A program made the translations under genes and the position numbers. The notes under the pieces were generated by a model. The model searched no databases and was not told where the DNA came from. It saw only the letters and a list, made by a program, of their open reading frames with translations. From Thiomicrorhabdus sp. Kp2 (lineage in GTDB: Bacteria; Pseudomonadota; Gammaproteobacteria; Thiomicrospirales; Thiomicrospiraceae): a stretch of 64,000 nucleotides of DNA. The DNA lies in NCBI RefSeq assembly GCF_000478585.1, contig NZ_ARWI01000001.1:744001-808000 (forward strand), in the 5' to 3' direction. Below, piece by piece: positions 1 through 64,000 of this stretch (positions within the stretch are counted from its first letter, which is position 1; every line of letters starts with the position of its first letter).

Positions 1-486
1 GCCAATGGCGAGTTTGATCAAGCCGTACAGATGTTAGGTGAAGCCTCTAAACTTAACGCCAATAACTTTCAAATTCATTTAGATTTAGTGCAAATGTATT
101 TACATACAGGCCATTTAGAAAACGCTAAAAATCTGTTTTACAAACTACCTGAAGAAGCGCAAAAAGACCCAAAAGGTAAAGAGCTAGACGGTATTTTGTA
201 TTTTTCTGAAGCTATCGCCAACTCGCCAGATATACAAACCCTGCAAGCAACCCTGGCAGAAAACCCAAATGACTGCACATCACTGCACTTTTTAGCAGGC
301 CTGTTAATGTTAAATGGTCAGGCAGAAAATGCGTTACAAACTCTATTAAAACTCTTTAGTATTGACCGTACTTTTGAAGACGGTTTACCGCAAAAGTCCA
401 TAATTAAAGCCTTTGAAATGCTTACTGCAAAAGCCCCTGAATTAGTTACAATGTACCGAAGAAAATTTCAAAGTTTATTGTATTAA
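1..486 (+). CDS. Thioredoxin/TPR protein CnoX (YbbN) family, C-terminal part
   Basis: The reading frame is open from the first base, so the N-terminal thioredoxin domain lies outside the window. What remains, about 161 residues, is a run of helical TPR-like repeats. It ends in a YRRKFQSLLY tail that closely resembles the end of E. coli CnoX/YbbN. Family members are chaperedoxins that hold unfolding proteins and protect their cysteines from over-oxidation, handing clients to GroEL and DnaK. The tail and repeat pattern are seen here; the function is inferred from the family. A cytochrome b561 gene follows 68 bases later. Confidence 0.75.
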   Translation, partial: ANGEFDQAVQMLGEASKLNANNFQIHLDLVQMYLHTGHLENAKNLFYKLPEEAQKDPKGKELDGILYFSEAIANSPDIQTLQATLAENPNDCTSLHFLAGLLMLNGQAENALQTLLKLFSIDRTFEDGLPQKSIIKAFEMLTAKAPELVTMYRRKFQSLLY

Positions 487-554
487 CATTCACCATTCAC
501 CCCCTTAAATTTAAAATCAAAGCTTATTTATTTGATTAAAAAAGGATTATAACC

Positions 555-1106
555 ATGCTAAAAAATACAGAACTCAACTACGGCGTAGTCTCTCGCGCTA
601 ACCACTGGCTCAGTGCCTTTTTATTTATTGGTCTAATTGCATTGGGAATGTATATGCATGAGATGGAAAAAGGGCCTGATAAATTTGCATTATATGACCT
701 ACATAAATCGCTCGGTATTGGCTTATTTATGCTGATGATGTTACGTTTAGTTTGGTTAAAAATCAGCCCTAACCCTGAACAATTGTCAAAAAATAAGTTT
801 GAACATATTCTTGGCCATGCGGTAAAAGGTATTCTTTACTTAGCCATGATTATGATGCCAATTTCAGGTTGGATTATGTCAACAACAGGTGGACATGATG
901 TGGCTTTCTTTAACCTATTTACCCTACCCGTTTTAATAGGTGAAAACGAGATGATCCATGAAATCGCTGAAGAAATTCACGGCACCGCAGGCACTCTGCT
1001 TATTGCCATCATCCTACTGCACGTTGCAGGCGCATTAAAACATCATTTAGTTTATAAAGACGCAACGCTATTACGTATGCTAGGTAAAAACAAAGAAGAA
1101 AAATAA
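555..1106 (+). CDS. Cytochrome b561 family protein
   Basis: A 183-residue inner-membrane protein with four hydrophobic segments. Histidines 17, 50, 142 and 156 sit at the positions expected for the two b-type haem ligand pairs. YodB/CybB-type proteins of this size move electrons between the quinone pool and an electron carrier; the partner is not evident here. The start is supported by an AGGA motif about 10 bases upstream. It is followed after six bases by a DUF5718 gene and then a DUF1415 gene, so the three probably form one transcript. Confidence 0.85.
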   Translation: MLKNTELNYGVVSRANHWLSAFLFIGLIALGMYMHEMEKGPDKFALYDLHKSLGIGLFMLMMLRLVWLKISPNPEQLSKNKFEHILGHAVKGILYLAMIMMPISGWIMSTTGGHDVAFFNLFTLPVLIGENEMIHEIAEEIHGTAGTLLIAIILLHVAGALKHHLVYKDATLLRMLGKNKEEK

Positions 1107-1112
1107 ACCGCT

Positions 1113-1967
1113 ATGAGTCATTATTCCATTAATAAATCAGACCTACAGAAAATGGTTGGTTTTGGCGTGGCTGGTAACTTTGCTGGCCATTTAGAACAAG
1201 CTGGAGAAACCCCAGATTTTGTGAATGTACAAACCGCTTCCACTAACGCACCCAAAGGCATTTTTCCCTATTATGTAACAGGGTCAAATAAACAAATTGG
1301 TGCATATCCACTCTCTTCAACCGAAATTCACTACCCTAAAAATCTAGACGATAATGCACATTTACAGGCCGAACCTGAAGTGTGCATTGTGTTTAATGTC
1401 AGTTATGACGACGGCAAAGTAACCCAACTCACCCCTAAAGCGTTTGCCGCCTTTAACGATTGTTCTATTCGAAAACCTGGGGCTAAAAAAATCAGTGAAA
1501 AGAAAAATTGGGGTGCGTCAACTAAAGGCGTTTCGCAAAACTTTATCGCTCTAGAACGTTTTGAAAAAGGCTGTGAATTAGACAACTTCCATATCGCCTC
1601 ATTTTTAAAACGTGATGGTCAAATACACACTTATGGAAAAGACAGTTCTGTACTGACCTACTCTTATTTTCATAAATTGCTTAAAGACTGGATGATTGAA
1701 AAGCTTAATCATCAACAAGATTCAGGCCCTTTAGAAAACCTACATCAAATATTGCAACAATCGGGTTACCCTAAAAACATCATCATCAGTTTAGGGGCAA
1801 CAACCTATACCGAGTTTGGCGAAACGGTGTTTTTACAACCTGGTGATGAAGTGGCCATTTATGTGTATGATGCCTCACAAAACAGTGCCGAGGATGTTTT
1901 TGCACATTTAACGGGTCAAAAAACCGAGCTTACAAACAGCTCAATATTGCAGCAAAAAATCGTTTAA
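1113..1967 (+). CDS. DUF5718 family protein
   Basis: A 284-residue soluble protein recognised as DUF5718. It starts six bases after the cytochrome b561 stop. An AEPEV acidic motif (Glu87, Glu89), a NWGAS segment and a late 'SLGATTYTEFGE…LQPGDEV' segment recall the metal-binding core and closing strands of the fumarylacetoacetate hydrolase fold. That resemblance is an inference from motif order, and no substrate can be proposed. No signal peptide or membrane segment is visible. Confidence 0.7.
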   Translation: MSHYSINKSDLQKMVGFGVAGNFAGHLEQAGETPDFVNVQTASTNAPKGIFPYYVTGSNKQIGAYPLSSTEIHYPKNLDDNAHLQAEPEVCIVFNVSYDDGKVTQLTPKAFAAFNDCSIRKPGAKKISEKKNWGASTKGVSQNFIALERFEKGCELDNFHIASFLKRDGQIHTYGKDSSVLTYSYFHKLLKDWMIEKLNHQQDSGPLENLHQILQQSGYPKNIIISLGATTYTEFGETVFLQPGDEVAIYVYDASQNSAEDVFAHLTGQKTELTNSSILQQKIV

Positions 1968-1996
1968 CAAATCTCTATCAAAAAACAGGAAACCCC

Positions 1997-2557
1997 ATGT
2001 CTAACCAAGAAAACCAAGCTATTTTAGATTCCGTTAATCAATGGTTAGACAAGGTTGTGATTGGATTAAACCTTTGCCCGTTTGCCTCAAAACCTTTTAG
2101 AGATAATCAAATACGTCTATCCGTTTCACAAAGCACCAGTGATGCAAATCTTTTAGAAGACCTGCAAACCGAGCTTAACTTACTGGCTGAAAGCAAACCT
2201 GAACACATTGAAACCACGTTACTGATTGTGCCCAATATGCTGGGCGATTTTTACGACTACAATGACTTTTTAGAATACGTTGATGCCTTAATTGAAGACA
2301 ACGAATGGCAAGGAATTTTTCAAGTAGCCACCTTTCACCCAAACTATCAATTTGGCGGCACCGAGCCAGAAGATGACGAAAACCTAACCAACCGAGCCCC
2401 CTACCCAATATTGCATCTATTGCGTGAAGCCAGCCTAGAAAAAGCGATAGAACACTACCCAAATCCAGAACTCATTCCAGAACACAATATAGAAACCGTG
2501 TGTGGTTTAAGCCAACAACAAAAAGTGGCTTTGTTTCCTTACCTATTTTCAAAGTAA
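1997..2557 (+). CDS. DUF1415 family protein
   Basis: A 186-residue soluble protein matching DUF1415, with the conserved early GLNLCPFA motif and a central FHPNYQFGG motif. No biochemical role is established for the family. It is the last gene of the short rightward cluster that begins with cytochrome b561. An AGGAA motif lies just upstream of its ATG. A 48-bp repeat beginning with CCAGGCCTGG starts at the base directly after its stop codon. Confidence 0.75.
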   Translation: MSNQENQAILDSVNQWLDKVVIGLNLCPFASKPFRDNQIRLSVSQSTSDANLLEDLQTELNLLAESKPEHIETTLLIVPNMLGDFYDYNDFLEYVDALIEDNEWQGIFQVATFHPNYQFGGTEPEDDENLTNRAPYPILHLLREASLEKAIEHYPNPELIPEHNIETVCGLSQQQKVALFPYLFSK

Positions 2558-2605
2558 CCAGGCCTGGCATGCCCTGTGACCATCTAAATTTTGTGAGCAT
2601 AGGGT
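2558..2605 (+). repeat. 48-bp dispersed repeat, copy A
   Basis: Begins with the palindrome CCAGGCCTGG, continues with CATGCCCTGTG, and ends in a conserved TATGAG/GTGAGC-ATAGGGT block. The copy at 8183-8230 (opposite strand) has the same length and matches at 39 of 48 positions. A third partial copy of the 3' end lies at 33135-33150. Two copies begin at or within a few bases of the 3' end of a gene read in the same direction. Confidence 0.7.
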
Positions 2606-2631
2606 TGTTTTGTTTTTAACTGTTTTTTAAT

Positions 2632-2678
2632 AGCCAACTTGAGCTGTAAAACGGCTCTTATTTATGCGCTTGTTAGGT
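2632..2678 (-). other. attC-like recombination site, LysE cassette
   Basis: Read on the minus strand it opens with ACCTAAC, a perfect RYYYAAC box holding the LysE stop codon. It closes with GTTGGCT, one mismatch from GTTRRRY. Between them GAGCCGT and ACAGCTC can pair. At 47 bp it is short for an attC site. It is the left end of the cassette series. Confidence 0.65.
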
Positions 2679-3293
2679 TTTAGCAATTAAGTACCCGCCC
2701 GCTCCTAACATAAAACACCCTGCTGTTTTTCTAGCCAACTTATCTATATTTTTGCTTGTTGTAAGGGTAACAATTTTAGCGGCTGAGAACACATATAGAA
2801 TCTTTACACTACCAAGGCTGATAATCATGACAGAGATTATAATTAAGACATCTGAAGTTTGTAGCGTTGACAGATTAACAAATACAGGTAATAAGCTTGC
2901 GTAAAAAATAATTGCTTTAACATCGCCCAGTGTCAAAACAAAACCAGCAATAAAACTTGTAACTATATTTTGTTTTTTTACCGTTTTATCTACTGTTAGT
3001 GTGCTCGTGCCTTTGTAAGTGATTAGGTTATAGCCAAGCCAAAGAAGATATGCGGCACCAAGATATTTCACAATCACAAATAAACCACTCATTGTTTCCG
3101 CCACAACCGATAAGCTAAAAATAGCAAGCAAGATAAATACTAAATCGCCCAATATAATACCAGCAGTTACCGCAATACCGTCCGCCACGCCTAATATAGC
3201 CGAACGTGTAACCACCAAAGCAACACTTGCACTGGGTAAAACTGCAAGTGCAAGCATGGCGCCGAATAGTGCAATAATATCAATAATGCTCAT
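2673..3293 (-). CDS. LysE/RhtB family amino-acid exporter
   Basis: A 206-residue membrane protein with about six hydrophobic segments. The early 'LPSASVALVVTRSAILG' and 'GDLVFILLA' segments are typical of the LysE/RhtB exporter family, which pumps amino acids or their analogues out of the cell. The substrate cannot be told from sequence. Its TAA stop lies inside the attC-like site at 2632-2678, and another attC-like site precedes it at 3305-3361, so it is a gene cassette. It has no promoter of its own that I can recognise. Confidence 0.8.
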   Translation of the reverse strand: MSIIDIIALFGAMLALAVLPSASVALVVTRSAILGVADGIAVTAGIILGDLVFILLAIFSLSVVAETMSGLFVIVKYLGAAYLLWLGYNLITYKGTSTLTVDKTVKKQNIVTSFIAGFVLTLGDVKAIIFYASLLPVFVNLSTLQTSDVLIIISVMIISLGSVKILYVFSAAKIVTLTTSKNIDKLARKTAGCFMLGAGGYLIAKT

Positions 3294-3304
3294 TATTTTT
3301 ATTA

Positions 3305-3361
3305 ACCCAACATTTATAAACTAGCTACTAGCGACCGTTATAATTAACCAGATAGTTAGAT
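3305..3361 (-). other. attC-like recombination site, DUF2157-like cassette
   Basis: On the minus strand it opens with ATCTAAC and closes with GTTGGGT. Both are perfect matches to the attC outer boxes (RYYYAAC and GTTRRRY), 57 bp overall. The inner part is AT-rich with an ATTATAA/TTATAAAT pairing. It starts six bases after the stop of the gene at 3368-4396. Confidence 0.75.
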
Positions 3362-3367
3362 GCAATT

Positions 3368-4396
3368 TTATGCTTTTGCCTCTAACAGTTCTCGTAACGT
3401 AACTGGCAGTAATGAACGCAACTTTTTAGTGATAGTTTGCTCATGCTTCTGCCAAAGAACTCCTAAATAAACAATACCAAGTCCAATAGCACTTAATGCA
3501 ACGGGAAATAGCCAACTGTCTCTAAATACATCAGATGCTAAATAACCTAGATAGCCACAGCTGCCAATAGCACCAAAAACCACAAAAACTCTACGTATTA
3601 ACAATACACCTACACCAATCATAAGCAGGTTAATGCAGAAATACATAAATTTAGACAACTCACTATCAGAGTGCAAAGAAGATAAACCGCCCCAGAAAGC
3701 AATAACACCAAAGATATAAATCCAAAAAGCATAATCCGCCTTTTTGTATGACCTTATATCAACCCAAAAAGCCAAACCTATCATTAACAACCCCGTATAT
3801 AACGAGACCAATTTTCTCAATTCCCATGCAATATCACCACCTGAAATCATCGCTGTAATATCCATAGACATATACCAAAGGGTTACTGCAATAGGCATAA
3901 TCAAAAATGGAAACTTGTACCTCCAAGCAATAATAACCCCAACAGCTAATGTGCCTAGCTCCATATAAAGCCAATGCCACTTTATGTATCTATGATAATC
4001 CCTATACACACTCTCACCAGGCCAAACACCCAACCACTGCTGAAGGCCATAAATTGCTAACGGGGACAAACAAACCACAAATGTCGCGCTAATACCCGCA
4101 GGAATGTTTAGATTCTTAGCCAAGAAAATATTGGTGAGTTTTAAGCCAATAACAGCATAAAGAATAGAAATGAAAAATATACCAACACCCCCAAATGCCT
4201 CCCAGCCCAAATTCATAAAAAGAGTCATCGCTCCAATAGCAATCAACCCACCCAAATAGTAAAGTACATGGGTAAATGTAAATTTAGGCACATCTTGATC
4301 TTGAGCAATCAAATACCTATAAAGAGTCTCGGCCTGCTCAGAAGAAATAATTTTTTCAGTAGCAGCATCCTCTAATCTTTTCTTTGTTACATCCAT
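3368..4396 (-). CDS. Polytopic membrane protein, DUF2157-like
   Basis: A 342-residue protein with a short soluble helical N-terminus of about 40 residues, then roughly ten hydrophobic segments. It ends in a basic tail (LRSLLPVTLRELLEAKA). The arrangement resembles DUF2157 membrane proteins, for which no function is known; the assignment is tentative. It sits in the cassette array with attC-like sites at 3305-3361 and 4419-4476 on either side, in the same leftward direction as its neighbours. At over 1 kb it is long for a cassette gene. Confidence 0.6.
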   Translation of the reverse strand: MDVTKKRLEDAATEKIISSEQAETLYRYLIAQDQDVPKFTFTHVLYYLGGLIAIGAMTLFMNLGWEAFGGVGIFFISILYAVIGLKLTNIFLAKNLNIPAGISATFVVCLSPLAIYGLQQWLGVWPGESVYRDYHRYIKWHWLYMELGTLAVGVIIAWRYKFPFLIMPIAVTLWYMSMDITAMISGGDIAWELRKLVSLYTGLLMIGLAFWVDIRSYKKADYAFWIYIFGVIAFWGGLSSLHSDSELSKFMYFCINLLMIGVGVLLIRRVFVVFGAIGSCGYLGYLASDVFRDSWLFPVALSAIGLGIVYLGVLWQKHEQTITKKLRSLLPVTLRELLEAKA

Positions 4397-4418
4397 AAAT
4401 ACCCTCTATATTGAAACC

Positions 4419-4476
4419 AACTAACGTTTGAGCTCAGCCGCCACTTTTAGCGGTCGGCTGTAGTGTTTTGTTATGC
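4419..4476 (-). other. attC-like recombination site read through by a gene
   Basis: On the minus strand it runs from GCATAAC to GTTAGTT, 58 bp. Inner arms CAGCCG-A-CCGC and GTGG-CGGCTG pair with one unpaired A, the kind of extrahelical base that sets attC strand choice. The C-terminal residues NKTLQPTAKSGG of the upstream gene are encoded inside it, a hallmark ending of cassette proteins. Confidence 0.85.
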
Positions 4477-5012
4477 TCTGGCTCGACAAGGTTTTTGACC
4501 ATTTGGTCATATGATTGTTCTTTAATTTGGAAAGCAAGAAATACAGAACTAAGTACCAGGAAAACAAAGCCTGTGATTGAAATACCTTTGTCACCAAAAG
4601 CAAACAAAGCCCAAGAGAGTATAGCCATAAAACTAAAAAAGATGATGGATAGCCTGGTGAGCCATCTGTCGAAAATTTTAAAGGTTTTATTTTTAGCAAT
4701 TTTTGTATATTTGAATTCACCATTTGTGTATGAAACTAACCCTGGTGTTCTTTTTAAAGAGTAAATTATCTTCGAACATTCATCATTGTTTACAAGTTTT
4801 TTAATATCTTGATAGTTCATTCTTAGGCCATGAATTAACCTGAACAACTCCGTAACGGCATGAACTCTATCTTTGGCTAAAGCATCTTCAAATTTTTCTA
4901 AAAGTTCAGCCTTGAGCTTTCTAGTTTGTCCAATGTTAAAGAAAACTAAAGCAACTGTTCCTAGTGATGAAATTAACCCAAATACAACTTTTAAAATTGT
5001 TTCAAAATCCAT
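4434..5012 (-). CDS. Cassette-encoded membrane protein of unknown function
   Basis: I do not recognise this 192-residue protein. It has an N-terminal hydrophobic segment (about residues 6-26), a charged helical middle, then two further hydrophobic segments (about 118-165). Its last residues, NKTLQPTAKSGG, are a by-product of reading into the attC site. The start is supported by AAAGGATTTAA just before the ATG. The cassette itself begins with TTATGCC directly after the preceding recombination point, so almost no leader is present. Confidence 0.65.
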   Translation of the reverse strand: MDFETILKVVFGLISSLGTVALVFFNIGQTRKLKAELLEKFEDALAKDRVHAVTELFRLIHGLRMNYQDIKKLVNNDECSKIIYSLKRTPGLVSYTNGEFKYTKIAKNKTFKIFDRWLTRLSIIFFSFMAILSWALFAFGDKGISITGFVFLVLSSVFLAFQIKEQSYDQMVKNLVEPEHNKTLQPTAKSGG

Positions 5013-5026
5013 TTAAATCCTTTAAG

Positions 5027-5217
5027 GCATAACGGGGGGGGGCGATAACCTGCATGGCTTCGCGCGCTAAAAATTTTAATTTTTGGGGCATGGAACACGT
5101 CAGGTTGATTGGCTTGTTAGGCTGCCGCAGGCGGCCTCACTAGCCAATTTATTATCGCCACCCCGTTAAGCTGACCCGCCGCGTCTTAGCACGGTCGGGT
5201 TGAGTGAGTTGTTAACT
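5027..5217 (-). other. Composite attC-like region with nested hairpins
   Basis: On the minus strand three boxes like the attC opening occur (AGTTAAC 5211-5217, GCTTAAC 5165-5171, GCCTAAC 5116-5122), but only one clear closing box, GTTATGC at 5027-5033. The first ~45 bp align with the attC at 5994-6054 and then diverge exactly at the G where recombination would occur. The remainder is bounded by AACGGGG-T-GGCGATAA and its complement at 5031-5048, forming a large hairpin. Confidence 0.6.
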
Positions 5218-5979
5218 GAAGTCGATTTTAGTTGGCGGCCCCCGCATAATTTGACCAGAGCCAGACCCAAACCTTCTAGGAACAGTTTCAGGTTCAAGAC
5301 AATTTCTCCAAATTTCCTTTGCTTCATCGACAGTTATTTGATTTGTAATTATTGAAAACTCAACAAATCTCTTTATTAGCATTCCTAACACAGCATAGGA
5401 AAATGAAATGACATGTGGTAATGCGTAATCGGTGTCATATTTCCTAAAGCCATCATAGGCCAAGTTATCATCTTTACCGAGCATGTAGCTCATAAGTAAA
5501 GCCCTATAAGTCCGGTGTGTGTACTTACTCAAATCACGATACACTGAACGTAGTCTTTCAAACTTATCTTCGCCTTGGTGCTTTTTAATAAACTCTCGAC
5601 AGACCCGATGAGGTATAACTTCATCTTTGTACCATTTTTCTAAATTTGTTCGAGATTTTAATCCAGCCTGAGAAAAATACAAAGATGCATCCATAGTTTC
5701 AATTACATCACGAAACAGACGGGATGCTATACGATGTCGTTTTTCACCAATAAGCATTAATCCTTCGTATAAAGCACTTAGCGAGTCTACTTGTAATAAC
5801 CATACAGCTTTTTCAACGGATTTGTCTTCTCGTGAAAAACTATGGTTTAACTTAGAGTAGTGAAACTTCAAGTCTTCTAAAACAGCCTGTGCTTCTCTAG
5901 AAAATTGTTCTTGACCGCCATATTCATATGGCTCGGAAAAAGCCTCACTAGGTTCTCTTTCCCATACAAAACTTGTCAT
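5212..5979 (-). CDS. Cassette-encoded helical protein, possibly HEPN-like
   Basis: A 255-residue soluble, mostly helical protein that I cannot name. A 'YRDLSKYTHRTY' segment near residue 150 contains Arg-x6-His. That spacing occurs in HEPN domains (Rx4-6H), many of which are RNases or the antitoxin/toxin half of defence modules. This is a weak motif-level inference. The C-terminus is Gly/Pro-rich and its stop lies in the attC opening box. Cassette borders lie on both sides. Confidence 0.55.
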   Translation of the reverse strand: MTSFVWEREPSEAFSEPYEYGGQEQFSREAQAVLEDLKFHYSKLNHSFSREDKSVEKAVWLLQVDSLSALYEGLMLIGEKRHRIASRLFRDVIETMDASLYFSQAGLKSRTNLEKWYKDEVIPHRVCREFIKKHQGEDKFERLRSVYRDLSKYTHRTYRALLMSYMLGKDDNLAYDGFRKYDTDYALPHVISFSYAVLGMLIKRFVEFSIITNQITVDEAKEIWRNCLEPETVPRRFGSGSGQIMRGPPTKIDFS

Positions 5980-5993
5980 TTAATTACTCAAAT

Positions 5994-6054
5994 AGTTAAC
6001 GTTTAAGCTAACCAGCCGTGCGTTAGCGCGGTCGGGTTAAGTGAATTGTTAGCT
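5994..6054 (-). other. attC-like recombination site, rightmost complete one
   Basis: On the minus strand it runs from AGCTAAC to GTTAACT (61 bp), with inner arms AACCCGACCG and CGGCTGGTT. It aligns well with the first half of the composite site at 5165-5217, so these two sites belong to one attC family, while the three to the left differ. The stop of the gene at 6049-6534 lies in the opening box. Confidence 0.75.
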
Positions 6055-6534
6055 GTTTTTACGACTATCATATGTTTCCATTTTTTCATAAGCTGATGAA
6101 TATTCGATTATCAAGTCTAATTGATCAATTTTCTTTTCAATGCTTTCAACGACTTCATCCGATTCTGCGGGAAATGTTACTGACAATAATACTTCGGATT
6201 CCTTTTCAGACATTGCGTATTCTTCACCTAGAATAGTTCTTATTGAGTTCTTTGCCCATTCCCCTAGAGCAGCATTAATAGCTGCATCAGGTTCACATTC
6301 TTGGCCTTTATAATAGATTTGAAATTTATTTATGAATGCTGGACCTAATCCATTGTTTTTTAATAACACTTGCAGGCGGGCTAGATTGTTATTTCTGTCT
6401 TTTGTAGTAAATGTGAAGAGATGTGGTTTTACACTTAGGCGATTGTGTGCACGCTGAATGTATGTTTGCCAAATAGTAAAAACTAATGCACATAACGCAA
6501 TTATTAAAGAAGATATTGATACCAAAATTTCCAT
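6049..6534 (-). CDS. Cassette-encoded single-pass membrane protein, unknown
   Basis: A 161-residue protein with one N-terminal hydrophobic helix (about residues 3-23) followed by a soluble domain rich in beta strands and a charged C-terminal helix. I do not recognise a family. It is the first cassette of the leftward array. Its upstream border is a lone GTTAGCT box (6557-6563 read on the minus strand), and no integrase gene follows to the right. Confidence 0.6.
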   Translation of the reverse strand: MEILVSISSLIIALCALVFTIWQTYIQRAHNRLSVKPHLFTFTTKDRNNNLARLQVLLKNNGLGPAFINKFQIYYKGQECEPDAAINAALGEWAKNSIRTILGEEYAMSEKESEVLLSVTFPAESDEVVESIEKKIDQLDLIIEYSSAYEKMETYDSRKNS

Positions 6535-6563
6535 GTTTTTACTACTACCTTATAAAAGCTAAC

Positions 6564-6842
6564 ATTTACTATTGCCTTGTTATTTTGTATTGAGATGCTT
6601 TTTGAGTTGTTTTGACTTTGTATTGGCTAGGCCTGCTGTTTTGACAGGTTGTGTGATATTACCTGTATTTTCTGTCATCATAAAAAGCATCTTTATAGAT
6701 AATACACCATCAAAACCATCCCTGCTAGTTTAAGTGCGTAGTCTATTGCGTTTGTTGATTATTTGCTATTGCCCCGCCCTTTTCGTAACGTTTGTTGTTT
6801 TGTGCTAAGATGCCCTTTTTTTAATTAACAGGACTTTTTAGT
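6564..6842. other. Intergenic stretch between cassette array and fklB
   Basis: No open frame or integrase remnant is visible. It holds nested inverted repeats: ACAGGT at 6644-6649 with ACCTGT at 6661-6666, inside TGACAG at 6642-6647 and CTGTCA at 6672-6677. The fklB promoter lies at its right end. Confidence 0.5.
6803..6811 (+). promoter_or_regulatory. Extended -10 promoter for fklB
   Basis: TGCTAAGAT fits an extended -10 element (TGnTAnnAT). No good -35 hexamer is present 17 bases upstream. The ribosome-binding site AGGA lies at 6830-6833, ten bases before the ATG at 6843. Confidence 0.4.
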
Positions 6843-7463
6843 ATGTCTCATAACTACACAACATCTTCTGACATTGTCAGTTACGGAATTGGTCGTCAAA
6901 TGGGTGATCAGTTGGCTTCTGACCCTTTTGAGGGTGTGAATGCTGAGGCGGTTGCCGCAGGTGTGCTTGATGCACTTTCTGGTGTGGCTAGCCCGATTGA
7001 TGATGCGGGTTTTGCAAAAGCATTTCAAGAAATCAATGATATTATGCAGGTAAAACAAGCTGAAAAAGCCCAAGCGGCAGCGGCTGAAGGTGAAGCCTTT
7101 TTAGAAGAAAATGCTAATAAAGATGGCGTAGTTGTTACCGCTTCTGGCTTGCAATATGAGATTATTACCGAAGGAAATGGCGAAAAACCTACGGCTGAAT
7201 CTACGGTTTCTACCCATTACCACGGTACTTTAATTGATGGTACGGTGTTTGATAGTTCTGTTGAACGTGGTCAGCCTGCGGAGTTTCCTGTTAACCGTGT
7301 TATTGCGGGTTGGACTGAAGCGTTACAGTTAATGCCTACAGGTTCTAAATGGCGTTTATATATCCCTCAAGAATTAGCGTATGGCGCACAAGGTTCAGGT
7401 GGAAAAATCGCCCCTTATTCTGCATTAATATTTGATGTAGAGCTTTTAGAAATTGTTGCTTAA
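6843..7463 (+). CDS. fklB: FKBP-type peptidyl-prolyl isomerase FklB
   Basis: 206 residues, the same length as E. coli FklB. The N-terminal half is helical and serves for dimerisation in this family. The FKBP catalytic domain starts near residue 100, with GLQYEIITEGNG, VSTHYHGTLIDGTVFDSS, and AYGAQGSGGKIAPYSALIFDVEL typical of the active-site strand and the 80s loop. It speeds cis-trans isomerisation of prolyl bonds. No signal peptide is visible, so it should be cytosolic, although related FkpA is periplasmic. It is transcribed alone. Confidence 0.92.
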   Translation: MSHNYTTSSDIVSYGIGRQMGDQLASDPFEGVNAEAVAAGVLDALSGVASPIDDAGFAKAFQEINDIMQVKQAEKAQAAAAEGEAFLEENANKDGVVVTASGLQYEIITEGNGEKPTAESTVSTHYHGTLIDGTVFDSSVERGQPAEFPVNRVIAGWTEALQLMPTGSKWRLYIPQELAYGAQGSGGKIAPYSALIFDVELLEIVA

Positions 7464-7493
7464 TTAACGGTTTGTCGCAGTACAGTCATTCAG

Positions 7494-7526
7494 GCAGAGC
7501 ATTAAGCTCTGTCTGCTCTCCTTTTT
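7494..7526 (+). terminator. Terminator after fklB
   Basis: CAGAGC (7495-7500) pairs with GCTCTG (7506-7511) across an ATTAA loop. A CTTTTT stretch follows after about ten bases, so the U-tract is displaced and the terminator may be weak. Confidence 0.45.
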
Positions 7527-7611
7527 ATATTTCCCCACCTCCTTTTCCGAAACTAGCTCAAACTTAGTTCAGACTAAGCTCCACCTATATACAAAGTCAT
7601 TTACCTATTAA

Positions 7612-7621
7612 CCAGGCCTGG
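7612..7621. repeat. Iterated palindrome CCAGGCCTGG
   Basis: Exact copy, extended to ACCAGGCCTGGT, in the leader of the thioredoxin-fold gene, about 40 bases before its ATG. A second copy follows only 81 bases later inside that gene. Confidence 0.85.
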
Positions 7622-7660
7622 TAAGATAGAACCACGTTTATCATCTTAAGGTTCTCTGTT

Positions 7661-8173
7661 ATGCATTGGCTTCACACGGTTAATTTACGCTCATTATTAT
7701 TACCAGGCCTGGTTATTTCTTTGTTGTTTTCTTCAAATGTTTACAGTGATACTAGCGTTTTGCCTATCGCCAAAAATTTACAAGAGCTGGGTAAACAAGC
7801 CACTAAACAGAATTTACCGATTGCTATACTGTTTTCTGCCAAGGGTTTGAAATCGACTGATAATTTAAAGGATGAGGCCATTGTGCCTACGCTTTATTCT
7901 GGCGCTTTAGACGGCTTTGTTTTAATGACTGAAATTAATGTGAATGTGGATGAAACCACGATTGATTTTTATGGAGAGGCAACAGCCAACGCTGAATTTA
8001 AAGCTCTATATAACTTAACCAGTTTACCCGTGGTGATTTTTGTCAATGGTGAGGGTGAAGTCATTACTAATCAACTGCTTTCAGGGGCGTATGATTTTTA
8101 TCCATTCTATTTAAAACAATCGATTAATCAGGCCTTAAAAGCGTTAGGTAATCCAAAACAGATTGCAGATTGA
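7661..8173 (+). CDS. Exported thioredoxin-fold protein lacking a CXXC site
   Basis: A 170-residue protein with an N-terminal signal peptide of about 29 residues (hydrophobic LLLPGLVISLLFSS). The mature part has the strand order of thioredoxin-fold proteins. 'LPIAILFSAKGLKSTDNL' stands where a WCxxC motif is usually found, and 'LTSLPVVIFVNGEGEVI' carries the cis-proline loop. The mature protein has no cysteine, so redox catalysis is unlikely. A role in binding or scaffolding is possible. TAAGG nine bases upstream supports the start. The signal-peptide codons include one exact copy of the iterated palindrome. Confidence 0.65.
   Translation: MHWLHTVNLRSLLLPGLVISLLFSSNVYSDTSVLPIAKNLQELGKQATKQNLPIAILFSAKGLKSTDNLKDEAIVPTLYSGALDGFVLMTEINVNVDETTIDFYGEATANAEFKALYNLTSLPVVIFVNGEGEVITNQLLSGAYDFYPFYLKQSINQALKALGNPKQIAD
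7703..7712. repeat. Iterated palindrome CCAGGCCTGG, intragenic
   Basis: Exact copy inside the signal-peptide codons of the thioredoxin-fold gene (encoding part of LPGLV). Confidence 0.85.
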
Positions 8174-8182
8174 TTCAAAGCT

Positions 8183-8230
8183 ACCCTATACTCATAATGT
8201 AAGGACGGCCACAGGGCATGCCAGGCCTGG
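8183..8230 (-). repeat. 48-bp dispersed repeat, copy B
   Basis: Reverse-orientation copy of the repeat at 2558-2605, same length, 39 of 48 positions identical. It fills the gap between two convergent genes. Read on the minus strand, its CCAGGCCTGG begins five bases after the stop of the nitrilase-family gene. Confidence 0.7.
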
Positions 8231-8235
8231 TTATT

Positions 8236-9030
8236 TTACAGGTTTTGCATATCCTCTAGAAATGGAAACTGCTTTCTAACCTTTTCAACTTGCTCAAGCT
8301 CTATGGTTGCCGTTATACATTCTTGTTCAGAGTTTCCATAAGCTAACACTTCGCCTAAAGGTGAAACTACCATTGAACCACCAAGATAATTCAGTCCATT
8401 ACCATCTTGACCAATACGGTTAACGCCAATAACAAAGCATTGGTTTTCTATTGCTCTAGCCTTTAATAAAGTCTCCCAATGATTTTGACGAGAATCTGGC
8501 CAATTGGCGATCACAATCATACCCTTTACCTGCTGTGCTACTTGCCTAAACAGTTCAGGAAAACGTAAGTCATAACAGATAAACAGAGCAAATGGACTAC
8601 CGTTAATGTCGACCATTTTGGGTTGATGACCTGCTATATAGGTTTGTTGTTCATTGGCGTAGCTAAACAGCTTTTGTTTTGTATATGCTGCAATTTGTTG
8701 TCCGTCTGAATTGAATGCCAAAGCACGATTATAGAACAGGGCTTGTTGACCATAACAATTTGTACGCACCTGTTTTTGCCCGACACCAGCAACGATAACC
8801 ACAGCATACTTCTTTGCCAGGCCTGCTAACGTTTGAGTGACTTCACCATCAACCGATTCGGCAAAAGATTCTGGCTGCATTGAAAAACCACCATGAAACA
8901 ACTCTGGCAGTATTAAGAGATCAATCTTTTCATTGGATTGAAATAGAGTTGCTATTTTTGCTTCCAATTCCATTAGATTGGCGGTGCTGTCTAACCATAT
9001 AGAATCCCACTGTAGCGCAACAATGTTCAT
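8236..9030 (-). CDS. Nitrilase-family omega-amidase, YafV-like
   Basis: 264 residues of the carbon-nitrogen hydrolase fold. The catalytic triad is visible as Glu43 (LPELFHGGFSM), Lys118 (AYTKQKLF) and Cys152 (FICYDLRFPE). The HGGFSM and YDLRFPE motifs point to the YafV/Nit2 omega-amidase branch, which removes ammonia from alpha-keto acid amides such as 2-oxoglutaramate and 2-oxosuccinamate as a metabolite repair step. It is cytosolic and transcribed alone, divergent from the small peptide genes. Confidence 0.85.
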   Translation of the reverse strand: MNIVALQWDSIWLDSTANLMELEAKIATLFQSNEKIDLLILPELFHGGFSMQPESFAESVDGEVTQTLAGLAKKYAVVIVAGVGQKQVRTNCYGQQALFYNRALAFNSDGQQIAAYTKQKLFSYANEQQTYIAGHQPKMVDINGSPFALFICYDLRFPELFRQVAQQVKGMIVIANWPDSRQNHWETLLKARAIENQCFVIGVNRIGQDGNGLNYLGGSMVVSPLGEVLAYGNSEQECITATIELEQVEKVRKQFPFLEDMQNL

Positions 9031-9106
9031 TAATTAACCTCTAATAATGATTTAACTATTTATTTTACCCTCAATAACCAGTGATAAAAATAATGGTAAA
9101 AAATAT

Positions 9107-9135
9107 TTGACATGTAATATTTTTACATTTATAGT
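9107..9135 (+). promoter_or_regulatory. Sigma-70 promoter for the secreted-peptide pair
   Basis: TTGACA at 9107-9112, a 17-base spacer and TATAGT at 9130-9135 make a near-consensus promoter facing the peptide genes. Transcription would begin near 9142, giving a leader of about 197 bases. A weaker second candidate (TTAACA 9291-9296, 17 bases, TAAAAC 9314-9319) lies closer to the first gene. Confidence 0.55.
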
Positions 9136-9164
9136 GTAAATCAATATATGTAACTTATTTACAT
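9112..9164. promoter_or_regulatory. Two ATGTAA-N5-TTACAT operator-like dyads
   Basis: Perfect 17-bp dyads occupy 9112-9128 and 9148-9164, 36 bp apart start to start. The first covers the promoter spacer and the second starts just past the expected transcription start. An extra TGTAA half-site at 9135-9139 forms TTTACA-N7-TGTAAA around the -10. The placement suggests repression by a dimeric regulator; the regulator is unknown. Confidence 0.5.
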
Positions 9165-9338
9165 TTAATGAAAATCCTTAAATTAAATTGCAATGTTTAC
9201 TGGCTACTTATCGATTTAATTGTGATGCAAAACTCATGTAAAAGATGACCAAAAGTCCTCTCTTCTACATTGAGTAGAATCACATTTCTTTTAACAGTTA
9301 ATCACTTAATGAATAAAACTATTTAGTAAGGAAAGAAT

Positions 9339-9473
9339 ATGAAAAAGATTATTTTTGCAGCACTATTAACGTTTGGTATCGCCTCAACAGCGTCTGCACA
9401 CCATATGTCAGCAAACCCTGATGCTGGTGTGAATATTCCAGATTGGTCACCACATTTAGATATGGTTTTTTAA
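9339..9473 (+). CDS. Small secreted peptide, copy 1
   Basis: A 44-codon gene with AAGGAAAG five bases before its ATG. The first 20 residues form a classic Sec signal peptide (MKKI, hydrophobic core, ASTASA before the cut). The predicted mature 24-residue peptide begins His-His-Met and is rich in His, Asp, Pro and Met, with no cysteine. I know no named family. The neighbour at 9543-9677 is a near copy: seven of the ten or so changed codons are synonymous, and only residues 5, 6 and 36 differ (Ile-Phe-Trp here). This is the pattern of a protein kept by selection. The peptide could act in the periplasm or outside; metal binding through the N-terminal histidines is a guess. Confidence 0.75.
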   Translation: MKKIIFAALLTFGIASTASAHHMSANPDAGVNIPDWSPHLDMVF

Positions 9474-9542
9474 TAGATTCAAAAGATTGAATTTAAAAAA
9501 CAAGACAAAACAAAGACAGAATTAAAGAAAAAGGTAAATATC

Positions 9543-9677
9543 ATGAAAAAGATTTTTTTAGCAGCACTATTAACGTTTGGTATCGCTTCAACAGCTTCAG
9601 CTCACCATATGTCAGCAAACCCTGATGCAGGTGTGAATATTCCAGATACTTCACCTCATTTAGACATGGTTTTTTAA
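9543..9677 (+). CDS. Small secreted peptide, copy 2
   Basis: Second member of the tandem pair, 44 codons, starting 69 bases after the stop of copy 1 and preceded by AAAGGT. The signal peptide and mature sequence match copy 1 except Phe5, Leu6 and Thr36. The two genes are probably co-transcribed from the promoter near 9107 and end at the hairpins at 9707-9763 and 9773-9802. Function unknown. Confidence 0.75.
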   Translation: MKKIFLAALLTFGIASTASAHHMSANPDAGVNIPDTSPHLDMVF

Positions 9678-9706
9678 TTAAAGCTATATCGCGTAAGTTT
9701 GCATCT

Positions 9707-9763
9707 TTATTAGCGGGAACCACTCTCTCCTCTCTCCTCTCTCCTCAAAGTTACTGCTAATAA
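9707..9763 (+). ncRNA. Hairpin with triple CTCTCCT loop, sRNA candidate
   Basis: TTATTAGC (9707-9714) pairs perfectly with GCTAATAA (9756-9763). The 41-base loop contains three tandem copies of CTCTCCT (9725-9745). As RNA the loop would be complementary to Shine-Dalgarno sequences. It lies between the second peptide gene and a terminator, so a 3'-UTR-derived regulatory RNA is plausible but unproven. Confidence 0.4.
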
Positions 9764-9772
9764 GATACAAAA

Positions 9773-9802
9773 AAGCCCGCAATCTATTTTGATGCGGGCT
9801 TC
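9773..9802. terminator. Bidirectional terminator between peptide genes and ybiT
   Basis: AAGCCCGCA and TGCGGGCTT form a nine-base stem with a 12-base loop. On the minus strand it is followed by six T residues, so it should stop ybiT transcription well. On the plus strand the tail is TCTCTGTTTT, weaker. Confidence 0.75.
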
Positions 9803-9840
9803 TCTGTTTTAAGGCATTTAAAATCGTTTAACAAATAAAT

Positions 9841-11442
9841 TTAAGAAACTTGGGTTTCCAAGTACGACTCGTAATCTCCTCTAAAGTCTTCAATACCGTC
9901 TTCTTTCATAATCAATAAACGTGTGGCAATCGATGATACAAATTCACGGTCATGTGATACAAAGATGATTGTGCCAGGGAAATTTTCCATCGCTAAGTTG
10001 AGTGATTCAATCGATTCCATATCCAAGTGGTTGGTTGGCTCATCCATAATCAGCACGTTTGGTTTTTGTAACATTAATTTACCAAACAACATACGGCCTT
10101 GCTCACCACCTGAAAGTACTTTAACTGACTTATCAATCTCTTTTTGCGAGAATAACAGACGACCTAAAACGGCACGAAGTGCTTGTTCATCATCCCCTTC
10201 TTGTTTCCATTGTGCCATCCAATCGATTAAAGTTAAATCTTCGGCAAATTCATGGGCATGATCCTGAGCATAATAACCAATTTTAACGTTATCAGACCAT
10301 TTCACCACTCCTGAAGTTAATTCAGTGTCACCCACTAAACATTTCAAGAAAGTGGTTTTACCCGCACCGTTAGCCCCTAAAACCGCTAAACGTTCTTCTA
10401 CTTCTAGCATAAGATTGAGGTCTTTTAGAACTTCATTTTTTTCGCCATCATTGTCATAGATTTTGTTTAGTTTTTGAACTTCTAACGCCAAACGGAATAG
10501 TTTTTTATCTTGCTCAAAACGAATAAATGGGTTTACACGACTTGAGGCTTTAACTTCTGACAATTCAATCTTATCAATTAACTTAGCACGAGAAGTAGCC
10601 TGTTTTGCTTTAGAAGCATTTGCCGAGAAACGGCTTACAAAGGTTTTTAGCTCAGCAATTTGCGCTTGTTTTTTAGCGTTATCAGACAGTAGTTGCTCTC
10701 GAGCCATGGTTGATGCTGTCATGTATTCATCATAGTTACCAGGGTAAAGACGTAGCTCACCATAGTCTAAATCGGCCATATGGGTACAGACACTGTTCAA
10801 GAAGTGTCTATCATGGGAGATAATAATCATGGTACTTTTACGATCATTCAAAACCGTTTCTAACCAACGAATGGTGTTAATGTCCAAGTTGTTGGTTGGC
10901 TCATCAAGTAACAGAATATCAGGATCAGCAAATAGCGCTTGGGCAAGCAAAACTCGTAACTTCCAACCTGGAGCCACTTCACTCATTAGACCAAAGTGTT
11001 GCTCAACTGGAATCTCAAGACCGAGCAGTAATTCACCCGCACGCGATTCTGCTGTATAACCATCCATTTCACCAAATTTAACTTCTAGATCGGCAACTAA
11101 CATACCCTCTTCTTCAGACATCTCTGGCAAACCATAAATACGGTCACGCTCACGTTTGACTTCCCAAAGTTCTGGCTGCCCCATAATAACCGTGTCAACC
11201 ACCGTAAACTCTTCATAAGCAAACTGATCCTGCTTTAGCTTACCAACACGCTCATTCTCATCAATACTGACCGTACCTGAAGTTTGCTCTAAATCGCCCC
11301 CCAGAATTTTCATAAAGGTTGATTTTCCACAACCATTAGCGCCAATTAAACCATAACGGTTACCGTTACCAAATTTAACGGAGATGTCTTCAAAAAGAGG
11401 TTTTTCACCAAACTGCATGGTGATATTTGCTGTTGAAATCAA
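9841..11442 (-). CDS. ybiT: ABC-F ATPase YbiT
   Basis: 533 residues with two ABC domains and no membrane segment, the ABC-F layout. Walker A motifs are GANGCGKST (residues 34-42) and GANGAGKTT (near 357). Walker B motifs end DEPTNNLD and DEPTNHLD. The first half keeps the YbiT-specific [11 protein letters not shown] segment and the second the LSGGEQGR signature. ABC-F proteins act on the ribosome, helping stalled translation. The close match to E. coli YbiT extends over the full length. It is transcribed alone. Confidence 0.93.
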
Positions 11443-11621
11443 AATTCTGTCCTTAATAATGGTTTGGCTATGAAAGAGAGGAAACGCAGTAAACGTTTAA
11501 TGACGCATAGCTCTAAAAATTTGGCGTTATTGTGCCATAAATGAACTTGTTTTTTTGTATATATTCATTAAGTTAAGTATTCAGTTATAAACAGCGTCAA
11601 TCTGTTTATTTAGGAAATAAA

Positions 11622-11655
11622 AAACCCAACTTACCAGGCCTGGTAAGTTGGGTTT
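11622..11655. terminator. htpG terminator built around the iterated palindrome
   Basis: A 34-bp perfect inverted repeat. AAACCCAACTTA on each flank encloses CCAGGCCTGG (11634-11643) at the centre. On the minus strand it is followed by six T residues, as expected for the end of htpG transcription. Confidence 0.85.
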
Positions 11656-11687
11656 AAATCAAACGGGTTGATTATTAGGTAAAGTGA

Positions 11688-13583
11688 TTAAATCACTTCA
11701 CTTAATAACGCATTCATACGTTTAATAAACTCCGCTGGTTCTTCAAGCTGATCACCTTCGGCCAGTTGCGCTTGCTCTAGTAAGAACAATGACCACTCTT
11801 TTAGTTTGGTTTCATCTTCAATGCTTTCCAATTTTTTCACTAAAGCGTGATCTGGGTTGAGTTCTAAAACAGGGTTTTGTTTTGGAATTTCCTGCCCCAT
11901 TTGCGCCATCATACGAGCCATATGTGCGGACATATCGCCTTCTGCACTCACCACACACGCTGGTGAATCGGTTAAGCGGTGAGTAATGCGAACATCAGAA
12001 ACCTTATCTTCAATCGACTTTTTAACTTTCTCAGTTAAAGCTTCACGAGCTTGTTTTTCGTCTTCACTAAGGTCTTTATCGGCTTCGTCCTCAAACTCTT
12101 TTAAGTCTGCAGAGGTAATCGATTTTAGCTCTTTGCCATCAAACTCAGTTAAGTGAGACACTAACCACTCATCAATACGATCTGAAAGCAGTAATACCTC
12201 AATCCCTTTTTTGCGGAACATTTCTAAATGCGGGCTACCTTTAGCGGCAGCGTGCGTATCAGCCACAATGTAGTAAATAGCTTCTTGACCTTCTTGCATA
12301 CGCTCAATGTAGCTTTCTAATGAAACACGCTGTTCTGCAGATGAGTTATTGTCTGTTGAGGCAAAACGTAACAACTTGGCAATTTTATCTTTATTGGCAA
12401 AGTCTTCAACCACACCTTCTTTCATAACTTGACCAAACTGATCCCAGAAGCCGTTGTACTCTTCTTGTTCTTCAGCTTTGGCCATTTTAGTTAATTGGTC
12501 TAATACACGTTTAACCGAAGCGGAACGAATCTTATCAACCACTTTATTGCTTTGTAAAATTTCACGCGAAACGTTAAGTGGTAAATCCGCCGAGTCAATG
12601 ACACCACGAACAAAACGAAGATACGTAGGCATTAAATGTTCAGCATCATCCATAATGAATACACGTTTAACATACAGCTTTAGGCCATAACGACGTTCAC
12701 GGTCATACAAATCGAATGGGGCATTTTTAGGAATATATAACAGTGAGGTGTACTCTAAAGTCCCTTCTACTTTGTTATGAATATGCGCTAATGGTTCATT
12801 AAAGTCGTGCGAAATGGTTTGATAGAAGTTTTTATAATCTTCATCAGACAGCTCAGATTTTGGTTGAGTCCAAATGGCAGTGGCTTTGTTAACCTGCTCA
12901 AACTCACCCGTTGCTTTTGACTCTTTAGCTTCTTCATCCCATTCAGATTTTTCCATTTTGATTGGGAAGTTAATGTGGTCAGAATAGGTGGTAATAATCG
13001 TCTTTAGGCGGTGTTCATCAAGAAACTCATCCATATCTTCTTTTAAATGAAGCGTGATTTCTGTTCCTTTTTGAGCTTTTTCTACGGTTTCTAAGGTAAA
13101 CTCACCTTCCCCTTTAGAAATCCATTTAGTGCCTTCTGTTGAATCTGTACCTGCTTTACGTGTAACTAAAGATACTTCGTCCGCAACGATAAAGGATGAG
13201 TAAAAACCAACCCCAAATTGACCAATCAAGTTTGAATCTTTAGCTTGATCGCCTGTCATAGATTCTAGGAATTTTTTGGTTCCTGAGTTTGCAATGGTAC
13301 CAATATTTGCAATCACTTCATCACGAGTCATACCAATACCATTATCGGTAATGGTAATAGTGCGAGCTTCTTTATCAAACGCTAACTGAACCGCAAGCTC
13401 TTCTTCACCTTCCGTTAGGGCATCATTCGAAACGGCTTCAAAACGCAGTTTATCTAACGCATCCGATGCGTTAGACACGAGCTCTCTTACAAAGATTTCT
13501 TTATTGGAATAAAGCGCGTGAATCATCAGTTTTAATAACTGGTTTACTTCGGTTTGAAACGCGTGAGTCTCTGTTGCACTCAT
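11688..13583 (-). CDS. htpG: Molecular chaperone HtpG (Hsp90)
   Basis: 631 residues, normal for bacterial Hsp90. The N-terminal ATPase domain shows [23 protein letters not shown] and [12 protein letters not shown]; the middle domain shows NVSREILQ, and the C-terminal dimerisation domain ends at residue 631. It remodels client proteins in the cytosol in an ATP-driven clamp cycle with DnaK. A heat-shock promoter could lie in the gap at 13584-13690, but I see no clear sigma-32 match. Confidence 0.97.
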
Positions 13584-13685
13584 TAATACATCTCCTAATT
13601 GAGTTTATGATTAGAGTTAAATAATTTGTTATAAAAACTTGCAAGATTCATAGGGATGAATATTCACTTTTCAAGCCTTAGAAAC

Positions 13686-13714
13686 AAAAAAGCACAGAAT
13701 TTTCTGTGCTTTTT
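13686..13714. terminator. Terminator downstream of the exported protein gene
   Basis: AGCACAGAA (13691-13699) and TTCTGTGCT (13702-13710) form a tight stem flanked by A5 and T4, so it could work in both directions. It follows the minus-strand gene ending at 13737. Confidence 0.75.
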
Positions 13715-13736
13715 AAAACAAGGGGACAGGCTAAAA

Positions 13737-14678
13737 TCAAAGTAGGCTATCAGACTCTTTTTGTATCGCTCTATTTTTTGCAACCGCCGTTAAGGCTTCA
13801 GTAATATGGTCTGGAGCACCAGAGATACTCATAAAACTTCCAGACCCCATCATAGATAAACTTGGCCAGTTAATGGCAATACGGAACTTACCATTCAGCG
13901 CAACCACTTCATTTCCAGTTACCAAAATTTCGTATGGAAAGTGTGCGGCATGTGAATGATTTGACTTATCAATTTGCGTTGAAATATTTTTATCCGCACC
14001 ATCTAAATGGTTAAGTGCCACACCAAAAACGGTCATCTCTTTGCCAGGGATATCAATGCGATAAACCTTGGTTGAACCAGCGTATTTTGCCTTTAAACCT
14101 GACTCTACAGCCGCCACCGCTTCTTTATATGAACCATATTCAGCCAACTCATCTTCATCATCAAAGTAAGGCATCATCATTTTGTAGTGGTAACCACGTA
14201 GATCATCCGCCGATAATCCTTTTTCGGCACCAAATTCAGATTGCTTACCGAGTGCTGTTTCCATAGCTTTTTGTACAGGGGCAATATCACCTTTCATTCT
14301 ATAAACATTCCACAGATAACTTGGATTGGTGTAGCTTACTTCAAGTTTGCCACCTTTATCTGTAACAGCAACACGCTCCATGGCACCAAAGCCACCATTT
14401 TTAGACATAGAAGCCATGTTTTTTAATTGAGAATTAGTCACCACCGTAACCGTTGTGTGGCTGTTTGGCGTATAACTGCCGACAACTGTAAAGCCATTCT
14501 CTTTTAAAGATTGGTGCACCTTTTCGGTGGCGGATTTTACCGTGGTTTCAGTTGGTGTACTACCCAAAATAAACGGCATCAAACCTGATGCTAGTGCATT
14601 AAGAGGAATTAAGAAAAAACCAAATAGCACAGTTAACAGTGCCATTTTTTTTGATTGTTGTTTGAATGCTAACGCCAT
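13737..14678 (-). CDS. Exported protein of unknown function
   Basis: 313 residues with a signal peptide (basic start, then MALLTVLFGFFLIPLNALAS). The mature part is mixed alpha/beta with TVVGSYTPN and TVVTNSQLK segments that resemble small lipid- or ligand-binding folds such as DUF302, but I cannot assign it firmly. The C-terminal part contains a Met/Gly/Ser-rich SLSMMGSGSFMSISG segment. It probably works in the periplasm. It is transcribed alone, with a strong terminator after it. Confidence 0.55.
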   Translation of the reverse strand: MALAFKQQSKKMALLTVLFGFFLIPLNALASGLMPFILGSTPTETTVKSATEKVHQSLKENGFTVVGSYTPNSHTTVTVVTNSQLKNMASMSKNGGFGAMERVAVTDKGGKLEVSYTNPSYLWNVYRMKGDIAPVQKAMETALGKQSEFGAEKGLSADDLRGYHYKMMMPYFDDEDELAEYGSYKEAVAAVESGLKAKYAGSTKVYRIDIPGKEMTVFGVALNHLDGADKNISTQIDKSNHSHAAHFPYEILVTGNEVVALNGKFRIAINWPSLSMMGSGSFMSISGAPDHITEALTAVAKNRAIQKESDSLL

Positions 14679-14821
14679 TGTTGCCTCGTCATTTATGATT
14701 AAATATTATTACGTACGTTGTTCAATGGCTATTATTATAAAAAATACTTATTAATAGAATTCAATATTTTTTATGCCTAAATAAATCGATAAGTAAAATT
14801 CAATCACTTTCGTTGAGACAT

Positions 14822-14845
14822 AAAAAAACCCGCTCGTAGCAGGTT
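14822..14845 (-). terminator. Terminator of the cheD-cheA operon
   Basis: AACC-C-GCT pairs with AGC-A-GGTT around a CGT loop, with one mismatch. On the minus strand a T7 tract follows, just beyond the stop of the last gene at 14865. Confidence 0.65.
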
Positions 14846-14864
14846 CTTTAGGTGTGGAATAAAA

Positions 14865-15446
14865 TTAAAAGAATTCTATTTCTTCTTCTGCTTCATCCAC
14901 TTCATGCATACGTTGACGCATACGCTCTTTCATAATTTCAATGGCTTCTTCAGTTGGTACATGCTGATCAAAAATAAGTTCAAACAACTCCTCTTCTTCA
15001 CGCATGGTAGTGCCTTTACGCACGCTTGACTTAAAGGCCTCCCACTCCGCTTCACTTTTAACCTTCATCTCATGTGAGACAATATCTGCTAACCCAGTTA
15101 AACCGTGGGATACATGCTCTAATCGCTGACTCAATTTATCGTAAAACTGAAACGCGATAATCGCTTGCTGCATTTTTAGAGACAACTCTCCCGCTTCACT
15201 TAACAAAACACTTTTGTGTTGATCAACGTCATTTGAGCTTTCACTCATTTCTGCCAGTTTATTACCCGCTTGTTGGATTTGCTCTATGTGATGAGACATA
15301 AAAGTAAATGAATCAATTAAGGTATTCACTGAATTGTCACCTTCGGTAATGGATAAATCAATTTGAGCAATCGACAAATTTAAAACCAAAATGGTCTGTT
15401 GAACTTCCTTTGAACCCAACACATAATTTGTTTCTTGCTTTTCCAT
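14865..15446 (-). CDS. Chemotaxis-operon coiled-coil protein, CheZ-like in layout
   Basis: 193 residues counted from the ATG at 15446, which has AGAGG eight bases upstream; earlier in-frame starts lack such a site. It is almost wholly helical and acidic at the end (EVDEAEEEIEFF). A central QQAIIAFQFYDKLSQRLEHV segment resembles the helical core of proteins that contact CheY, such as CheZ, but the CheZ phosphatase motif is not clear. It is the last gene after cheD and cheA. A role in chemotaxis signalling follows from position only. Confidence 0.55.
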   Translation of the reverse strand: MEKQETNYVLGSKEVQQTILVLNLSIAQIDLSITEGDNSVNTLIDSFTFMSHHIEQIQQAGNKLAEMSESSNDVDQHKSVLLSEAGELSLKMQQAIIAFQFYDKLSQRLEHVSHGLTGLADIVSHEMKVKSEAEWEAFKSSVRKGTTMREEEELFELIFDQHVPTEEAIEIMKERMRQRMHEVDEAEEEIEFF

Positions 15447-15510
15447 ATTTACCTCTAGTGCATTCAATATTGAGCGTACAATTATCACATGTAACCAAAA
15501 CTGTTACGCA

Positions 15511-17607
15511 TTATGCAACATTCATATGCACATTGCCACCCTTATGCGACGAGACGGTTTCAGTTACATCCAAAATCAATGAAACGGTACCATCTCCTAA
15601 AATAGTTGCTCCAGCAATACCTTCAATTTTCATGAAATTGCTTTCTAAACTTTTAATAACAACTTGCTGCTGTCCTAATAGGTCATCAACAAAGATACCT
15701 GCACGCTGTCCAGCATCTTCAACCACAACCAATAAGCCATCTGCAAGATCTTGTTGAGCGTCTTCAACACCCAGCTTTTTATGTAAACGAATCACAGGAA
15801 TATAGCTATCACGAAGCTTATAGAGCTCTGTTTCCCCTGCAATACCTTTAACATGAGACTTATCGACCTGAATCGATTCAATAATTGAGATGAGCGGGAA
15901 TACATAGGTTTGACTGCCCACAGAACACAATTGGCCATCTAGAATAGCTAAAGTTAATGGTAAACGAATGGTAAACACACTCCCTTCACCAGGCGTTGTT
16001 TTCACATCTACCGAACCACCTAAACCACGAATATTTCGACGTACGACATCCATACCAACACCACGCCCTGAAATATCGCTGACCACTTCAGCGGTCGAAA
16101 AGCCAGCATGGAAAATAAGGTCTACAATTTCATCTCGGGTTAAGTTGTGATCAGGTTCAATCACCCCTTTTTCAATTGCTTTAGCTTCAATGCGTTTGTA
16201 ATCAATACCCGCACCATCGTCTGTAATCTGAATAAGAATATTACCACCCTGGTGGAAAGCGGCCATTTTAACCGTTCCTTTTTCAGGCTTGCCTGCAGCA
16301 ACCCTCACATCAGGATTTTCAATACCGTGATCGATTGAGTTACGAACAATATGAACCAATGGGTCCGTTAATTGCTCAAGCATGGTTTTATCCAACTCAG
16401 TGCCTTCTCCTTCCATAACCAACTCAATTTGCTTACCAAGTTTTTGACTTACATCGTGCACAATTCGTGGCATACGATTAAAGGCAAAACTGACAGGAAG
16501 CATTCGAATATTCATTACAGATTCTTGAAGCTCTCGGGTATGGCGTTCTAAGTGGGTTAACCCCTCTTTTAACTTGTCTACCCATTCCATGTTTGCTTCT
16601 TGAGAATTATCTGAGCTTTGTTCGGCTTGCTCACCAAACTGACTCAACATAGACTGGGTAATAACTAGCTCACCCACTAAGTTGACCATCTGGTCAATTT
16701 TACTTAAATCAACTCGGATTGAACCTTCCTGCTTAGGAGCGGCTTTAGCATCTGCTTTTGGATTCGATGCAGCAGGCTTAGCTTCTGGTTTAGAAACGGG
16801 TTTTGTAACTGACGGTTCAGTTATGGCAGAAGTTGCCACTTCTACGACAGGCTCTGCCACTTTCTCAACACTTACCGTTGCTGAACCTTTTGCAACTGGC
16901 GCCGTTATTTTAATTTCAGCACCATCTCCATCAATCCATTCAAAGACTTCTTTTATGTCATCTTCATTTACCGAGTCACCAGATAGTGCTAACTCCCACT
17001 TCATATATAGTGATTCAGGGTCAAAGGTAGAAACATTTGGCAAGCTGTCCCAATTGGCCTTAACCTTTAATTCACCTAGTGTTTCTAACTCTCTAAAAAT
17101 ACGCAGTGGCTCATTACCTGTTTGCAGTAACTCTCTCTCTGGAATAATCTCGATAAGCCATTCGCCGCCTGCTGCGGCTTCCTGTGGCGTTTCAATATTC
17201 TCAGTTTCTGAGGAAGCTTCCTCTCCACCAAGAATGGCTTCTAATACCCCTTGAACTTCACTGGCACGCTCTTCATCAATCGGTTCATGGTTTTGCAGTT
17301 TCGTTAACATGTCTCGCAACACATCAACCGCTGCCAACATGGCATCAATCGACTCTTGAGTGACATCACGACGATTATCACGCATCTCATCCAGCAATGT
17401 TTCTAATACGTGAGTAAACCCTGCTATTTCACTAAAACCAAAGGTACCACTTCCACCTTTAATGGAATGGGCTGCTCGGAAAATTTCGTTAATCTTTTCG
17501 TTGTCTGGTGTTCCAGGAGGTAGCTCTAACAAGCCTGTTTCCATAACATCCAAACCTTCAAAACTTTCTTCCAGGTAGGTTTGGCGAAAAGTTTCCATCA
17601 TATCCAT
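15511..17607 (-). CDS. cheA: Chemotaxis histidine kinase CheA
   Basis: 698 residues with full CheA architecture. The Hpt domain carries the phosphorylated His47 (FRAAHSIKGGSGTFGF). A long Pro/Ala-rich linker follows. The P3 dimerisation helices begin RVDLSKIDQMVNLVGELVI. The HATPase domain has VRNSIDHGIE, DDGAGID and GRGVGMDVV, and a C-terminal CheW-like domain ends near residue 690. It phosphorylates CheY and CheB when receptors are not stimulated. The linker region around residues 150-240 holds a second small domain of unclear role. Ten bases separate it from cheD. Confidence 0.95.
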   Translation of the reverse strand: MDMMETFRQTYLEESFEGLDVMETGLLELPPGTPDNEKINEIFRAAHSIKGGSGTFGFSEIAGFTHVLETLLDEMRDNRRDVTQESIDAMLAAVDVLRDMLTKLQNHEPIDEERASEVQGVLEAILGGEEASSETENIETPQEAAAGGEWLIEIIPERELLQTGNEPLRIFRELETLGELKVKANWDSLPNVSTFDPESLYMKWELALSGDSVNEDDIKEVFEWIDGDGAEIKITAPVAKGSATVSVEKVAEPVVEVATSAITEPSVTKPVSKPEAKPAASNPKADAKAAPKQEGSIRVDLSKIDQMVNLVGELVITQSMLSQFGEQAEQSSDNSQEANMEWVDKLKEGLTHLERHTRELQESVMNIRMLPVSFAFNRMPRIVHDVSQKLGKQIELVMEGEGTELDKTMLEQLTDPLVHIVRNSIDHGIENPDVRVAAGKPEKGTVKMAAFHQGGNILIQITDDGAGIDYKRIEAKAIEKGVIEPDHNLTRDEIVDLIFHAGFSTAEVVSDISGRGVGMDVVRRNIRGLGGSVDVKTTPGEGSVFTIRLPLTLAILDGQLCSVGSQTYVFPLISIIESIQVDKSHVKGIAGETELYKLRDSYIPVIRLHKKLGVEDAQQDLADGLLVVVEDAGQRAGIFVDDLLGQQQVVIKSLESNFMKIEGIAGATILGDGTVSLILDVTETVSSHKGGNVHMNVA

Positions 17608-17617
17608 AGCAAATTCC

Positions 17618-18193
17618 TCAGAAAAGTTCTACATCGCCTTCAACAGGCTTAGATTCAATATTATTAATATAACGATTTTCTTCATCAACCAATGATTGAT
17701 TATGCATCGCATTTAATCGTCTGACACGTACACGGCCACTCAAAGGGTAGTATAAAACCTTCCTTGGGTAGATATCACCAATGTCTTGAGATACCACTTT
17801 AAAGCCTTCAGTATATATATAGTCAAATGCAAAGCCAATATTGTACCAACCTACGTTAGTCATCGAACTCATTATGCGACCACCACCAAAAATTTTAAAC
17901 TCTAGGCGCTCTCTTTTAGCACCTAAATTTAATAAGGCATTGACCAAATTCTCCATTGCATAGTTACCATATCGATTGGCATCAGATAATTCAGCACGGC
18001 CATTTGCATTTTTATTTACAGGTAACATAAAGTGATTCATACCACCTACACCTGCAACAGGATCTCTTACACAAGCTGATATACAAGAACCTAAAACAGT
18101 TTCTATCCTTTCACTCTCTCTGGTCACATAAAATTCGCCAGGCAATATTTTTATGGTGTTTATACCCTCTGCTGGGTCAACGTTTTTTTGCAT
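17618..18193 (-). CDS. cheD: Chemoreceptor glutamine deamidase CheD
   Basis: 191 residues. The catalytic Cys37 sits in LGSCISACVRD and His54 in GGMNHFMLP; the 17-residue spacing equals that in Thermotoga CheD. FGGGRIM is also conserved. CheD deamidates glutamines on chemoreceptors to glutamates and can be modulated by CheY or CheC. It is the first visible gene of the leftward cheD-cheA operon. No chemoreceptor gene lies in the window. Confidence 0.92.
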   Translation of the reverse strand: MQKNVDPAEGINTIKILPGEFYVTRESERIETVLGSCISACVRDPVAGVGGMNHFMLPVNKNANGRAELSDANRYGNYAMENLVNALLNLGAKRERLEFKIFGGGRIMSSMTNVGWYNIGFAFDYIYTEGFKVVSQDIGDIYPRKVLYYPLSGRVRVRRLNAMHNQSLVDEENRYINNIESKPVEGDVELF

Positions 18194-18341
18194 AATAAAG
18201 TGTAAAGTTTCTTTTATGTAAAATATTACTGTTCGTTTATTTGGGCTTAAATATTTACATCATTCAAAGATGAATGTCGGTAATTAAGCTCATATATTCG
18301 CCTTTTATAAAGCAATCGGCAAGCCATTTATTTATGATTTT

Positions 18342-18875
18342 TTATAAACCCAACTTCTCTTGTTGTTTTTTCAGCTTATGAGCCGCTCTACGTTTTTGAA
18401 AAAAGCGACTTATCTGAGTTGCACACGCTTCTTTGTTCACACCACCAGAGATCGATAACCTGTGATTTAACTGTGAAGTATCAACGAGATTGAACACAGA
18501 ACCCGCTGCACCAGTTTTGTCATCATAAGCACCAAATACCACCCTTTTAACACGGGCATGAACCATTGCTCCAGCACACATTGGACAAGGCTCTAAGGAG
18601 ACATAAAGCGTTGTATCAATTAGGCGGTAGTTATTTAACACTTCCCCAGCTTTTTTGAGTGCGATAATTTCGGCATGAGCTGTCGGATCATTATTAGTAA
18701 TTGACTGATTCCAGCCTTCTGCAATCAACTGATTATCTAAAACAACCACAGCACCAACGGGAACCTCTCCGATTTCCTCTGCTTTTGCAGCCACTTTTTG
18801 TGTATATTCAATCCAAAATTCATCTTGTTGCTGTAGGCTTAAACCTGGCGGACACGCTATGTTTTCAACCATCAA
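18342..18875 (-). CDS. tadA: tRNA adenosine(34) deaminase TadA
   Basis: 177 residues with the zinc deaminase motif His67-Ala-Glu69 and Pro-Cys97-Pro-Met-Cys100. TadA converts A34 to inosine in the tRNA-Arg(ACG) anticodon and is usually essential. A second Met directly follows the first, so the start may be either. It lies 75 bases after the guaA stop, beyond guaA's terminator. The basic Lys-rich tail (KKRRAAHKLKKQQEK) probably binds tRNA. Confidence 0.94.
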   Translation of the reverse strand: MMVENIACPPGLSLQQQDEFWIEYTQKVAAKAEEIGEVPVGAVVVLDNQLIAEGWNQSITNNDPTAHAEIIALKKAGEVLNNYRLIDTTLYVSLEPCPMCAGAMVHARVKRVVFGAYDDKTGAAGSVFNLVDTSQLNHRLSISGGVNKEACATQISRFFQKRRAAHKLKKQQEKLGL

Positions 18876-18897
18876 ATAATCTCAGCTACTCTTTTGC

Positions 18898-18925
18898 AAA
18901 AAAAAAGCCTTATTCATCATAAGGC
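18898..18925 (-). terminator. guaA terminator
   Basis: GCCTTAT (18907-18913) and ATAAGGC (18919-18925) with a TCATC loop. On the minus strand nine T residues follow. It lies 25 bases beyond the guaA stop. Confidence 0.8.
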
Positions 18926-18950
18926 CTTTTACAGTTAAATCGTAAGTAAA

Positions 18951-20531
18951 TTATTCCCACTCAATCGTTGCTGGTGGTTTACTTGATATATCGTACGTTA
19001 CACGTGAAATACGTGGAATCTCATTAATAATACGACCTGAAACATGTTCAAGGAAATCATAAGGTAAATGCGCCCAACGCGCCGTCATAAAGTCGATTGT
19101 TTCAACCGCTCGTAAGGCCACAACATAATCGTAACGACGAGCATCACCCACAACACCTACTGATTTAACGGGTAGGAATACAGTGAAAGCCTGTGATGTT
19201 TTATCGTATAAATCCCATTTAATCAATTCTTCAATAAAGATATTATCTGCTAAACGTAAAATATCGGCATACTCTTTCTTAACTTCACCCAAAATACGAA
19301 CTCCCAGGCCTGGTCCAGGGAATGGATGACGATAAACCATATTGTATGGCAAGCCTAATGCCACACCCAACTTACGTACTTCATCTTTAAACAATTCACG
19401 CAAAGGTTCAATCAAAGACATTTCCATATCTTCTGGTAAACCACCTACGTTATGATGAGATTTGATTACTTTTGCCTTACCCGTTTTTGAACCCGCTGAT
19501 TCAATGACGTCAGGATAAATCGTTCCCTGCGCCAACCATTTAACACCTTTCAGCTTCGCAGACTCTTCATCAAATACTTCAATGAATTCATGACCAATAA
19601 TTTTACGTTTTTTCTCAGGGTCAACCTCACCTGCCAAAGCGTTCATAAAACGATCTTCAACGTCTGCACGAATCACTTTAATACCCATGTTTTCTGCAAA
19701 CATGGCCATTACTTGATCGCCCTCTTTATAACGCAATAAACCATGGTCAACAAACACACAAGTTAACTGGTCGCCAATGGCTTTATGTAATAAAGCCGCT
19801 ACAACAGAAGAGTCAACACCACCAGAAAGACCTAACATGACTTGATCTGAGCCAACTTGCTCACGAACACGAGCAATACTGTCATCAATAATATTTTCAG
19901 TTGTCCACAGTTTTTCACAACCACAAAGATCCACAACAAAACGTTCAATCATACGCAGACCTTGTTTGGTGTGCGTGACTTCTGGATGGAATTGAATACC
20001 GTAAAAGTTTTTCTCTTCATTAGCCATTCCTGCAATTGGACAGCTTGGTGTGCTTGCCATTAATTTGAACCCGTTGGGCATTGCATCAACTCGGTCACCA
20101 TGAGACATCCAAACATCCAACATGCCATAACCTTCTGGGGTAACCTCATCTTCAATATCTACCAGAAACTTGGTATGACCATGCGCTCGAACCTGTGCAT
20201 AACCATACTCATGTTCATCAGCATTAATAACCTGACCACCTAACTGTTGAGCCATGGTTTGCATACCGTAGCAAATACCTAAAACAGGCACATTTAAATT
20301 GAAAACAATTTCTGGTGCAGCAGGTGCATCATCACCAATAACCGTTTCTGGACCACCAGAAAGAATGATTCCACGAGCACCGAATGCTTCAACATCTTTT
20401 GCATCGATATCCCAAGGTTCTACTTCACAGTAAACGCCAATTTCACGAATACGACGAGCAATTAACTGCGTATACTGTGAACCAAAATCAAGGATAAGAA
20501 TGCGGTGGTTATGAATATTTGCTTGTGTCAT
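18951..20531 (-). CDS. guaA: GMP synthase GuaA
   Basis: 526 residues. The glutamine amidotransferase domain has the nucleophile Cys87 (GICYGMQ) and a later FHPEV motif. The ATP-pyrophosphatase domain has [11 protein letters not shown], and the C-terminal dimerisation domain ends KPPATIEWE as in most GuaA proteins. It converts XMP to GMP using glutamine and ATP. guaB lies just upstream in the same direction, as in most proteobacteria. The codons for PGPGLGV contain one exact copy of the iterated palindrome. Confidence 0.97.
19304..19313. repeat. Iterated palindrome CCAGGCCTGG, inside guaA
   Basis: Exact copy in guaA, in the codons for the conserved PGPGLGV segment. Confidence 0.85.
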
Positions 20532-20627
20532 AAATTTTCCAAATCTGAACAGTTTTATAAAGACAGAAGGCTTTTACAGTAATGCCGTAAAAGCCTTGAG
20601 GGTTCATTCTATCTTTAGAAGAATAAA

Positions 20628-20674
20628 ATACCTATTTTAATACCTAATAAAATAATACCTAATCAAAAGGTATT
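20628..20674. repeat. AATACCTA repeats in the guaB-guaA spacer
   Basis: AATACCTA occurs three times (20628, 20639, 20654). The last copy pairs with AGGTATT to give the stem AATACCT-N7-AGGTATT at 20654-20674. It could be a processing or attenuation hairpin between guaB and guaA. Confidence 0.45.
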
Positions 20675-20678
20675 CAAA

Positions 20679-22139
20679 TTACAAACGGTAGTTAGGCGCT
20701 TCCTTTGTGATGGTCACATCATGCACATGACTCTCTGCCATACCCGCTGATGTTACCTTAACAAATGAAGGTTTTGTTTTCATGGTTTCGATGTCTTTAC
20801 AACCAGTGTAGCCCATGCTCGAACGCACACCACCGACTAATTGATGAATGATTGGAGCCAAAGGACCTTTATATGCCACACGCCCTTCAATCCCTTCTGG
20901 CACTAACTTATCTTCTGCATTAGATGCCTGAAAATAACGGTCACTTGAACCTGAAGGTTGAGCCATCGCACCCAGAGACCCCATACCTCGGTATGACTTG
21001 TAAGCACGTCCCTGTAGATATTCAATTTCACCTGGCGACTCTTCCGTACCAGCAAACATTGAACCAATCATACAAGCTGACGCACCCGCAACAATTGCTT
21101 TAGCCACATCACCAGAGAAACGTAATCCACCATCAGCAATCAATGGAACGCCAGTTCCTTCAAGTGCTTTAGCTACATTAGAAATGGCTGAAATTTGTGG
21201 AACCCCCACACCCGCAACAATACGAGTCGTACAAATGGAACCAGGCCCAATACCAACTTTAACGCCATCCGCTCCAGCTGCAACTAAGTCTAAAGCCGCT
21301 TCTCCAGTTGCAATATTTCCACCAATAACTTGAATCTGTGGAAAGTTCTGTTTAACCCAAGCAACGCGATCTAAAACGCCTTGTGAGTGACCATGAGCCG
21401 TATCAACAATAATCACATCAACGCCCGCTTTAACCAAAGCCGTTACACGATCTTCAGTCTCTGCTCCTGTTCCAACTGCGGCACCAACACGTAAACGACC
21501 TTCATCATCTTTACACGCATTTGGGTGGTCAGACTTTTTCATCATATCTGAAACCGTGATCATGCCTTTCAGCTTGAAATCATCATTTACAACAAGTACA
21601 CGCTCAATACGATGATCATGCAACAAATCTAAAACAACTTGTGGGTCTTCTTTCTCTTTTACCGTAACCAAGTTTTCTTTTGTTGTCATAATTTTTGAAA
21701 TAGGCTGAGACATGTCCGTAACAAAACGAATATCGCGGCTCGTTACAATCCCAACCAAATCATCACCATCCATAACAGGCGCACTCGAAACACGGTTCAT
21801 TTTGGTCTTTTTCAGTACATCTTCTACCGTGTCTGTTAACTGAACGGTAACAGGCTCTAAAATCACACCATGCTCATATTTTTTAACCTTACTCACAACA
21901 TGCGCTTGCTCTTCAACGGTCATATTTTTGTGGATAATTCCAATCCCACCCTCTTGAGCCATAGAAATGGCCAAACGAGCTTCTGTAACCGTATCCATTG
22001 CAGCAGAAACAAATGGAATGTTTAAAGAAATGTCTTTTGTTAATTTTGTTTTCAATGAAACATCTTTTGGCAACACTGTTGAGTGTGCTGGAACCAATAA
22101 AACGTCGTCAAAAGTTAATGCATCTTGCAAAATTCTCAT
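20679..22139 (-). CDS. guaB: Inosine-5'-monophosphate dehydrogenase GuaB
   Basis: 486 residues. A TIM-barrel core is interrupted by a pair of CBS domains (about residues 90-205). The catalytic loop [18 protein letters not shown] lies near residue 300, and the mobile flap [19 protein letters not shown] near 400. It oxidises IMP to XMP with NAD+, the committed step to GMP. AAGG seven bases upstream supports the start. guaA follows after a 147-base spacer that carries small repeats. Confidence 0.97.
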
Positions 22140-22493
22140 TTTTTTCTACCTTATATAAAACTTATAGGCTAATCAGTTATTTTTCTAAAAAGAACCGAAA
22201 AACTTCACTAAAAAGTCAATCTCATTAAATTTCAATTAGTTACGCATACAAAAGCGACAAAATTAATAGAAAAATAACGTTATTTTCATCCAATACTGGG
22301 TATTATAAAGATTGACACGACTGGGGTAAACTTAATAACGTATGCAACTATGCGAAAACAGCAAAAAAAGTGTTCGTATTAAGCTTTAACATTCTGTCAA
22401 TAGCGATTACAATGACTTGCGACAAAATAAAATATATAAAAAAATATATAAGCTTATTAAAAGCTCAAAGCTCGTTAATCTGGAGGATACTCA
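22140..22493. other. Divergent promoter region between guaB and a lipoprotein gene
   Basis: No gene. It contains a 16-bp perfect palindrome AAAATAACGTTATTTT at 22271-22286 and a TTGACA at 22312-22317 facing the lipoprotein, with TAATAA at 22333-22338 as an imperfect -10. On the guaB side the minus strand has a TATAAG-like -10 close to the start. Confidence 0.5.
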
Positions 22494-22823
22494 ATGAAAA
22501 AATTATTAATTGGAACAGCACTAGTAGCAGCACTTGGTATGGGTGGTTGTACATCTAATGAAGCAATGCCTACTAGCTATGCTGATATTGTTGAAAGCGC
22601 TAAAGCCGCACACGCTAAGGCAACCGCTGTAAACAATGTTTGGAAACAAAAGAAAATGAAGCAGCCTTATGTTGATACATATTTAGCACAAGCTGAAGAA
22701 GCTAAGAAAAAAGGCGATGACGCTGCGGCAATGAAGTATGCTAAAGAAGCATACAAATCTGCTCACGCTCAAGTAGCACAAATGGAAGAATGGAAAGGAA
22801 TGAAAGCAGGTTGGGAAAAATAA
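22494..22823 (+). CDS. Small helical lipoprotein
   Basis: 109 residues with a lipoprotein signal peptide ending LGMGGC, so Cys19 would be lipidated. The mature chain is a charged, Ala/Lys-rich helix (residues 30-100) that may form a coiled coil, much like Lpp in style but with no detectable Lpp repeat. The residues after Cys19 are Thr-Ser, not Asp, so outer-membrane sorting is expected. GGAGG ten bases upstream is a very strong ribosome-binding site, suggesting abundant expression. Precise function unknown. Confidence 0.75.
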   Translation: MKKLLIGTALVAALGMGGCTSNEAMPTSYADIVESAKAAHAKATAVNNVWKQKKMKQPYVDTYLAQAEEAKKKGDDAAAMKYAKEAYKSAHAQVAQMEEWKGMKAGWEK

Positions 22824-22849
22824 CCCCCACTTTTTAAACTTTTTATCCA

Positions 22850-22884
22850 AACCGACTCATTGTTTACAATCAGTCGGTTTTTTT
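22850..22884 (+). terminator. Terminator of the lipoprotein gene
   Basis: AACCGACT (22850-22857) and AGTCGGTT (22872-22879) followed by a T-rich tract. The 14-base loop contains a smaller TTGT/ACAA pairing. Confidence 0.8.
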
Positions 22885-22914
22885 ATACCTAAAATTCATC
22901 CGTCGTTCAAAAGA

Positions 22915-22924
22915 CCAGGCCTGG
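22915..22924. repeat. Iterated palindrome CCAGGCCTGG, intergenic
   Basis: Exact copy between the convergent lipoprotein and permease genes. Confidence 0.85.
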
Positions 22925-22947
22925 CAACCTATTTAATACAGCAACAC

Positions 22948-23616
22948 TTACTTACCATTAATGTAAGTTTTATCATGAAACGTGGCAACCCAGTGCGGCT
23001 TTAACAAAACAAAAGCACCCAACAACATGCCATTAACAAACCCTTCAGGGGTCGCCATTAAAGGAATGTAAACGATAAAACTTTGCTTTAGCACTTCAAA
23101 ACTATAAACCTCATTAACACTGAGCAAAACCGCTCCTAAAGATAAAGAAAGCACAACACCAACCGCTGCCGATAAAAATCCATTGTAAAAAAGATAGACA
23201 AAAAAGTTTGCCTCAAGAAACTTAGCCCCTAATTTATACATTGACCAAGTTACCGCTATTGGCAACACTCCCATTAAAATCGCATTTACACCTAAAGACA
23301 ACCAACCTAAATCCGATTGTAATACCACACCAACTAACGCTAACAACATTGCTACAATGGCAAATTGCGGGCCAAACATCATAGTCATCAAGGTCATCAA
23401 TAGAAAGTGAAAAGTAATACCGTCCTCTAAACTCGCACCAAATTGCCAAACAAAAAACACCACAACAGCCATGCCCAATAGAACATGTTGTGCACTTTTA
23501 TCATTTTCTACCTTATGCCAAGGTGCGGTTTTTAAAGCCCAAATCAATACCAATACAAATAACGCCCACCCACCAACAATAGTCGTTAAACTAAGGCTTT
23601 CAGCAACTAAATTCAA
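22948..23616 (-). CDS. ECF-type transporter permease, CbiM-like
   Basis: 222 residues with about seven hydrophobic segments. GITFHFLLMT, NAILMGVLPI and ATPEGFVNGM are typical of the COG3235 branch of CbiM-like substrate-capture proteins of energy-coupling factor transporters. Classical CbiM members begin with a metal-binding His near the N-terminus, not evident here. No ATPase or second permease gene adjoins, so it may use a shared module or act differently. The substrate is unknown, with cobalt or nickel possible. Confidence 0.7.
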   Translation of the reverse strand: MNLVAESLSLTTIVGGWALFVLVLIWALKTAPWHKVENDKSAQHVLLGMAVVVFFVWQFGASLEDGITFHFLLMTLMTMMFGPQFAIVAMLLALVGVVLQSDLGWLSLGVNAILMGVLPIAVTWSMYKLGAKFLEANFFVYLFYNGFLSAAVGVVLSLSLGAVLLSVNEVYSFEVLKQSFIVYIPLMATPEGFVNGMLLGAFVLLKPHWVATFHDKTYINGK

Positions 23617-23746
23617 ACCTTACCCCTCTCTTTTAAAATTAAAAAGCAACCTCAATGGCTATTATTCGTGCTCTGTAAACGTGTACAATACCTGCCATTA
23701 AACTCACTTACTTTTACCATAAAGATAATTATAAGCCCTAATAAGA

Positions 23747-24145
23747 ATGCGCGGATTTAAAATACTTTTTGCCAATTTTTACGACCTAATTCTACTGCTT
23801 GCTATTTGGTTTGTAGTCGCTATACCGTTTGTTTTATGGCAAGGGCAATCTTTTGAAGAAAGCCCTGCGGTAATCTTTGCCTTTCAGGTCTATATTGTAG
23901 GCATTACCTATGTTTACCTTACCTATTTCTGGATACAATCTGGGCAAACACCAGGTTTAAGAACCTGGAAACTTCAAATCGTAAATAACGATAACACCCC
24001 TATTAATAGATACAATGCAAATTTAAGATTTATCTTTACGGTACTGTTTTTTCCTGTGGGTTGGATAGGTTTATTTTTACCCAAACAACAACTTTTGCAG
24101 GATCGATTGGCAAAGACTAAAATAATACCTATTGAATATAGTTAA
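23747..24145 (+). CDS. RDD family membrane protein
   Basis: 132 residues. The N-terminus resembles the Arg-Asp-Asp region (here RGFKILFANFYDLILLLAIWF), with three hydrophobic segments and a GQTPGLRTWKLQIVNNDNTP motif typical of RDD proteins. Function is unknown for most of the family; some have ion-antiport roles. It precedes serB by 60 bases in the same direction. Confidence 0.8.
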   Translation: MRGFKILFANFYDLILLLAIWFVVAIPFVLWQGQSFEESPAVIFAFQVYIVGITYVYLTYFWIQSGQTPGLRTWKLQIVNNDNTPINRYNANLRFIFTVLFFPVGWIGLFLPKQQLLQDRLAKTKIIPIEYS

Positions 24146-24205
24146 ACACCACTCTGCTTATTCCTCCCCCAAAGTTAAAGCTTCATTTATTTTACAGGAC
24201 TCAAA

Positions 24206-25051
24206 ATGGCTACTCTAATTCTTCATAATAACACCCTAAATTTTGAACAAATTAAGGTCATTGAACATACCTTTGGCCAGCAAGGTAAGCCAGTCAAGAT
24301 TAACAACCATTATCGAATTGAACTTAATGAAACACCTTCTCCAGAATTGGTTCAAAAGTTGGCCAATGAAATTATGATAGACATTAACCTATTGCCATCT
24401 GACTTTAATGCTAAAGAGATTAAATTGGTTATTAGCGACATGGATTCAACCCTTATTAGTATTGAATGTGTCGATGAAATTGCTGATTACATCAATGTTA
24501 AACCAGAGGTGTCTGCCATTACAGAAGCGGCCATGCGTGGAGAGTTAAATTTTGAAGAGTCTCTCATTAAGCGTGTAGCCCTATTAAAAGGCTTAGATAC
24601 CAGTGCATTGCAATATGTTTATAGTGACCGCCTAACCCTCAACCCTGGGGCTGAAAAATGGATTTCTGGTTTGCATGAAAGAAACATTAAATTTGCGTTG
24701 GTATCGGGTGGTTTTACTTTTTTTACAGACCGACTTAAAAAAGAGTTAAATTTAGACTTTAGTCGAGCAAACGTTTTAGGTGAAGAAAATGGTGAGTTAA
24801 CAGGCGAAGTCATTGGCGGTATTATCGGCGCCCAAGCTAAAGCATATTTTTTACATGAACTCTGTGATGATCTTAACATTAAACCGAGTCAAGTCATTGC
24901 TGTTGGCGACGGTGCTAATGATTTAGTCATGATGAAAGAAGCGGGATTATCTGTCGCTTATCACGCCAAACCAGCCGTACAACAACAAGCCGCAACCGCT
25001 TTAAACCATGCTGGATTAGACGCCATATTGGACTTTATTGAAGACAATTAA
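24206..25051 (+). CDS. serB: Phosphoserine phosphatase SerB
   Basis: 281 residues. The HAD catalytic motif DMDSTL gives Asp78 and Asp80, and SIECVDEIADY follows as in SerB. The later motifs are SGGFTFF (the HAD Ser), Lys, and GDGANDLVMMKEAG (acidic pair). An N-terminal region of about 70 residues resembles the ACT-like domain of the family. It makes serine from phosphoserine, the last step of the phosphorylated pathway. A strong bidirectional terminator follows. Confidence 0.95.
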   Translation: MATLILHNNTLNFEQIKVIEHTFGQQGKPVKINNHYRIELNETPSPELVQKLANEIMIDINLLPSDFNAKEIKLVISDMDSTLISIECVDEIADYINVKPEVSAITEAAMRGELNFEESLIKRVALLKGLDTSALQYVYSDRLTLNPGAEKWISGLHERNIKFALVSGGFTFFTDRLKKELNLDFSRANVLGEENGELTGEVIGGIIGAQAKAYFLHELCDDLNIKPSQVIAVGDGANDLVMMKEAGLSVAYHAKPAVQQQAATALNHAGLDAILDFIEDN

Positions 25052-25105
25052 TCCACTAACACAATATTTATTTATTGATATTTATTAGTGATATTTATTA
25101 AATTA

Positions 25106-25115
25106 CCAGGCCTGG
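25106..25115. repeat. Iterated palindrome CCAGGCCTGG, intergenic
   Basis: Exact copy, extended to TTACCAGGCCTGGTAA (25103-25118), just before the serB terminator. Confidence 0.85.
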
Positions 25116-25156
25116 TAACTTAATAAACAAATAAAGCTAATAAAAAGCTGACCAAT

Positions 25157-25197
25157 AAAAAAGCCGAGTTAGAAACAAATTCTAACTCGGCTTTTTT
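25157..25197. terminator. Bidirectional terminator between serB and an MBL-fold gene
   Basis: GCCGAGTTAGAA and TTCTAACTCGGC form a 12-base perfect stem with A6 before and T6 after, serving both convergent genes. Confidence 0.9.
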
Positions 25198-25219
25198 AAT
25201 ACCTTAAGTCATGTTCAAC

Positions 25220-26218
25220 TTAGAACATATTCTTTTCTACTTCTGCTACGGCAGTAGAAATAAACACACCAAGAGTACTGTCATAACCAGGCCATTTAGA
25301 AGCTACATCTTTCATAAATGGTTCAGCAACAATTTTAGGTTTCATTTCAAAATCAGACAAGCCTTCATCATAATATTTAGCTGCGCTATTATAGATAATC
25401 TCACAGAAAGTCTGCATATCTTCACAAATTGCTGCACCATCATGCGGGCCATGACCTAACACATAAGTTTTAGCACCAAGCGCTTTGGCTTTTTTCATGG
25501 TTTCAATCGTACCTGGAAATGAGCCATCAGCCATATTAGCTACACGACGCATCGCAGTGTCACCCAAGAAAACCACGCTGTCTTCAACCACTTCAACAAT
25601 CAAATCGGCTTCAGTATGAGCTTTACCAAACTGGTGAATCTTAAAGGTTGTATCCCCTTTCTTAAAAGTCTCACCACCAGCAAATGTTTTTGTAGGTGCT
25701 GTTACGATAGTACCCGTAATACCATTATTTGAAGTACGCTGCATAAAGTCATACCAAAATTGACCTGCGCCAGACTTAATTTTATCTATCGTCGCTTGAT
25801 GGGCATAAATTTCCACATCAGGATAAGCTTCAACAAACGCATGGTTACCTAAGAAATGATCACCGTGGTAGTGTGTGTTAATTACCATAACAACAGGCTT
25901 ATCAGTGACTTTTTTAATTTGACGAATTAACATCTCACCAATTTGTACCGAACTTCCTGTATCAATCACCACAACACCTTCACTCGTTACAACAAAAGCG
26001 GGATTGTTAAAGAAAGCGTGGTTTTCAACTGAAGGCTCAGGGTCTTTCGCTAAAAAATAATACACTTTATCTGTAACTTTAGTTGGCGTTACATCGTACA
26101 TTGGCTCCGCCTTAAATTCCATTTCGCCCGTATTTGCATACAAAGGCTTTAAGGCTGACATTCCAACCAAACCAACAGACAATCCAAAAGCCGATTTTAG
26201 TAATTCACGACGATTCAT
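25220..26218 (-). CDS. Tat-exported metallo-beta-lactamase-fold hydrolase, SoxH-like
   Basis: 332 residues. An NRRELLK twin-arginine start plus a hydrophobic core predicts Tat export of a folded metalloprotein. The dizinc motif THYHGDH and downstream FGKAHTEAD, LGDTAMRR and VLGHGPHDG give all metal ligands of an MBL hydrolase. The layout matches periplasmic SoxH-type and quinoprotein-relay proteins of sulfur oxidisers, but no sox genes lie in the window. The substrate is unknown. Confidence 0.8.
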   Translation of the reverse strand: MNRRELLKSAFGLSVGLVGMSALKPLYANTGEMEFKAEPMYDVTPTKVTDKVYYFLAKDPEPSVENHAFFNNPAFVVTSEGVVVIDTGSSVQIGEMLIRQIKKVTDKPVVMVINTHYHGDHFLGNHAFVEAYPDVEIYAHQATIDKIKSGAGQFWYDFMQRTSNNGITGTIVTAPTKTFAGGETFKKGDTTFKIHQFGKAHTEADLIVEVVEDSVVFLGDTAMRRVANMADGSFPGTIETMKKAKALGAKTYVLGHGPHDGAAICEDMQTFCEIIYNSAAKYYDEGLSDFEMKPKIVAEPFMKDVASKWPGYDSTLGVFISTAVAEVEKNMF

Positions 26219-26436
26219 AGCTACCCCTACAGAGTTGAGATTTATTAAATAAAAAGACTGACAATTTTAACACTATTTTTAAAATAAAAAATCACCCAAA
26301 AATACTTACTAAAAACACATACGCCCAATACCTGTACAATATCCATACTTTCTTAAGTTTCTATACCAATAAAGTATTAAAATATCCAACTTAGTACCGT
26401 TATTCATCAATCAAATCCAATCAAGGAAATCACCAA

Positions 26437-26862
26437 ATGGAAATACTAAAAGCCTATCTAGACTTCGCTATTTTTGGCATCTTAGGCACAATGGGATTTA
26501 TTGCTCTTTGGGTTGCGATTGAAAGAACGCTTTTTTATCGTTCATTAAAGGTTGAGGATTATGAGCATGGCGCTATTCTTAATATCGCTCTTACCAGAAA
26601 CTTAACCACACTTTCCATTATTGGCTCTAACGCCCCTTTTGTTGGACTACTCGGTACCGTAGTGGGTATTTTAATTACTTTTTATGATATGGGACAAAAC
26701 CAGTCACTTGATACTGGTGCAATCATGATTGGTTTAGCGCTCGCCTTAAAAGCGACTGCCGCAGGAATTGGTATTGCGATACCAACAATTATGACTTATA
26801 GCGGACTGGTCAGAAAAGTGGATGTAATAAACGCTTTATACCGTTCAAAAACACAAAAATAA
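26437..26862 (+). CDS. exbB: Biopolymer transport protein ExbB (short form)
   Basis: 141 residues with three hydrophobic helices. It includes the MotA/TolQ/ExbB core 'SNAPFVGLLGTVVGILITF' and 'IMIGLALALKATAAGIGIAIP' that carry the proton path. It is about 100 residues shorter than E. coli ExbB and resembles the compact form of Campylobacterota and TonB2-type systems. It forms the proton-driven motor with ExbD. exbD follows after 30 bases. I find no clear Fur box upstream. Confidence 0.85.
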   Translation: MEILKAYLDFAIFGILGTMGFIALWVAIERTLFYRSLKVEDYEHGAILNIALTRNLTTLSIIGSNAPFVGLLGTVVGILITFYDMGQNQSLDTGAIMIGLALALKATAAGIGIAIPTIMTYSGLVRKVDVINALYRSKTQK

Positions 26863-26892
26863 CCCTTAACTCGCCAACACAGAATATAGATT

Positions 26893-27297
26893 ATGATTCG
26901 TTCCGAACTAAAACGTTTTGATAGTATGAATGTCATTCCACTCATCGACGTTATGCTGGTGCTTCTAGCCATTGTACTAATGACAGCCAGCTTTATTGTT
27001 AAAGACAGTCTAAATATCGATTTACCAGAAACCTCCAACACTCAAAGCTATGTCACTGAAAAAAATGAAACCCCCATTCATCTTTACATAAATAAAAACA
27101 ACGAATATTTTATCGATGAAGAGGCGCAAAACTTAGAAGCCCTTAAAACACTATTGAATACGCTCGATACAAAACAGGCCATTACCTTACAAGTTGACAA
27201 ACAAGCTGACTTTGGAACATTTGTTTCTCTAGTGGATCTCTTAAAAGGCCAAAAACTCAACAATCTAACCATCTTGACTAAGTCGCAGAGTGAATGA
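26893..27297 (+). CDS. exbD: Biopolymer transport protein ExbD
   Basis: 134 residues. One N-terminal hydrophobic helix contains the essential aspartate, Asp19, in NVIPLIDVMLVLLAIVLM, followed by a periplasmic domain. It translocates protons with ExbB and drives TonB. Its stop overlaps the tonB start by four bases (ATGA), suggesting coupled translation. Confidence 0.9.
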   Translation: MIRSELKRFDSMNVIPLIDVMLVLLAIVLMTASFIVKDSLNIDLPETSNTQSYVTEKNETPIHLYINKNNEYFIDEEAQNLEALKTLLNTLDTKQAITLQVDKQADFGTFVSLVDLLKGQKLNNLTILTKSQSE

Positions 27298-28130
27298 AGT
27301 CTCAATCAACCATCTCATTTATTCTTGCCGCTATCATTTATAGCCTTGTCTTATTTGCAGGTTACTGGCTATGGGCTACCGATATTGTCAAAATTGAGAC
27401 CACACCCAAACTTACCAAAGTTCCTGTGACATTAGCCATGTTTTCAGAACCTGCACCAATCATCGAAACCCCAATTGAAGTAAAGACTCCCGTTGAACCT
27501 GTTGTTGAACCTATTGTTGAAAAAACGCCTGAACCGATTGAAGAAACAATTGAAGAACCCGTCGTAGAGCCGATAAAACCACCTGTCATCAAGCCAGAAC
27601 CCGTTAAGAAAAAACCAGAACCCAAAAAAGAGGCTAAAACAGAGTCTAAAAAGGTAGTCAAAAAACAACCTCCAAAACAAGATGTTGAGCCCAAACCTAT
27701 TCAAAAGCCTGTCAAACCAGCTAAAGCTGTTACTCAATCAGCCCCAAAGCCTGAAGTAAAAACAGCAGAAACTCAGAAAGTAGCCAAAAAACCAGCGATG
27801 AATTCTTATAGTACAGAACAGGTTGAAAATGCTGAACAAAACTACTTGCAAGCATTAAGAAAGCAAATACTCACCTACGCGCAAGATACTTACCCTAGAA
27901 GAGCAAAAAGACGCCACTGGGAAGGCAATGTTGTTATTAAGTTTAACCTAAATACTGAAGGATACATCACCCAGTTAAAAATTATAGAAAGTTCAGGTCG
28001 TAGCATTTTAGACCAAGCGGCATTAGAAATTTTTCAGGTTAAAATGGCTTACCACTTTAAACCCTTCCCTAAAGAAATTAAGCGCAAAAATTGGGCTATT
28101 AAGGTACCTGTTACTTACAACCTGAGATAA
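27294..28130 (+). CDS. tonB: Energy transducer TonB
   Basis: 278 residues. A transmembrane anchor (about residues 8-26) is followed by a long Pro/Glu/Val then Pro/Lys-rich stretch (45-165) that spans the periplasm. The C-terminal TonB domain begins near 190 (YLQALRKQILTYAQDTYPRRAKRRHWEGNVVIKF). It contacts outer-membrane receptors and delivers energy for uptake. The Lys-rich part resembles the spacer of TonB2-like proteins. No TonB-dependent receptor gene lies in the window. Confidence 0.92.
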   Translation: MKSQSTISFILAAIIYSLVLFAGYWLWATDIVKIETTPKLTKVPVTLAMFSEPAPIIETPIEVKTPVEPVVEPIVEKTPEPIEETIEEPVVEPIKPPVIKPEPVKKKPEPKKEAKTESKKVVKKQPPKQDVEPKPIQKPVKPAKAVTQSAPKPEVKTAETQKVAKKPAMNSYSTEQVENAEQNYLQALRKQILTYAQDTYPRRAKRRHWEGNVVIKFNLNTEGYITQLKIIESSGRSILDQAALEIFQVKMAYHFKPFPKEIKRKNWAIKVPVTYNLR

Positions 28131-28169
28131 AAAGGTTACGCAGCAAGACTTTAACTTTAAGAGGTTTTA

Positions 28170-28679
28170 CTAGTGCCTCCTATTAATTTCAGTACCCACT
28201 TTCTCAGCGATTCGGTTAAACATATTAAAAATATTATATTGAAACTCTTGTGGATTGAAGCCAAACTGCACTGGATAATTTAAGCTCAACACCATTTTAT
28301 TTCGATTTTTCATAGCTATTTTAGGGAACTTCTGTGTTGAATTCCAATGATTGGCATACTCAAGTAACGCTTCATAATCATTCGTTTTAGTTGCAAATTG
28401 CGTTCTGACCTGAACATTCCACAAACCTTTTTTCTCTGCCGTATAGCTAAAAATAATATAGCCAGTCCAACCCTTTTTATTCATTGTATAGATCAAGTCA
28501 CCATCCTTATCCACACTGTAACGAACACTCATACTATCAAGTGTTTTCATCACCATAATTTTACTGGGTGGATACAGCTTGTTTGATATCGGTGCTTCGC
28601 CACTCAATATAGCAGGCTGACCTGCTTGTGCAGACATAAAAAAACAAAAAAGAAAAAAACCAAATAACAACTGTTTCAA
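28170..28679 (-). CDS. Exported YbjN-like protein
   Basis: 169 residues counted from a TTG at 28679, with AAGG about ten bases upstream and a clean signal peptide (KQLLFGFFLFCFFMSAQA). An ATG at 28763 would add 28 poorly fitting residues. The mature part has the alternating strands and the 'WNxTQKFPKIAMKNRNKMVLSLNYPV' segment of the YbjN superfamily, which has a chaperone-like fold of unknown role. The assignment is by pattern; no partner is evident. The end is convergent with tonB. Confidence 0.6.
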   Translation of the reverse strand: MKQLLFGFFLFCFFMSAQAGQPAILSGEAPISNKLYPPSKIMVMKTLDSMSVRYSVDKDGDLIYTMNKKGWTGYIIFSYTAEKKGLWNVQVRTQFATKTNDYEALLEYANHWNSTQKFPKIAMKNRNKMVLSLNYPVQFGFNPQEFQYNIFNMFNRIAEKVGTEINRRH

Positions 28680-28858
28680 CTGAATTAACCTTGTACAAAA
28701 GTAAATAACAAATTTTAGAGAATCTTGCTTTCTTAGCCTACTGTATCGTAAATAAAATACCAACTGATTTGAGCTTTAAAACCCTATTATTTGTGGCAAA
28801 TACAAAGCGCATAGAATTTGGTAAACTATGCCGCAATAAAAATTAAAAGGATTTTCTT

Positions 28859-29293
28859 GTGGACTATACCGTTCCTGAAAAAAGTATCGAAGAAGTTCAA
28901 GCCGACTTAACCAAACGCTTTATGCACTTTGAGAACCCAAAAGACCGCTATAAATATCTGATTGATATGGGTAAACAATTACAACAACTAGATGATAGCT
29001 ACCAAACTGAAGAGAATCGTATTCACGGGTGTCAGTCACAAGTATGGATTCATATTGAAGAAAAAGACGGTCGTTTATTTATGCAGGCTAAAAGTGATGC
29101 TGCGATTGTATCTGGCTTAATTGCTCTACTATTAAGAATTTACCACGGTAGAACACCAGAAGAAGTGGCTACAGCGCCACTCGATTTTTTAGGTAAAATT
29201 GGTTTGCTGCAACAGCTCTCACCCAACCGTTCAACTGGGTTATATCACATGATAAAGCGCATTCAGTCTGAAGGTCAAAAGCGCGTCGTATAA
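28859..29293 (+). CDS. sufE: Cysteine desulfuration protein SufE
   Basis: 144 residues from a GTG start with AAAAGGA eight bases before it. The sulfur-accepting Cys58 is in HGCQSQVW, and YHGRTPEEVATAPLDFLGKIGLLQQLSPNRSTGLYHMIKRI is typical of SufE. It takes persulfide sulfur from SufS and passes it on for Fe-S cluster assembly. It stands alone here, away from any sufBCD genes. Confidence 0.93.
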   Translation: MDYTVPEKSIEEVQADLTKRFMHFENPKDRYKYLIDMGKQLQQLDDSYQTEENRIHGCQSQVWIHIEEKDGRLFMQAKSDAAIVSGLIALLLRIYHGRTPEEVATAPLDFLGKIGLLQQLSPNRSTGLYHMIKRIQSEGQKRVV

Positions 29294-29316
29294 AATATCA
29301 AATCAATAAAAATTAG

Positions 29317-29341
29317 CCTCCCCTTTAATAGAGGGGGGTTG
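29317..29341. terminator. Possible terminator between sufE and the DUF1566 gene
   Basis: CCTCCCCT pairs with AGGGGGG around a short AT loop between two convergent genes. The following tract is TTGATATG, so its T-run is poor. Confidence 0.4.
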
Positions 29342-29381
29342 ATATGTAGAAAATTTGATTCTAATTAAGTGAATCAGGTTT

Positions 29382-30704
29382 CTATCTAGAGTTCCTCACC
29401 AATCTCACTAATCCTAAATTGGTTGTATTGTAGCTATACTGGTAACCACCATTAAAAAATACCGCCCACGCATTGTAAGTTGCCTGAGCATTACGAGAAT
29501 AAGACCAATAGGTACTACCCGAGGCATTAGGGAAAACACGTTTATCTATTGTTGGCTTTTGGAACTTACCTAAACATTTACCGTTTTGAGGCTCGCCATC
29601 TTTCACTTGCATTTTTCCGTCACTACCTAACTGATGACCCAGTCTTCCATTAGAACAATAAACAATACTATTTAGCTCTTCACGAGTAGGCAAACGCCAA
29701 TCGTTGTAGCCCGCATAACCCGAATCTTTGGCAAGATCAGCTGCTTCCGTCCACAAATATTCTTCAGCACTACCGACACAACTTCCATTAGCCCATTCCT
29801 GCCCAATACTACATGCCATCCACATTAAGCCTGTTTTAGCATCCGTTACAATCCCTTTTTGTCTATCCAAAACTCGCATGCTTAAACGTGTTTCTTTCGA
29901 TAACTTTTGTTCTGTTTTTTCTACAGTCTGTTTTTTATACTCTTCTAATTTACGTTTTAACTCGGCAATGGTTTTTTCATCTTCAGAAACTTTGGCTTTG
30001 ATTTTAGTTTTAGATTCAGCGACTTTAGGTGCGGCAACAGAGACTGGTTGATTTACTTTTCTCTCTACTGGTTTATTAACTATTTTCTTTGCTTCTATTT
30101 TCTCTTGAACCACTACTTTCTTAACAGGTTTAGGTAAAGGCTGTGCTTCAGCCTTTACTTCTGGCAAAGCTTGTTGAATAGGCTGTTTAGGTATCGCACT
30201 TTGGTTTGTCGCTGCGTTTTCAGGCTTAACGTCCAACACTATTGACTCTTGTTGAGTAGAAACCTCTTTGACTTTTACTGGAGGCAATGATGCTTTGGCT
30301 GAGTCATTAGACTCTAATGTCGCGGATACAACCACATTATCAGCTTGAGCGATTGGTTTAGAAACATCGCCCTTAGTTTCAGCAGACAAACTGTTATTTG
30401 GTTTAGCCGATTGGCTTATGATGGATTGATTCGTTTGAATATCATCATTTTGTAACCCCAAACTTAGGGGAGCAAAGTTCAAATACCAGAAAGCACCACC
30501 AGCAACTAATAAGAGCAACAACAGTAAAATAATCCACTTCCCCTTACCAGATGAAGACTCCGCCCCCCCTGTTGTCGCTGCATTAGGATTTTTTGTATCA
30601 GTTATTGGCTCTAAATCTTCCGAGCCACAATAGTTACAAGAAGTTAGAGCCCTTGAAACAACAGTATTTCTGTTACCACAATTCCTACAAACCTGTATTT
30701 TCAT
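29382..30704 (-). CDS. Zinc-ribbon membrane protein with DUF1566 domain
   Basis: 440 residues. An N-terminal zinc ribbon (Cys6, Cys9, Cys23, Cys26) is cytoplasmic. A transmembrane helix lies at about 56-74, followed by a long low-complexity periplasmic region (75-270, Pro/Lys/Gln-rich, partly coiled coil), then a DUF1566/Lcl domain from about 275 (GIVTDAKTGLMWMACSIG … NDWRLPTREEL … TYWSYSRNAQ). DUF1566 occurs in surface adhesin-like and binding proteins. The domain order suggests envelope sensing or attachment, which is an inference. Confidence 0.7.
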   Translation of the reverse strand: MKIQVCRNCGNRNTVVSRALTSCNYCGSEDLEPITDTKNPNAATTGGAESSSGKGKWIILLLLLLLVAGGAFWYLNFAPLSLGLQNDDIQTNQSIISQSAKPNNSLSAETKGDVSKPIAQADNVVVSATLESNDSAKASLPPVKVKEVSTQQESIVLDVKPENAATNQSAIPKQPIQQALPEVKAEAQPLPKPVKKVVVQEKIEAKKIVNKPVERKVNQPVSVAAPKVAESKTKIKAKVSEDEKTIAELKRKLEEYKKQTVEKTEQKLSKETRLSMRVLDRQKGIVTDAKTGLMWMACSIGQEWANGSCVGSAEEYLWTEAADLAKDSGYAGYNDWRLPTREELNSIVYCSNGRLGHQLGSDGKMQVKDGEPQNGKCLGKFQKPTIDKRVFPNASGSTYWSYSRNAQATYNAWAVFFNGGYQYSYNTTNLGLVRLVRNSR

Positions 30705-30946
30705 ACTTTTAACTTCCCCTCATAACTAAACTTTATGTTTTATCATCATGTTATATGATTAAACCACACTCTATAAATAAGATATAGCACGGCTATTTTG
30801 TGAAGACATTAACTTAACTTATAGCGCATCAGTAGCAAAATCGTTACCAAAATGGCTATTAAATTCGTCGCTTTAATTCTTGTTATTTTATGTGTATCCT
30901 AAATACCCTTTTATATTCGTTAATAAAAATACAGAGGAGAAAACGA

Positions 30947-32143
30947 ATGTCTTATTTAAAGAGTTTTCCTAACCAAGAAGGTTTTTTTGGTGACTTTGGT
31001 GGGGCCTTTTTACCACCAGTATTGATCCCCCATTTTGAAGAAATCAATAAAGCCTATATGGAGCTAGGACGTTCAGCAGACTTTTTAAATGAACTCAAAT
31101 ACATTCGCAAACACTACCAAGGCCGCCCAACCCCCGTGTATTACGCGCACAATCTCAGCAAAGAAGTTGGTGCACATATCTACCTCAAACGTGAAGATCT
31201 AAACCACTCTGGTGCCCACAAACTTAATCACTGTATGGCAGAAGCCTTACTGGCTAAACATATGGGTAAAACCAAACTGATTGCTGAAACAGGCGCAGGC
31301 CAACACGGTGTCGCTTTGGCTACTGCAGCCGCTTATTTTGGGATGGAGTGTGAAATTCATATGGGTGAAATCGACATTGCCAAAGAAGCCCCTAATGTTA
31401 CCCGCATGAAATTATTGGGCGCTAAAGTTGTGCCCGTTTCTTTTGGCGGGAGAAGCTTAAAAGAGGCGGTCGATTCTGCGTTTGACTCTTATGTACCACA
31501 AGCTGATACTGCTTTATTTGCCATTGGCTCTGTTGTTGGCCCTCATCCCTTCCCAATGATGGTGCGTAACTTCCAGTCGGTTGTTGGACATGAAGCAAGA
31601 GAACAATTTTTAGAAATGACGGGAGAACTACCTGATGAAGTAGGCGCTTGCGTTGGAGGTGGATCAAACGCAATGGGTATGTTTGCAGGCTTTATCGAAG
31701 ATGAAAATGTCAGTCTAAACGGCGTAGAACCATTAGGACGAGGTACAAATATTGGTGAACACTCCGCCACTATGACCTATGGTAAACCTGGCATGATTCA
31801 CGGTTTTAAATGCCTATTATTAGAAGATGAAGAAGGCAATCCAGCTCCAGTTCATTCCATTGCTTCTGGTTTAGATTACCCAGGTGTCGGACCAGAACAC
31901 TCCTACCTAAAAACCATGGGCAAAGTAAATTATCATGCCGTCACTGATGATGAAACTTTAGATGCATTTTATAAATTATCACGCATGGAAGGCATTATCC
32001 CCGCTCTAGAAAGCTCCCATGCCGTTGCATGGGCCATGAAACACGGTAAGGAAAACCCTAGTAGCACTATTTTAATCAATCTATCTGGTCGCGGTGATAA
32101 AGACATCGATTATGTGGCCGAAAATTTTGGTACGGGTGAATAA
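30947..32143 (+). CDS. trpB: Tryptophan synthase beta subunit, stand-alone and divergent
   Basis: 398 residues from the ATG at 30947, preceded by GAGGAG; an upstream in-frame ATG at 30890 has no such site. The PLP lysine is Lys92 ([11 protein letters not shown]) and the catalytic Glu114 lies in [28 protein letters not shown] and [13 protein letters not shown] are all present. Several canonical motifs are altered ([15 protein letters not shown] where GAEDVERQALNVFRM is typical). No trpA or other trp gene adjoins. It may be the main TrpB encoded apart from TrpA, or an alternative form that uses free indole. Confidence 0.8.
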
Positions 32144-32165
32144 ACCCAGCTAACACTAAACCCAC

Positions 32166-32189
32166 AGCCCCTTAATTGGGGCTTTTTTT
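32166..32189 (+). terminator. trpB terminator
   Basis: AGCCCC and GGGGCT enclose TTAATT, followed by seven T residues. Confidence 0.9.
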
Positions 32190-32280
32190 ATCTGAACTAT
32201 CGTAACTATTATCGTGCGTATCTTGCACTTTTCTTGGCTAGATTAGTTTAGGTTGTGGAAAAGCCGCATCAACACAATTA

Positions 32281-32298
32281 TGTACAACTTACTGTTCA
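32281..32298. promoter_or_regulatory. YefM-type operator: TGTACA and TGTTCA
   Basis: TGTACA (32281-32286) and TGTTCA (32293-32298) have centres 12 bp apart. That matches the core motif and spacing described for E. coli yefM-yoeB autorepression. They sit just upstream of the -10 TATAAT at 32302-32307 (extended by TG). Confidence 0.6.
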
Positions 32299-32336
32299 TG
32301 TTATAATAAAAACAACATCAAGCGAGAGGAAAGTTT

Positions 32337-32597
32337 ATGCAAGTTGTAAGTTATACAGACGCTAGGAATAGCTTAAAAAGTGTTTTAGATGCAGTTACGG
32401 ATAATGCCGATTTCACCGTAATTACACGCAGAGATTCTGAAAATGCAGTGGTTATGTCGCAGGACTACTTTAATAGTCTAATGGAAACGGTTCACTTACT
32501 AAAATCGCCTGCAAATGTGGCGCATCTCAAAGAATCTATTGAACAATATCGCTCAGGTAAAACCGTTCAGAAAGTATTGATTGACGATGAAAGCTGA
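32337..32597 (+). CDS. yefM: Antitoxin YefM (Phd/YefM family)
   Basis: 86 residues. The N-terminal Phd/YefM fold begins MQVVSYTDARNSLKSVLDAV with FTVITRRDSENAVVMSQDYFNSL. The C-terminal tail neutralises the toxin. It also binds its own operator upstream. The stop overlaps the yoeB start by 11 bases, so both are made from one transcript. GAGAGGAAAG lies just before the ATG. Confidence 0.92.
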   Translation: MQVVSYTDARNSLKSVLDAVTDNADFTVITRRDSENAVVMSQDYFNSLMETVHLLKSPANVAHLKESIEQYRSGKTVQKVLIDDES

Positions 32598-32853
32598 ACT
32601 CATATCTTGGACTGAGAGTGCTTGGAGTGACTATCTTTATTGGCAAACCCAAGACAAAAAAACGCTTAGGCGAATCAATAGACTCATAACAGATACTATG
32701 CGTTCACCGTTTGAAGGCATCGGAAAGCCTGAACCATTGAAAGAAAACCTCTCTGGCTTTTGGTCAAGACGTATAGATGAGACAAACAGACTTGTTTATG
32801 CATTTGACAATAAAAAAATAACGATAATCGCTTGCCGATACCACTACGAGTAA
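32587..32853 (+). CDS. yoeB: Toxin YoeB, ribosome-dependent mRNA endonuclease
   Basis: 88 residues from the ATG at 32587. Catalytic residues Glu49 (GKPEPLKENL), Arg68 (DETNRLVY) and His86-Tyr87 (CRYHYE) match the E. coli Glu46, Arg65, His83, Tyr84 set. YoeB cleaves mRNA in the ribosomal A site when freed from YefM. An in-frame TTG six bases earlier is a less likely start. The active site is intact, so the pair should be functional. Confidence 0.93.
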   Translation: MKAELISWTESAWSDYLYWQTQDKKTLRRINRLITDTMRSPFEGIGKPEPLKENLSGFWSRRIDETNRLVYAFDNKKITIIACRYHYE

Positions 32854-32930
32854 AGGCAATAGTTAAGCTTGGCTAATTAATAGTTCAGGTATCCCGTTGT
32901 GTCTTGAATTTAATGCTTTTCAGAAAGTTA

Positions 32931-32940
32931 CCAGGCCTGG
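32931..32940. repeat. Iterated palindrome CCAGGCCTGG, intergenic
   Basis: Exact copy 35 bases before the inverted-repeat element. Confidence 0.85.
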
Positions 32941-32974
32941 TTGTTTGGCTTTTAAGATTTGATTTGTCTTAGCT

Positions 32975-33527
32975 ATTGAGAAGCCTTTATAAATATTTAT
33001 ACACCTTTTAAGCCAACTTTTAGGCTTCCCCTTACTTTATTTGCTTGCCCAAACAAAGTAAGCAAACAAAGGGCACCTCGACCGTTCACTACGTTAAGAA
33101 CTTTGCACAATCTATTCCCAGGGGCCAACTTAACTTTGTGAGCATAGGGTAAAACACAGTCTACAACACAAGATAATGTTTAATTAAAAATACGGAATTA
33201 ACGTAGTAAAATCCTCCCCTCTGTAAGAAATCGCTCTTTTACTTAGCGAAGGATGCGGTTAAAGATTCTCATTGTTTCTTGTCTCTCCGCTTCGCTGCAG
33301 CCAAGTTCTTCGTGTGAGCGAAGCGAGTTCACAAACTTGAGCAGACAAGCTTAGTAAAATCGTTTTCGTCAGCGGGGTTTGCCCCAAGGGCACTTCTTTC
33401 AGGGCGCGTATTTGGTTACTTTTTGCCGAACAGCAAACGAAGAACTCGACTGCAGAGACGAGAAAAAGTGACGGGAAGCCTGAGCCATGAAATTAAAAAC
33501 CTATAAATATTAAAAAGGCTTCTCAAT
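32975..33527. mobile_element. Gene-less element with long imperfect terminal inverted repeats
   Basis: The left end begins ATTGAGAAGCCTTT and the right end is its exact complement, followed on both sides by TAAATATTTATA-like sequence. A second matching block, TTAGGCTTCCC-TTACTTT, occurs in both arms (33021-33040 and 33466-33486). A third weaker block pairs TTTGTTTGCTTACTTTG with TATTTGGTTACTTTTTG. The whole 553-bp unit could fold on itself over some 130 bases per arm. No transposase or open frame is present. Confidence 0.6.
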
Positions 33528-33644
33528 CATACAACAATCAATAGAGCCAAACCGAATCGACTTTCCATCGCTTTTTCCAATCCATTCAGTCAGAAAACAC
33601 TAATAAAAGTGTAGCACTACATTTAAGTATTACACCCTAATAAA

Positions 33645-33677
33645 AAAGCCCCGCTAGGAAATCCTAAACGGGGCTTT
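33645..33677. terminator. htpX terminator
   Basis: AAAGCCCCG (33645-33653) pairs with CGGGGCTTT (33669-33677), with a further TAGG/CCTA pairing in the loop. On the minus strand the stem is followed by T residues. Confidence 0.85.
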
Positions 33678-33704
33678 GATTGAACGTTTTAAAGTGGCTC
33701 TAAA

Positions 33705-34604
33705 TTAAGCGACTTTTAGCTTCTCTTGTGAAGTGGCTTCTAAACGTGCAATACGATCTTCAAGGTCTGGGTGAGACTTGAATAGATCACCGAAAGACGA
33801 CTTTTTAGCCGAGATACCAAATGCGGCCATTTGGTCAGGTAATTCACCTGGCTGCATGGTTTGTAGACGACGCAAAGCGGCAATCATATTCTCTTTACCA
33901 GCTAAGTAAGCACCACCGTTATCCGCATGGAATTCACGGTAACGAGAGAACGCCATCGCGATGATACTTGCCAAAATACCGAATAAGATTTGTGCAACGA
34001 TATCCACAACAATAAATGTCAAACTATGACCTTCTTGCTCATTTTTAAGCACTACGCGGTCAACAATGTAAGCTACGATTTTTGCAAAGAAAATAACAAA
34101 CGTGTTCAACACACCTTGTAATAATGCCATGGTTACCATGTCACCGTTAGCTACGTGAGCGACTTCGTGACCTAGAACCGCTTCTACTTCGTTTTGACGC
34201 ATACTACGCATCAACCCTGTTGAAACAGCAACCAATGAGTTGTTTTTCGTCATCCCTGTTGCAAAGGCGTTTGGTTCTGGAGAGTCATAAATAGCCACTT
34301 CTGGCGTTTTGATTCCCGCTTTAGCTGCTTGAGCCGTTACTGTATCAACTAACCACTTCTCATCTGCATTACGTGGCTGAGTAATCACTTGAGCACCCGT
34401 TGACATTTTTGCCATCCACTTTGACATAGCCAAAGAGACAAACGAACCTGCAAAACCAAAAATTAACGCAAACATAAACAAGTTGTTTAGGTTCAGGCTA
34501 GTACCCTCCATGTAGTTGCCTACACCCAAGATATTCATTGCTAACATTGCAACCGCAATGACCGCAATGTTTGTTAATAAAAACAGACCAATACGCTTCA
34601 TCAT
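33705..34604 (-). CDS. htpX: Membrane protease HtpX
   Basis: 299 residues. The zinc motif is His146-Glu147-x-x-His150 in VLGHEVAHVANGD, with the third ligand in the ...SRYREFHAD segment. Four hydrophobic segments place the active site on the cytoplasmic face. It cleaves misfolded membrane proteins alongside FtsH. A terminator follows. Upstream at 34727 there is a copy of the iterated palindrome. Confidence 0.95.
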   Translation of the reverse strand: MMKRIGLFLLTNIAVIAVAMLAMNILGVGNYMEGTSLNLNNLFMFALIFGFAGSFVSLAMSKWMAKMSTGAQVITQPRNADEKWLVDTVTAQAAKAGIKTPEVAIYDSPEPNAFATGMTKNNSLVAVSTGLMRSMRQNEVEAVLGHEVAHVANGDMVTMALLQGVLNTFVIFFAKIVAYIVDRVVLKNEQEGHSLTFIVVDIVAQILFGILASIIAMAFSRYREFHADNGGAYLAGKENMIAALRRLQTMQPGELPDQMAAFGISAKKSSFGDLFKSHPDLEDRIARLEATSQEKLKVA

Positions 34605-34726
34605 TTTCTCCTTAGAAGTGTTGTGTGGTATTCAAAATTTAGCTATTAACCAATATAAGGATTTTTTATAACCTTTCAAGTTTTATTATTGATATTTGAT
34701 TAAATATCCATTTTTCCTCAAGATTA

Positions 34727-34736
34727 CCAGGCCTGG
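34727..34736. repeat. Iterated palindrome CCAGGCCTGG, intergenic
   Basis: Exact copy, extended to ATTACCAGGCCTGGTAAT (34723-34740), between gatB and htpX. Confidence 0.85.
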
Positions 34737-34790
34737 TAATTAAATGAACTTATCATAAATAAGGTTTTTAAGCTTATTCACAAGGATAGA

Positions 34791-36221
34791 TTAGCTTAAC
34801 TTCTCTTTTAACATTTTGTTTACTTGCCCTGGATTAGCCTGACCACCAGAAGCCTTCATAATTTGCCCCACAAAATAGCCCATCATTTTCTCTTGTCCAT
34901 CCTTATAGGCTTGAACTTGATCTGGGTTATTGGCAAGTACTTCATCCACTAAAGCTTCAATCGCTCCCGTATCTGTAATCTGTTTTAGACCTTTGGCTTC
35001 AATAATTTCATCGGCAGAACCTTCGCCATTCCACATCGCTTCGAAAACTTGTTTAGCAATTTTGCCCGAAATGGTTTCATCCATTAGACGTTTAATCATT
35101 CCTGCTAACATTGCTGCAGAAACTGGCGATTCATTGACAGAAAGCCCATCTTTATTCAAGGCGGCAGCAAAACCAGACGTCATCCAGTTAGCACATAGTT
35201 TGGCATCTTTACCTTCTGTTTCAGCCACTAAAGCTTCAAAGAATTCAGCCATTTCACGAGAACTGGTCAAGACTTCTGCATCATAGTCACTTAAACCAAA
35301 CTCGGCTACAAAACGGGTACGTTTTGCATCTGGCAACTCAGGCATAGTCGCTTTAACGGCTTCAATGTCTTCTTCTGTGATAATAACAGGCAGTAAATCT
35401 GGACAAGGGAAATAACGGTAGTCATTGGCCTCTTCTTTAGAACGCATTGAACGAGTCGTGTCGTTTTCCGAATCATAAAGGCGAGTTTCTTGAACGACTT
35501 GCCCACCATTTTCAATCAGTTCAATTTGGCGTTCAATTTCAAACTCAATCGCTTTTTCAATAAAGCGAAAGGAGTTTATGTTTTTTAACTCGGTACGTGT
35601 ACCAAGAGGTTCACCAGGTTTACGAACCGAGACGTTTGAATCGACACGGAAAGAACCTTCTTGCATATTACCGTCACAAATCCCTAAGTACTGAACTAAC
35701 TCATGCATTTTTTTAGCATAAGCGACCGCTTCTTTAGCTGATGACATATCAGGGTCAGAAACGATTTCTAATAGTGGTGTTCCGGCACGGTTTAAGTCAA
35801 TTCCACTCATACCTGGCACAATACCGTGGTTTGATTTACCCGCATCTTCTTCTAAGTGCGCACGGGTGACACCAATGACTTTTTTAACACCATCCACTTC
35901 AATTTCTAATGTACCTTGACCGACAATTGGAAACTCTAATTGCGTGGTCTGATAGCCTTTAGGCAAATCTGGATACATATAGTTTTTACGGTCAAATACC
36001 GATTTGCGACCAATTTCTGCATTCAGCGCCAATCCGAGAGCGATGGATTTATTAATCACCCCCGCGTTTAACACTGGCAACATGCCTGGCATACCTAAAT
36101 CAATATTGGAGGCCTGGCTATTTGGTGCTGCACCATAAGCAATCGACGACCCTGAAAATATCTTTGATTTTGTGGTTAACTGAGCGTGTATCTCTAAACC
36201 AATTACAACTTCCCAACTCAT
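34791..36221 (-). CDS. gatB: Aspartyl/glutamyl-tRNA(Asn/Gln) amidotransferase subunit B
   Basis: 476 residues. The N-terminal kinase-like core has [31 protein letters not shown] and [15 protein letters not shown]. The C-terminal YqeY-like tail domain ends [14 protein letters not shown]. GatB activates Glu-tRNA(Gln) or Asp-tRNA(Asn) for amidation in the GatCAB complex. It follows gatA by 16 bases. A near-copy of the iterated palindrome lies at 36110-36117. Confidence 0.96.
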
Positions 36222-36237
36222 ATTCTGTTAACTCCTA

Positions 36238-37692
36238 TTATTGATACTGTTCAGGCATCTGTTTATGCCAATCAGTCACTTGTTGATATTGGTGACCAAT
36301 ATTCAACAGTTTTGCCTCACTGAAATAAGGCCCAACAATGTGTAAACCTACTGGTCGATTGTTTGCAAAACCAGCTGGAACTGACAGGCCTGGTAAACCA
36401 GCTAAGTTAACAGGAATGGTGTATAAATCGGATAGATACATACTGACTTGGTCGTCTGACTTTTCGCCAATATTAAAGGCTGGACTAGGCGCAACAGGCC
36501 CCATAATCACATCACAAGATTCAAACGCTTTAGTAAAGTCATCACGCACCATACGACGCAGTTTTTGTGCTTTTAAATAATAGGCATCGTAAAAACCAGC
36601 TGATAAGGCATAAGCCCCAACCATAATACGGCGCTTCACTTCAGCACCAAAGCCTTCAGAACGTGAACGTTTATAAAGGTCTTCTAAATCTTTAGGATTT
36701 TCACAACGATGGCCAAAGCGCACCCCATCAAAACGTGATAAGTTTGATGAGGCTTCTGCTGGCGCCAATACATAATAAGAAGGTACCGCTAAATCTTTAT
36801 TCGGTAGGTGAACTTCTACAATTTCCGCACCCAACTTTTCAATTTCTGCAATGGCATTAACCACAGCAATTTCTACATCAGGATCTAAACCTTCGCCAAA
36901 GTATTCTGCAGGAACACCTACTTTTAAACCTTTTAGAGATTGACCTAATTCGGCTGTAAAATCTGGTGTTTCACGTTCTAAGCTCGTTGAATCACGCTCA
37001 TCAAACCCTGCCATGGCATTTAACATCCAGGCCGCATCTTCTGCCGAACGTGTCATTGGCCCTGCTTGGTCAAAACTTGAGGCATACGCCACAATTCCAA
37101 AACGTGAAACCGCACCGTAGGTTGGTTTAATCCCAGTAATACCGCAAAAAGAGGCTGGCTGGCGAATAGACCCACCTGTATCGGTACCCGTTGCCATTGG
37201 CGCAAGACCTGCGGCAATCACCGCGGCTGCACCACCCGATGAACCACCAGGTACGGCATTTAAGTCCCAAGGGTTTTTGGTTGGCCCGTAATAACTGCTT
37301 TCAGAGGAAGAACCCATGGCAAACTCATCCATATTGGTTTTACCTAAAATAGGCATACCGACTTTTTTAAGCTGAGTCACTACATGTGCATCGTAAGGCG
37401 CAATAAAGTTATCTAACATTTTTGAGCTACAAGAAGTTTTAATTCCGTCAGTACAAAAAATGTCTTTGTGGGCAACAGGAATCCCCGTTAGCAATTCACC
37501 TTGTCCAGAAGCCAATTTCTCATCCGCTTCTTTGGCCATCGCAATCGCCAGTTCTGGTGTTACGGTTACGTAAGCGTTAATGTCTGCATCGAATTGAGCA
37601 ATACGATCCAAATAGTGTTGAGTTAATTGCACACTGGTAATTTCACCCGCATGTAATTTTTCACTCATCTGTTTAATAGTTAAATTATGCAT
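36238..37692 (-). CDS. gatA: Aspartyl/glutamyl-tRNA(Asn/Gln) amidotransferase subunit A
   Basis: 484 residues from the ATG at 37692 ([20 protein letters not shown]), the usual GatA start; a TTG seven codons earlier overlaps gatC. The amidase signature [33 protein letters not shown] carries the Ser-cisSer pair and the Lys lies in VAHKDIF. It releases ammonia from glutamine for the transamidation catalysed with GatB. Confidence 0.95.
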
Positions 37693-37705
37693 TTTCTTGT
37701 TTTTC

Positions 37706-37993
37706 TCACTCAATCACTTGTGGCACTAAATACAATGCGTTTTCAACGGCTGGGGCAACGGATTGTAGCTTTTCATGTTGATCGGTTTCTGTGACAACAT
37801 CTGGGCGTAAACGCTGAACCTGGTCTAATGGATGCGCCATTGGCAAAACATCATCCGTATTAGCGGCTTGCATTTGTGAGAATAAATCTAAAATATTAGA
37901 TAGTTTTGCGGCTACGTCATCAACTTCAGATTCTTTGACTTCAATAGCAGCTAAACGAGAAATGTATTCGACTTCAGTTTTTCCTAAAGACAC
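37706..37993 (-). CDS. gatC: Aspartyl/glutamyl-tRNA(Asn/Gln) amidotransferase subunit C
   Basis: 95 residues, normal for GatC, from a GTG start at 37993 with AGGAG nine bases upstream. The helical N-terminus ([13 protein letters not shown]) and the [19 protein letters not shown] segment wrap between GatA and GatB in the complex. It is the first gene of gatCAB. A strongly folded leader lies upstream. Confidence 0.93.
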
Positions 37994-39423
<1,430 letters not shown>

Positions 39424-39483
39424 CTCTGTAGTTAACTCAAAAGCAAATAACCACACGTTTTAATTTAGTCTAGGAGAACGGCA

Positions 39484-39519
39484 ATCAACCTAAACAGCTC
39501 ATCCTCACAACAGGAAGGA
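39484..39519 (+). promoter_or_regulatory. Possible upstream AUC start region of mreC
   Basis: AGGAGA (39472-39477) lies six bases before an ATC at 39484 that is in frame with mreC, which would add 12 residues. The ATG at 39520 has AGGAAGG only one to four bases away, which is close for efficient initiation. Confidence 0.3.
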
Positions 39520-40392
39520 ATGCAGTTTATTATTGCATTCATTCTTGCCATTGTGCTGATGGCTGCCGACCACTATGGTCAAATTTTAGGCAGTGTTCGC
39601 AGTGTTCTCCTAACCACACTTTCTCCTATTGAAAGAGCAGCGACCCTCCCAAAACACATCTATCAATTGGTTACGACAGATTTCACCTCAATCAACTCAC
39701 TTGAGATGGAAAATCAGCAGTTAAAAACCGAGATCCTCCTTCTAAAAGCGCAGCAGCAGCAACTTGCTAACCTTGAATTGCAAGTAGAGCGTCTCGAATC
39801 GCTTCTAGGCACAACGGGTAAAATCACCAACCAAACTGTGCAAATTGCGACAGTGACTTTTTACAGCAGCAACCCTTTATCACAATTTATTACATTGAAT
39901 AAAGGAAGCCTAGATAAAGTAAAAAACCAGCAAACCGTTATTGATTCTTTAGGGATAATGGGGCAAATCATCCAAACCACCCCAACCACATCTCGGGTAC
40001 TGCTCATTACCGACCCTGACCACCAAATTCCAGTTCGCATTCAGCGTACTGGACAACGCGGCATATTAAATGGGACTGGTCACGACAATGCTAAACTCAG
40101 CTTTATTCCTGTTAACAGCGAAGTCAAAGTGGGTGATATCATTGAAAGCTCAGGGCTTGGCGGCATTTTTCCAGCTGGGTACCCAGTAGCAAAAATCACC
40201 CAAATTGATATTCAGGGAGATAATCCCTATTTCAATATCTCTGCGACACCGATTGCAAAATTAAACCAATCCCACAAAGTTCTTATCATCTCGCAAGAAG
40301 AAGCTGAAGACTGGCGCAATAACTTTGACTTTGATTTAGACTTTAACTTAAAAACTCAAGACCCAAAAGACAAACAAGAAGGAACGCATTAA
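39520..40392 (+). CDS. mreC: Cell-shape protein MreC
   Basis: 290 residues from the ATG at 39520. A transmembrane helix (about 2-20) is followed by a coiled coil (about 60-100; LEMENQQLKTEILLLKAQQQQ) and the paired beta domains of MreC (TDPDHQIPVRIQRTGQRGIL … GDIIESSGLGGIFPAGYPVAKI). It links MreB to PBP2 in the periplasm. Its N-terminus is shorter than usual, and a non-AUG start 12 codons upstream is possible. It overlaps mreD by one base. Confidence 0.93.
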   Translation: MQFIIAFILAIVLMAADHYGQILGSVRSVLLTTLSPIERAATLPKHIYQLVTTDFTSINSLEMENQQLKTEILLLKAQQQQLANLELQVERLESLLGTTGKITNQTVQIATVTFYSSNPLSQFITLNKGSLDKVKNQQTVIDSLGIMGQIIQTTPTTSRVLLITDPDHQIPVRIQRTGQRGILNGTGHDNAKLSFIPVNSEVKVGDIIESSGLGGIFPAGYPVAKITQIDIQGDNPYFNISATPIAKLNQSHKVLIISQEEAEDWRNNFDFDLDFNLKTQDPKDKQEGTH

Positions 40393-40889
40393 TGACTGAA
40401 AAATTTGTCAATATTCGCTCCAGCCAGGTCCGTTGGCTCATTTTATTGTCGTTTCTTTTTGCCCTGATCATCGACAGCATGATTCTGCTAAATAATTCAT
40501 TGCAGTTTATTCCGCCAATGACACTAATTGCTGTACTGTATTGGAGCAGTCACTATTTAGATAGAACCTACTTTATTTCAGCCTTTATATTAGGTGTATT
40601 GGCTGATGCCCTTTACCAGACCACACTAGGGGCTCACGCACTACTCTATTGTTTAATTCTCTTTATGATGATTCGCAACAGACTGCAATTTAGAACCTAC
40701 CCGAGTTGGCAACAGGCGTTTATTATTGGTATTTATTTATTGATTTATCAAGCATTAAACTATCTGTTTTTTAGTCCCGTTCTGGTTGATGGTGCATTTG
40801 TTCCTTATTGGAGCATGCCAGCCGCAGGCATTATTATTTGGCCATTTGCATCTGCTATGTTAAATAAAATTACACAAAGTCTTACTTAA
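40392..40889 (+). CDS. mreD: Rod-shape-determining protein MreD
   Basis: 165 residues with five hydrophobic segments. FILGVLADALYQTTLGAHALLYCLILFMMIR is the conserved MreD core. It is a membrane partner of MreC in the elongasome. The start overlaps the mreC stop. A near-copy of the iterated palindrome (40897-40905) lies in the 25-base gap before mrdA. Confidence 0.9.
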   Translation: MTEKFVNIRSSQVRWLILLSFLFALIIDSMILLNNSLQFIPPMTLIAVLYWSSHYLDRTYFISAFILGVLADALYQTTLGAHALLYCLILFMMIRNRLQFRTYPSWQQAFIIGIYLLIYQALNYLFFSPVLVDGAFVPYWSMPAAGIIIWPFASAMLNKITQSLT

Positions 40890-40914
40890 ACCATGCAGGC
40901 CTGGTAAAAGTAAC

Positions 40915-42771
40915 ATGAAAGAGTCTTTAAACTTTAATAGTGATGCAGAAACTCTGCAAAAAAAGCGTCGGTTTCGTTTCCGACTCTATTTTGCCTATGC
41001 GTTTGTATTATTATTATTTGCCTTTCTAATTGGTCGCATGGCGCATTTGCAGTGGTATAACTTCGAACGCTATCACGGCCTAGCTGAAGGCAATCGAATC
41101 TCGGTTGAAACACTACCTCCAACCCGTGGCAAAATTTACGACCGCAACCATATTTTGCTTGCTGATAACCAACCCGTTTATGCACTAACCATGATTCGTG
41201 AGAAGATGGATGATATCCACGCTTTTGAACTCGCCCTCATGAATTTACTCGACAACACCAATCCAGAGAAAATTGAAGACTATTTCAAAAAATTCAGGAA
41301 GTGGAATCGTTCAAAATCCTATACTCTGCCTTTTTCCATAACAGAGGAACAAGCCGCACGTTTTTCTGTTATGAGCTACAAATACCCAGGGGTCACCCTT
41401 TCTGCGCGTTTAAAACGGGTCTACCCTCACAAAAGTACCGCCGTTCATGCCTTAGGTTACGTAGGACGAATTAATGTTAAAGAACTAAAAACACTCAATG
41501 AAAAAGAGTATTTAGGCACGAACATTATCGGTAAATCAGGCATTGAACGCTTTTACGAAAGCCGTTTGCATGGCTCACCAGGCGTTCAACAAATTGAGAC
41601 CAATGCGCGTGGTCGAATCTTACGTAAACTTGAAACCTTACCTGCCACGCCTGGCGAAGATATTCACTTAACACTCGATATCAAACTGCAACAATATACT
41701 GAAAACCTTCTTAAAGATCATCGCGGCTCGATGATTGCCATTGACCCGCAAAATGGCGAGATTTTGGCTTTTGCTAGCATGCCAACCTTTGACCCAAATC
41801 TGTTTGTAGATGGCATTGACCAAGACAATTATAATCGTTTACTTTACGATCCTGATCGCCCGTTTATTAACCGTGCAATCAATGGGCAATACCCGCCAGG
41901 TTCTACCATCAAACCATTTGTAGCCTTGGGTGCTATTGAGAACAATGTTATTTCACCTACCAAAAAGATTTACGACCCTGGCTATTTTGATTTTGCAAAC
42001 CATCGTTACCGCGATTGGAAACGTACAGGCCATGGCTTGGTTGATTTAAACGATGCGATTGCCCAGTCTTGTGATACCTATTTTTATGAATTGAGCTTAA
42101 ATATGGGGGTCGATGCCATTCATGATGCGATGGCACCCTTTGGCTTTGGCTCAAAAACGAACATTGATATCATTGGTGAATCTAAAGGTATTTTACCTTC
42201 GCAAAAGTGGAAACAAGAGACCAAAGGCAAACCTTGGTATCGAGGTGAAACCATTATCTCTTCGATTGGTCAGGGGTATAATTTAACGACGCCTTTGCAG
42301 CTCGCTAAAGCCACTGCGATTTTGGCTAACCGTGGCAAAATCATTCAGCCACACTTGCTTAGAGATGAACTTAAAGCCTCGCCCACTGAGCAAATCCAAA
42401 TTAATAAAATTTCTAACTGGGAAACAGTGATCAAGGGCATGGAAAACGTCATGCACGGAAAAAAAGGAACTGCAAGAAGGCATGGTGCAGGTCTACCGTT
42501 TAAAATGGCAGGAAAAACAGGTACTGCACAGGTCTTTAGTTTAAACCAAGGCAAGTACAATGCAGATGAACTCGCTAAAAGACTACATGACCACTCTCTG
42601 TTTATTGGGTTTGCCCCTGTAGAAAAACCACAAATTGCCGTTGCCGTCATTGTCGAAAACGGTGGTAGCGGCAGTAAAACCGCAGCGCCTATGGCCGTTG
42701 ATTTAATTCAACATTACCTGCAAGACAAGCTTTTGCAAGAAGACAACGATGCTGATAATACAGATGAATAA
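40915..42771 (+). CDS. mrdA: Penicillin-binding protein 2 (elongation transpeptidase)
   Basis: 618 residues. A membrane anchor (about 24-42) precedes the PBP dimerisation domain (TLPPTRGKIYDRNHILLADN). The transpeptidase domain has Ser330-Thr-Ile-Lys333 (PPGSTIKPF), SCD and GKTGTAQ motifs. The active serine has the same number as in E. coli PBP2. It crosslinks new peptidoglycan during elongation with RodA, whose gene follows after 12 bases. Confidence 0.96.
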   Translation: MKESLNFNSDAETLQKKRRFRFRLYFAYAFVLLLFAFLIGRMAHLQWYNFERYHGLAEGNRISVETLPPTRGKIYDRNHILLADNQPVYALTMIREKMDDIHAFELALMNLLDNTNPEKIEDYFKKFRKWNRSKSYTLPFSITEEQAARFSVMSYKYPGVTLSARLKRVYPHKSTAVHALGYVGRINVKELKTLNEKEYLGTNIIGKSGIERFYESRLHGSPGVQQIETNARGRILRKLETLPATPGEDIHLTLDIKLQQYTENLLKDHRGSMIAIDPQNGEILAFASMPTFDPNLFVDGIDQDNYNRLLYDPDRPFINRAINGQYPPGSTIKPFVALGAIENNVISPTKKIYDPGYFDFANHRYRDWKRTGHGLVDLNDAIAQSCDTYFYELSLNMGVDAIHDAMAPFGFGSKTNIDIIGESKGILPSQKWKQETKGKPWYRGETIISSIGQGYNLTTPLQLAKATAILANRGKIIQPHLLRDELKASPTEQIQINKISNWETVIKGMENVMHGKKGTARRHGAGLPFKMAGKTGTAQVFSLNQGKYNADELAKRLHDHSLFIGFAPVEKPQIAVAVIVENGGSGSKTAAPMAVDLIQHYLQDKLLQEDNDADNTDE

Positions 42772-42783
42772 GAAGCCTTCAAG

Positions 42784-43911
42784 ATGAAATTAGAAGACAT
42801 TCAACCTCAACAAGTCTACCGTCGTAATAAGGGCATTTTAGAAGCCTTGCATATTGACACCTGGTTACTGCTTGGCATTTTAATGTTACTCACCACAAGT
42901 GCGGCAATTGTCTATAGCGCATCTGGTGGTGATGAGGCTGTTATTACCAGACATTTAATTCGTGTAGGATTTGCACTGGTCTTAATGCTGGTATTTGCAC
43001 AAATTCCACCCAATATTATCTATATCTTTACCCCTTGGTTATTTCTTGCGGGCATACTCATGCTGATTGCGGTGATTTTATTTGGCGATGTCGGTAAAGG
43101 CGCGCAGAGATGGCTAGACTTAGGCCCCATTAAGTTTCAACCCTCTGAGTTGATGAAGTTAGTCCTCCCGATTACCGTGGCCTGGTTATTTGCTCATAGC
43201 CAATTTCCGCCCAGTTTTAGACGTCTACTCTTGGGGGCAATGATTATTGCACTTACCGCCAGTTTAATCGTGGTGCAACCCGATTTAGGTACCTCGCTAC
43301 TCATTGCCATGAGTGGACTGTTTGTGCTATTTTTTGCAGGCCTACCTTGGAAAGTCATTATTGCAGCCATTACCGCTGCAGTAGCCAGCGCGCCCATCGC
43401 CTGGCATTTTATGCATGCTTATCAAAAACAACGGGTTTTAACTTTTTTAAACCCAGAATCCGACCCTTTAGGAAGCGGATATCATATTATCCAATCAAAA
43501 ATTGCCATTGGCTCTGGCGGCCTGCAGGGTAAAGGTTTTTTGGGTAGCACCCAAGCCCATTTAGATTTTTTACCAGAAAGTACCACCGACTTTATTTTCT
43601 CTGTTCTCTCGGAAGAGTTTGGATTACTGGGGGTTATCACTCTGCTAGCACTTTATGCGTTTGTTATCGCTCGTGGTCTATATATCGCCTCACAAGCCCA
43701 AGACAATTTCACTCGCCTGGTGGCTGCGAGTTTAACCATGACTCTATTTGTTTATATTTTTGTTAATATCGGCATGGTCAGTGGCTTACTTCCCGTTGTT
43801 GGCTTACCCTTGCCGCTTATTAGTTATGGTGGAAGCTCTCTGGTAACCCTTATGATTAGTTTTGGGATATTAATGTCGATTCACACCCACAAACGTCTAT
43901 TAACCGATTAA
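42784..43911 (+). CDS. mrdB: Peptidoglycan glycosyltransferase RodA (MrdB)
   Basis: 375 residues with about ten membrane helices of the SEDS family. GAQRWLDLGPIKFQPSELMKL, QPDLGTS, and PESTTDFIFSVLSEEFGLLG carry the conserved catalytic and substrate residues. It polymerises glycan strands from lipid II together with PBP2. A hairpin with an iterated palindrome follows. Confidence 0.96.
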   Translation: MKLEDIQPQQVYRRNKGILEALHIDTWLLLGILMLLTTSAAIVYSASGGDEAVITRHLIRVGFALVLMLVFAQIPPNIIYIFTPWLFLAGILMLIAVILFGDVGKGAQRWLDLGPIKFQPSELMKLVLPITVAWLFAHSQFPPSFRRLLLGAMIIALTASLIVVQPDLGTSLLIAMSGLFVLFFAGLPWKVIIAAITAAVASAPIAWHFMHAYQKQRVLTFLNPESDPLGSGYHIIQSKIAIGSGGLQGKGFLGSTQAHLDFLPESTTDFIFSVLSEEFGLLGVITLLALYAFVIARGLYIASQAQDNFTRLVAASLTMTLFVYIFVNIGMVSGLLPVVGLPLPLISYGGSSLVTLMISFGILMSIHTHKRLLTD

Positions 43912-43944
43912 TGAACCGGCAAACAACCCACTGAAAATAACCTT

Positions 43945-43983
43945 TTCAATAACTTACCAGGCCTGGTAAGCTGTTCTATTGAA
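43945..43983. repeat. Nested inverted repeat with iterated palindrome after rodA
   Basis: TTCAATA/TATTGAA flanks CTTACCAGGCCTGGTAAG (43953-43970), which holds an exact CCAGGCCTGG at 43957-43966. It lacks a T-run, so a terminator role is doubtful. Confidence 0.7.
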
Positions 43984-44155
43984 ATAACTGCATTGCCACT
44001 ATGACTAAAATTCATATTATCTCCCTTATTTGTTGACGTTTTTCAAGACTGTTGCCATTTAGATTTGAAAGCGAATATGTTAAATTACTCCTTTTTTATA
44101 ATCTTTTATAAAATCAAACTCCACACTCATAACCAGTAGGGAAATAGACTCAGCC

Positions 44156-45343
44156 ATGCTTACTCTAAAACAGACATTAACGCTCTTAACATTAAGCTTT
44201 TTTAGCCTATTACAAGTGGCTTCAGCGGAAACATTACCAACGCCAACAGCCCCTACTCCACACGTTATTCCTTCAGCGCCAAATATTGCGGCAAAAGCGT
44301 TTTTAGTAATCGATTTTAATAGTGGTCACGTTTTGGCTGAAAAAAATGCCGACGACCGCGTTGAACCTGCCAGCTTAACCAAAATTATGACGGGTTATGT
44401 TGTTATCAACGAGTTGACTAACGGCAATATGAGTCTCGATGATATGGTCACTATCAGTAAAAAGGCTTGGCAGATGCCTGGCTCTAAAATGTTTATTGAA
44501 GTGGGTAAACAAATATCCGTTAAAGATCTCATGAAAGGTATGGTCATTCAATCCGGTAACGATGCTAGCGTGGCTTTAGCGGAACACATTGCTGGTAGTG
44601 AAGAAGTCTTTGCCCAGTTAATGAATAAATATGCTCAAAGCTTAGGTATGACGGGTACTCACTTTGTTAATGCAACAGGCTTACCTGATCCAGAACACTA
44701 CACAACAGCAAATGATTTAGCGATTTTAACCAAAGCATTAATCTCTAAATTTCCTGAAGAGTACAAATGGTATTCAGAGAAAAAATTTACCTTTAATGGC
44801 ATTACTCAATACAACCGAAATAAATTACTTTGGCAAGATCCAACCGTTGATGGCTTGAAAACAGGACACACAGAAAGCGCAGGATACTGCTTAGTCTCGT
44901 CTGCTAAACGTGAAGAAAGCCGCTTAATTACGGTTGTACTTGGCACATCTAGTTCAAAGATGCGTATTCAGGAGAGTCAAAAACTGCTTAACTATGGCTT
45001 TCGTTTCTTTGAAACCCATAAGCTGTACACTTCAAACCAACGTTTAAACGATGTAAAAGTCTGGGAAGGAACCCGTGATTTGATTGGCGTTGGTTTAGCC
45101 AATGATTTATACATCACCATCCCACGTGGCCAATATAAAAACATCAAAATTGAAAGCTCTGTTAATCCAGAAATCAAAGCACCTCTTGAAGCGGGTCATG
45201 AGCTGGGAACTTTACATATTACACTGGGTGAAAAGACCATTGCTGAACAGCCATTGGTTGCTTTAGATGCCGTGGAAGAAGGCTCTTTCTTTAAAAAACT
45301 ATTAGACCAAGTCAAATTATTTATTAACTCAATTATTGGCTAG
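44156..45343 (+). CDS. dacA: D-alanyl-D-alanine carboxypeptidase DacA (PBP5/6 family)
   Basis: 395 residues with a signal peptide (to about ASA-24). The active site is Ser73-Leu-Thr-Lys76 (EPASLTKIMTGYV), then SGND and DGLKTGHTESAG. The C-terminus carries an amphipathic helix (FFKKLLDQVKLFINSIIG) that holds the enzyme to the outer face of the inner membrane. It trims D-Ala from pentapeptide side chains. The next gene, D-amino-acid aminotransferase, handles the D-amino-acid side of the same wall metabolism. Confidence 0.93.
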   Translation: MLTLKQTLTLLTLSFFSLLQVASAETLPTPTAPTPHVIPSAPNIAAKAFLVIDFNSGHVLAEKNADDRVEPASLTKIMTGYVVINELTNGNMSLDDMVTISKKAWQMPGSKMFIEVGKQISVKDLMKGMVIQSGNDASVALAEHIAGSEEVFAQLMNKYAQSLGMTGTHFVNATGLPDPEHYTTANDLAILTKALISKFPEEYKWYSEKKFTFNGITQYNRNKLLWQDPTVDGLKTGHTESAGYCLVSSAKREESRLITVVLGTSSSKMRIQESQKLLNYGFRFFETHKLYTSNQRLNDVKVWEGTRDLIGVGLANDLYITIPRGQYKNIKIESSVNPEIKAPLEAGHELGTLHITLGEKTIAEQPLVALDAVEEGSFFKKLLDQVKLFINSIIG

Positions 45344-45426
45344 GTTTTATAATACTTCTTTAGCCTTTTACTGTTTTTAGCCATGTTAGACTCTGCTAGC
45401 GTGGCTTTGTCATTGCAGGAAACAAA

Positions 45427-46308
45427 ATGACCGATACGCTTAATCAACAAATTGTCTATTTAAATGGCAACTATCTTCCTATTACCGAATCACAAGTATC
45501 CACTCAAGACCGCGGATTTTTATTTGGTGACGGTGTCTATGAGGTCATTCCTGTTTACCAACAAAAGCCATTTTGTTTTGAAGAACATTTACAACGTTTA
45601 AAAAATAGCTTACAGGCCACCAGCATTGCTAATCCCTTAACGGATGAAGAATGGCTAGAGATGCTGCAAACCTTAATATCCAAACATGATTGGCAAGATC
45701 AATATATCTACCTTCAAGTCACTCGTGGTGTGCAGATGCAACGTGACCATATGCCCGCTGACTGTTTAGCACCGACTATCTATGCTTATACAAACCCTCT
45801 GAAGCCCGTAGCGCCTAACATTATTGAAAACGGCATTAAAGTCATTACATTAGAAGATATTCGCTGGTTACGTTGTGACATTAAAGCTATTACTCTGTTA
45901 CCCAATGTAATGATGAAGTTAGCGGTTAAAGCACAAGGTGCCGATGATGCTGTGTTAATCACCAAACAAGGCCTTGTTTCTGAAGGCACAGCAAGCAATG
46001 CTTTTATTGTTAAGGATGGTGTATTAATCACTCCTCCAAACAGCCATAAAATCTTACCAGGCATTACTCGATTGGTGATTGAATCCATTGCTAAGCAATT
46101 TAAAATTCCGCTGGTAGAGCGTGATGTTACTGAAGAAGAATTGAATAATGCCGATGAGATTTGGCTCTCTAGCTCAACTAAAGAAGCTTTACCCGTAACA
46201 CAAATAAATAATAAGCCAGTCGGCACAGGTAAACCTGGTGCACTTTGGTTAAAAATGCGTGAGCATTATCAACAACACAAACAGAAATTTATTGAAACTT
46301 ATCAGTAA
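45427..46308 (+). CDS. dat: D-amino-acid aminotransferase
   Basis: 293 residues of PLP fold type IV. DRGFLFGDGVYEVIPVYQQKPF is the usual N-terminal segment. The PLP lysine is predicted as Lys153 (CDIKAITLLPN), aligned with Lys145 of the Bacillus enzyme, and SEGTASNAFIV follows. It interconverts D-alanine and D-glutamate or their keto acids. The same fold serves branched-chain aminotransferases and aminodeoxychorismate lyase, but the motifs and the neighbour dacA favour Dat. Confidence 0.85.
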   Translation: MTDTLNQQIVYLNGNYLPITESQVSTQDRGFLFGDGVYEVIPVYQQKPFCFEEHLQRLKNSLQATSIANPLTDEEWLEMLQTLISKHDWQDQYIYLQVTRGVQMQRDHMPADCLAPTIYAYTNPLKPVAPNIIENGIKVITLEDIRWLRCDIKAITLLPNVMMKLAVKAQGADDAVLITKQGLVSEGTASNAFIVKDGVLITPPNSHKILPGITRLVIESIAKQFKIPLVERDVTEEELNNADEIWLSSSTKEALPVTQINNKPVGTGKPGALWLKMREHYQQHKQKFIETYQ

Positions 46309-46351
46309 GCTAACACGCTTTAGCTTAGACACAGTTTATTAAAGGTTAATT

Positions 46352-46636
46352 ATGACGAAAGATTTACATACTCCAGACAATGAATCATTGATAGAGTTTC
46401 CGTGTGACTTTAAACTCAAAGCAATGGGTAAAAACACCGAGACTTTTGTAGAAGTGGTGTTTGAAATTGCTTGCAAATATGCCCCTAATACACCACGTGA
46501 CAATATTCAAATCACCCCCTCTAAAGGGGACAAATTCATTTCGGTCAACGTGACGATTTATGCCACTTGCTTAGAGCAAATTCATGGCATTTATGGCGAT
46601 TTAAAAAAACACCCTGAAGTATTAATGTCGCTTTAA
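46352..46636 (+). CDS. ybeD: YbeD (DUF493) regulatory-like protein
   Basis: 94 residues of the DUF493 fold, an ACT-like small domain ([13 protein letters not shown] … [28 protein letters not shown]). The position directly before lipB matches E. coli. Its role is unknown; a link with lipoate metabolism is inferred from context. Confidence 0.9.
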
Positions 46637-46665
46637 TTAGTGTCATTATTTCCTATAAAGCTTGT

Positions 46666-47292
46666 ATGAAGATTCTCATTAAACCATTAGGTTTACAGCC
46701 TTATGAAAAAACCTGGCAAGCCATGCAAGCCTTTACCGATAACCGAAATGAAAGCACGCCAGACGAACTCTGGATTGTGGAACACCCCTCAGTATTTACC
46801 CAAGGTTTAAATGGCAAAGCCGAACACATTTTACAAAACTCAGATATCCCAATAGTCCAAACCGATCGCGGTGGTCAAATCACTTATCATGCACCAGGCC
46901 AGGTCGTTATCTATGTTTTAATTGATTTAAAACGCGCTAAACTTGGCGTAAGAGCCTTAGTTAGTAAACTTGAAAACAGCATTATTGAATATTTATCCAC
47001 ACTCAATATCCCCTCTTTAGCTCGAACCGATGCACCTGGTGTTTATGTGAATGGGCAAAAAATCGCCTCACTGGGTTTAAAAATTCGTAAACAAAAAAGC
47101 TACCATGGCTTGGCGTTAAATGTGAATATGGATTTATCCCCTTTTCAATTAATTAACCCCTGTGGCCTGCAAGGTATGCAAATGACTCAACTATCACAAT
47201 TGCTGCTCGCAGAGAACACCCCCACTGTTGAACAAGCAGGCCTGGTGATTGCCAAGATTTTAAGCCAACAAATTCAAGCTTCAATTGATTAA
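46666..47292 (+). CDS. lipB: Octanoyltransferase LipB
   Basis: 208 residues. Lys132 ([13 protein letters not shown]) and Cys166 (INPCG) form the catalytic pair with the usual 34-residue spacing; [13 protein letters not shown] is conserved. It moves octanoyl groups from acyl carrier protein to lipoyl domains, the first step of lipoate synthesis. lipA follows. A near-copy of the iterated palindrome lies at 47237-47245. Confidence 0.95.
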
Positions 47293-47370
47293 ATTCGATT
47301 CATAAAACGTCTAACAACAGAATCCTTTATAATACGCCCTATTATCACTTCAAGCGGACGACCAAACAGC

Positions 47371-48381
47371 ATGTCTAATCCTCCACAAATACAAGAAATA
47401 GGCCTCAATGATATTGGCAACCTTTCTAGCTTAAAAGCCAAAAATGACGCCATGCCAAAAGGTCAATACAAAACCAAGTCGCTCAAGCACCGCCCTGACC
47501 CAACCGCAGAAAGGCTAAAAAAACCACGTTGGATTAAAGCACAACTACCTAAAGCCAAAGACATGCATCGTGTAAAAGAACTCAAAAACATCATGCGTGA
47601 AAAAGGCCTACATTCGGTTTGTGAAGAAGCCTCTTGCCCAAACCTGGGTGAATGCTTTGGTCATGGCACCGCCACCTTTATGATTATGGGCGATATTTGT
47701 ACGCGTAAATGCCCGTTTTGTGATGTCACCCATGGTCGTCCAAAACCGCTTGATACCAATGAACCCACACATCTGGCCGAGACCGTCAAGGCGATGAAAT
47801 TAAAATATGTGGTTATTACCTCCGTTGACCGTGACGACTTGCGTGATGGTGGAGCTCAGCACTTTAGCAATGTCGTCACTGAACTGCGTGCTAGCCTACC
47901 CAGTTTACGTATTGAAACCTTAGTACCAGATTTTAGAGGACGTTTAAGCGTTGCTTTAGAAACACTATCTCAAGCCGCTCCTGACGTACTCAACCACAAC
48001 CTTGAAACCGTGCCACGTTTATATGAAGAAGCGCGTCCTGGTGCAGATTACCAGGCCTCACTCGATTTATTAAAGCGTTTTAAAGCCATCAATCCAAATG
48101 TAGTGACTAAATCAGGTTTAATGGTTGGATTGGGTGAAACCATGGAAGAGTTACTGCAAGTGATGCGTGATTTAAGAACCCATGACGTTGAAATGTTAAC
48201 CGTTGGCCAATATTTACAACCAAGTGAATACCATATTGCCGTAAAAAAATATTGGACTCCCGATGAATTTAAACAGGTAGAAGAAGCTGGCTATGAAATG
48301 GGCTTTACCAATGTGGCTTCGGGGCCTATGGTGCGCTCTTCTTACCATGCTGATTTACAAGCCAAAGAATTAGCGAATTAA
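47371..48381 (+). CDS. lipA: Lipoyl synthase LipA
   Basis: 336 residues, radical SAM enzyme. The SAM cluster motif CTRKCPFC follows the auxiliary cluster motif [12 protein letters not shown]. It inserts two sulfurs into the octanoyl chain made by LipB, working in the cytosol. The gene order lipB-lipA is standard. Confidence 0.96.
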
Positions 48382-48430
48382 TCCGCTTAAATAACTTCAA
48401 TAAATAGATTCTGAACTAAGTGAGAAAACC

Positions 48431-49291
48431 ATGTCTGTGAATGCTGTACAACGATTTTTATTTAAAGAACTCAATATTCGTGGCCAACATATTCAGTTAC
48501 AAGATAGCTGGCAAGCGATGATCAAAGATCGACACTATCCACAACCTATCGTTAAATTATTAGGCGAATTAACGGCTATTTCCGTTTTACTGGCCAATGG
48601 CATGAAACATCAAGGTCGAATTACCATGCAAATCCAAGGTTCTGGGCCAATTACGTTATTGGTGGTGGATGTGACTCATGATTTAAAAATTCGCGGTGTT
48701 GCAAAAACCAATAAAGAGATCTCAACCGAAACGACAATGGATGAACTGCTTGGTGATGGTCAAATATTGATGACGTTAGAGAACACTCAAACCCAACACC
48801 ACTTTCAATCTTATGTACCTCGTGAAGGTGATTCTATTGCACAAGCGTTTGAAACCTATCTAAGCCAATCTGAACAACTGCCCTCAAAGTTATGGTTGGC
48901 GGCAAATGAACAGAGCTTAGGTGGCGTTTTGATTCAAAAAATGCCCGAAACAGATGGCCATGATGAAGATGGTTGGGATCGTGTTTTACACATCGCGACC
49001 ACGGTAAAAGAGGAAGAGCTCACCACTTTGGATTCAGAAGCCCTTTTACACCGACTCTTTCATGAAGAATTAATCGAACTTTTTGAAGCTGAAGAGGTTC
49101 TCTATGAATGCCCTCAAGACAAAGAACGCGTTACTAATATGTTGTTATCTTTAGGTGAAGAGGAAGTTCGAAAAGTGCTTGAAGAGCAAGGTGAAATCGT
49201 CATTCACAATGAGATGTGTAACTACCATCTGCGTTTTAATAAAGACGATATCAATGAACTGTTTGCTGAAGAGTCACAAACCGTTCAATAG
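48431..49291 (+). CDS. hslO: Hsp33 (HslO) with an incomplete zinc-cysteine site
   Basis: 286 residues, normal for Hsp33. The core domain is conserved (GSGPITLLVVDVTHDLKIRG, GVLIQKMPE). The redox-switch domain normally has CxC and CxxC, binding one zinc. Here Cys227 and Cys263 remain but the other two positions are Gln229 and Asn260 (YECPQDK and NEMCN). The codons at 49103-49225 were read directly and show no frame error. A standard four-Cys zinc switch is therefore unlikely, although one disulfide could still form. Confidence 0.85.
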   Translation: MSVNAVQRFLFKELNIRGQHIQLQDSWQAMIKDRHYPQPIVKLLGELTAISVLLANGMKHQGRITMQIQGSGPITLLVVDVTHDLKIRGVAKTNKEISTETTMDELLGDGQILMTLENTQTQHHFQSYVPREGDSIAQAFETYLSQSEQLPSKLWLAANEQSLGGVLIQKMPETDGHDEDGWDRVLHIATTVKEEELTTLDSEALLHRLFHEELIELFEAEEVLYECPQDKERVTNMLLSLGEEEVRKVLEEQGEIVIHNEMCNYHLRFNKDDINELFAEESQTVQ

Positions 49292-49307
49292 TATCAATTG
49301 CATTAAT

Positions 49308-49360
49308 ATGAGAACTTACCACACCCCGCAAGGGGGCATAAAAGCCTGGTAAGCTCTCAT
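49308..49360. other. Hairpin with GCAA tetraloop after hslO
   Basis: ATGAGAACTTACCA (49308-49321) pairs with TGGTAAGCTCTCAT (49347-49360) with a mismatch. Inside, CCCC-GCAA-GGGG forms a GNRA-capped hairpin. The outer CTTACC…GGTAAG matches flanks of the iterated palindrome. No T-run follows. Confidence 0.5.
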
Positions 49361-49403
49361 AATTCTTTACCAATATTTAAACTGAAAGCTGTAAGCTTTT
49401 TAG

Positions 49404-49802
49404 TTAAGCCACCTGCGGTTCGCTACTCTCAGTATTTTGCTGATACTTAGGACTTACTCCGTACTTATTTTCTTCTTTTTCGCTATCCAAAACATAAAAT
49501 ACCAGTAAAACAATCCAACCCAAAATTGGCACTAACCATAATAGTAACCACCAGCCTGATTTACCAATATCGTGTAAACGTCTAACCGATAAAGCCAGTG
49601 ATGGAATAAATAAACCTAAGGCATATAAAGTAGAGGCCAGCCCTACTTGGGTTTCTTCATCATACATACCCGTCATCACGTCCGTAGCTAAAATAACCTG
49701 ATATAAAACCATATAAATTAATGTAAACAACCAAAACTGCTGGCGGGTTGCTCTATCTTTAAAATTAAAATATTGGTTTAGTGGCTCTAAAAAGAAATGC
49801 AT
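49404..49802 (-). CDS. DUF805 membrane protein
   Basis: 132 residues with four hydrophobic segments. FKDRATRQQFWLFTL and SVRRLHDIGKSGWWLLLWLVPILGWIVLL are the DUF805 hallmarks. Function unknown for the family. It is transcribed alone, leftward. Confidence 0.88.
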   Translation of the reverse strand: MHFFLEPLNQYFNFKDRATRQQFWLFTLIYMVLYQVILATDVMTGMYDEETQVGLASTLYALGLFIPSLALSVRRLHDIGKSGWWLLLWLVPILGWIVLLVFYVLDSEKEENKYGVSPKYQQNTESSEPQVA

Positions 49803-50101
49803 TTATATCCCCTTTAATTGATTATTAATGAACAATGCAACACCAATAATACGTACTTTATCCCGTAAACAACACCAAGTATTTTTTATCCACATTCAAC
49901 TTTCTACTATGATTAAAAATGCGCCAAATGAACCTCTAAAAAACTAAGAGGTCTACCTAAAGAAAAGCATATAGTTATCAGCCCTTAACTTAACCCTAAA
50001 AAGAGATTGTTATCTGCTAAACATACTCGTACTATAGCCAAAGGAAGATAAAGCCAAAACTCGTACTATCTTCCAAATAACATTAACCTTAGGAGTTTGT
50101 A
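49803..50101. other. Divergent region with repeats upstream of a beta-propeller gene
   Basis: ACTCGTACTAT occurs twice (50025-50035 and 50059-50069), 34 bp apart. A perfect inverted repeat GGAAGATA (50043-50050)/TATCTTCC (50067-50074) overlaps the second copy. AGGAG at 50091-50095 is the ribosome-binding site of the next gene. Confidence 0.5.
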
Positions 50102-50992
50102 ATGAAACCCATCCAAAGCATTAGAAAAAGCCTTTTTATTTTAATGGCAACCGCTTGTTCAATGAGTGCTTTTGCTAGTTCAGATAAAGCACAAATAATT
50201 GTTAGCGAAGTTGGATTTTCAACACCTGAATCCGTGGAATATTATGCTGACAAAGACATCTATTTAGTCAATAACATTAATGGCAGTCCATTTGCCGAAG
50301 ATGATAATGGCTTTATCTCAAAGCTGAGTCCAGACGGAAAAATCATTGATTTAAAATGGATTGATGGTGCCAATGCAGATGTAAATTTAGATGCCCCCAA
50401 AGGTATGACTATTATTGGCAATAAGCTGTTTGTTGCAGACATTACTCAAATACGTGTATTTGAACTACCCAGCGGCAAACAACTGCCATCAATTAAAGTT
50501 GAAGGCAGTAGTTTCTTAAATGGCGTCACTGCGGGTAATGGCGATTATATTTATGTGACAGATACGGGAATGAAACCAGGGTTTGCTTCTTCGGGTACGG
50601 ATGCCATCTATAAAATCTGGGCAAACGGTAAAGTTGAAACCATTTTAAAAGATGCCAAAATGGGACGACCAAACGGTATTCTTAATGACAACGGTGACGT
50701 TTATGTGGTGTTCTTTAGCTCGGCTAAAATGATCAAAATAGATGACAACGGCAATATCACTGCCATGCCAGAACCGCTTGCAGCAAGGCTTGATGGTTTG
50801 GTGAAATTAAATAATGGTGGTATCGCTATGTCGAGCTGGGAAAGCTCATCCATTGATGTGTTTAGAGATGGCGAATATGAAACCATTGTGGAACACCTTA
50901 ATTCGCCTGCAGACATGGATGTAGACATTAAACGTAACCGTTTGCTAATACCGCTATTTAATGAAAATAAAGTGATTATTTTGACGCTATAG
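50102..50992 (+). CDS. Exported beta-propeller protein, SMP-30/NHL type
   Basis: 296 residues with a signal peptide (to about AFA-25). Repeated blade motifs such as VNNINGSPFAEDDNGFISKLSPDGKI, NGVTAGNGDYIYVTDTG and GRPNGILNDNGDVYVV match six-bladed propellers of the SMP-30/gluconolactonase or NHL class. The acidic and Asn residues that bind a metal in SMP-30 (E in PESVEYY, N in PNGIL, D) are plausible. The substrate is unknown; it is probably periplasmic. Upstream repeats suggest a specific regulator. Confidence 0.7.
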   Translation: MKPIQSIRKSLFILMATACSMSAFASSDKAQIIVSEVGFSTPESVEYYADKDIYLVNNINGSPFAEDDNGFISKLSPDGKIIDLKWIDGANADVNLDAPKGMTIIGNKLFVADITQIRVFELPSGKQLPSIKVEGSSFLNGVTAGNGDYIYVTDTGMKPGFASSGTDAIYKIWANGKVETILKDAKMGRPNGILNDNGDVYVVFFSSAKMIKIDDNGNITAMPEPLAARLDGLVKLNNGGIAMSSWESSSIDVFRDGEYETIVEHLNSPADMDVDIKRNRLLIPLFNENKVIILTL

Positions 50993-51034
50993 CACTTTAG
51001 TAGCCACAATAGCGGTTTTAACTCACAGAAACCG

Positions 51035-51943
51035 TTATTGTGAAATGCCTTGTAACATCTCTTGCAAATCCTCCATCGCAGGTGCAAAGCAATAAGAGCC
51101 ACTTACCGCTGTTGAGTAATTTAGCAGCTGATCAATTACACCTTCTTCATTATGCCCGTACATACTCTCCAATTGCGAAGTAAAACGTTTAAGCTCACAA
51201 GCAAAAGCCAAATAGAGCAATCCATTTTGTTTAACGCTTCCAAAAGGAGCGGAACGGCGATAAACCTTCATCGCCACACCATCCACTTTTAAATCGGTTC
51301 GGCTCACATGCGAATCGACAGGCATAGCATCGCCTTCCAACTCTTCGTTCTCAATTTTGGTTCTGCCAACCACCGCTTCTTGGCAATGCACTGGAACTTG
51401 GTTCCATTTTTCCATATTATGAACCCACTTTTCACTCATCACTAAGCTACCTCCCTCACCAGGCAGGCCTGCAGGAATCAAAGCGGCATCGCGTTTTAAC
51501 TCATCAGTTTTGGGGTTGGCCGTACCATCTTCAAAGCCAATCAAATCCATATGATTATGGTAATCAAAACCACGCTCATCCAAAGTCAACTTAGCCACAG
51601 ATTTCATCTGTTGTTGAATGTGCATAGCTTGATCAAACACCTCCCCCACATCTTCACCTTGCAACCAAAAAAACAGATCCGTTTGTGTTGATGGCGCTCT
51701 ATGCCCACCCTCAGTAGCTGTAACTTCGTAAAAGTCTTCCAGGGTAGCTGGCAACCAAGCGGGCTGTAATTTACTCCAGGCTGATTTTCCAAAAGAGATC
51801 ACCACTGAGACTTTTTCAGATTGCAAAGCACGGCTAATTGCCGATTTAATTTCTTGGTTATTAATCTCTTTTAAACGGTATTCCAAAAAATACATATGTT
51901 TGGCAGATTCATAAAAAATGCCTGCTTGGGGTGTTTTGTTCAT
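51035..51943 (-). CDS. Dye-decolourising (Dyp-type) haem peroxidase
   Basis: 302 residues. The signature GFEDGTANP carries the distal Asp139; the proximal haem ligand is predicted as His212 (VDSHVSRTDLK), with Arg229 or Arg230 in VYRRSAPFG. No signal peptide, so it is cytosolic or encapsulated. It oxidises substrates with hydrogen peroxide; natural substrate unknown. It is followed in the same direction upstream by yaaA, another peroxide-linked gene. Confidence 0.88.
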   Translation of the reverse strand: MNKTPQAGIFYESAKHMYFLEYRLKEINNQEIKSAISRALQSEKVSVVISFGKSAWSKLQPAWLPATLEDFYEVTATEGGHRAPSTQTDLFFWLQGEDVGEVFDQAMHIQQQMKSVAKLTLDERGFDYHNHMDLIGFEDGTANPKTDELKRDAALIPAGLPGEGGSLVMSEKWVHNMEKWNQVPVHCQEAVVGRTKIENEELEGDAMPVDSHVSRTDLKVDGVAMKVYRRSAPFGSVKQNGLLYLAFACELKRFTSQLESMYGHNEEGVIDQLLNYSTAVSGSYCFAPAMEDLQEMLQGISQ

Positions 51944-51990
51944 GGGATAGCCTTATTAATTCTTTCAGTCTTAAATATGTTTAAAGAAAA

Positions 51991-52767
51991 CTACTCTTCA
52001 ATTTTACGTGTAAAAACCCAATCAGTCTCTGAAGACATCTCTGGATTAAATTGATATCCATCTGTATTAAAATATTTAAGGTCTTCAGCATTTTCAACTT
52101 GGTGATCGGCCGCATAACGTGCCATTAGACCTCGTGCTTTTTTGGCATAAAAACTGATGATTTTATATTGACCGTTTTTCCAATCTTTAAAAATCGGCGT
52201 AATGATTCGGCCATTCAGCTCTCTCTTTTTTACCGCTTTAAAATACTCATTAGAGGCGAGATTTACCAAAGTTTTACTGCCTAGCTCTGCCAATAACTTA
52301 TTCAGCTGCTCGGTAATTTGGCTACCCCAAAAAGCGTATAAATCTTTGCCTTTTTGATTGGCAAACTTAGTCCCCATCTCTAAACGGTACGGCAACATAT
52401 CATCGCAAGGTTTCAATAAACCATAAAGCCCAGATAAAATCGCCAAATGGTTTTGAATGTAATCAATCCCTTTATCATCCAATGAATAAGCATCCAACCC
52501 TTGATAGACATCACCTTTAAACAACCAAGCGGCTTGCTTAGCTTTATCTTCTGGAAAAGGCATGCTCCAATCTTGAAAACGTTGGTAATTCAGTTCGGAT
52601 AATTTTTCGCTAATGTGCATCATCTGCCCAATCTCAACAGGACCCACACCTTTTAATTCATCAATTAATTGTGCCGCTTCATTTAATAACGCCCCCTGAG
52701 TGTGTAATTCAGTTTGCACTGGCGTTGATTCATCTAAAGCTTTTGCTGGGGAGACAACCATTAACAT
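51991..52767 (-). CDS. yaaA: Peroxide-stress protein YaaA
   Basis: 258 residues. [13 protein letters not shown] and [50 protein letters not shown] are strongly conserved in YaaA (DUF328). E. coli YaaA lowers free iron and protects DNA during peroxide stress. The gene lies 47 bases upstream of the Dyp peroxidase, in the same direction, so co-transcription and a shared oxidative-stress role are likely. Confidence 0.94.
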
Positions 52768-52954
52768 TTTGTAAAATCCTTAACTCTCTAATTTTCAATA
52801 ATGAAAAGATTATAAACGAAGCGACGCCTGACTTGGTTTGTAAAGATTCATTACCGTGATAGTTTTTATTAACCTTTTCCTAATATGATAGATTTTTTAC
52901 TACGTTTGCATACAATGCACTATATATTTAGCACATTGAGCAATAGGAACCTGC

Positions 52955-53821
52955 ATGTCACCCGATTTATTAACCAAAGTAATCCTGCCTTTATCCCTTT
53001 TCTTAATTATGTTTGGCATGGGGTTATCACTCAAACTGGCCGACTTTAAAAACGTAGCCAAGTCTCCTAAAGCACTTAGTATTGGCCTTATTGGACAGAT
53101 GGTATTATTGCCTATTGCGGCATTTCTTATTGCTATTGCTTTAGCCTTACCACCTGAGATAGCGGTAGGCTTAATAATTATCGCCTTAGCCCCAGGTGGT
53201 GCAACATCAAATATGTTTACCTATCTATCCAAAGGGGATACCTCTTTATCTATCTCATTAACGGCCGTAGTGAGTGTTATTACACCGTTTACCATCCCTA
53301 TTTTAGCCGCCTTAAGCATGAGTTATTTTATGGGTAATAGCACTGAATTTAACCTACCGATTGCCAAAACGATTATTCAATTACTGGTGATTACGGTTGT
53401 GCCAGTGGCTTTAGGTATGTTTGTATTGTCGCGTTGGCCCAATATGGCTAGCAAAGTTGAGCACTATCTAAGATGGTTTTCAATTCTGTTTCTATTACTG
53501 ATTATTATGTTGATTGTGCTAAAAAACAAAGACAATATTTTGGACTTTTTTGCTCAAGCAGGCCTGGCAACTTTATTATTGAATGTGTTGGTTTTAATAC
53601 TAGGGTACCAATTAGCTAAAATAGCAAAACTCCCCCAACCACAAGCGGTTTCAATAGGCTTTGAAGTGGGAATACAAAATGGTACTTTGGCATTATTAGT
53701 GGCTGGAACCTTAATTGGTAATGAAGTGATGATGGTTCCCGCAGTGACTTATTCGCTATTCATGTTTTTAAGCGGTGCAATATTTGGCTGGTGGATTAAT
53801 AAAAAAGCCACAAACGTTTAA
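52955..53821 (+). CDS. Bile-acid:sodium symporter family transporter
   Basis: 288 residues with about nine hydrophobic segments. ALAPGGATSNMFTYLSKGDTSLSISLTAV and EVGIQNGTLALLVA are the crossed-helix motifs of the BASS family (PnaS/YocS type). These carriers move organic anions with sodium; the substrate is not evident. Its codons include a near-copy of the iterated palindrome (53559-53567). Confidence 0.88.
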   Translation: MSPDLLTKVILPLSLFLIMFGMGLSLKLADFKNVAKSPKALSIGLIGQMVLLPIAAFLIAIALALPPEIAVGLIIIALAPGGATSNMFTYLSKGDTSLSISLTAVVSVITPFTIPILAALSMSYFMGNSTEFNLPIAKTIIQLLVITVVPVALGMFVLSRWPNMASKVEHYLRWFSILFLLLIIMLIVLKNKDNILDFFAQAGLATLLLNVLVLILGYQLAKIAKLPQPQAVSIGFEVGIQNGTLALLVAGTLIGNEVMMVPAVTYSLFMFLSGAIFGWWINKKATNV

Positions 53822-53954
53822 TAAATTAACTAAGATTAAAAACCATTACTTATTTAAATTCAACTGGTTATAAAATGAAAAGGGTTATCTAATGACTGTC
53901 TTTTTATTTTAAAAATGTCATCTTAATTTCTTTTTTATTATCACTGAATATGTA

Positions 53955-53960
53955 TATAAT
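53955..53960 (+). promoter_or_regulatory. -10 element of the cold-shock gene
   Basis: TATAAT at 53955-53960 is the only good -10 upstream of the cold-shock gene; the -35 region is merely T-rich. A start near 53967 would give a leader of about 308 bases now, or about 144 bases without the insertion at 54090-54253. Confidence 0.45.
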
Positions 53961-54062
53961 GGTTTTCGTAAGATTAAGTGCACTATTTTTTGTTTTTCCA
54001 TTTCGTTCGTTTTCGCTTCGCTCTGATTTTCAATAAGTAACTGCAATATCTTCAGAATGACC

Positions 54063-54078
54063 GCCTGAAAATTCAGGC
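54063..54078. repeat. Short hairpin in the cold-shock leader
   Basis: GCCTGAA-AA-TTCAGGC, a perfect seven-base stem in the expected leader RNA. Confidence 0.5.
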
Positions 54079-54094
54079 ATGTTTTACTTATGAA

Positions 54095-54253
54095 GAGACC
54101 TCTGCACGAGTGAATTCATGGATAAAAATGGTTAAAATTCACCTGTTTTTTGTTAAAAAACTTGCTAATAGCCAGCTATTAGCTACGTTTCACGCCTCAA
54201 ACAGGCAAATTTTCCCTCATTTTTCTCACGCGCCTCACTCATACAAAGGTCTC
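54095..54253. mobile_element. MITE-like insertion in the cold-shock gene leader
   Basis: 159 bp flanked by the 5-bp direct repeat ATGAA (54090-54094 and 54254-54258). The ends GAGACCTCTGCACGAGTGA and TCACTCATACAAAGGTCTC are 19-base inverted repeats matching at 15 positions. Inside are a GTGAATT…AAATTCAC pairing and a GCTAATAG…CTATTAGC hairpin. There is no open frame. The end sequence recalls IS5-type elements, but that link is from memory. Confidence 0.75.
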
Positions 54254-54274
54254 ATGAAAATTTAGGATTAGATT

Positions 54275-54487
54275 ATGTCTACCACTACTGGCACCGTAAA
54301 ATGGTTTAACGAAACAAAAGGCTTTGGTTTTATTGCACAAGATTCAGGACCTGATGTATTCGCTCACTTCAGTCAAATCACAGGATCTGGCTTCAAGACT
54401 CTTGCAGAGGGTCAGAAAGTTCAGTTTACTGTTACTGATGGTCAAAAAGGACCTCAAGCAGAAAACATCGAAGTAATCGAAGGTTAA
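54275..54487 (+). CDS. Cold-shock protein, CspA family
   Basis: 70 residues, one cold-shock domain. RNP1-like KGFGFI and RNP2-like VFAHFS motifs bind single-stranded nucleic acids. It acts as an RNA chaperone. The start follows TTAGGATTAG and lies 17 bases past a 159-bp insertion, so expression control by the leader may be changed. A strong terminator follows. Confidence 0.95.
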
Positions 54488-54510
54488 TCCTCCGTTCTTC
54501 ATGGCATAAA

Positions 54511-54546
54511 AAAAGGCCTGAATGGTTATCCATTCAGGCCTTTTTT
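54511..54546 (+). terminator. Cold-shock gene terminator
   Basis: AAAAGGCCTGAATGG pairs with CCATTCAGGCCTTTT over a TTAT loop, followed by further T residues. The stem contains AGGCCT, the core of the iterated palindrome, twice. Confidence 0.92.
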
Positions 54547-54625
54547 GCTTTTTGCCTTCGCTAAAAATAAAGACAAATACTTTATTGGGTTACAAATCCT
54601 TCTCGCAACCCAATAAACAAATTAA

Positions 54626-54892
54626 TTAAACAGCGTCTGGCGTTAAACCGACTTCTTCTAAGAAGTGACGTAGTTTGGTAATTTCAGCTTTATCTGCTAG
54701 CTCATGCCCATGATGCGGCAGACCTAAAACAATCTCTTGCTCTTTAATAAAGATTTTTGCTTTATTGTTGTTAGACACTTCAATTGTCGCGCCAAAATGC
54801 TCTAAAGTATGTTGTAACTTTTTCCAATCCACATTGGTAGCAATTGGGTGGGCAAATACTTTTTCGATAATCGTTTTGTGCTTATGGCTCAT
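54626..54892 (-). CDS. HicA-like (YcfA) small protein, orphan
   Basis: 88 residues. VDWKKLQHTLEHFGATIEV…KAKIFIKEQEIVLGLPHHGHELADKAEITKLRHFLEEVGL fits the double-stranded-RNA-binding fold of HicA/YcfA proteins. The usual catalytic His in a GSH context is not obvious; a PHHGHE segment is present later. No HicB antitoxin lies beside it. It may be a solitary, non-toxic relative. TTTCC/GGAAA gives a ribosome-binding site just upstream. Confidence 0.65.
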   Translation of the reverse strand: MSHKHKTIIEKVFAHPIATNVDWKKLQHTLEHFGATIEVSNNNKAKIFIKEQEIVLGLPHHGHELADKAEITKLRHFLEEVGLTPDAV

Positions 54893-55010
54893 TTTTTTTC
54901 CTTTATTCTGAGTTCATGTATTTTATTGGGTTAATTTTATTTTAAAGCTCTGAGCCATAAAACCAACTCTTTTTAACCCAAAAGTTATCTCAAATTAACC
55001 ACAAATAAAA

Positions 55011-55736
55011 CTAGTGCACATAACTCACTGAACCATCCAGTTTAACGAGCAACTGTTGAGTTTGTAGCTCACTCAATTGATGCAATTGCCCTACCGATAA
55101 ATCCGCCAAATAAAAATCCATAATTTGAATTCGTTGCAACCTTAATACCCTATATCCCAATGCCTTGCACATACGCCTAATTTGTAAATTCAGACCTTGT
55201 GTTAAGGTGATTTGGAAACACATTTCCTCCAATATTTCGACTGTACACGGCAAGGTAACGGTATCTAAAATCGCCACGCCTGTCTCCATCAAATTTTTAA
55301 ACGATTCCGTTAAGGGCTTATCCACCCAAACCTTATAAACCTTTTGATGTTTATTTTCGGCACGCATAATTTTATTGACGCTGTCACCTTGGTTCGTTAA
55401 CAGCATTAAACCTTCTGAGTCTTTATCTAAACGCCCTACGGCAAAAATACGCTGCGGATAGTTAATGGCGTGTTCGATATTGTTTTTTACCGATAAGTCA
55501 TGCGTACAGACCACTCCAACAGGTTTGTTGTACAACAAAAAAATAGGGCTAGGCTTGGACTTTATTGCATTTCCATCCACCTCAACAAAGTCATTCTCAA
55601 AAATTTTTTGACCTAGATTGGCCAACTTTCCATTCACCTTGACGCGATGCTCAGTAATCCATAAATCGGCCTTTTTACGTGAACAAACGCCCATTTCACT
55701 TAACCATTTATTGATTCTAATCATATTTTTACTCAA
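55011..55736 (-). CDS. rluF: 23S rRNA pseudouridine synthase RluF-like
   Basis: 241 residues. An S4 RNA-binding domain (about 6-60; INKWLSEMGVCSRKKADLWI) precedes the synthase domain with catalytic Asp104 in VGRLDKDSEG. QITLTQGLNLQIRRMCKALGY is the RluF/RluB motif. The NQGDSVNKIMRAENKHQKVYKV segment favours RluF, which modifies U2604 of 23S rRNA. It lacks the ~45-residue tail of E. coli RluF. Confidence 0.85.
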   Translation of the reverse strand: MSKNMIRINKWLSEMGVCSRKKADLWITEHRVKVNGKLANLGQKIFENDFVEVDGNAIKSKPSPIFLLYNKPVGVVCTHDLSVKNNIEHAINYPQRIFAVGRLDKDSEGLMLLTNQGDSVNKIMRAENKHQKVYKVWVDKPLTESFKNLMETGVAILDTVTLPCTVEILEEMCFQITLTQGLNLQIRRMCKALGYRVLRLQRIQIMDFYLADLSVGQLHQLSELQTQQLLVKLDGSVSYVH

Positions 55737-55848
55737 CTAACCACATTAAATACAAGGTTTTACTTACTCATTTACAGAGCCATGCTACACTCGCCCCATT
55801 ATTTGCACGCGATAAAAAACACACTGCAACTATTTAAAGGAGTCTACC

Positions 55849-56313
55849 GTGAGAACGCAAATTCAGGTAACCGAAAACGAGTTTTTTGTACCAGAGGACA
55901 TGGTAATTATGTCTGAAACCGATTTACATGGCACCATAACCAAAGTTAACGAAGCCTTTGTTTATTGCAGTGGTTACAGTCAAGAGGAGCTTATCGGTCA
56001 ACCTCATAGTATTTTAAGACACCCTGATGTGCCTGCTGGTGTATTTGCCGATATGTGGCAAACCATTCAAAAAGGTAGAGGTTGGTCTCAAATTGTTAAA
56101 AATCGCCGTAAAAATGGTGATTATTACTGGTTAAGAGCAAATGTTGGCCCCCTAACAGATGACAGCGGTCGAATTTCTGGTTATATCTCTCATCGAATGA
56201 GATGTGATGGCCAAGAAAAAGACATTATGATGGAGTTATACCAAGATGTAGCCGATGGTTTTTTGGCCATCAAGGAGGGTGAAATTGGTGTGCCTGATGA
56301 ATTCAGTGTTTAA
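55849..56313 (+). CDS. Stand-alone PAS-domain protein, Aer-type
   Basis: 154 residues, a single PAS domain (about 12-130): SETDLHGTITKVNEAFVYCSGYSQEELIGQPHSILRHPDVPAGVFADMW is very like the sensing domain of Aer aerotaxis receptors, which holds FAD. GRGWSQIVKNRRKNGDYYWLRANVGPL is also typical. No transmembrane, HAMP or signalling domain follows, so it may be a separate redox sensor that docks on another protein. The start is supported by AAAGGAG six bases upstream of a GTG. It ends convergent with murU, overlapping its 3' end by four bases. Confidence 0.85.
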   Translation: MRTQIQVTENEFFVPEDMVIMSETDLHGTITKVNEAFVYCSGYSQEELIGQPHSILRHPDVPAGVFADMWQTIQKGRGWSQIVKNRRKNGDYYWLRANVGPLTDDSGRISGYISHRMRCDGQEKDIMMELYQDVADGFLAIKEGEIGVPDEFSV

Positions 56314-57047
56314 TTAGATTGCTCAAGCAAACGTTCTGTTTGCTGTAATCTTTGCAAAGTGCCAATATCCGACCATAGCCCTGTTTCAAGCTCACCAGTC
56401 AATAAACCTTGTTTCATGGCGTCTCTAAGAATAGGCGCTAAGGGAATAAAACCCACCTCCATATTGGCAAATAGTTTAGGGCTTAAAACACTCAATCCTG
56501 CAAAAGTAAATTCTCCTTGTGGCTCTAAACGCTGATGCTGATTTAATCCAAAATCTCCTTTTGCATTATGTTCAGGGCTTGGTACAACCACTAAATGCCC
56601 CAGCAAAGTGCTAGACGATTCATTTTGCATCGCTCGTGCTTTTGCAACTAGGCCACGGTAATCCATCTCGCAATACACATCGCCATTAATGAGTAAAAAT
56701 GGATTTTCACCTAATAATGGTAAGGCGTTAATAATACCGCCAGCAGTTTCTAAACCGCCTTCTGGTTCAGCGGAATAAGAAATCTGTATATTCCACCGAG
56801 AACCATCGCCCAATGTTTCTTCTAATTTATGACCTAACCAGGCATGGTTAATCACAATTTGAGACACCCCTGCTTGCGCCAGCTTTTCGATGTGATATTC
56901 AATCAGCGGTTTGCCACACAACTCAACGAGTGGTTTAGGAATAGAGTCGGTAATGGGGCGTAATCGGTTACCACGCCCTGCGGCCAAAATCATCGCTTTA
57001 ACCGTTGAATTATTTTTTGAAGTACTCACGCTAGCAAACCTTCTCAT
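56310..57047 (-). CDS. murU: N-acetylmuramate alpha-1-phosphate uridylyltransferase MurU
   Basis: 245 residues of nucleotidyltransferase fold with AMILAAGRGNRLRPITDSIPKPLVELCGKPLIEYHI and a NGDVYCEMD metal motif. It makes UDP-MurNAc from the product of AmgK, bypassing de novo synthesis and fosfomycin-sensitive MurA. The start overlaps the amgK stop by four bases. A GTG six codons later (57029) has a better AGAAGG site and is a possible true start. Confidence 0.9.
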   Translation of the reverse strand: MRRFASVSTSKNNSTVKAMILAAGRGNRLRPITDSIPKPLVELCGKPLIEYHIEKLAQAGVSQIVINHAWLGHKLEETLGDGSRWNIQISYSAEPEGGLETAGGIINALPLLGENPFLLINGDVYCEMDYRGLVAKARAMQNESSSTLLGHLVVVPSPEHNAKGDFGLNQHQRLEPQGEFTFAGLSVLSPKLFANMEVGFIPLAPILRDAMKQGLLTGELETGLWSDIGTLQRLQQTERLLEQSN

Positions 57048-58066
57048 TGACCGATTTTAGGCAAGACTTTGCTTTCAACTAAATCGACCAAACTCTGCAT
57101 TTGAGGATATTTAGCCCCAACATTGACCAGATAGTTTAAGGTTTGAGGTATGTCATTTAAGTACCCCTCTTTACCATCACGGTGAAATAAACGTGCAAAA
57201 ATACCTGAGGCTTTTAAATGGCGTTGAATCCCCATTAAATCCATCGATTTTTGAAAACCAGCCCACTCATCTTTATAGAGAATATTGGCGCTACAAAGCT
57301 GTAAAAAATAGTTACGCTGCCACTCTGTTACCTGCTCTTCAGGCCAGGCGATATAACAGTCTCTAAGCATAGAAACGGCATCATAAGTCAAAGGACCTTT
57401 TACCGCATCTTGAAAATCTAAAATACCTGGATTGCCCTGTTCAACTACCATAAGATTACGACTGTGATAATCACGATGTACATAGGTTTGTGGTTGTTTT
57501 AAAGCTGAATCCACTAAGACTTTCTGCACATCTTGCCAGGCCTGGTGCTCAATTTTATCTAAACCAATCTCTAAATGTGTCTCAAGCAACCAATCAGAAA
57601 ACAGTGACATTTCAGTGTTTAATAACTTTTCATTATAAGCAGGTAATTTTTGTGCCGCATCATGCCCTTTAGTTTGCAAGGTGACTAAAGCCGTTAAAGC
57701 ATCCCCATAAAGTTGATCTACCTGAGTTTCAACACGCTTCTCAAGTTCAGATAAATAAGTGGTACTACCCAAATCCGTTAGTAATAAAAAACCTTGCTCT
57801 AAGTCTTTAGCCAGAACCTTAGGAACATTTAAACCCATCTCAACCAACTGTTGAGAAACCGCAATAAATGGACGGCAGTCTTCGTGTTCCACAGGAGCGT
57901 CCATAATAATGTAGCTGTGATTACCTGAAGCACATTCGGCCACGATTCTAAAATAACGCCTAAAGCTTGCATCGGCAGAGGCAGGTTCTGGTTGGGTCAC
58001 ATTACAGTCTTGTAAAATAGGCAAGCTTTCAAGCCAATCCAACATCATTTGAAATCTTTCATTCAT
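57044..58066 (-). CDS. amgK: N-acetylmuramate/N-acetylglucosamine kinase AmgK
   Basis: 340 residues of the aminoglycoside-phosphotransferase fold. TYVHRDYHSRNLMVV gives the catalytic Asp and ILDFQDAVKGP the metal-binding Asp. It phosphorylates MurNAc and GlcNAc at C1 for wall recycling, with murU next. Its codons contain an exact iterated palindrome (57536-57545, encoding part of HQAWQ). Confidence 0.92.
   Translation of the reverse strand: MNERFQMMLDWLESLPILQDCNVTQPEPASADASFRRYFRIVAECASGNHSYIIMDAPVEHEDCRPFIAVSQQLVEMGLNVPKVLAKDLEQGFLLLTDLGSTTYLSELEKRVETQVDQLYGDALTALVTLQTKGHDAAQKLPAYNEKLLNTEMSLFSDWLLETHLEIGLDKIEHQAWQDVQKVLVDSALKQPQTYVHRDYHSRNLMVVEQGNPGILDFQDAVKGPLTYDAVSMLRDCYIAWPEEQVTEWQRNYFLQLCSANILYKDEWAGFQKSMDLMGIQRHLKASGIFARLFHRDGKEGYLNDIPQTLNYLVNVGAKYPQMQSLVDLVESKVLPKIGQ
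57536..57545. repeat. Iterated palindrome CCAGGCCTGG, inside amgK
   Basis: Exact copy within the coding sequence of amgK. Confidence 0.85.
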
Positions 58067-58123
58067 TCAGCAAATACTCGGTTAAAATAAGCAATTCGTG
58101 AATAATTAATGATTCTCTATTAG

Positions 58124-60499
58124 ATGTCAAATGCTGAGTCACATTTTGTAATGCAAAAATTCTTAAAAAAACCGTTTAAACGTCGGAACATTCCATTACA
58201 AGTTTCGTTATTTGTATTGTGTTTATCGCCTTACCAGGCCTGGTCACAGAAAACAGAACCTAAAACAGTTAACCCTAATGCAATCGCTCTAGCAAACAAT
58301 CCCTGCGCGCCAAATTTAATTGCTGAACCGCAAAATATTCCCAAACAAAATAATAAAACAGAAAACGCTCAACAAAATATTGAAGCCAACCAACTGTCAC
58401 AACCCAACAATAGCCAGTATTTACTGCAAGGTAATGCTGTGTTTACCCAGCCAGGCCTGGTTGTTTTAAGTGACGAAGCCCTCTTTGATAAACAAGAAAA
58501 AACCGCACAATTTAATGGTCATGTTGAACTACACCAACCTGACATCACCATTACCGCTAAACAAGCCACAGTAAACAACCAAGAAAAAACCGCATTGCTG
58601 TCTGATACTCATTATCAAATGCTGCCGAGTCGCGTACATGGTAAATCTAAAAACATCACCTTAGATGAAAAAGCCCAACAAGCCGCGCTTGCAAAAGCGT
58701 CTTTAACCACATGCAAACTCAATGCAGATGAATCAGTCGATTGGGATTTAAAGTTTGACCAGTTAGTCATCAACAATAAAACCCGTCGTGTGGTGGGAAA
58801 AAACACCACGCTGTACTTTAAAGATGTACCCGTTTTTTACACCCCCTACTTTGACTACCCTTTAGATGATCGAGCCAGTGGTTTGCTGTTTCCTGAAATA
58901 GGGAGCTACAAATCTCTAACGCAAAATTCAAGTAACCAATATATTAAAGTCCCTTATTATTTTAATATTGCGCCTAATATGGATGACACCTTAACCGCCA
59001 TTCCAATGACACAAAGAGGTTTGGCGCTTGAGAATGAGTTTAGATATCTGGCTAAGCATAACAATATCTTCCACCAAGCCGACATCACTCTAACAGGTTT
59101 GCAAGACCAATTAACGGCTTCAGAAGGAATTGTATCGACAGATACCGCTGGCAATTTGATTTACGGTGACAAACGTTCTGAACGTTGGCGCGCTAGCATT
59201 ATCGCCAATCAAAACTGGGGAAGTGGATTTAGCAGTAGCCTAAATTGGGACGAGGTTTCTGATGAAAGTTTCTTTGCGGATATCCCTGTGCAAAGCGAAC
59301 TTAAAACCGCCACTCAAAAACTACGAACCGCACAACTTAACTATCGCAATGGCAACTTTAGCTCTTATATTCAGTTATTAAGTTATTTAAGGTTACAAAA
59401 TGCCACCGTAAACTATGAAAAACGCCCCGAAATTGGCGTCACTTATAGTAAATACATCGACAACTTTGCATTTGACCTTAATGCCGTTTCTACTGAATTT
59501 GTAAATCCTGTCTCAGATATTGGTAAGGCAGAAGCCACTCGAATCCATATGGCGCCAAGTCTAACCCATCAAATACAAAACAGTTATGGTTACTTAAAAA
59601 CCACATTGGTGGCCAATCAGACCCAATACAATATGAAAGAGAATGGCTTCAACCCTTCTAGCGAAAACAGTATAAGTCGTTTTATACCGCAGTTTGCAGT
59701 ACGTGGAGGTTTAGTCTTTGAAAGAGATCTAACCTTTGGTGACAGCCACTATACGCAAACGCTTGAGCCCGAAGTTCAGTATTTATACACCCCTTATGAA
59801 AAACAGTCAGACATAGCGATCTTTGACACGGCAAACCGAAGTTTGGCATTTAGTAACCTATTTGAACTGAATCGATTTACTGGTGCTGACAGAATTGGTG
59901 ATACCAGTCAAATTGCGACCGCCTTAACCACTAAACTATTAAGCCCACAAGGGGCACCTATTGCGGAAGCGGGTATTGGTCAGATCGCTTATTTAGCGGA
60001 TCGTAAAGTGACCTTAGATAACCTTCCAGAAACCGATGGTTTTTCGGATATTTTTATTAAGTTTGGTCTAAATCTTGAAGATTGGTATGCCTCATCCACC
60101 CTACAACTTGACCGTGATGAGCAGTTTTTGACCAACGCCAATAATCGTATCAAATGGCAGTCATCCAAAAAAACCACACTATTAATGAATCACACCCTAA
60201 ATAATAAAGGGCAAGCCGATGAAACTGAGATGCTTTCAATGGGAGGCTACACACAAATTAATAGCACATGGAACTTAGGTTTATACAGCAGTTATGACCT
60301 ACATGAAAAAGATTTATATGAAACCCAAATCGGTTTACGATACGACAGTTGTTGTTGGGCGGCAGAATTTATTGCAGAACGTACACAACTTGAAAATGGC
60401 TTGTATAATGATGGAATTCAAGTCCAGTTTGAACTCAAAGGGCTAAGTTCATCTGGTTCAAAATTTAAACAAGAGCTCAACGATAAACTCAATTTTTAG
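58124..60499 (+). CDS. lptD: LPS-assembly outer-membrane protein LptD
   Basis: 791 residues. A signal peptide ends near AWS-42 after a long basic start, and a second in-frame ATG at 58151 could be used. An OstA/LptA-like N-terminal domain (about 95-200) joins a large C-terminal beta-barrel. Conserved Cys pairs include the N-terminal Cys in NPCAPN and the adjacent Cys pair in DSCCWAAEF, which form the disulfides needed for activity. It inserts lipopolysaccharide with LptE. Two exact iterated palindromes lie in its first 340 bases. surA follows after 47 bases. Confidence 0.93.
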   Translation: MSNAESHFVMQKFLKKPFKRRNIPLQVSLFVLCLSPYQAWSQKTEPKTVNPNAIALANNPCAPNLIAEPQNIPKQNNKTENAQQNIEANQLSQPNNSQYLLQGNAVFTQPGLVVLSDEALFDKQEKTAQFNGHVELHQPDITITAKQATVNNQEKTALLSDTHYQMLPSRVHGKSKNITLDEKAQQAALAKASLTTCKLNADESVDWDLKFDQLVINNKTRRVVGKNTTLYFKDVPVFYTPYFDYPLDDRASGLLFPEIGSYKSLTQNSSNQYIKVPYYFNIAPNMDDTLTAIPMTQRGLALENEFRYLAKHNNIFHQADITLTGLQDQLTASEGIVSTDTAGNLIYGDKRSERWRASIIANQNWGSGFSSSLNWDEVSDESFFADIPVQSELKTATQKLRTAQLNYRNGNFSSYIQLLSYLRLQNATVNYEKRPEIGVTYSKYIDNFAFDLNAVSTEFVNPVSDIGKAEATRIHMAPSLTHQIQNSYGYLKTTLVANQTQYNMKENGFNPSSENSISRFIPQFAVRGGLVFERDLTFGDSHYTQTLEPEVQYLYTPYEKQSDIAIFDTANRSLAFSNLFELNRFTGADRIGDTSQIATALTTKLLSPQGAPIAEAGIGQIAYLADRKVTLDNLPETDGFSDIFIKFGLNLEDWYASSTLQLDRDEQFLTNANNRIKWQSSKKTTLLMNHTLNNKGQADETEMLSMGGYTQINSTWNLGLYSSYDLHEKDLYETQIGLRYDSCCWAAEFIAERTQLENGLYNDGIQVQFELKGLSSSGSKFKQELNDKLNF
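58234..58243. repeat. Iterated palindrome CCAGGCCTGG, inside lptD (first)
   Basis: Exact copy at the signal-peptide cleavage region of lptD (codons for YQAWS). Confidence 0.85.
58451..58460. repeat. Iterated palindrome CCAGGCCTGG, inside lptD (second)
   Basis: Exact copy 217 bases after the first, read in another codon phase (QPGLVV). Confidence 0.85.
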
Positions 60500-60546
60500 A
60501 GACCGTTTAAACTCTTAACTAACCTAACGCTTTTAAAGGCAAACGC

Positions 60547-61854
60547 ATGAAAAAAACTCTACATTCTGTTTTCTTTTCACTTTCTATGGCTTTAGCAACC
60601 GCCTCATCCACGATGCTATACAGTGCAAGTTGTGCGGCCAATGATGTTTTGTTAGATAAAGTTGTGGCGGTTGTGAATGAGCAGGTTATTTTACAAAGTG
60701 AACTCTCTACAAAGGTCTTTGAACAGTCGCAAAAGCTAGCCGCGCAGAATATTCCAGTGGATGATATCGACGCACTGAGAAAGAAAGTATTAGACAGTTT
60801 AATTTTAGAAGTTCTACAGGTAGAACGCGCTAAACAAATTGGTTTAAATATTCCCGATGATGAAATCAATGCACAAATGAAGACGATTGCCGAACAAAAC
60901 AATATGAGTTTGCTTGAGCTACGTAACCGTTTAAATATTGAACAGCCAAATGGTTTTCAAAAAGCACGTCAAACCATTCAACAACAATTATTGATTCAAA
61001 AGTTACGTGAAGTAGAGGTCATTAGCCAAGCACTGGTCACAGAAAGTGAAATTCAAAACTACTTAAAACGCCAACACCTAGCTAAAAAGAATGTCCAAGT
61101 TCGATTAAACCATATTCTAATCGCCTTACCTGAATCAGCAACGCCAGACCAGCGTAAAGAAGCCTTAGAAAAAATTACCGCGTTACAAAAACGTCTTCAA
61201 GCTGGGGAAGAATTTACCCAACTTGCCGTGCGTTATTCTAACGGTGGTAAAGCACTCACTGGCGGTGATTTAGGCTGGATGAATGAAGAAGAGGTCCCAA
61301 CCTTCTTCTCAGAAGCCATTGACGGATTAAAAATTGGTCAAGTCAGTGAGATTATTCAAAGTGCAAGCGGGTTTCATTTAGTTAAATTGGCCGATAAGAA
61401 AGACACAAGTCAAGCAGGCCTGGTAACTGAATACCACTTATTCCGTTTTATTATTTTAAGTGATGATGCAGACAGAAGTCGTGTTCCTAACGACTTAATG
61501 GCACTGAGTCAGTCAATTCATAGTATGCAAGACTTTCAAGCTCTATCCGCTAAATACCCTGACATTCCAGCTGAAGTGAATGCAGACAGTGACTTAGGTT
61601 GGCGTAGTATTGAAAAAATCCCGAGTGTCATTCGTGAAGACGTTACCAAACAAGCTGCAAAAACGGCTTTACCGCCTTTAGCCACCGACAGAGGCTGGAT
61701 GATTTTATACTTAGATGATATTCGAGAGTTAAGCAATGCGGGTGAAGATGAAACCCAAAAAGCCATTCAAGCGATTCGAATCCGTAAAGCCAATGAGATG
61801 TTTGATTTATGGTTACGTCGTTTGAAAGATGAAGCCTTTATTCAAATCAAATAA
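60547..61854 (+). CDS. surA: Periplasmic chaperone SurA
   Basis: 435 residues with a signal peptide (to about CAA-36). An N-terminal SurA domain (LLDKVVAVVNEQVILQSEL) precedes two parvulin-type PPIase domains (about 185-285 and 295-395; VRLNHILIALPE … GGDLGWMNEEEVP and DSDLGWRSIEKIP). It escorts beta-barrel proteins such as LptD to the Bam complex. The gene order lptD-surA-pdxA-rsmA-apaH is that of E. coli. A near-copy of the iterated palindrome lies at 61415-61423. Confidence 0.96.
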   Translation: MKKTLHSVFFSLSMALATASSTMLYSASCAANDVLLDKVVAVVNEQVILQSELSTKVFEQSQKLAAQNIPVDDIDALRKKVLDSLILEVLQVERAKQIGLNIPDDEINAQMKTIAEQNNMSLLELRNRLNIEQPNGFQKARQTIQQQLLIQKLREVEVISQALVTESEIQNYLKRQHLAKKNVQVRLNHILIALPESATPDQRKEALEKITALQKRLQAGEEFTQLAVRYSNGGKALTGGDLGWMNEEEVPTFFSEAIDGLKIGQVSEIIQSASGFHLVKLADKKDTSQAGLVTEYHLFRFIILSDDADRSRVPNDLMALSQSIHSMQDFQALSAKYPDIPAEVNADSDLGWRSIEKIPSVIREDVTKQAAKTALPPLATDRGWMILYLDDIRELSNAGEDETQKAIQAIRIRKANEMFDLWLRRLKDEAFIQIK

Positions 61855-61881
61855 GCTTTAATTGAAGTGTCACTACTTCAT

Positions 61882-61968
61882 AAAAAGCAGAATTTTCAGC
61901 TTGCCAGGTTGTATAGAAGAACATAACGACTTCTTTAAAATTTGGAATTAACTGAAATTCTGCTTTTT
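61882..61968 (+). terminator. Large-loop terminator or RNA hairpin between surA and pdxA
   Basis: AAAAAGCAGAATTTTCAG (61882-61899) pairs with CTGAAATTCTGCTTTTT (61952-61968) with one bulge, around a 52-base loop that has an inner GAAGAA/TTCTTT pairing. The T5 tail suits a terminator, but the loop is unusually large. Confidence 0.6.
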
Positions 61969-62032
61969 ACATTTTCATGGGCGGCAGCCATCAAGCACAA
62001 ACTCAATAAATTTTTAAAAGTGAAATAAGAAT

Positions 62033-63013
62033 ATGACACAACGCTTAATCATTACCTCAGGTGAACCTGCAGGCATTGGCCCTGATTTAGTTTTACAACT
62101 TGCCCAAAAAGATTGGCCCATTGAATTAGTTGTTATTGCCGATAAAGCACTTTTACAACACCGAGCTGAATTGCTAGGCTTAAATGTTGAATTTATGGAT
62201 TATGATATTTCTAAACCCGCTCAACCGAGTAAAGCGCATACTATGCTGGTGGAAGAAATTAAAACCCAAGAGCCAGTCATTGATGGTCAGCTTAATCCTG
62301 CGAATGCCAATTACGTTATTAAAATGTTAAAACGTGCCATTCAAGGCTGCATGAAGCATGAATTTGCTGGCATGGTTACAGGCCCTGTTCACAAAGGGGT
62401 GATAAATGAAGCTGGCCTGCCTTTTACTGGCCACACCGAACTTTTAGCGGAAGACAGCCATACCGATCAAGTCGTAATGATGTTAGCGACACCAGGCCTA
62501 AGAGTAGCACTTGCTACCACTCACCTACCTTTGGCGGCTGTCTCTAAAGCGATTACTCAACCTCTATTGACCGATGTACTGAATATCACTCATAACGCTT
62601 TAAAAACGCAGTTTGGCATTGATAACCCACAGATTTTAGTAACGGGCTTAAACCCTCACGCAGGTGAAGGTGGTCATATGGGACGTGAAGAAATTGACGT
62701 GATTGAACCTGTTTTAGAAAAGCTTGGCACACAAATGCATTTAAGTGGCCCACTGCCAGCCGACACCTTATTTACACCAAAATACTTAGAACAAGCTGAT
62801 GCAGTCTTAGCCATGTACCATGACCAAGGGTTACCTGTTTTAAAACATATGGGCTTTGGTAATGCGGTTAATATCACTTTAGGCCTGCCATTTATCCGCA
62901 CATCAGTCGATCATGGTACGGCATTAGATTTGGCGGGTACAGGCAAGGCCGATGTAAGAAGTTTTGAGTACGCTATTGAAGTCGCATTGCAGATGGCGCA
63001 AACCCAAGGTTAA
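62033..63013 (+). CDS. pdxA: 4-hydroxythreonine-4-phosphate dehydrogenase PdxA
   Basis: 326 residues. [10 protein letters not shown] at the start, a [13 protein letters not shown] motif, [17 protein letters not shown] and [16 protein letters not shown] carry the substrate and zinc-binding His residues. It oxidises 4-phosphohydroxythreonine on the way to pyridoxal phosphate. It precedes rsmA by 49 bases. Confidence 0.96.
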
Positions 63014-63062
63014 TAAACAACCCTTGGAAGAAATCAACACCCAAATTAAAGAGTAAAACAAC

Positions 63063-63896
63063 ATGGCACAACAGCGTTCAGGACGTTCCTCAGGACACAA
63101 ACACAAAAAACAATTTGGGCAAAACTTCCTTAATAATGGTCGAGTGATTGACCAAATCGTGGCTTCTATTCGCCCCAAACCTGATAACCATATGGTTGAG
63201 ATTGGACCAGGTGAAGCGGCTTTAACTACCCCTCTGATTGATGTGGTTAAGCGAATGGATATTATTGAAATTGATAATGATCTGATTGCGCCACTTAAAA
63301 TCCGTTTCGCCTCAAAGCCCGCATTTAATTTACATCACACAGATGCTTTAGCCTTTGATTACAGCACCCTATTAGAATTTGAGCCTGAACAACCCTTACG
63401 TATTGTGGGTAACCTACCCTACAATATCTCAAGCCCGTTAATGTTTCACCTTTTAAAATATAGCGACCATATTCAAGACATGCACTTTATGTTGCAAAAA
63501 GAAGTCGTTGATCGTATTACGGCCAACCCTGGTATTAAAGCCTATGGACGTTTAAGTGTGATGATTCAATACGCTTGTGAAACTGAATACCTCTTTACGG
63601 TTGGCCCTGAAAACTTTACACCTCCACCTAAAGTAGACTCTGCCATTGTGCGTTTACTGCCCTACAAACAAAAACCTTTTGTTGCAGACGATGAAACCGC
63701 TTTTGCTGAACTGGTTAAACAAGCGTTTAGTCAAAAACGTAAAACTTTACGTAATACTTTAAAAGGCATGCTCGATGGCGAACAAATTGAATCTTGCGGT
63801 ATTAACCCAACCGCTCGTGCTGAAACAGTCAGCGTTGAAAAGTTTGTTGAATTAGCCAACCTTTATCAGCAAATTAAATTACAATCGGCACAATAA
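63063..63896 (+). CDS. rsmA: 16S rRNA dimethyladenosine transferase RsmA (KsgA)
   Basis: 277 residues. HKKQFGQNFLNN, the SAM-binding VEIGPGEAALTTPLI, and the catalytic NLPYNISSPL motif identify RsmA. It dimethylates A1518 and A1519 of 16S rRNA during small-subunit maturation. The C-terminal helical domain ends at residue 277. apaH follows. Confidence 0.97.
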   Translation: MAQQRSGRSSGHKHKKQFGQNFLNNGRVIDQIVASIRPKPDNHMVEIGPGEAALTTPLIDVVKRMDIIEIDNDLIAPLKIRFASKPAFNLHHTDALAFDYSTLLEFEPEQPLRIVGNLPYNISSPLMFHLLKYSDHIQDMHFMLQKEVVDRITANPGIKAYGRLSVMIQYACETEYLFTVGPENFTPPPKVDSAIVRLLPYKQKPFVADDETAFAELVKQAFSQKRKTLRNTLKGMLDGEQIESCGINPTARAETVSVEKFVELANLYQQIKLQSAQ

Positions 63897-63936
63897 TTTT
63901 GCTCATAAATTTAACTACTTACCCTAAAACCATATT

Positions 63937-64000
63937 ATGACTACATATGTTATTGGCGACTTGCAAGGCTGTTATGACGAATTGCAAAGCCTATTAAAGC
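63937..64000 (+). CDS. apaH: Diadenosine tetraphosphatase ApaH, N-terminal fragment
   Basis: Only 21 codons lie in the window. MTTYVIGDLQGCYDELQSLL has the GDxxG metallophosphatase motif, and the position after rsmA matches E. coli apaH. The enzyme splits Ap4A into ADP. The gene runs off the right edge. Confidence 0.88.
   Translation, partial: MTTYVIGDLQGCYDELQSLLK

Follow-up and report, generated by a model that had tools for sequence, protein, structure and literature searches.

The window, the 64,000-nucleotide stretch of DNA that we analyzed, covers positions 744001-808000 of the single 2.73-Mb contig that makes up the Thiomicrorhabdus sp. Kp2 genome. At 9339-9677 it holds a tandem pair of near-identical genes for 44-residue peptides, whose coordinates, lengths and sequences, as given in an earlier note made from the DNA letters, proved exact. 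The features of the locus, with the basis for each, are as follows:

9107..9135, plus strand: array promoter TTGACA-17-TATAGT (11 of 12 consensus matches; aligned in relatives)
9112..9128, no strand: operator-like palindrome 1, ATGTAATATTTTTACAT, between the -35 and -10 elements (exact palindrome, genome count)
9148..9164, no strand: operator-like palindrome 2, ATGTAACTTATTTACAT, just past the expected transcription start (also in the congeneric genome G029)
9328..9335, plus strand: ribosome-binding site of gene 1, AAGGAAAG (read from sequence)
9339..9473, plus strand: peptide gene 1, MKKIIFAALLTFGIASTASA then HHMSANPDAGVNIPDWSPHLDMVF (sequence, translation, homologues, selection)
9399..9470, plus strand: predicted mature 24-residue peptide 1 (A-S-A/H cleavage pattern and a conservation boundary there)
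9530..9535, plus strand: ribosome-binding site of gene 2, AAAGGT (read from sequence; unit structure matches that of relatives)
9543..9677, plus strand: peptide gene 2, MKKIFLAALLTFGIASTASA then HHMSANPDAGVNIPDTSPHLDMVF (sequence, translation, homologues, selection)
9773..9801, no strand: GC-rich hairpin, AAGCCCGCA...TGCGGGCTT, flanked by A/T, in the gap that separates the array from the convergent ABC-F gene (read from sequence)
9841..11442, minus strand: ABC-F family ATPase gene, the constant neighbour of the array, for which no functional part is claimed (adjoins the array in 8/8 Thiomicrorhabdus array genomes)

The two peptide genes are separated by 69 bp, and the ribosome-binding site of gene 2 lies inside that stretch. 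The two ORFs have 12 nucleotide differences across 10 codons; 7 of these are silent, and the peptides differ at residues 5, 6 and 36 alone, in agreement with the earlier reading that most changes are synonymous. By the NG86 method, dN was 0.046 and dS 0.302. The array promoter was the sole promoter-like site in 9030-9860, judged by consensus match only, and the pair reads as an operon behind one strong promoter. The hairpin at 9773..9801 is probably a terminator common to the array and the ABC-F gene, and was not among the calls of a terminator scan.

Both peptides run from MKK through a hydrophobic core and ASA to the cut point and HH, and the mature part of each starts HHM after ASA and has no cysteine, as the note had stated. 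Judged by eye, family members start with MKK or MKR and carry a hydrophobic core and a small-x-A before the conserved His-His, giving the basic n-region, hydrophobic core and A-x-A of a Sec/signal peptidase I substrate. No lipobox cysteine of the kind expected of a lipoprotein was found in either peptide. The form of the signal peptide is conserved across members, which favors the proposal that the peptides are secreted; we infer export, with cleavage predicted after A-x-A from the A-x-A/H pattern and the conservation boundary. An AlphaFold model contained only the signal helix (residues 2-20) and a short turn at 38-41, leaving the acidic, not cationic, mature part without a fold. H21, H22, A29, G30, S37 and H39 were invariant in 29 family members; one divergent Sulfurovum copy has Asp in place of H21, and a strict His-His site is therefore not universal. 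A C-terminal Phe is present in nearly all family members and absent from some.

Searches of Pfam, NCBIfam and PHROG profiles returned signal-peptide noise as best matches and no family above its cut-off (LPAM_1, 15.5 bits against a cut-off of 20; PA0050_fam, 14 against 45; phrog_16511, E 0.065), in line with the note, to which no known family had come to mind. Six strings taken from the peptides were absent from all 5.39 million papers searched, a literature search for DUF2202 found nothing, and the peptide family is previously unnamed. Genes this short tend to be dropped by annotation pipelines, which would account for the lack of a name for an exported peptide family that reaches seven copies per genome, is under purifying selection and is spread over two phyla. 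Plasmid (tblastn) and viral-contig searches gave no peptide matches, and the other Gammaproteobacteria in a 369-genome class sample yielded signal-peptide look-alikes only and no genuine members. A match in Bacteroidaceae (L070) was rejected, as it aligns with the signal region of a longer protein, and those in five further genomes (G255, G260, G304, G464 and G520) were rejected as matches to the signal region of longer proteins only.

The search of related genomes that the earlier note had called for recovered peptide genes in 8/32 congeneric genomes, in every case as a tandem array next to the same ABC-F gene, as well as relatives in a second phylum. The arrays hold 2 copies in the window genome, 4 in G029, 7 in G026, 6 in G027, 3 each in G006, G008 and G005 and at least 2 in G004. 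The G004 array (L067 9146-9460) runs into an N gap, probably of collapsed repeats, and copy numbers from draft genomes may therefore be underestimates. The intergenic stretches are 45-69 bp in length, each with a 3’ end resembling a ribosome-binding site. Several successive units of G026 and G027 are 100% identical in both coding and intergenic DNA, which points to recent amplification. Selection for dosage is suggested by the 2-7 copies per array and by the uniformity of some arrays. The gene after the array is convergent in 8/8 Thiomicrorhabdus array genomes. The other flank is a CN-hydrolase gene in the window genome and G008, a gene for an exported protein of roughly 1000-aa in G029 and G006, and a homologue of the window’s 7658-8173 protein in G005, and the arrays of G026, G027 and G004 are divergent from a two-component system and RND efflux operon. 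The G027 pump, the one tested, is of the CusA/CzcA type (1023 bits against a cut-off of 701). Assignment of the two-component systems to heavy-metal families was tried and rejected, as no two-component protein tested reached the family cut-off.

A family profile search led to Sulfurovum sp. AR (Campylobacterota), which has six peptide copies at five places and a mature peptide with 88% amino-acid identity to the second G029 copy. Leaving out matches that cover the signal region only, we counted genuine members in 9-10/78 genomes of the Sulfurovum sp. AR genus and in about 12/397 genomes across the phylum sample. The mature peptides fall into two types, with the approximate patterns HHM-x4-DAG-x2-IP-x2-SPHL-x-M-x-F (type 1) and HH[NP][SA]P-x3-AG-x2-[IM]-x3-SGH[LW] (type 2), which have in common H21 (Asp in one copy), H22, A29, G30, S37 and H39. 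Between the phyla, dN was 0.05-0.27 and dS 0.6 to saturation for the mature part, and dN was 0.33-0.68 for the signal part. The mature part is thus kept better than the signal part, indicating that the mature peptide is what selection keeps. The profile matches (E down to about 1e-31 in the window genome), the congeneric arrays and the second-phylum relatives, in which the mature part is retained at a dS that is high or saturated, indicate that the ORF pair is not a product of chance, and the note’s view of real, selected small proteins gains from both the homologues and the purifying selection. Its overall reading of the peptides as real, exported by all signs and of no named family is upheld by these comparisons; the regulon, the larger arrays and the cross-phylum spread are beyond what its reader could see.

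Some further observations were made on the Sulfurovum loci. In the Sulfurovum group (L075, L082, L084-L087, L090-L092), an ABC-F gene adjoins the peptide genes at most of the loci examined. The peptide genes often come directly after it, mostly with a YebC-like gene next, and at the five loci compared the ABC-F protein has 42-44% identity to that of the window. Three Sulfurovum-group genomes (G403, G431 and G479; L077, L078, L079, L099, L101-L103) contain dispersed near-identical copies of a HHPAPVDQAGSGIPDNSGHWDA... peptide gene, whose identity blocks start at, and often end near, palindromes of the form AACCTTATAA-N11-TTATAAGGTT; exact copies of this palindrome number 11-16 per genome. The dispersed copies look like mobile cassettes or small repeats between recombination-type sites.

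We analyzed the distribution of the palindrome that overlaps the array promoter. ATGTAA-N5-TTACAT occurs at 5 sites in the whole window genome, compared to 0.5-0.8 expected from base composition, and the exact palindrome is found 4-6 times per genome in the window genome, G006, G008 and G029 (20 sites in total). Four loci account for 18/20 sites: the array; a gene for a Gln-rich exported protein ending GSM...GGGGK[RH]; an operon of genes for a Met/Gln-rich exported protein, an outer-membrane-like protein and a DUF6502 protein, in that order; and a gene for a DUF2202 ferritin-like exported protein. The remaining palindromes, before ruvB (G006) and a membrane protein gene (G029), have no counterpart and were taken as chance. 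The position of the palindrome over the promoter core suggests repression. In G026, G004 and G027 a TGGGAAAnTTTCCCA-like palindrome has taken the place of this element, at the array as well as at the Gln-rich gene, as would be expected of one changing regulator that serves both. The outer half-sites of the palindrome resemble what we take to be the Zur box; a zinc (Zur) regulon was rejected because zinc-uptake genes are absent among the palindrome sites. About 1-5 kb past the Met-rich operon of the window genome (L203 1979-6207) we also noted a lipoprotein-like protein carrying SGFGGTG repeats, a two-component system that resembles BaeS/BaeR but scores below cut-off, and an exported protein rich in His.

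In seven genomes (the window genome, G006, G008, G029, G026, G004 and G027) the Gln-rich gene has as its neighbour a LuxR-type gene with a GerE domain. It is present in 7/8 array genomes compared to 1/24 others (Fisher p 2e-5; p 2e-4 among near-complete genomes), values that may be inflated by shared ancestry. Grouping of the LuxR-type sequences follows that of the palindrome, with two groups (identities of 57-75% and 57-60% within groups, 30-40% between them). G005 has an array and palindromes and yielded no LuxR-type homologue at E 1e-20, and the regulator may therefore be a protein other than the LuxR one. On this evidence, we put binding of the palindrome by the LuxR-type protein at nearly an even chance, and its place as the regulator is tentative. 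In both Thiomicrorhabdus groups, an exosortase-family gene (TIGR04178 above cut-off) and a gene for a choice-of-anchor F protein lie next to the LuxR-type gene (L201 7589-9897 and L204 6994-9071).

The operon-leading peptide genes of Campylobacterota are preceded by a different element, heptamer-4-heptamer-9-TANANT, in which two 7-bp repeats are set at an 11-bp period; the heptamer resembles YTTCACA in the Sulfurovum group and RCTAACA in another. Such a layout is the usual form of OmpR/PhoB-type activator sites. A stricter version of the pattern found 2-6 sites in each of seven genomes, compared to expectations per genome of 0.04-0.06 for exact sites and 1.5-2.3 with one mismatch, and to 0-3 in controls. 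The element also stands before the gene for a Gln-rich exported protein (L193; weaker in L192 and L195), that for a Met/Gln-rich exported protein with an outer-membrane protein (L194, L196, L197 and L198) and the DUF2202 gene (L191, L192 and L195). In L194, L196, L197 and L198 the Met/Gln-rich operon lies next to genes for an OmpR-type response regulator and a kinase, and a LuxR-type homologue adjoins the DUF2202/Gln-rich locus in L191, L192 and L195; the LuxR-type gene thus adjoins the same locus set in both phyla. At the latter three loci, the Gln-rich and DUF2202 genes come after two genes for exported proteins of roughly 440-450 aa that carry CxxCH close to the N-terminus; the pair from L191 had no Pfam or NCBIfam match.

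We compared the partner genes across the two phyla. The DUF2202 proteins matched in a profile comparison (99%, E 9e-20), and the Campylobacterota LuxR-type proteins were 32-35% identical to that of the window genome (E 1e-46 to 1e-54). The Gln-rich proteins matched at 97% (E 3e-11) over 32 columns, a less certain result owing to low complexity, and a GGGGKR end is common to 2/4 of them. Three of the five partners are therefore supported besides the peptide. The outer-membrane proteins gave a weak match (14%), and the Met/Gln-rich proteins are similar in kind only. The unexpected part is that a regulon with related partners appears in two phyla under different DNA elements. It would be a case of regulatory rewiring, in which the same gene set is placed under a palindrome, a variant palindrome in sister species and tandem repeats in the other phylum, and the cis-elements, the LuxR-type gene and the two-component system offer handles for the presumed inducing signal. 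We give an even chance to the broader proposal that gamma- and epsilon-type sulfur oxidisers have in common a so far undescribed regulon for stress or growth phase, in which a new class of exported His-His peptides, made in large amounts, works with Gln-rich, Met-rich and ferritin-like envelope proteins, with the cis-element swapped and the gene set kept. A cross-phylum family that is probably induced with relatives of the same partner genes looks like a real, overlooked secreted-peptide response in sulfur oxidisers.

We propose that a DNA-binding regulator holds the strong promoter at the two palindromes and that its release would allow two or more near-identical 44-aa precursors to be made. 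The precursors would be exported via Sec and cleaved behind A-x-A, giving 24-residue peptides with His-His at the N-terminus, and these would act in the periplasm or outside the cell with the co-regulated Gln-rich, Met-rich, outer-membrane and DUF2202 ferritin-like proteins, in the setting of an envelope stress or growth-phase response. Copy number would serve dosage, and the N-terminal His-His together with the invariant His residue 39 may bind a transition metal or a metal-containing ligand. Going by the genes, the peptides most likely belong to a stress or growth-phase regulon as cell-envelope peptides made in large amounts, and are perhaps metal-binding. The regulon part alone, comprising the array and the partner loci, is well supported and held with high confidence; the whole proposal including metal binding is tentative, and we rate it somewhat below even. 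The lead to metal comes from the three arrays divergent from a two-component system and RND efflux operon. The palindrome regulon of the window’s species contains no metal-resistance gene, and metal binding leaves the invariant Ala-Gly, the Ser and the usual C-terminal Phe unexplained.

That last residue is taken up by another explanation, in which the peptides serve a surface layer or matrix as structural or folding accessories, acting with the Gln-rich, Met-rich and outer-membrane proteins, and bind an outer-membrane or PDZ-type partner through the conserved C-terminal aromatic residue. The Phe of nearly all members, the regulon of exported, low-complexity proteins, the exosortase-family gene and choice-of-anchor F protein at the Thiomicrorhabdus LuxR locus and a DUF2202 gene that follows one for a choice-of-anchor O protein all suit such a role. 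We nevertheless consider it unlikely: the peptide itself is without a sorting signal, the Phe is missing from some members and the conserved histidines go unexplained. The peptides could also be extracellular signals or competition peptides of the pheromone or bacteriocin kind, with many copies for output and LuxR-type control, given that the genes are multi-copy, that some positions vary from species to species, that a LuxR-type gene co-occurs and that one genome contains both mature types (HHM... and HHN/HHP...). No immunity, maturation, modification or dedicated export gene was recognised beside the arrays in the loci examined, however, and together with the acidic mature peptide this argues against a simple antimicrobial. 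The mature sequences are also very alike across phyla, unlike most competition peptides, and the partner genes encode exported or outer-membrane proteins, making such a function quite improbable.

The very short ORFs and the lack of a predicted fold in the mature part would fit a last explanation, in which the mature peptide is a by-product and the ORFs are translated regulatory or stress-sensing leaders, or drifting duplicates. A leader role does not fit in Thiomicrorhabdus, where the gene after the array is convergent in all eight genomes, and a by-product would not be expected to show, across phyla, stronger conservation of the mature part than of the signal part and a dN far below dS; we regard this explanation as highly improbable.

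Small metal-binding periplasmic peptides and chaperones are likewise short, exported, His-bearing and multi-copy; a possible metal affinity is suggested by the conserved histidines and gene neighbours, and the His-His peptides differ in that their sequence matches none of the known families. Among the EpsA-type LuxR regulators tied to exosortase systems (TIGR03020), the match of the linked LuxR-type protein is weak, with 28.8 bits in the window genome and 32.2 bits in Campylobacterota, far below the cut-off of 170 bits. The exosortase-family gene at the Thiomicrorhabdus LuxR locus is in keeping with that system, but the His-His peptides carry no sorting signal. Closest in working is DccRS of Campylobacter jejuni, which, in the excerpts of two reports, is an OmpR-type regulator with a handful of putative periplasmic and membrane protein genes, active in late stationary phase (PMC9449129, PMC7118207). 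An OmpR-type regulator with few putative periplasmic or membrane proteins is the point of likeness; the same excerpts report no His-His peptides, DUF2202 or Gln-rich protein for DccRS. A DccRS-like tandem repeat was not found in the Thiomicrorhabdus promoters, which carry the palindrome. The Campylobacterota peptide loci have the tandem repeat architecture, and an OmpR-type response regulator and kinase lie beside the Met/Gln-rich operon, so that a place in a DccRS-type regulon may be considered for them. The Sulfurovum peptide promoters carry TTCAC-N6-TTCAC before the -10 element, a form like that of the DccR site.
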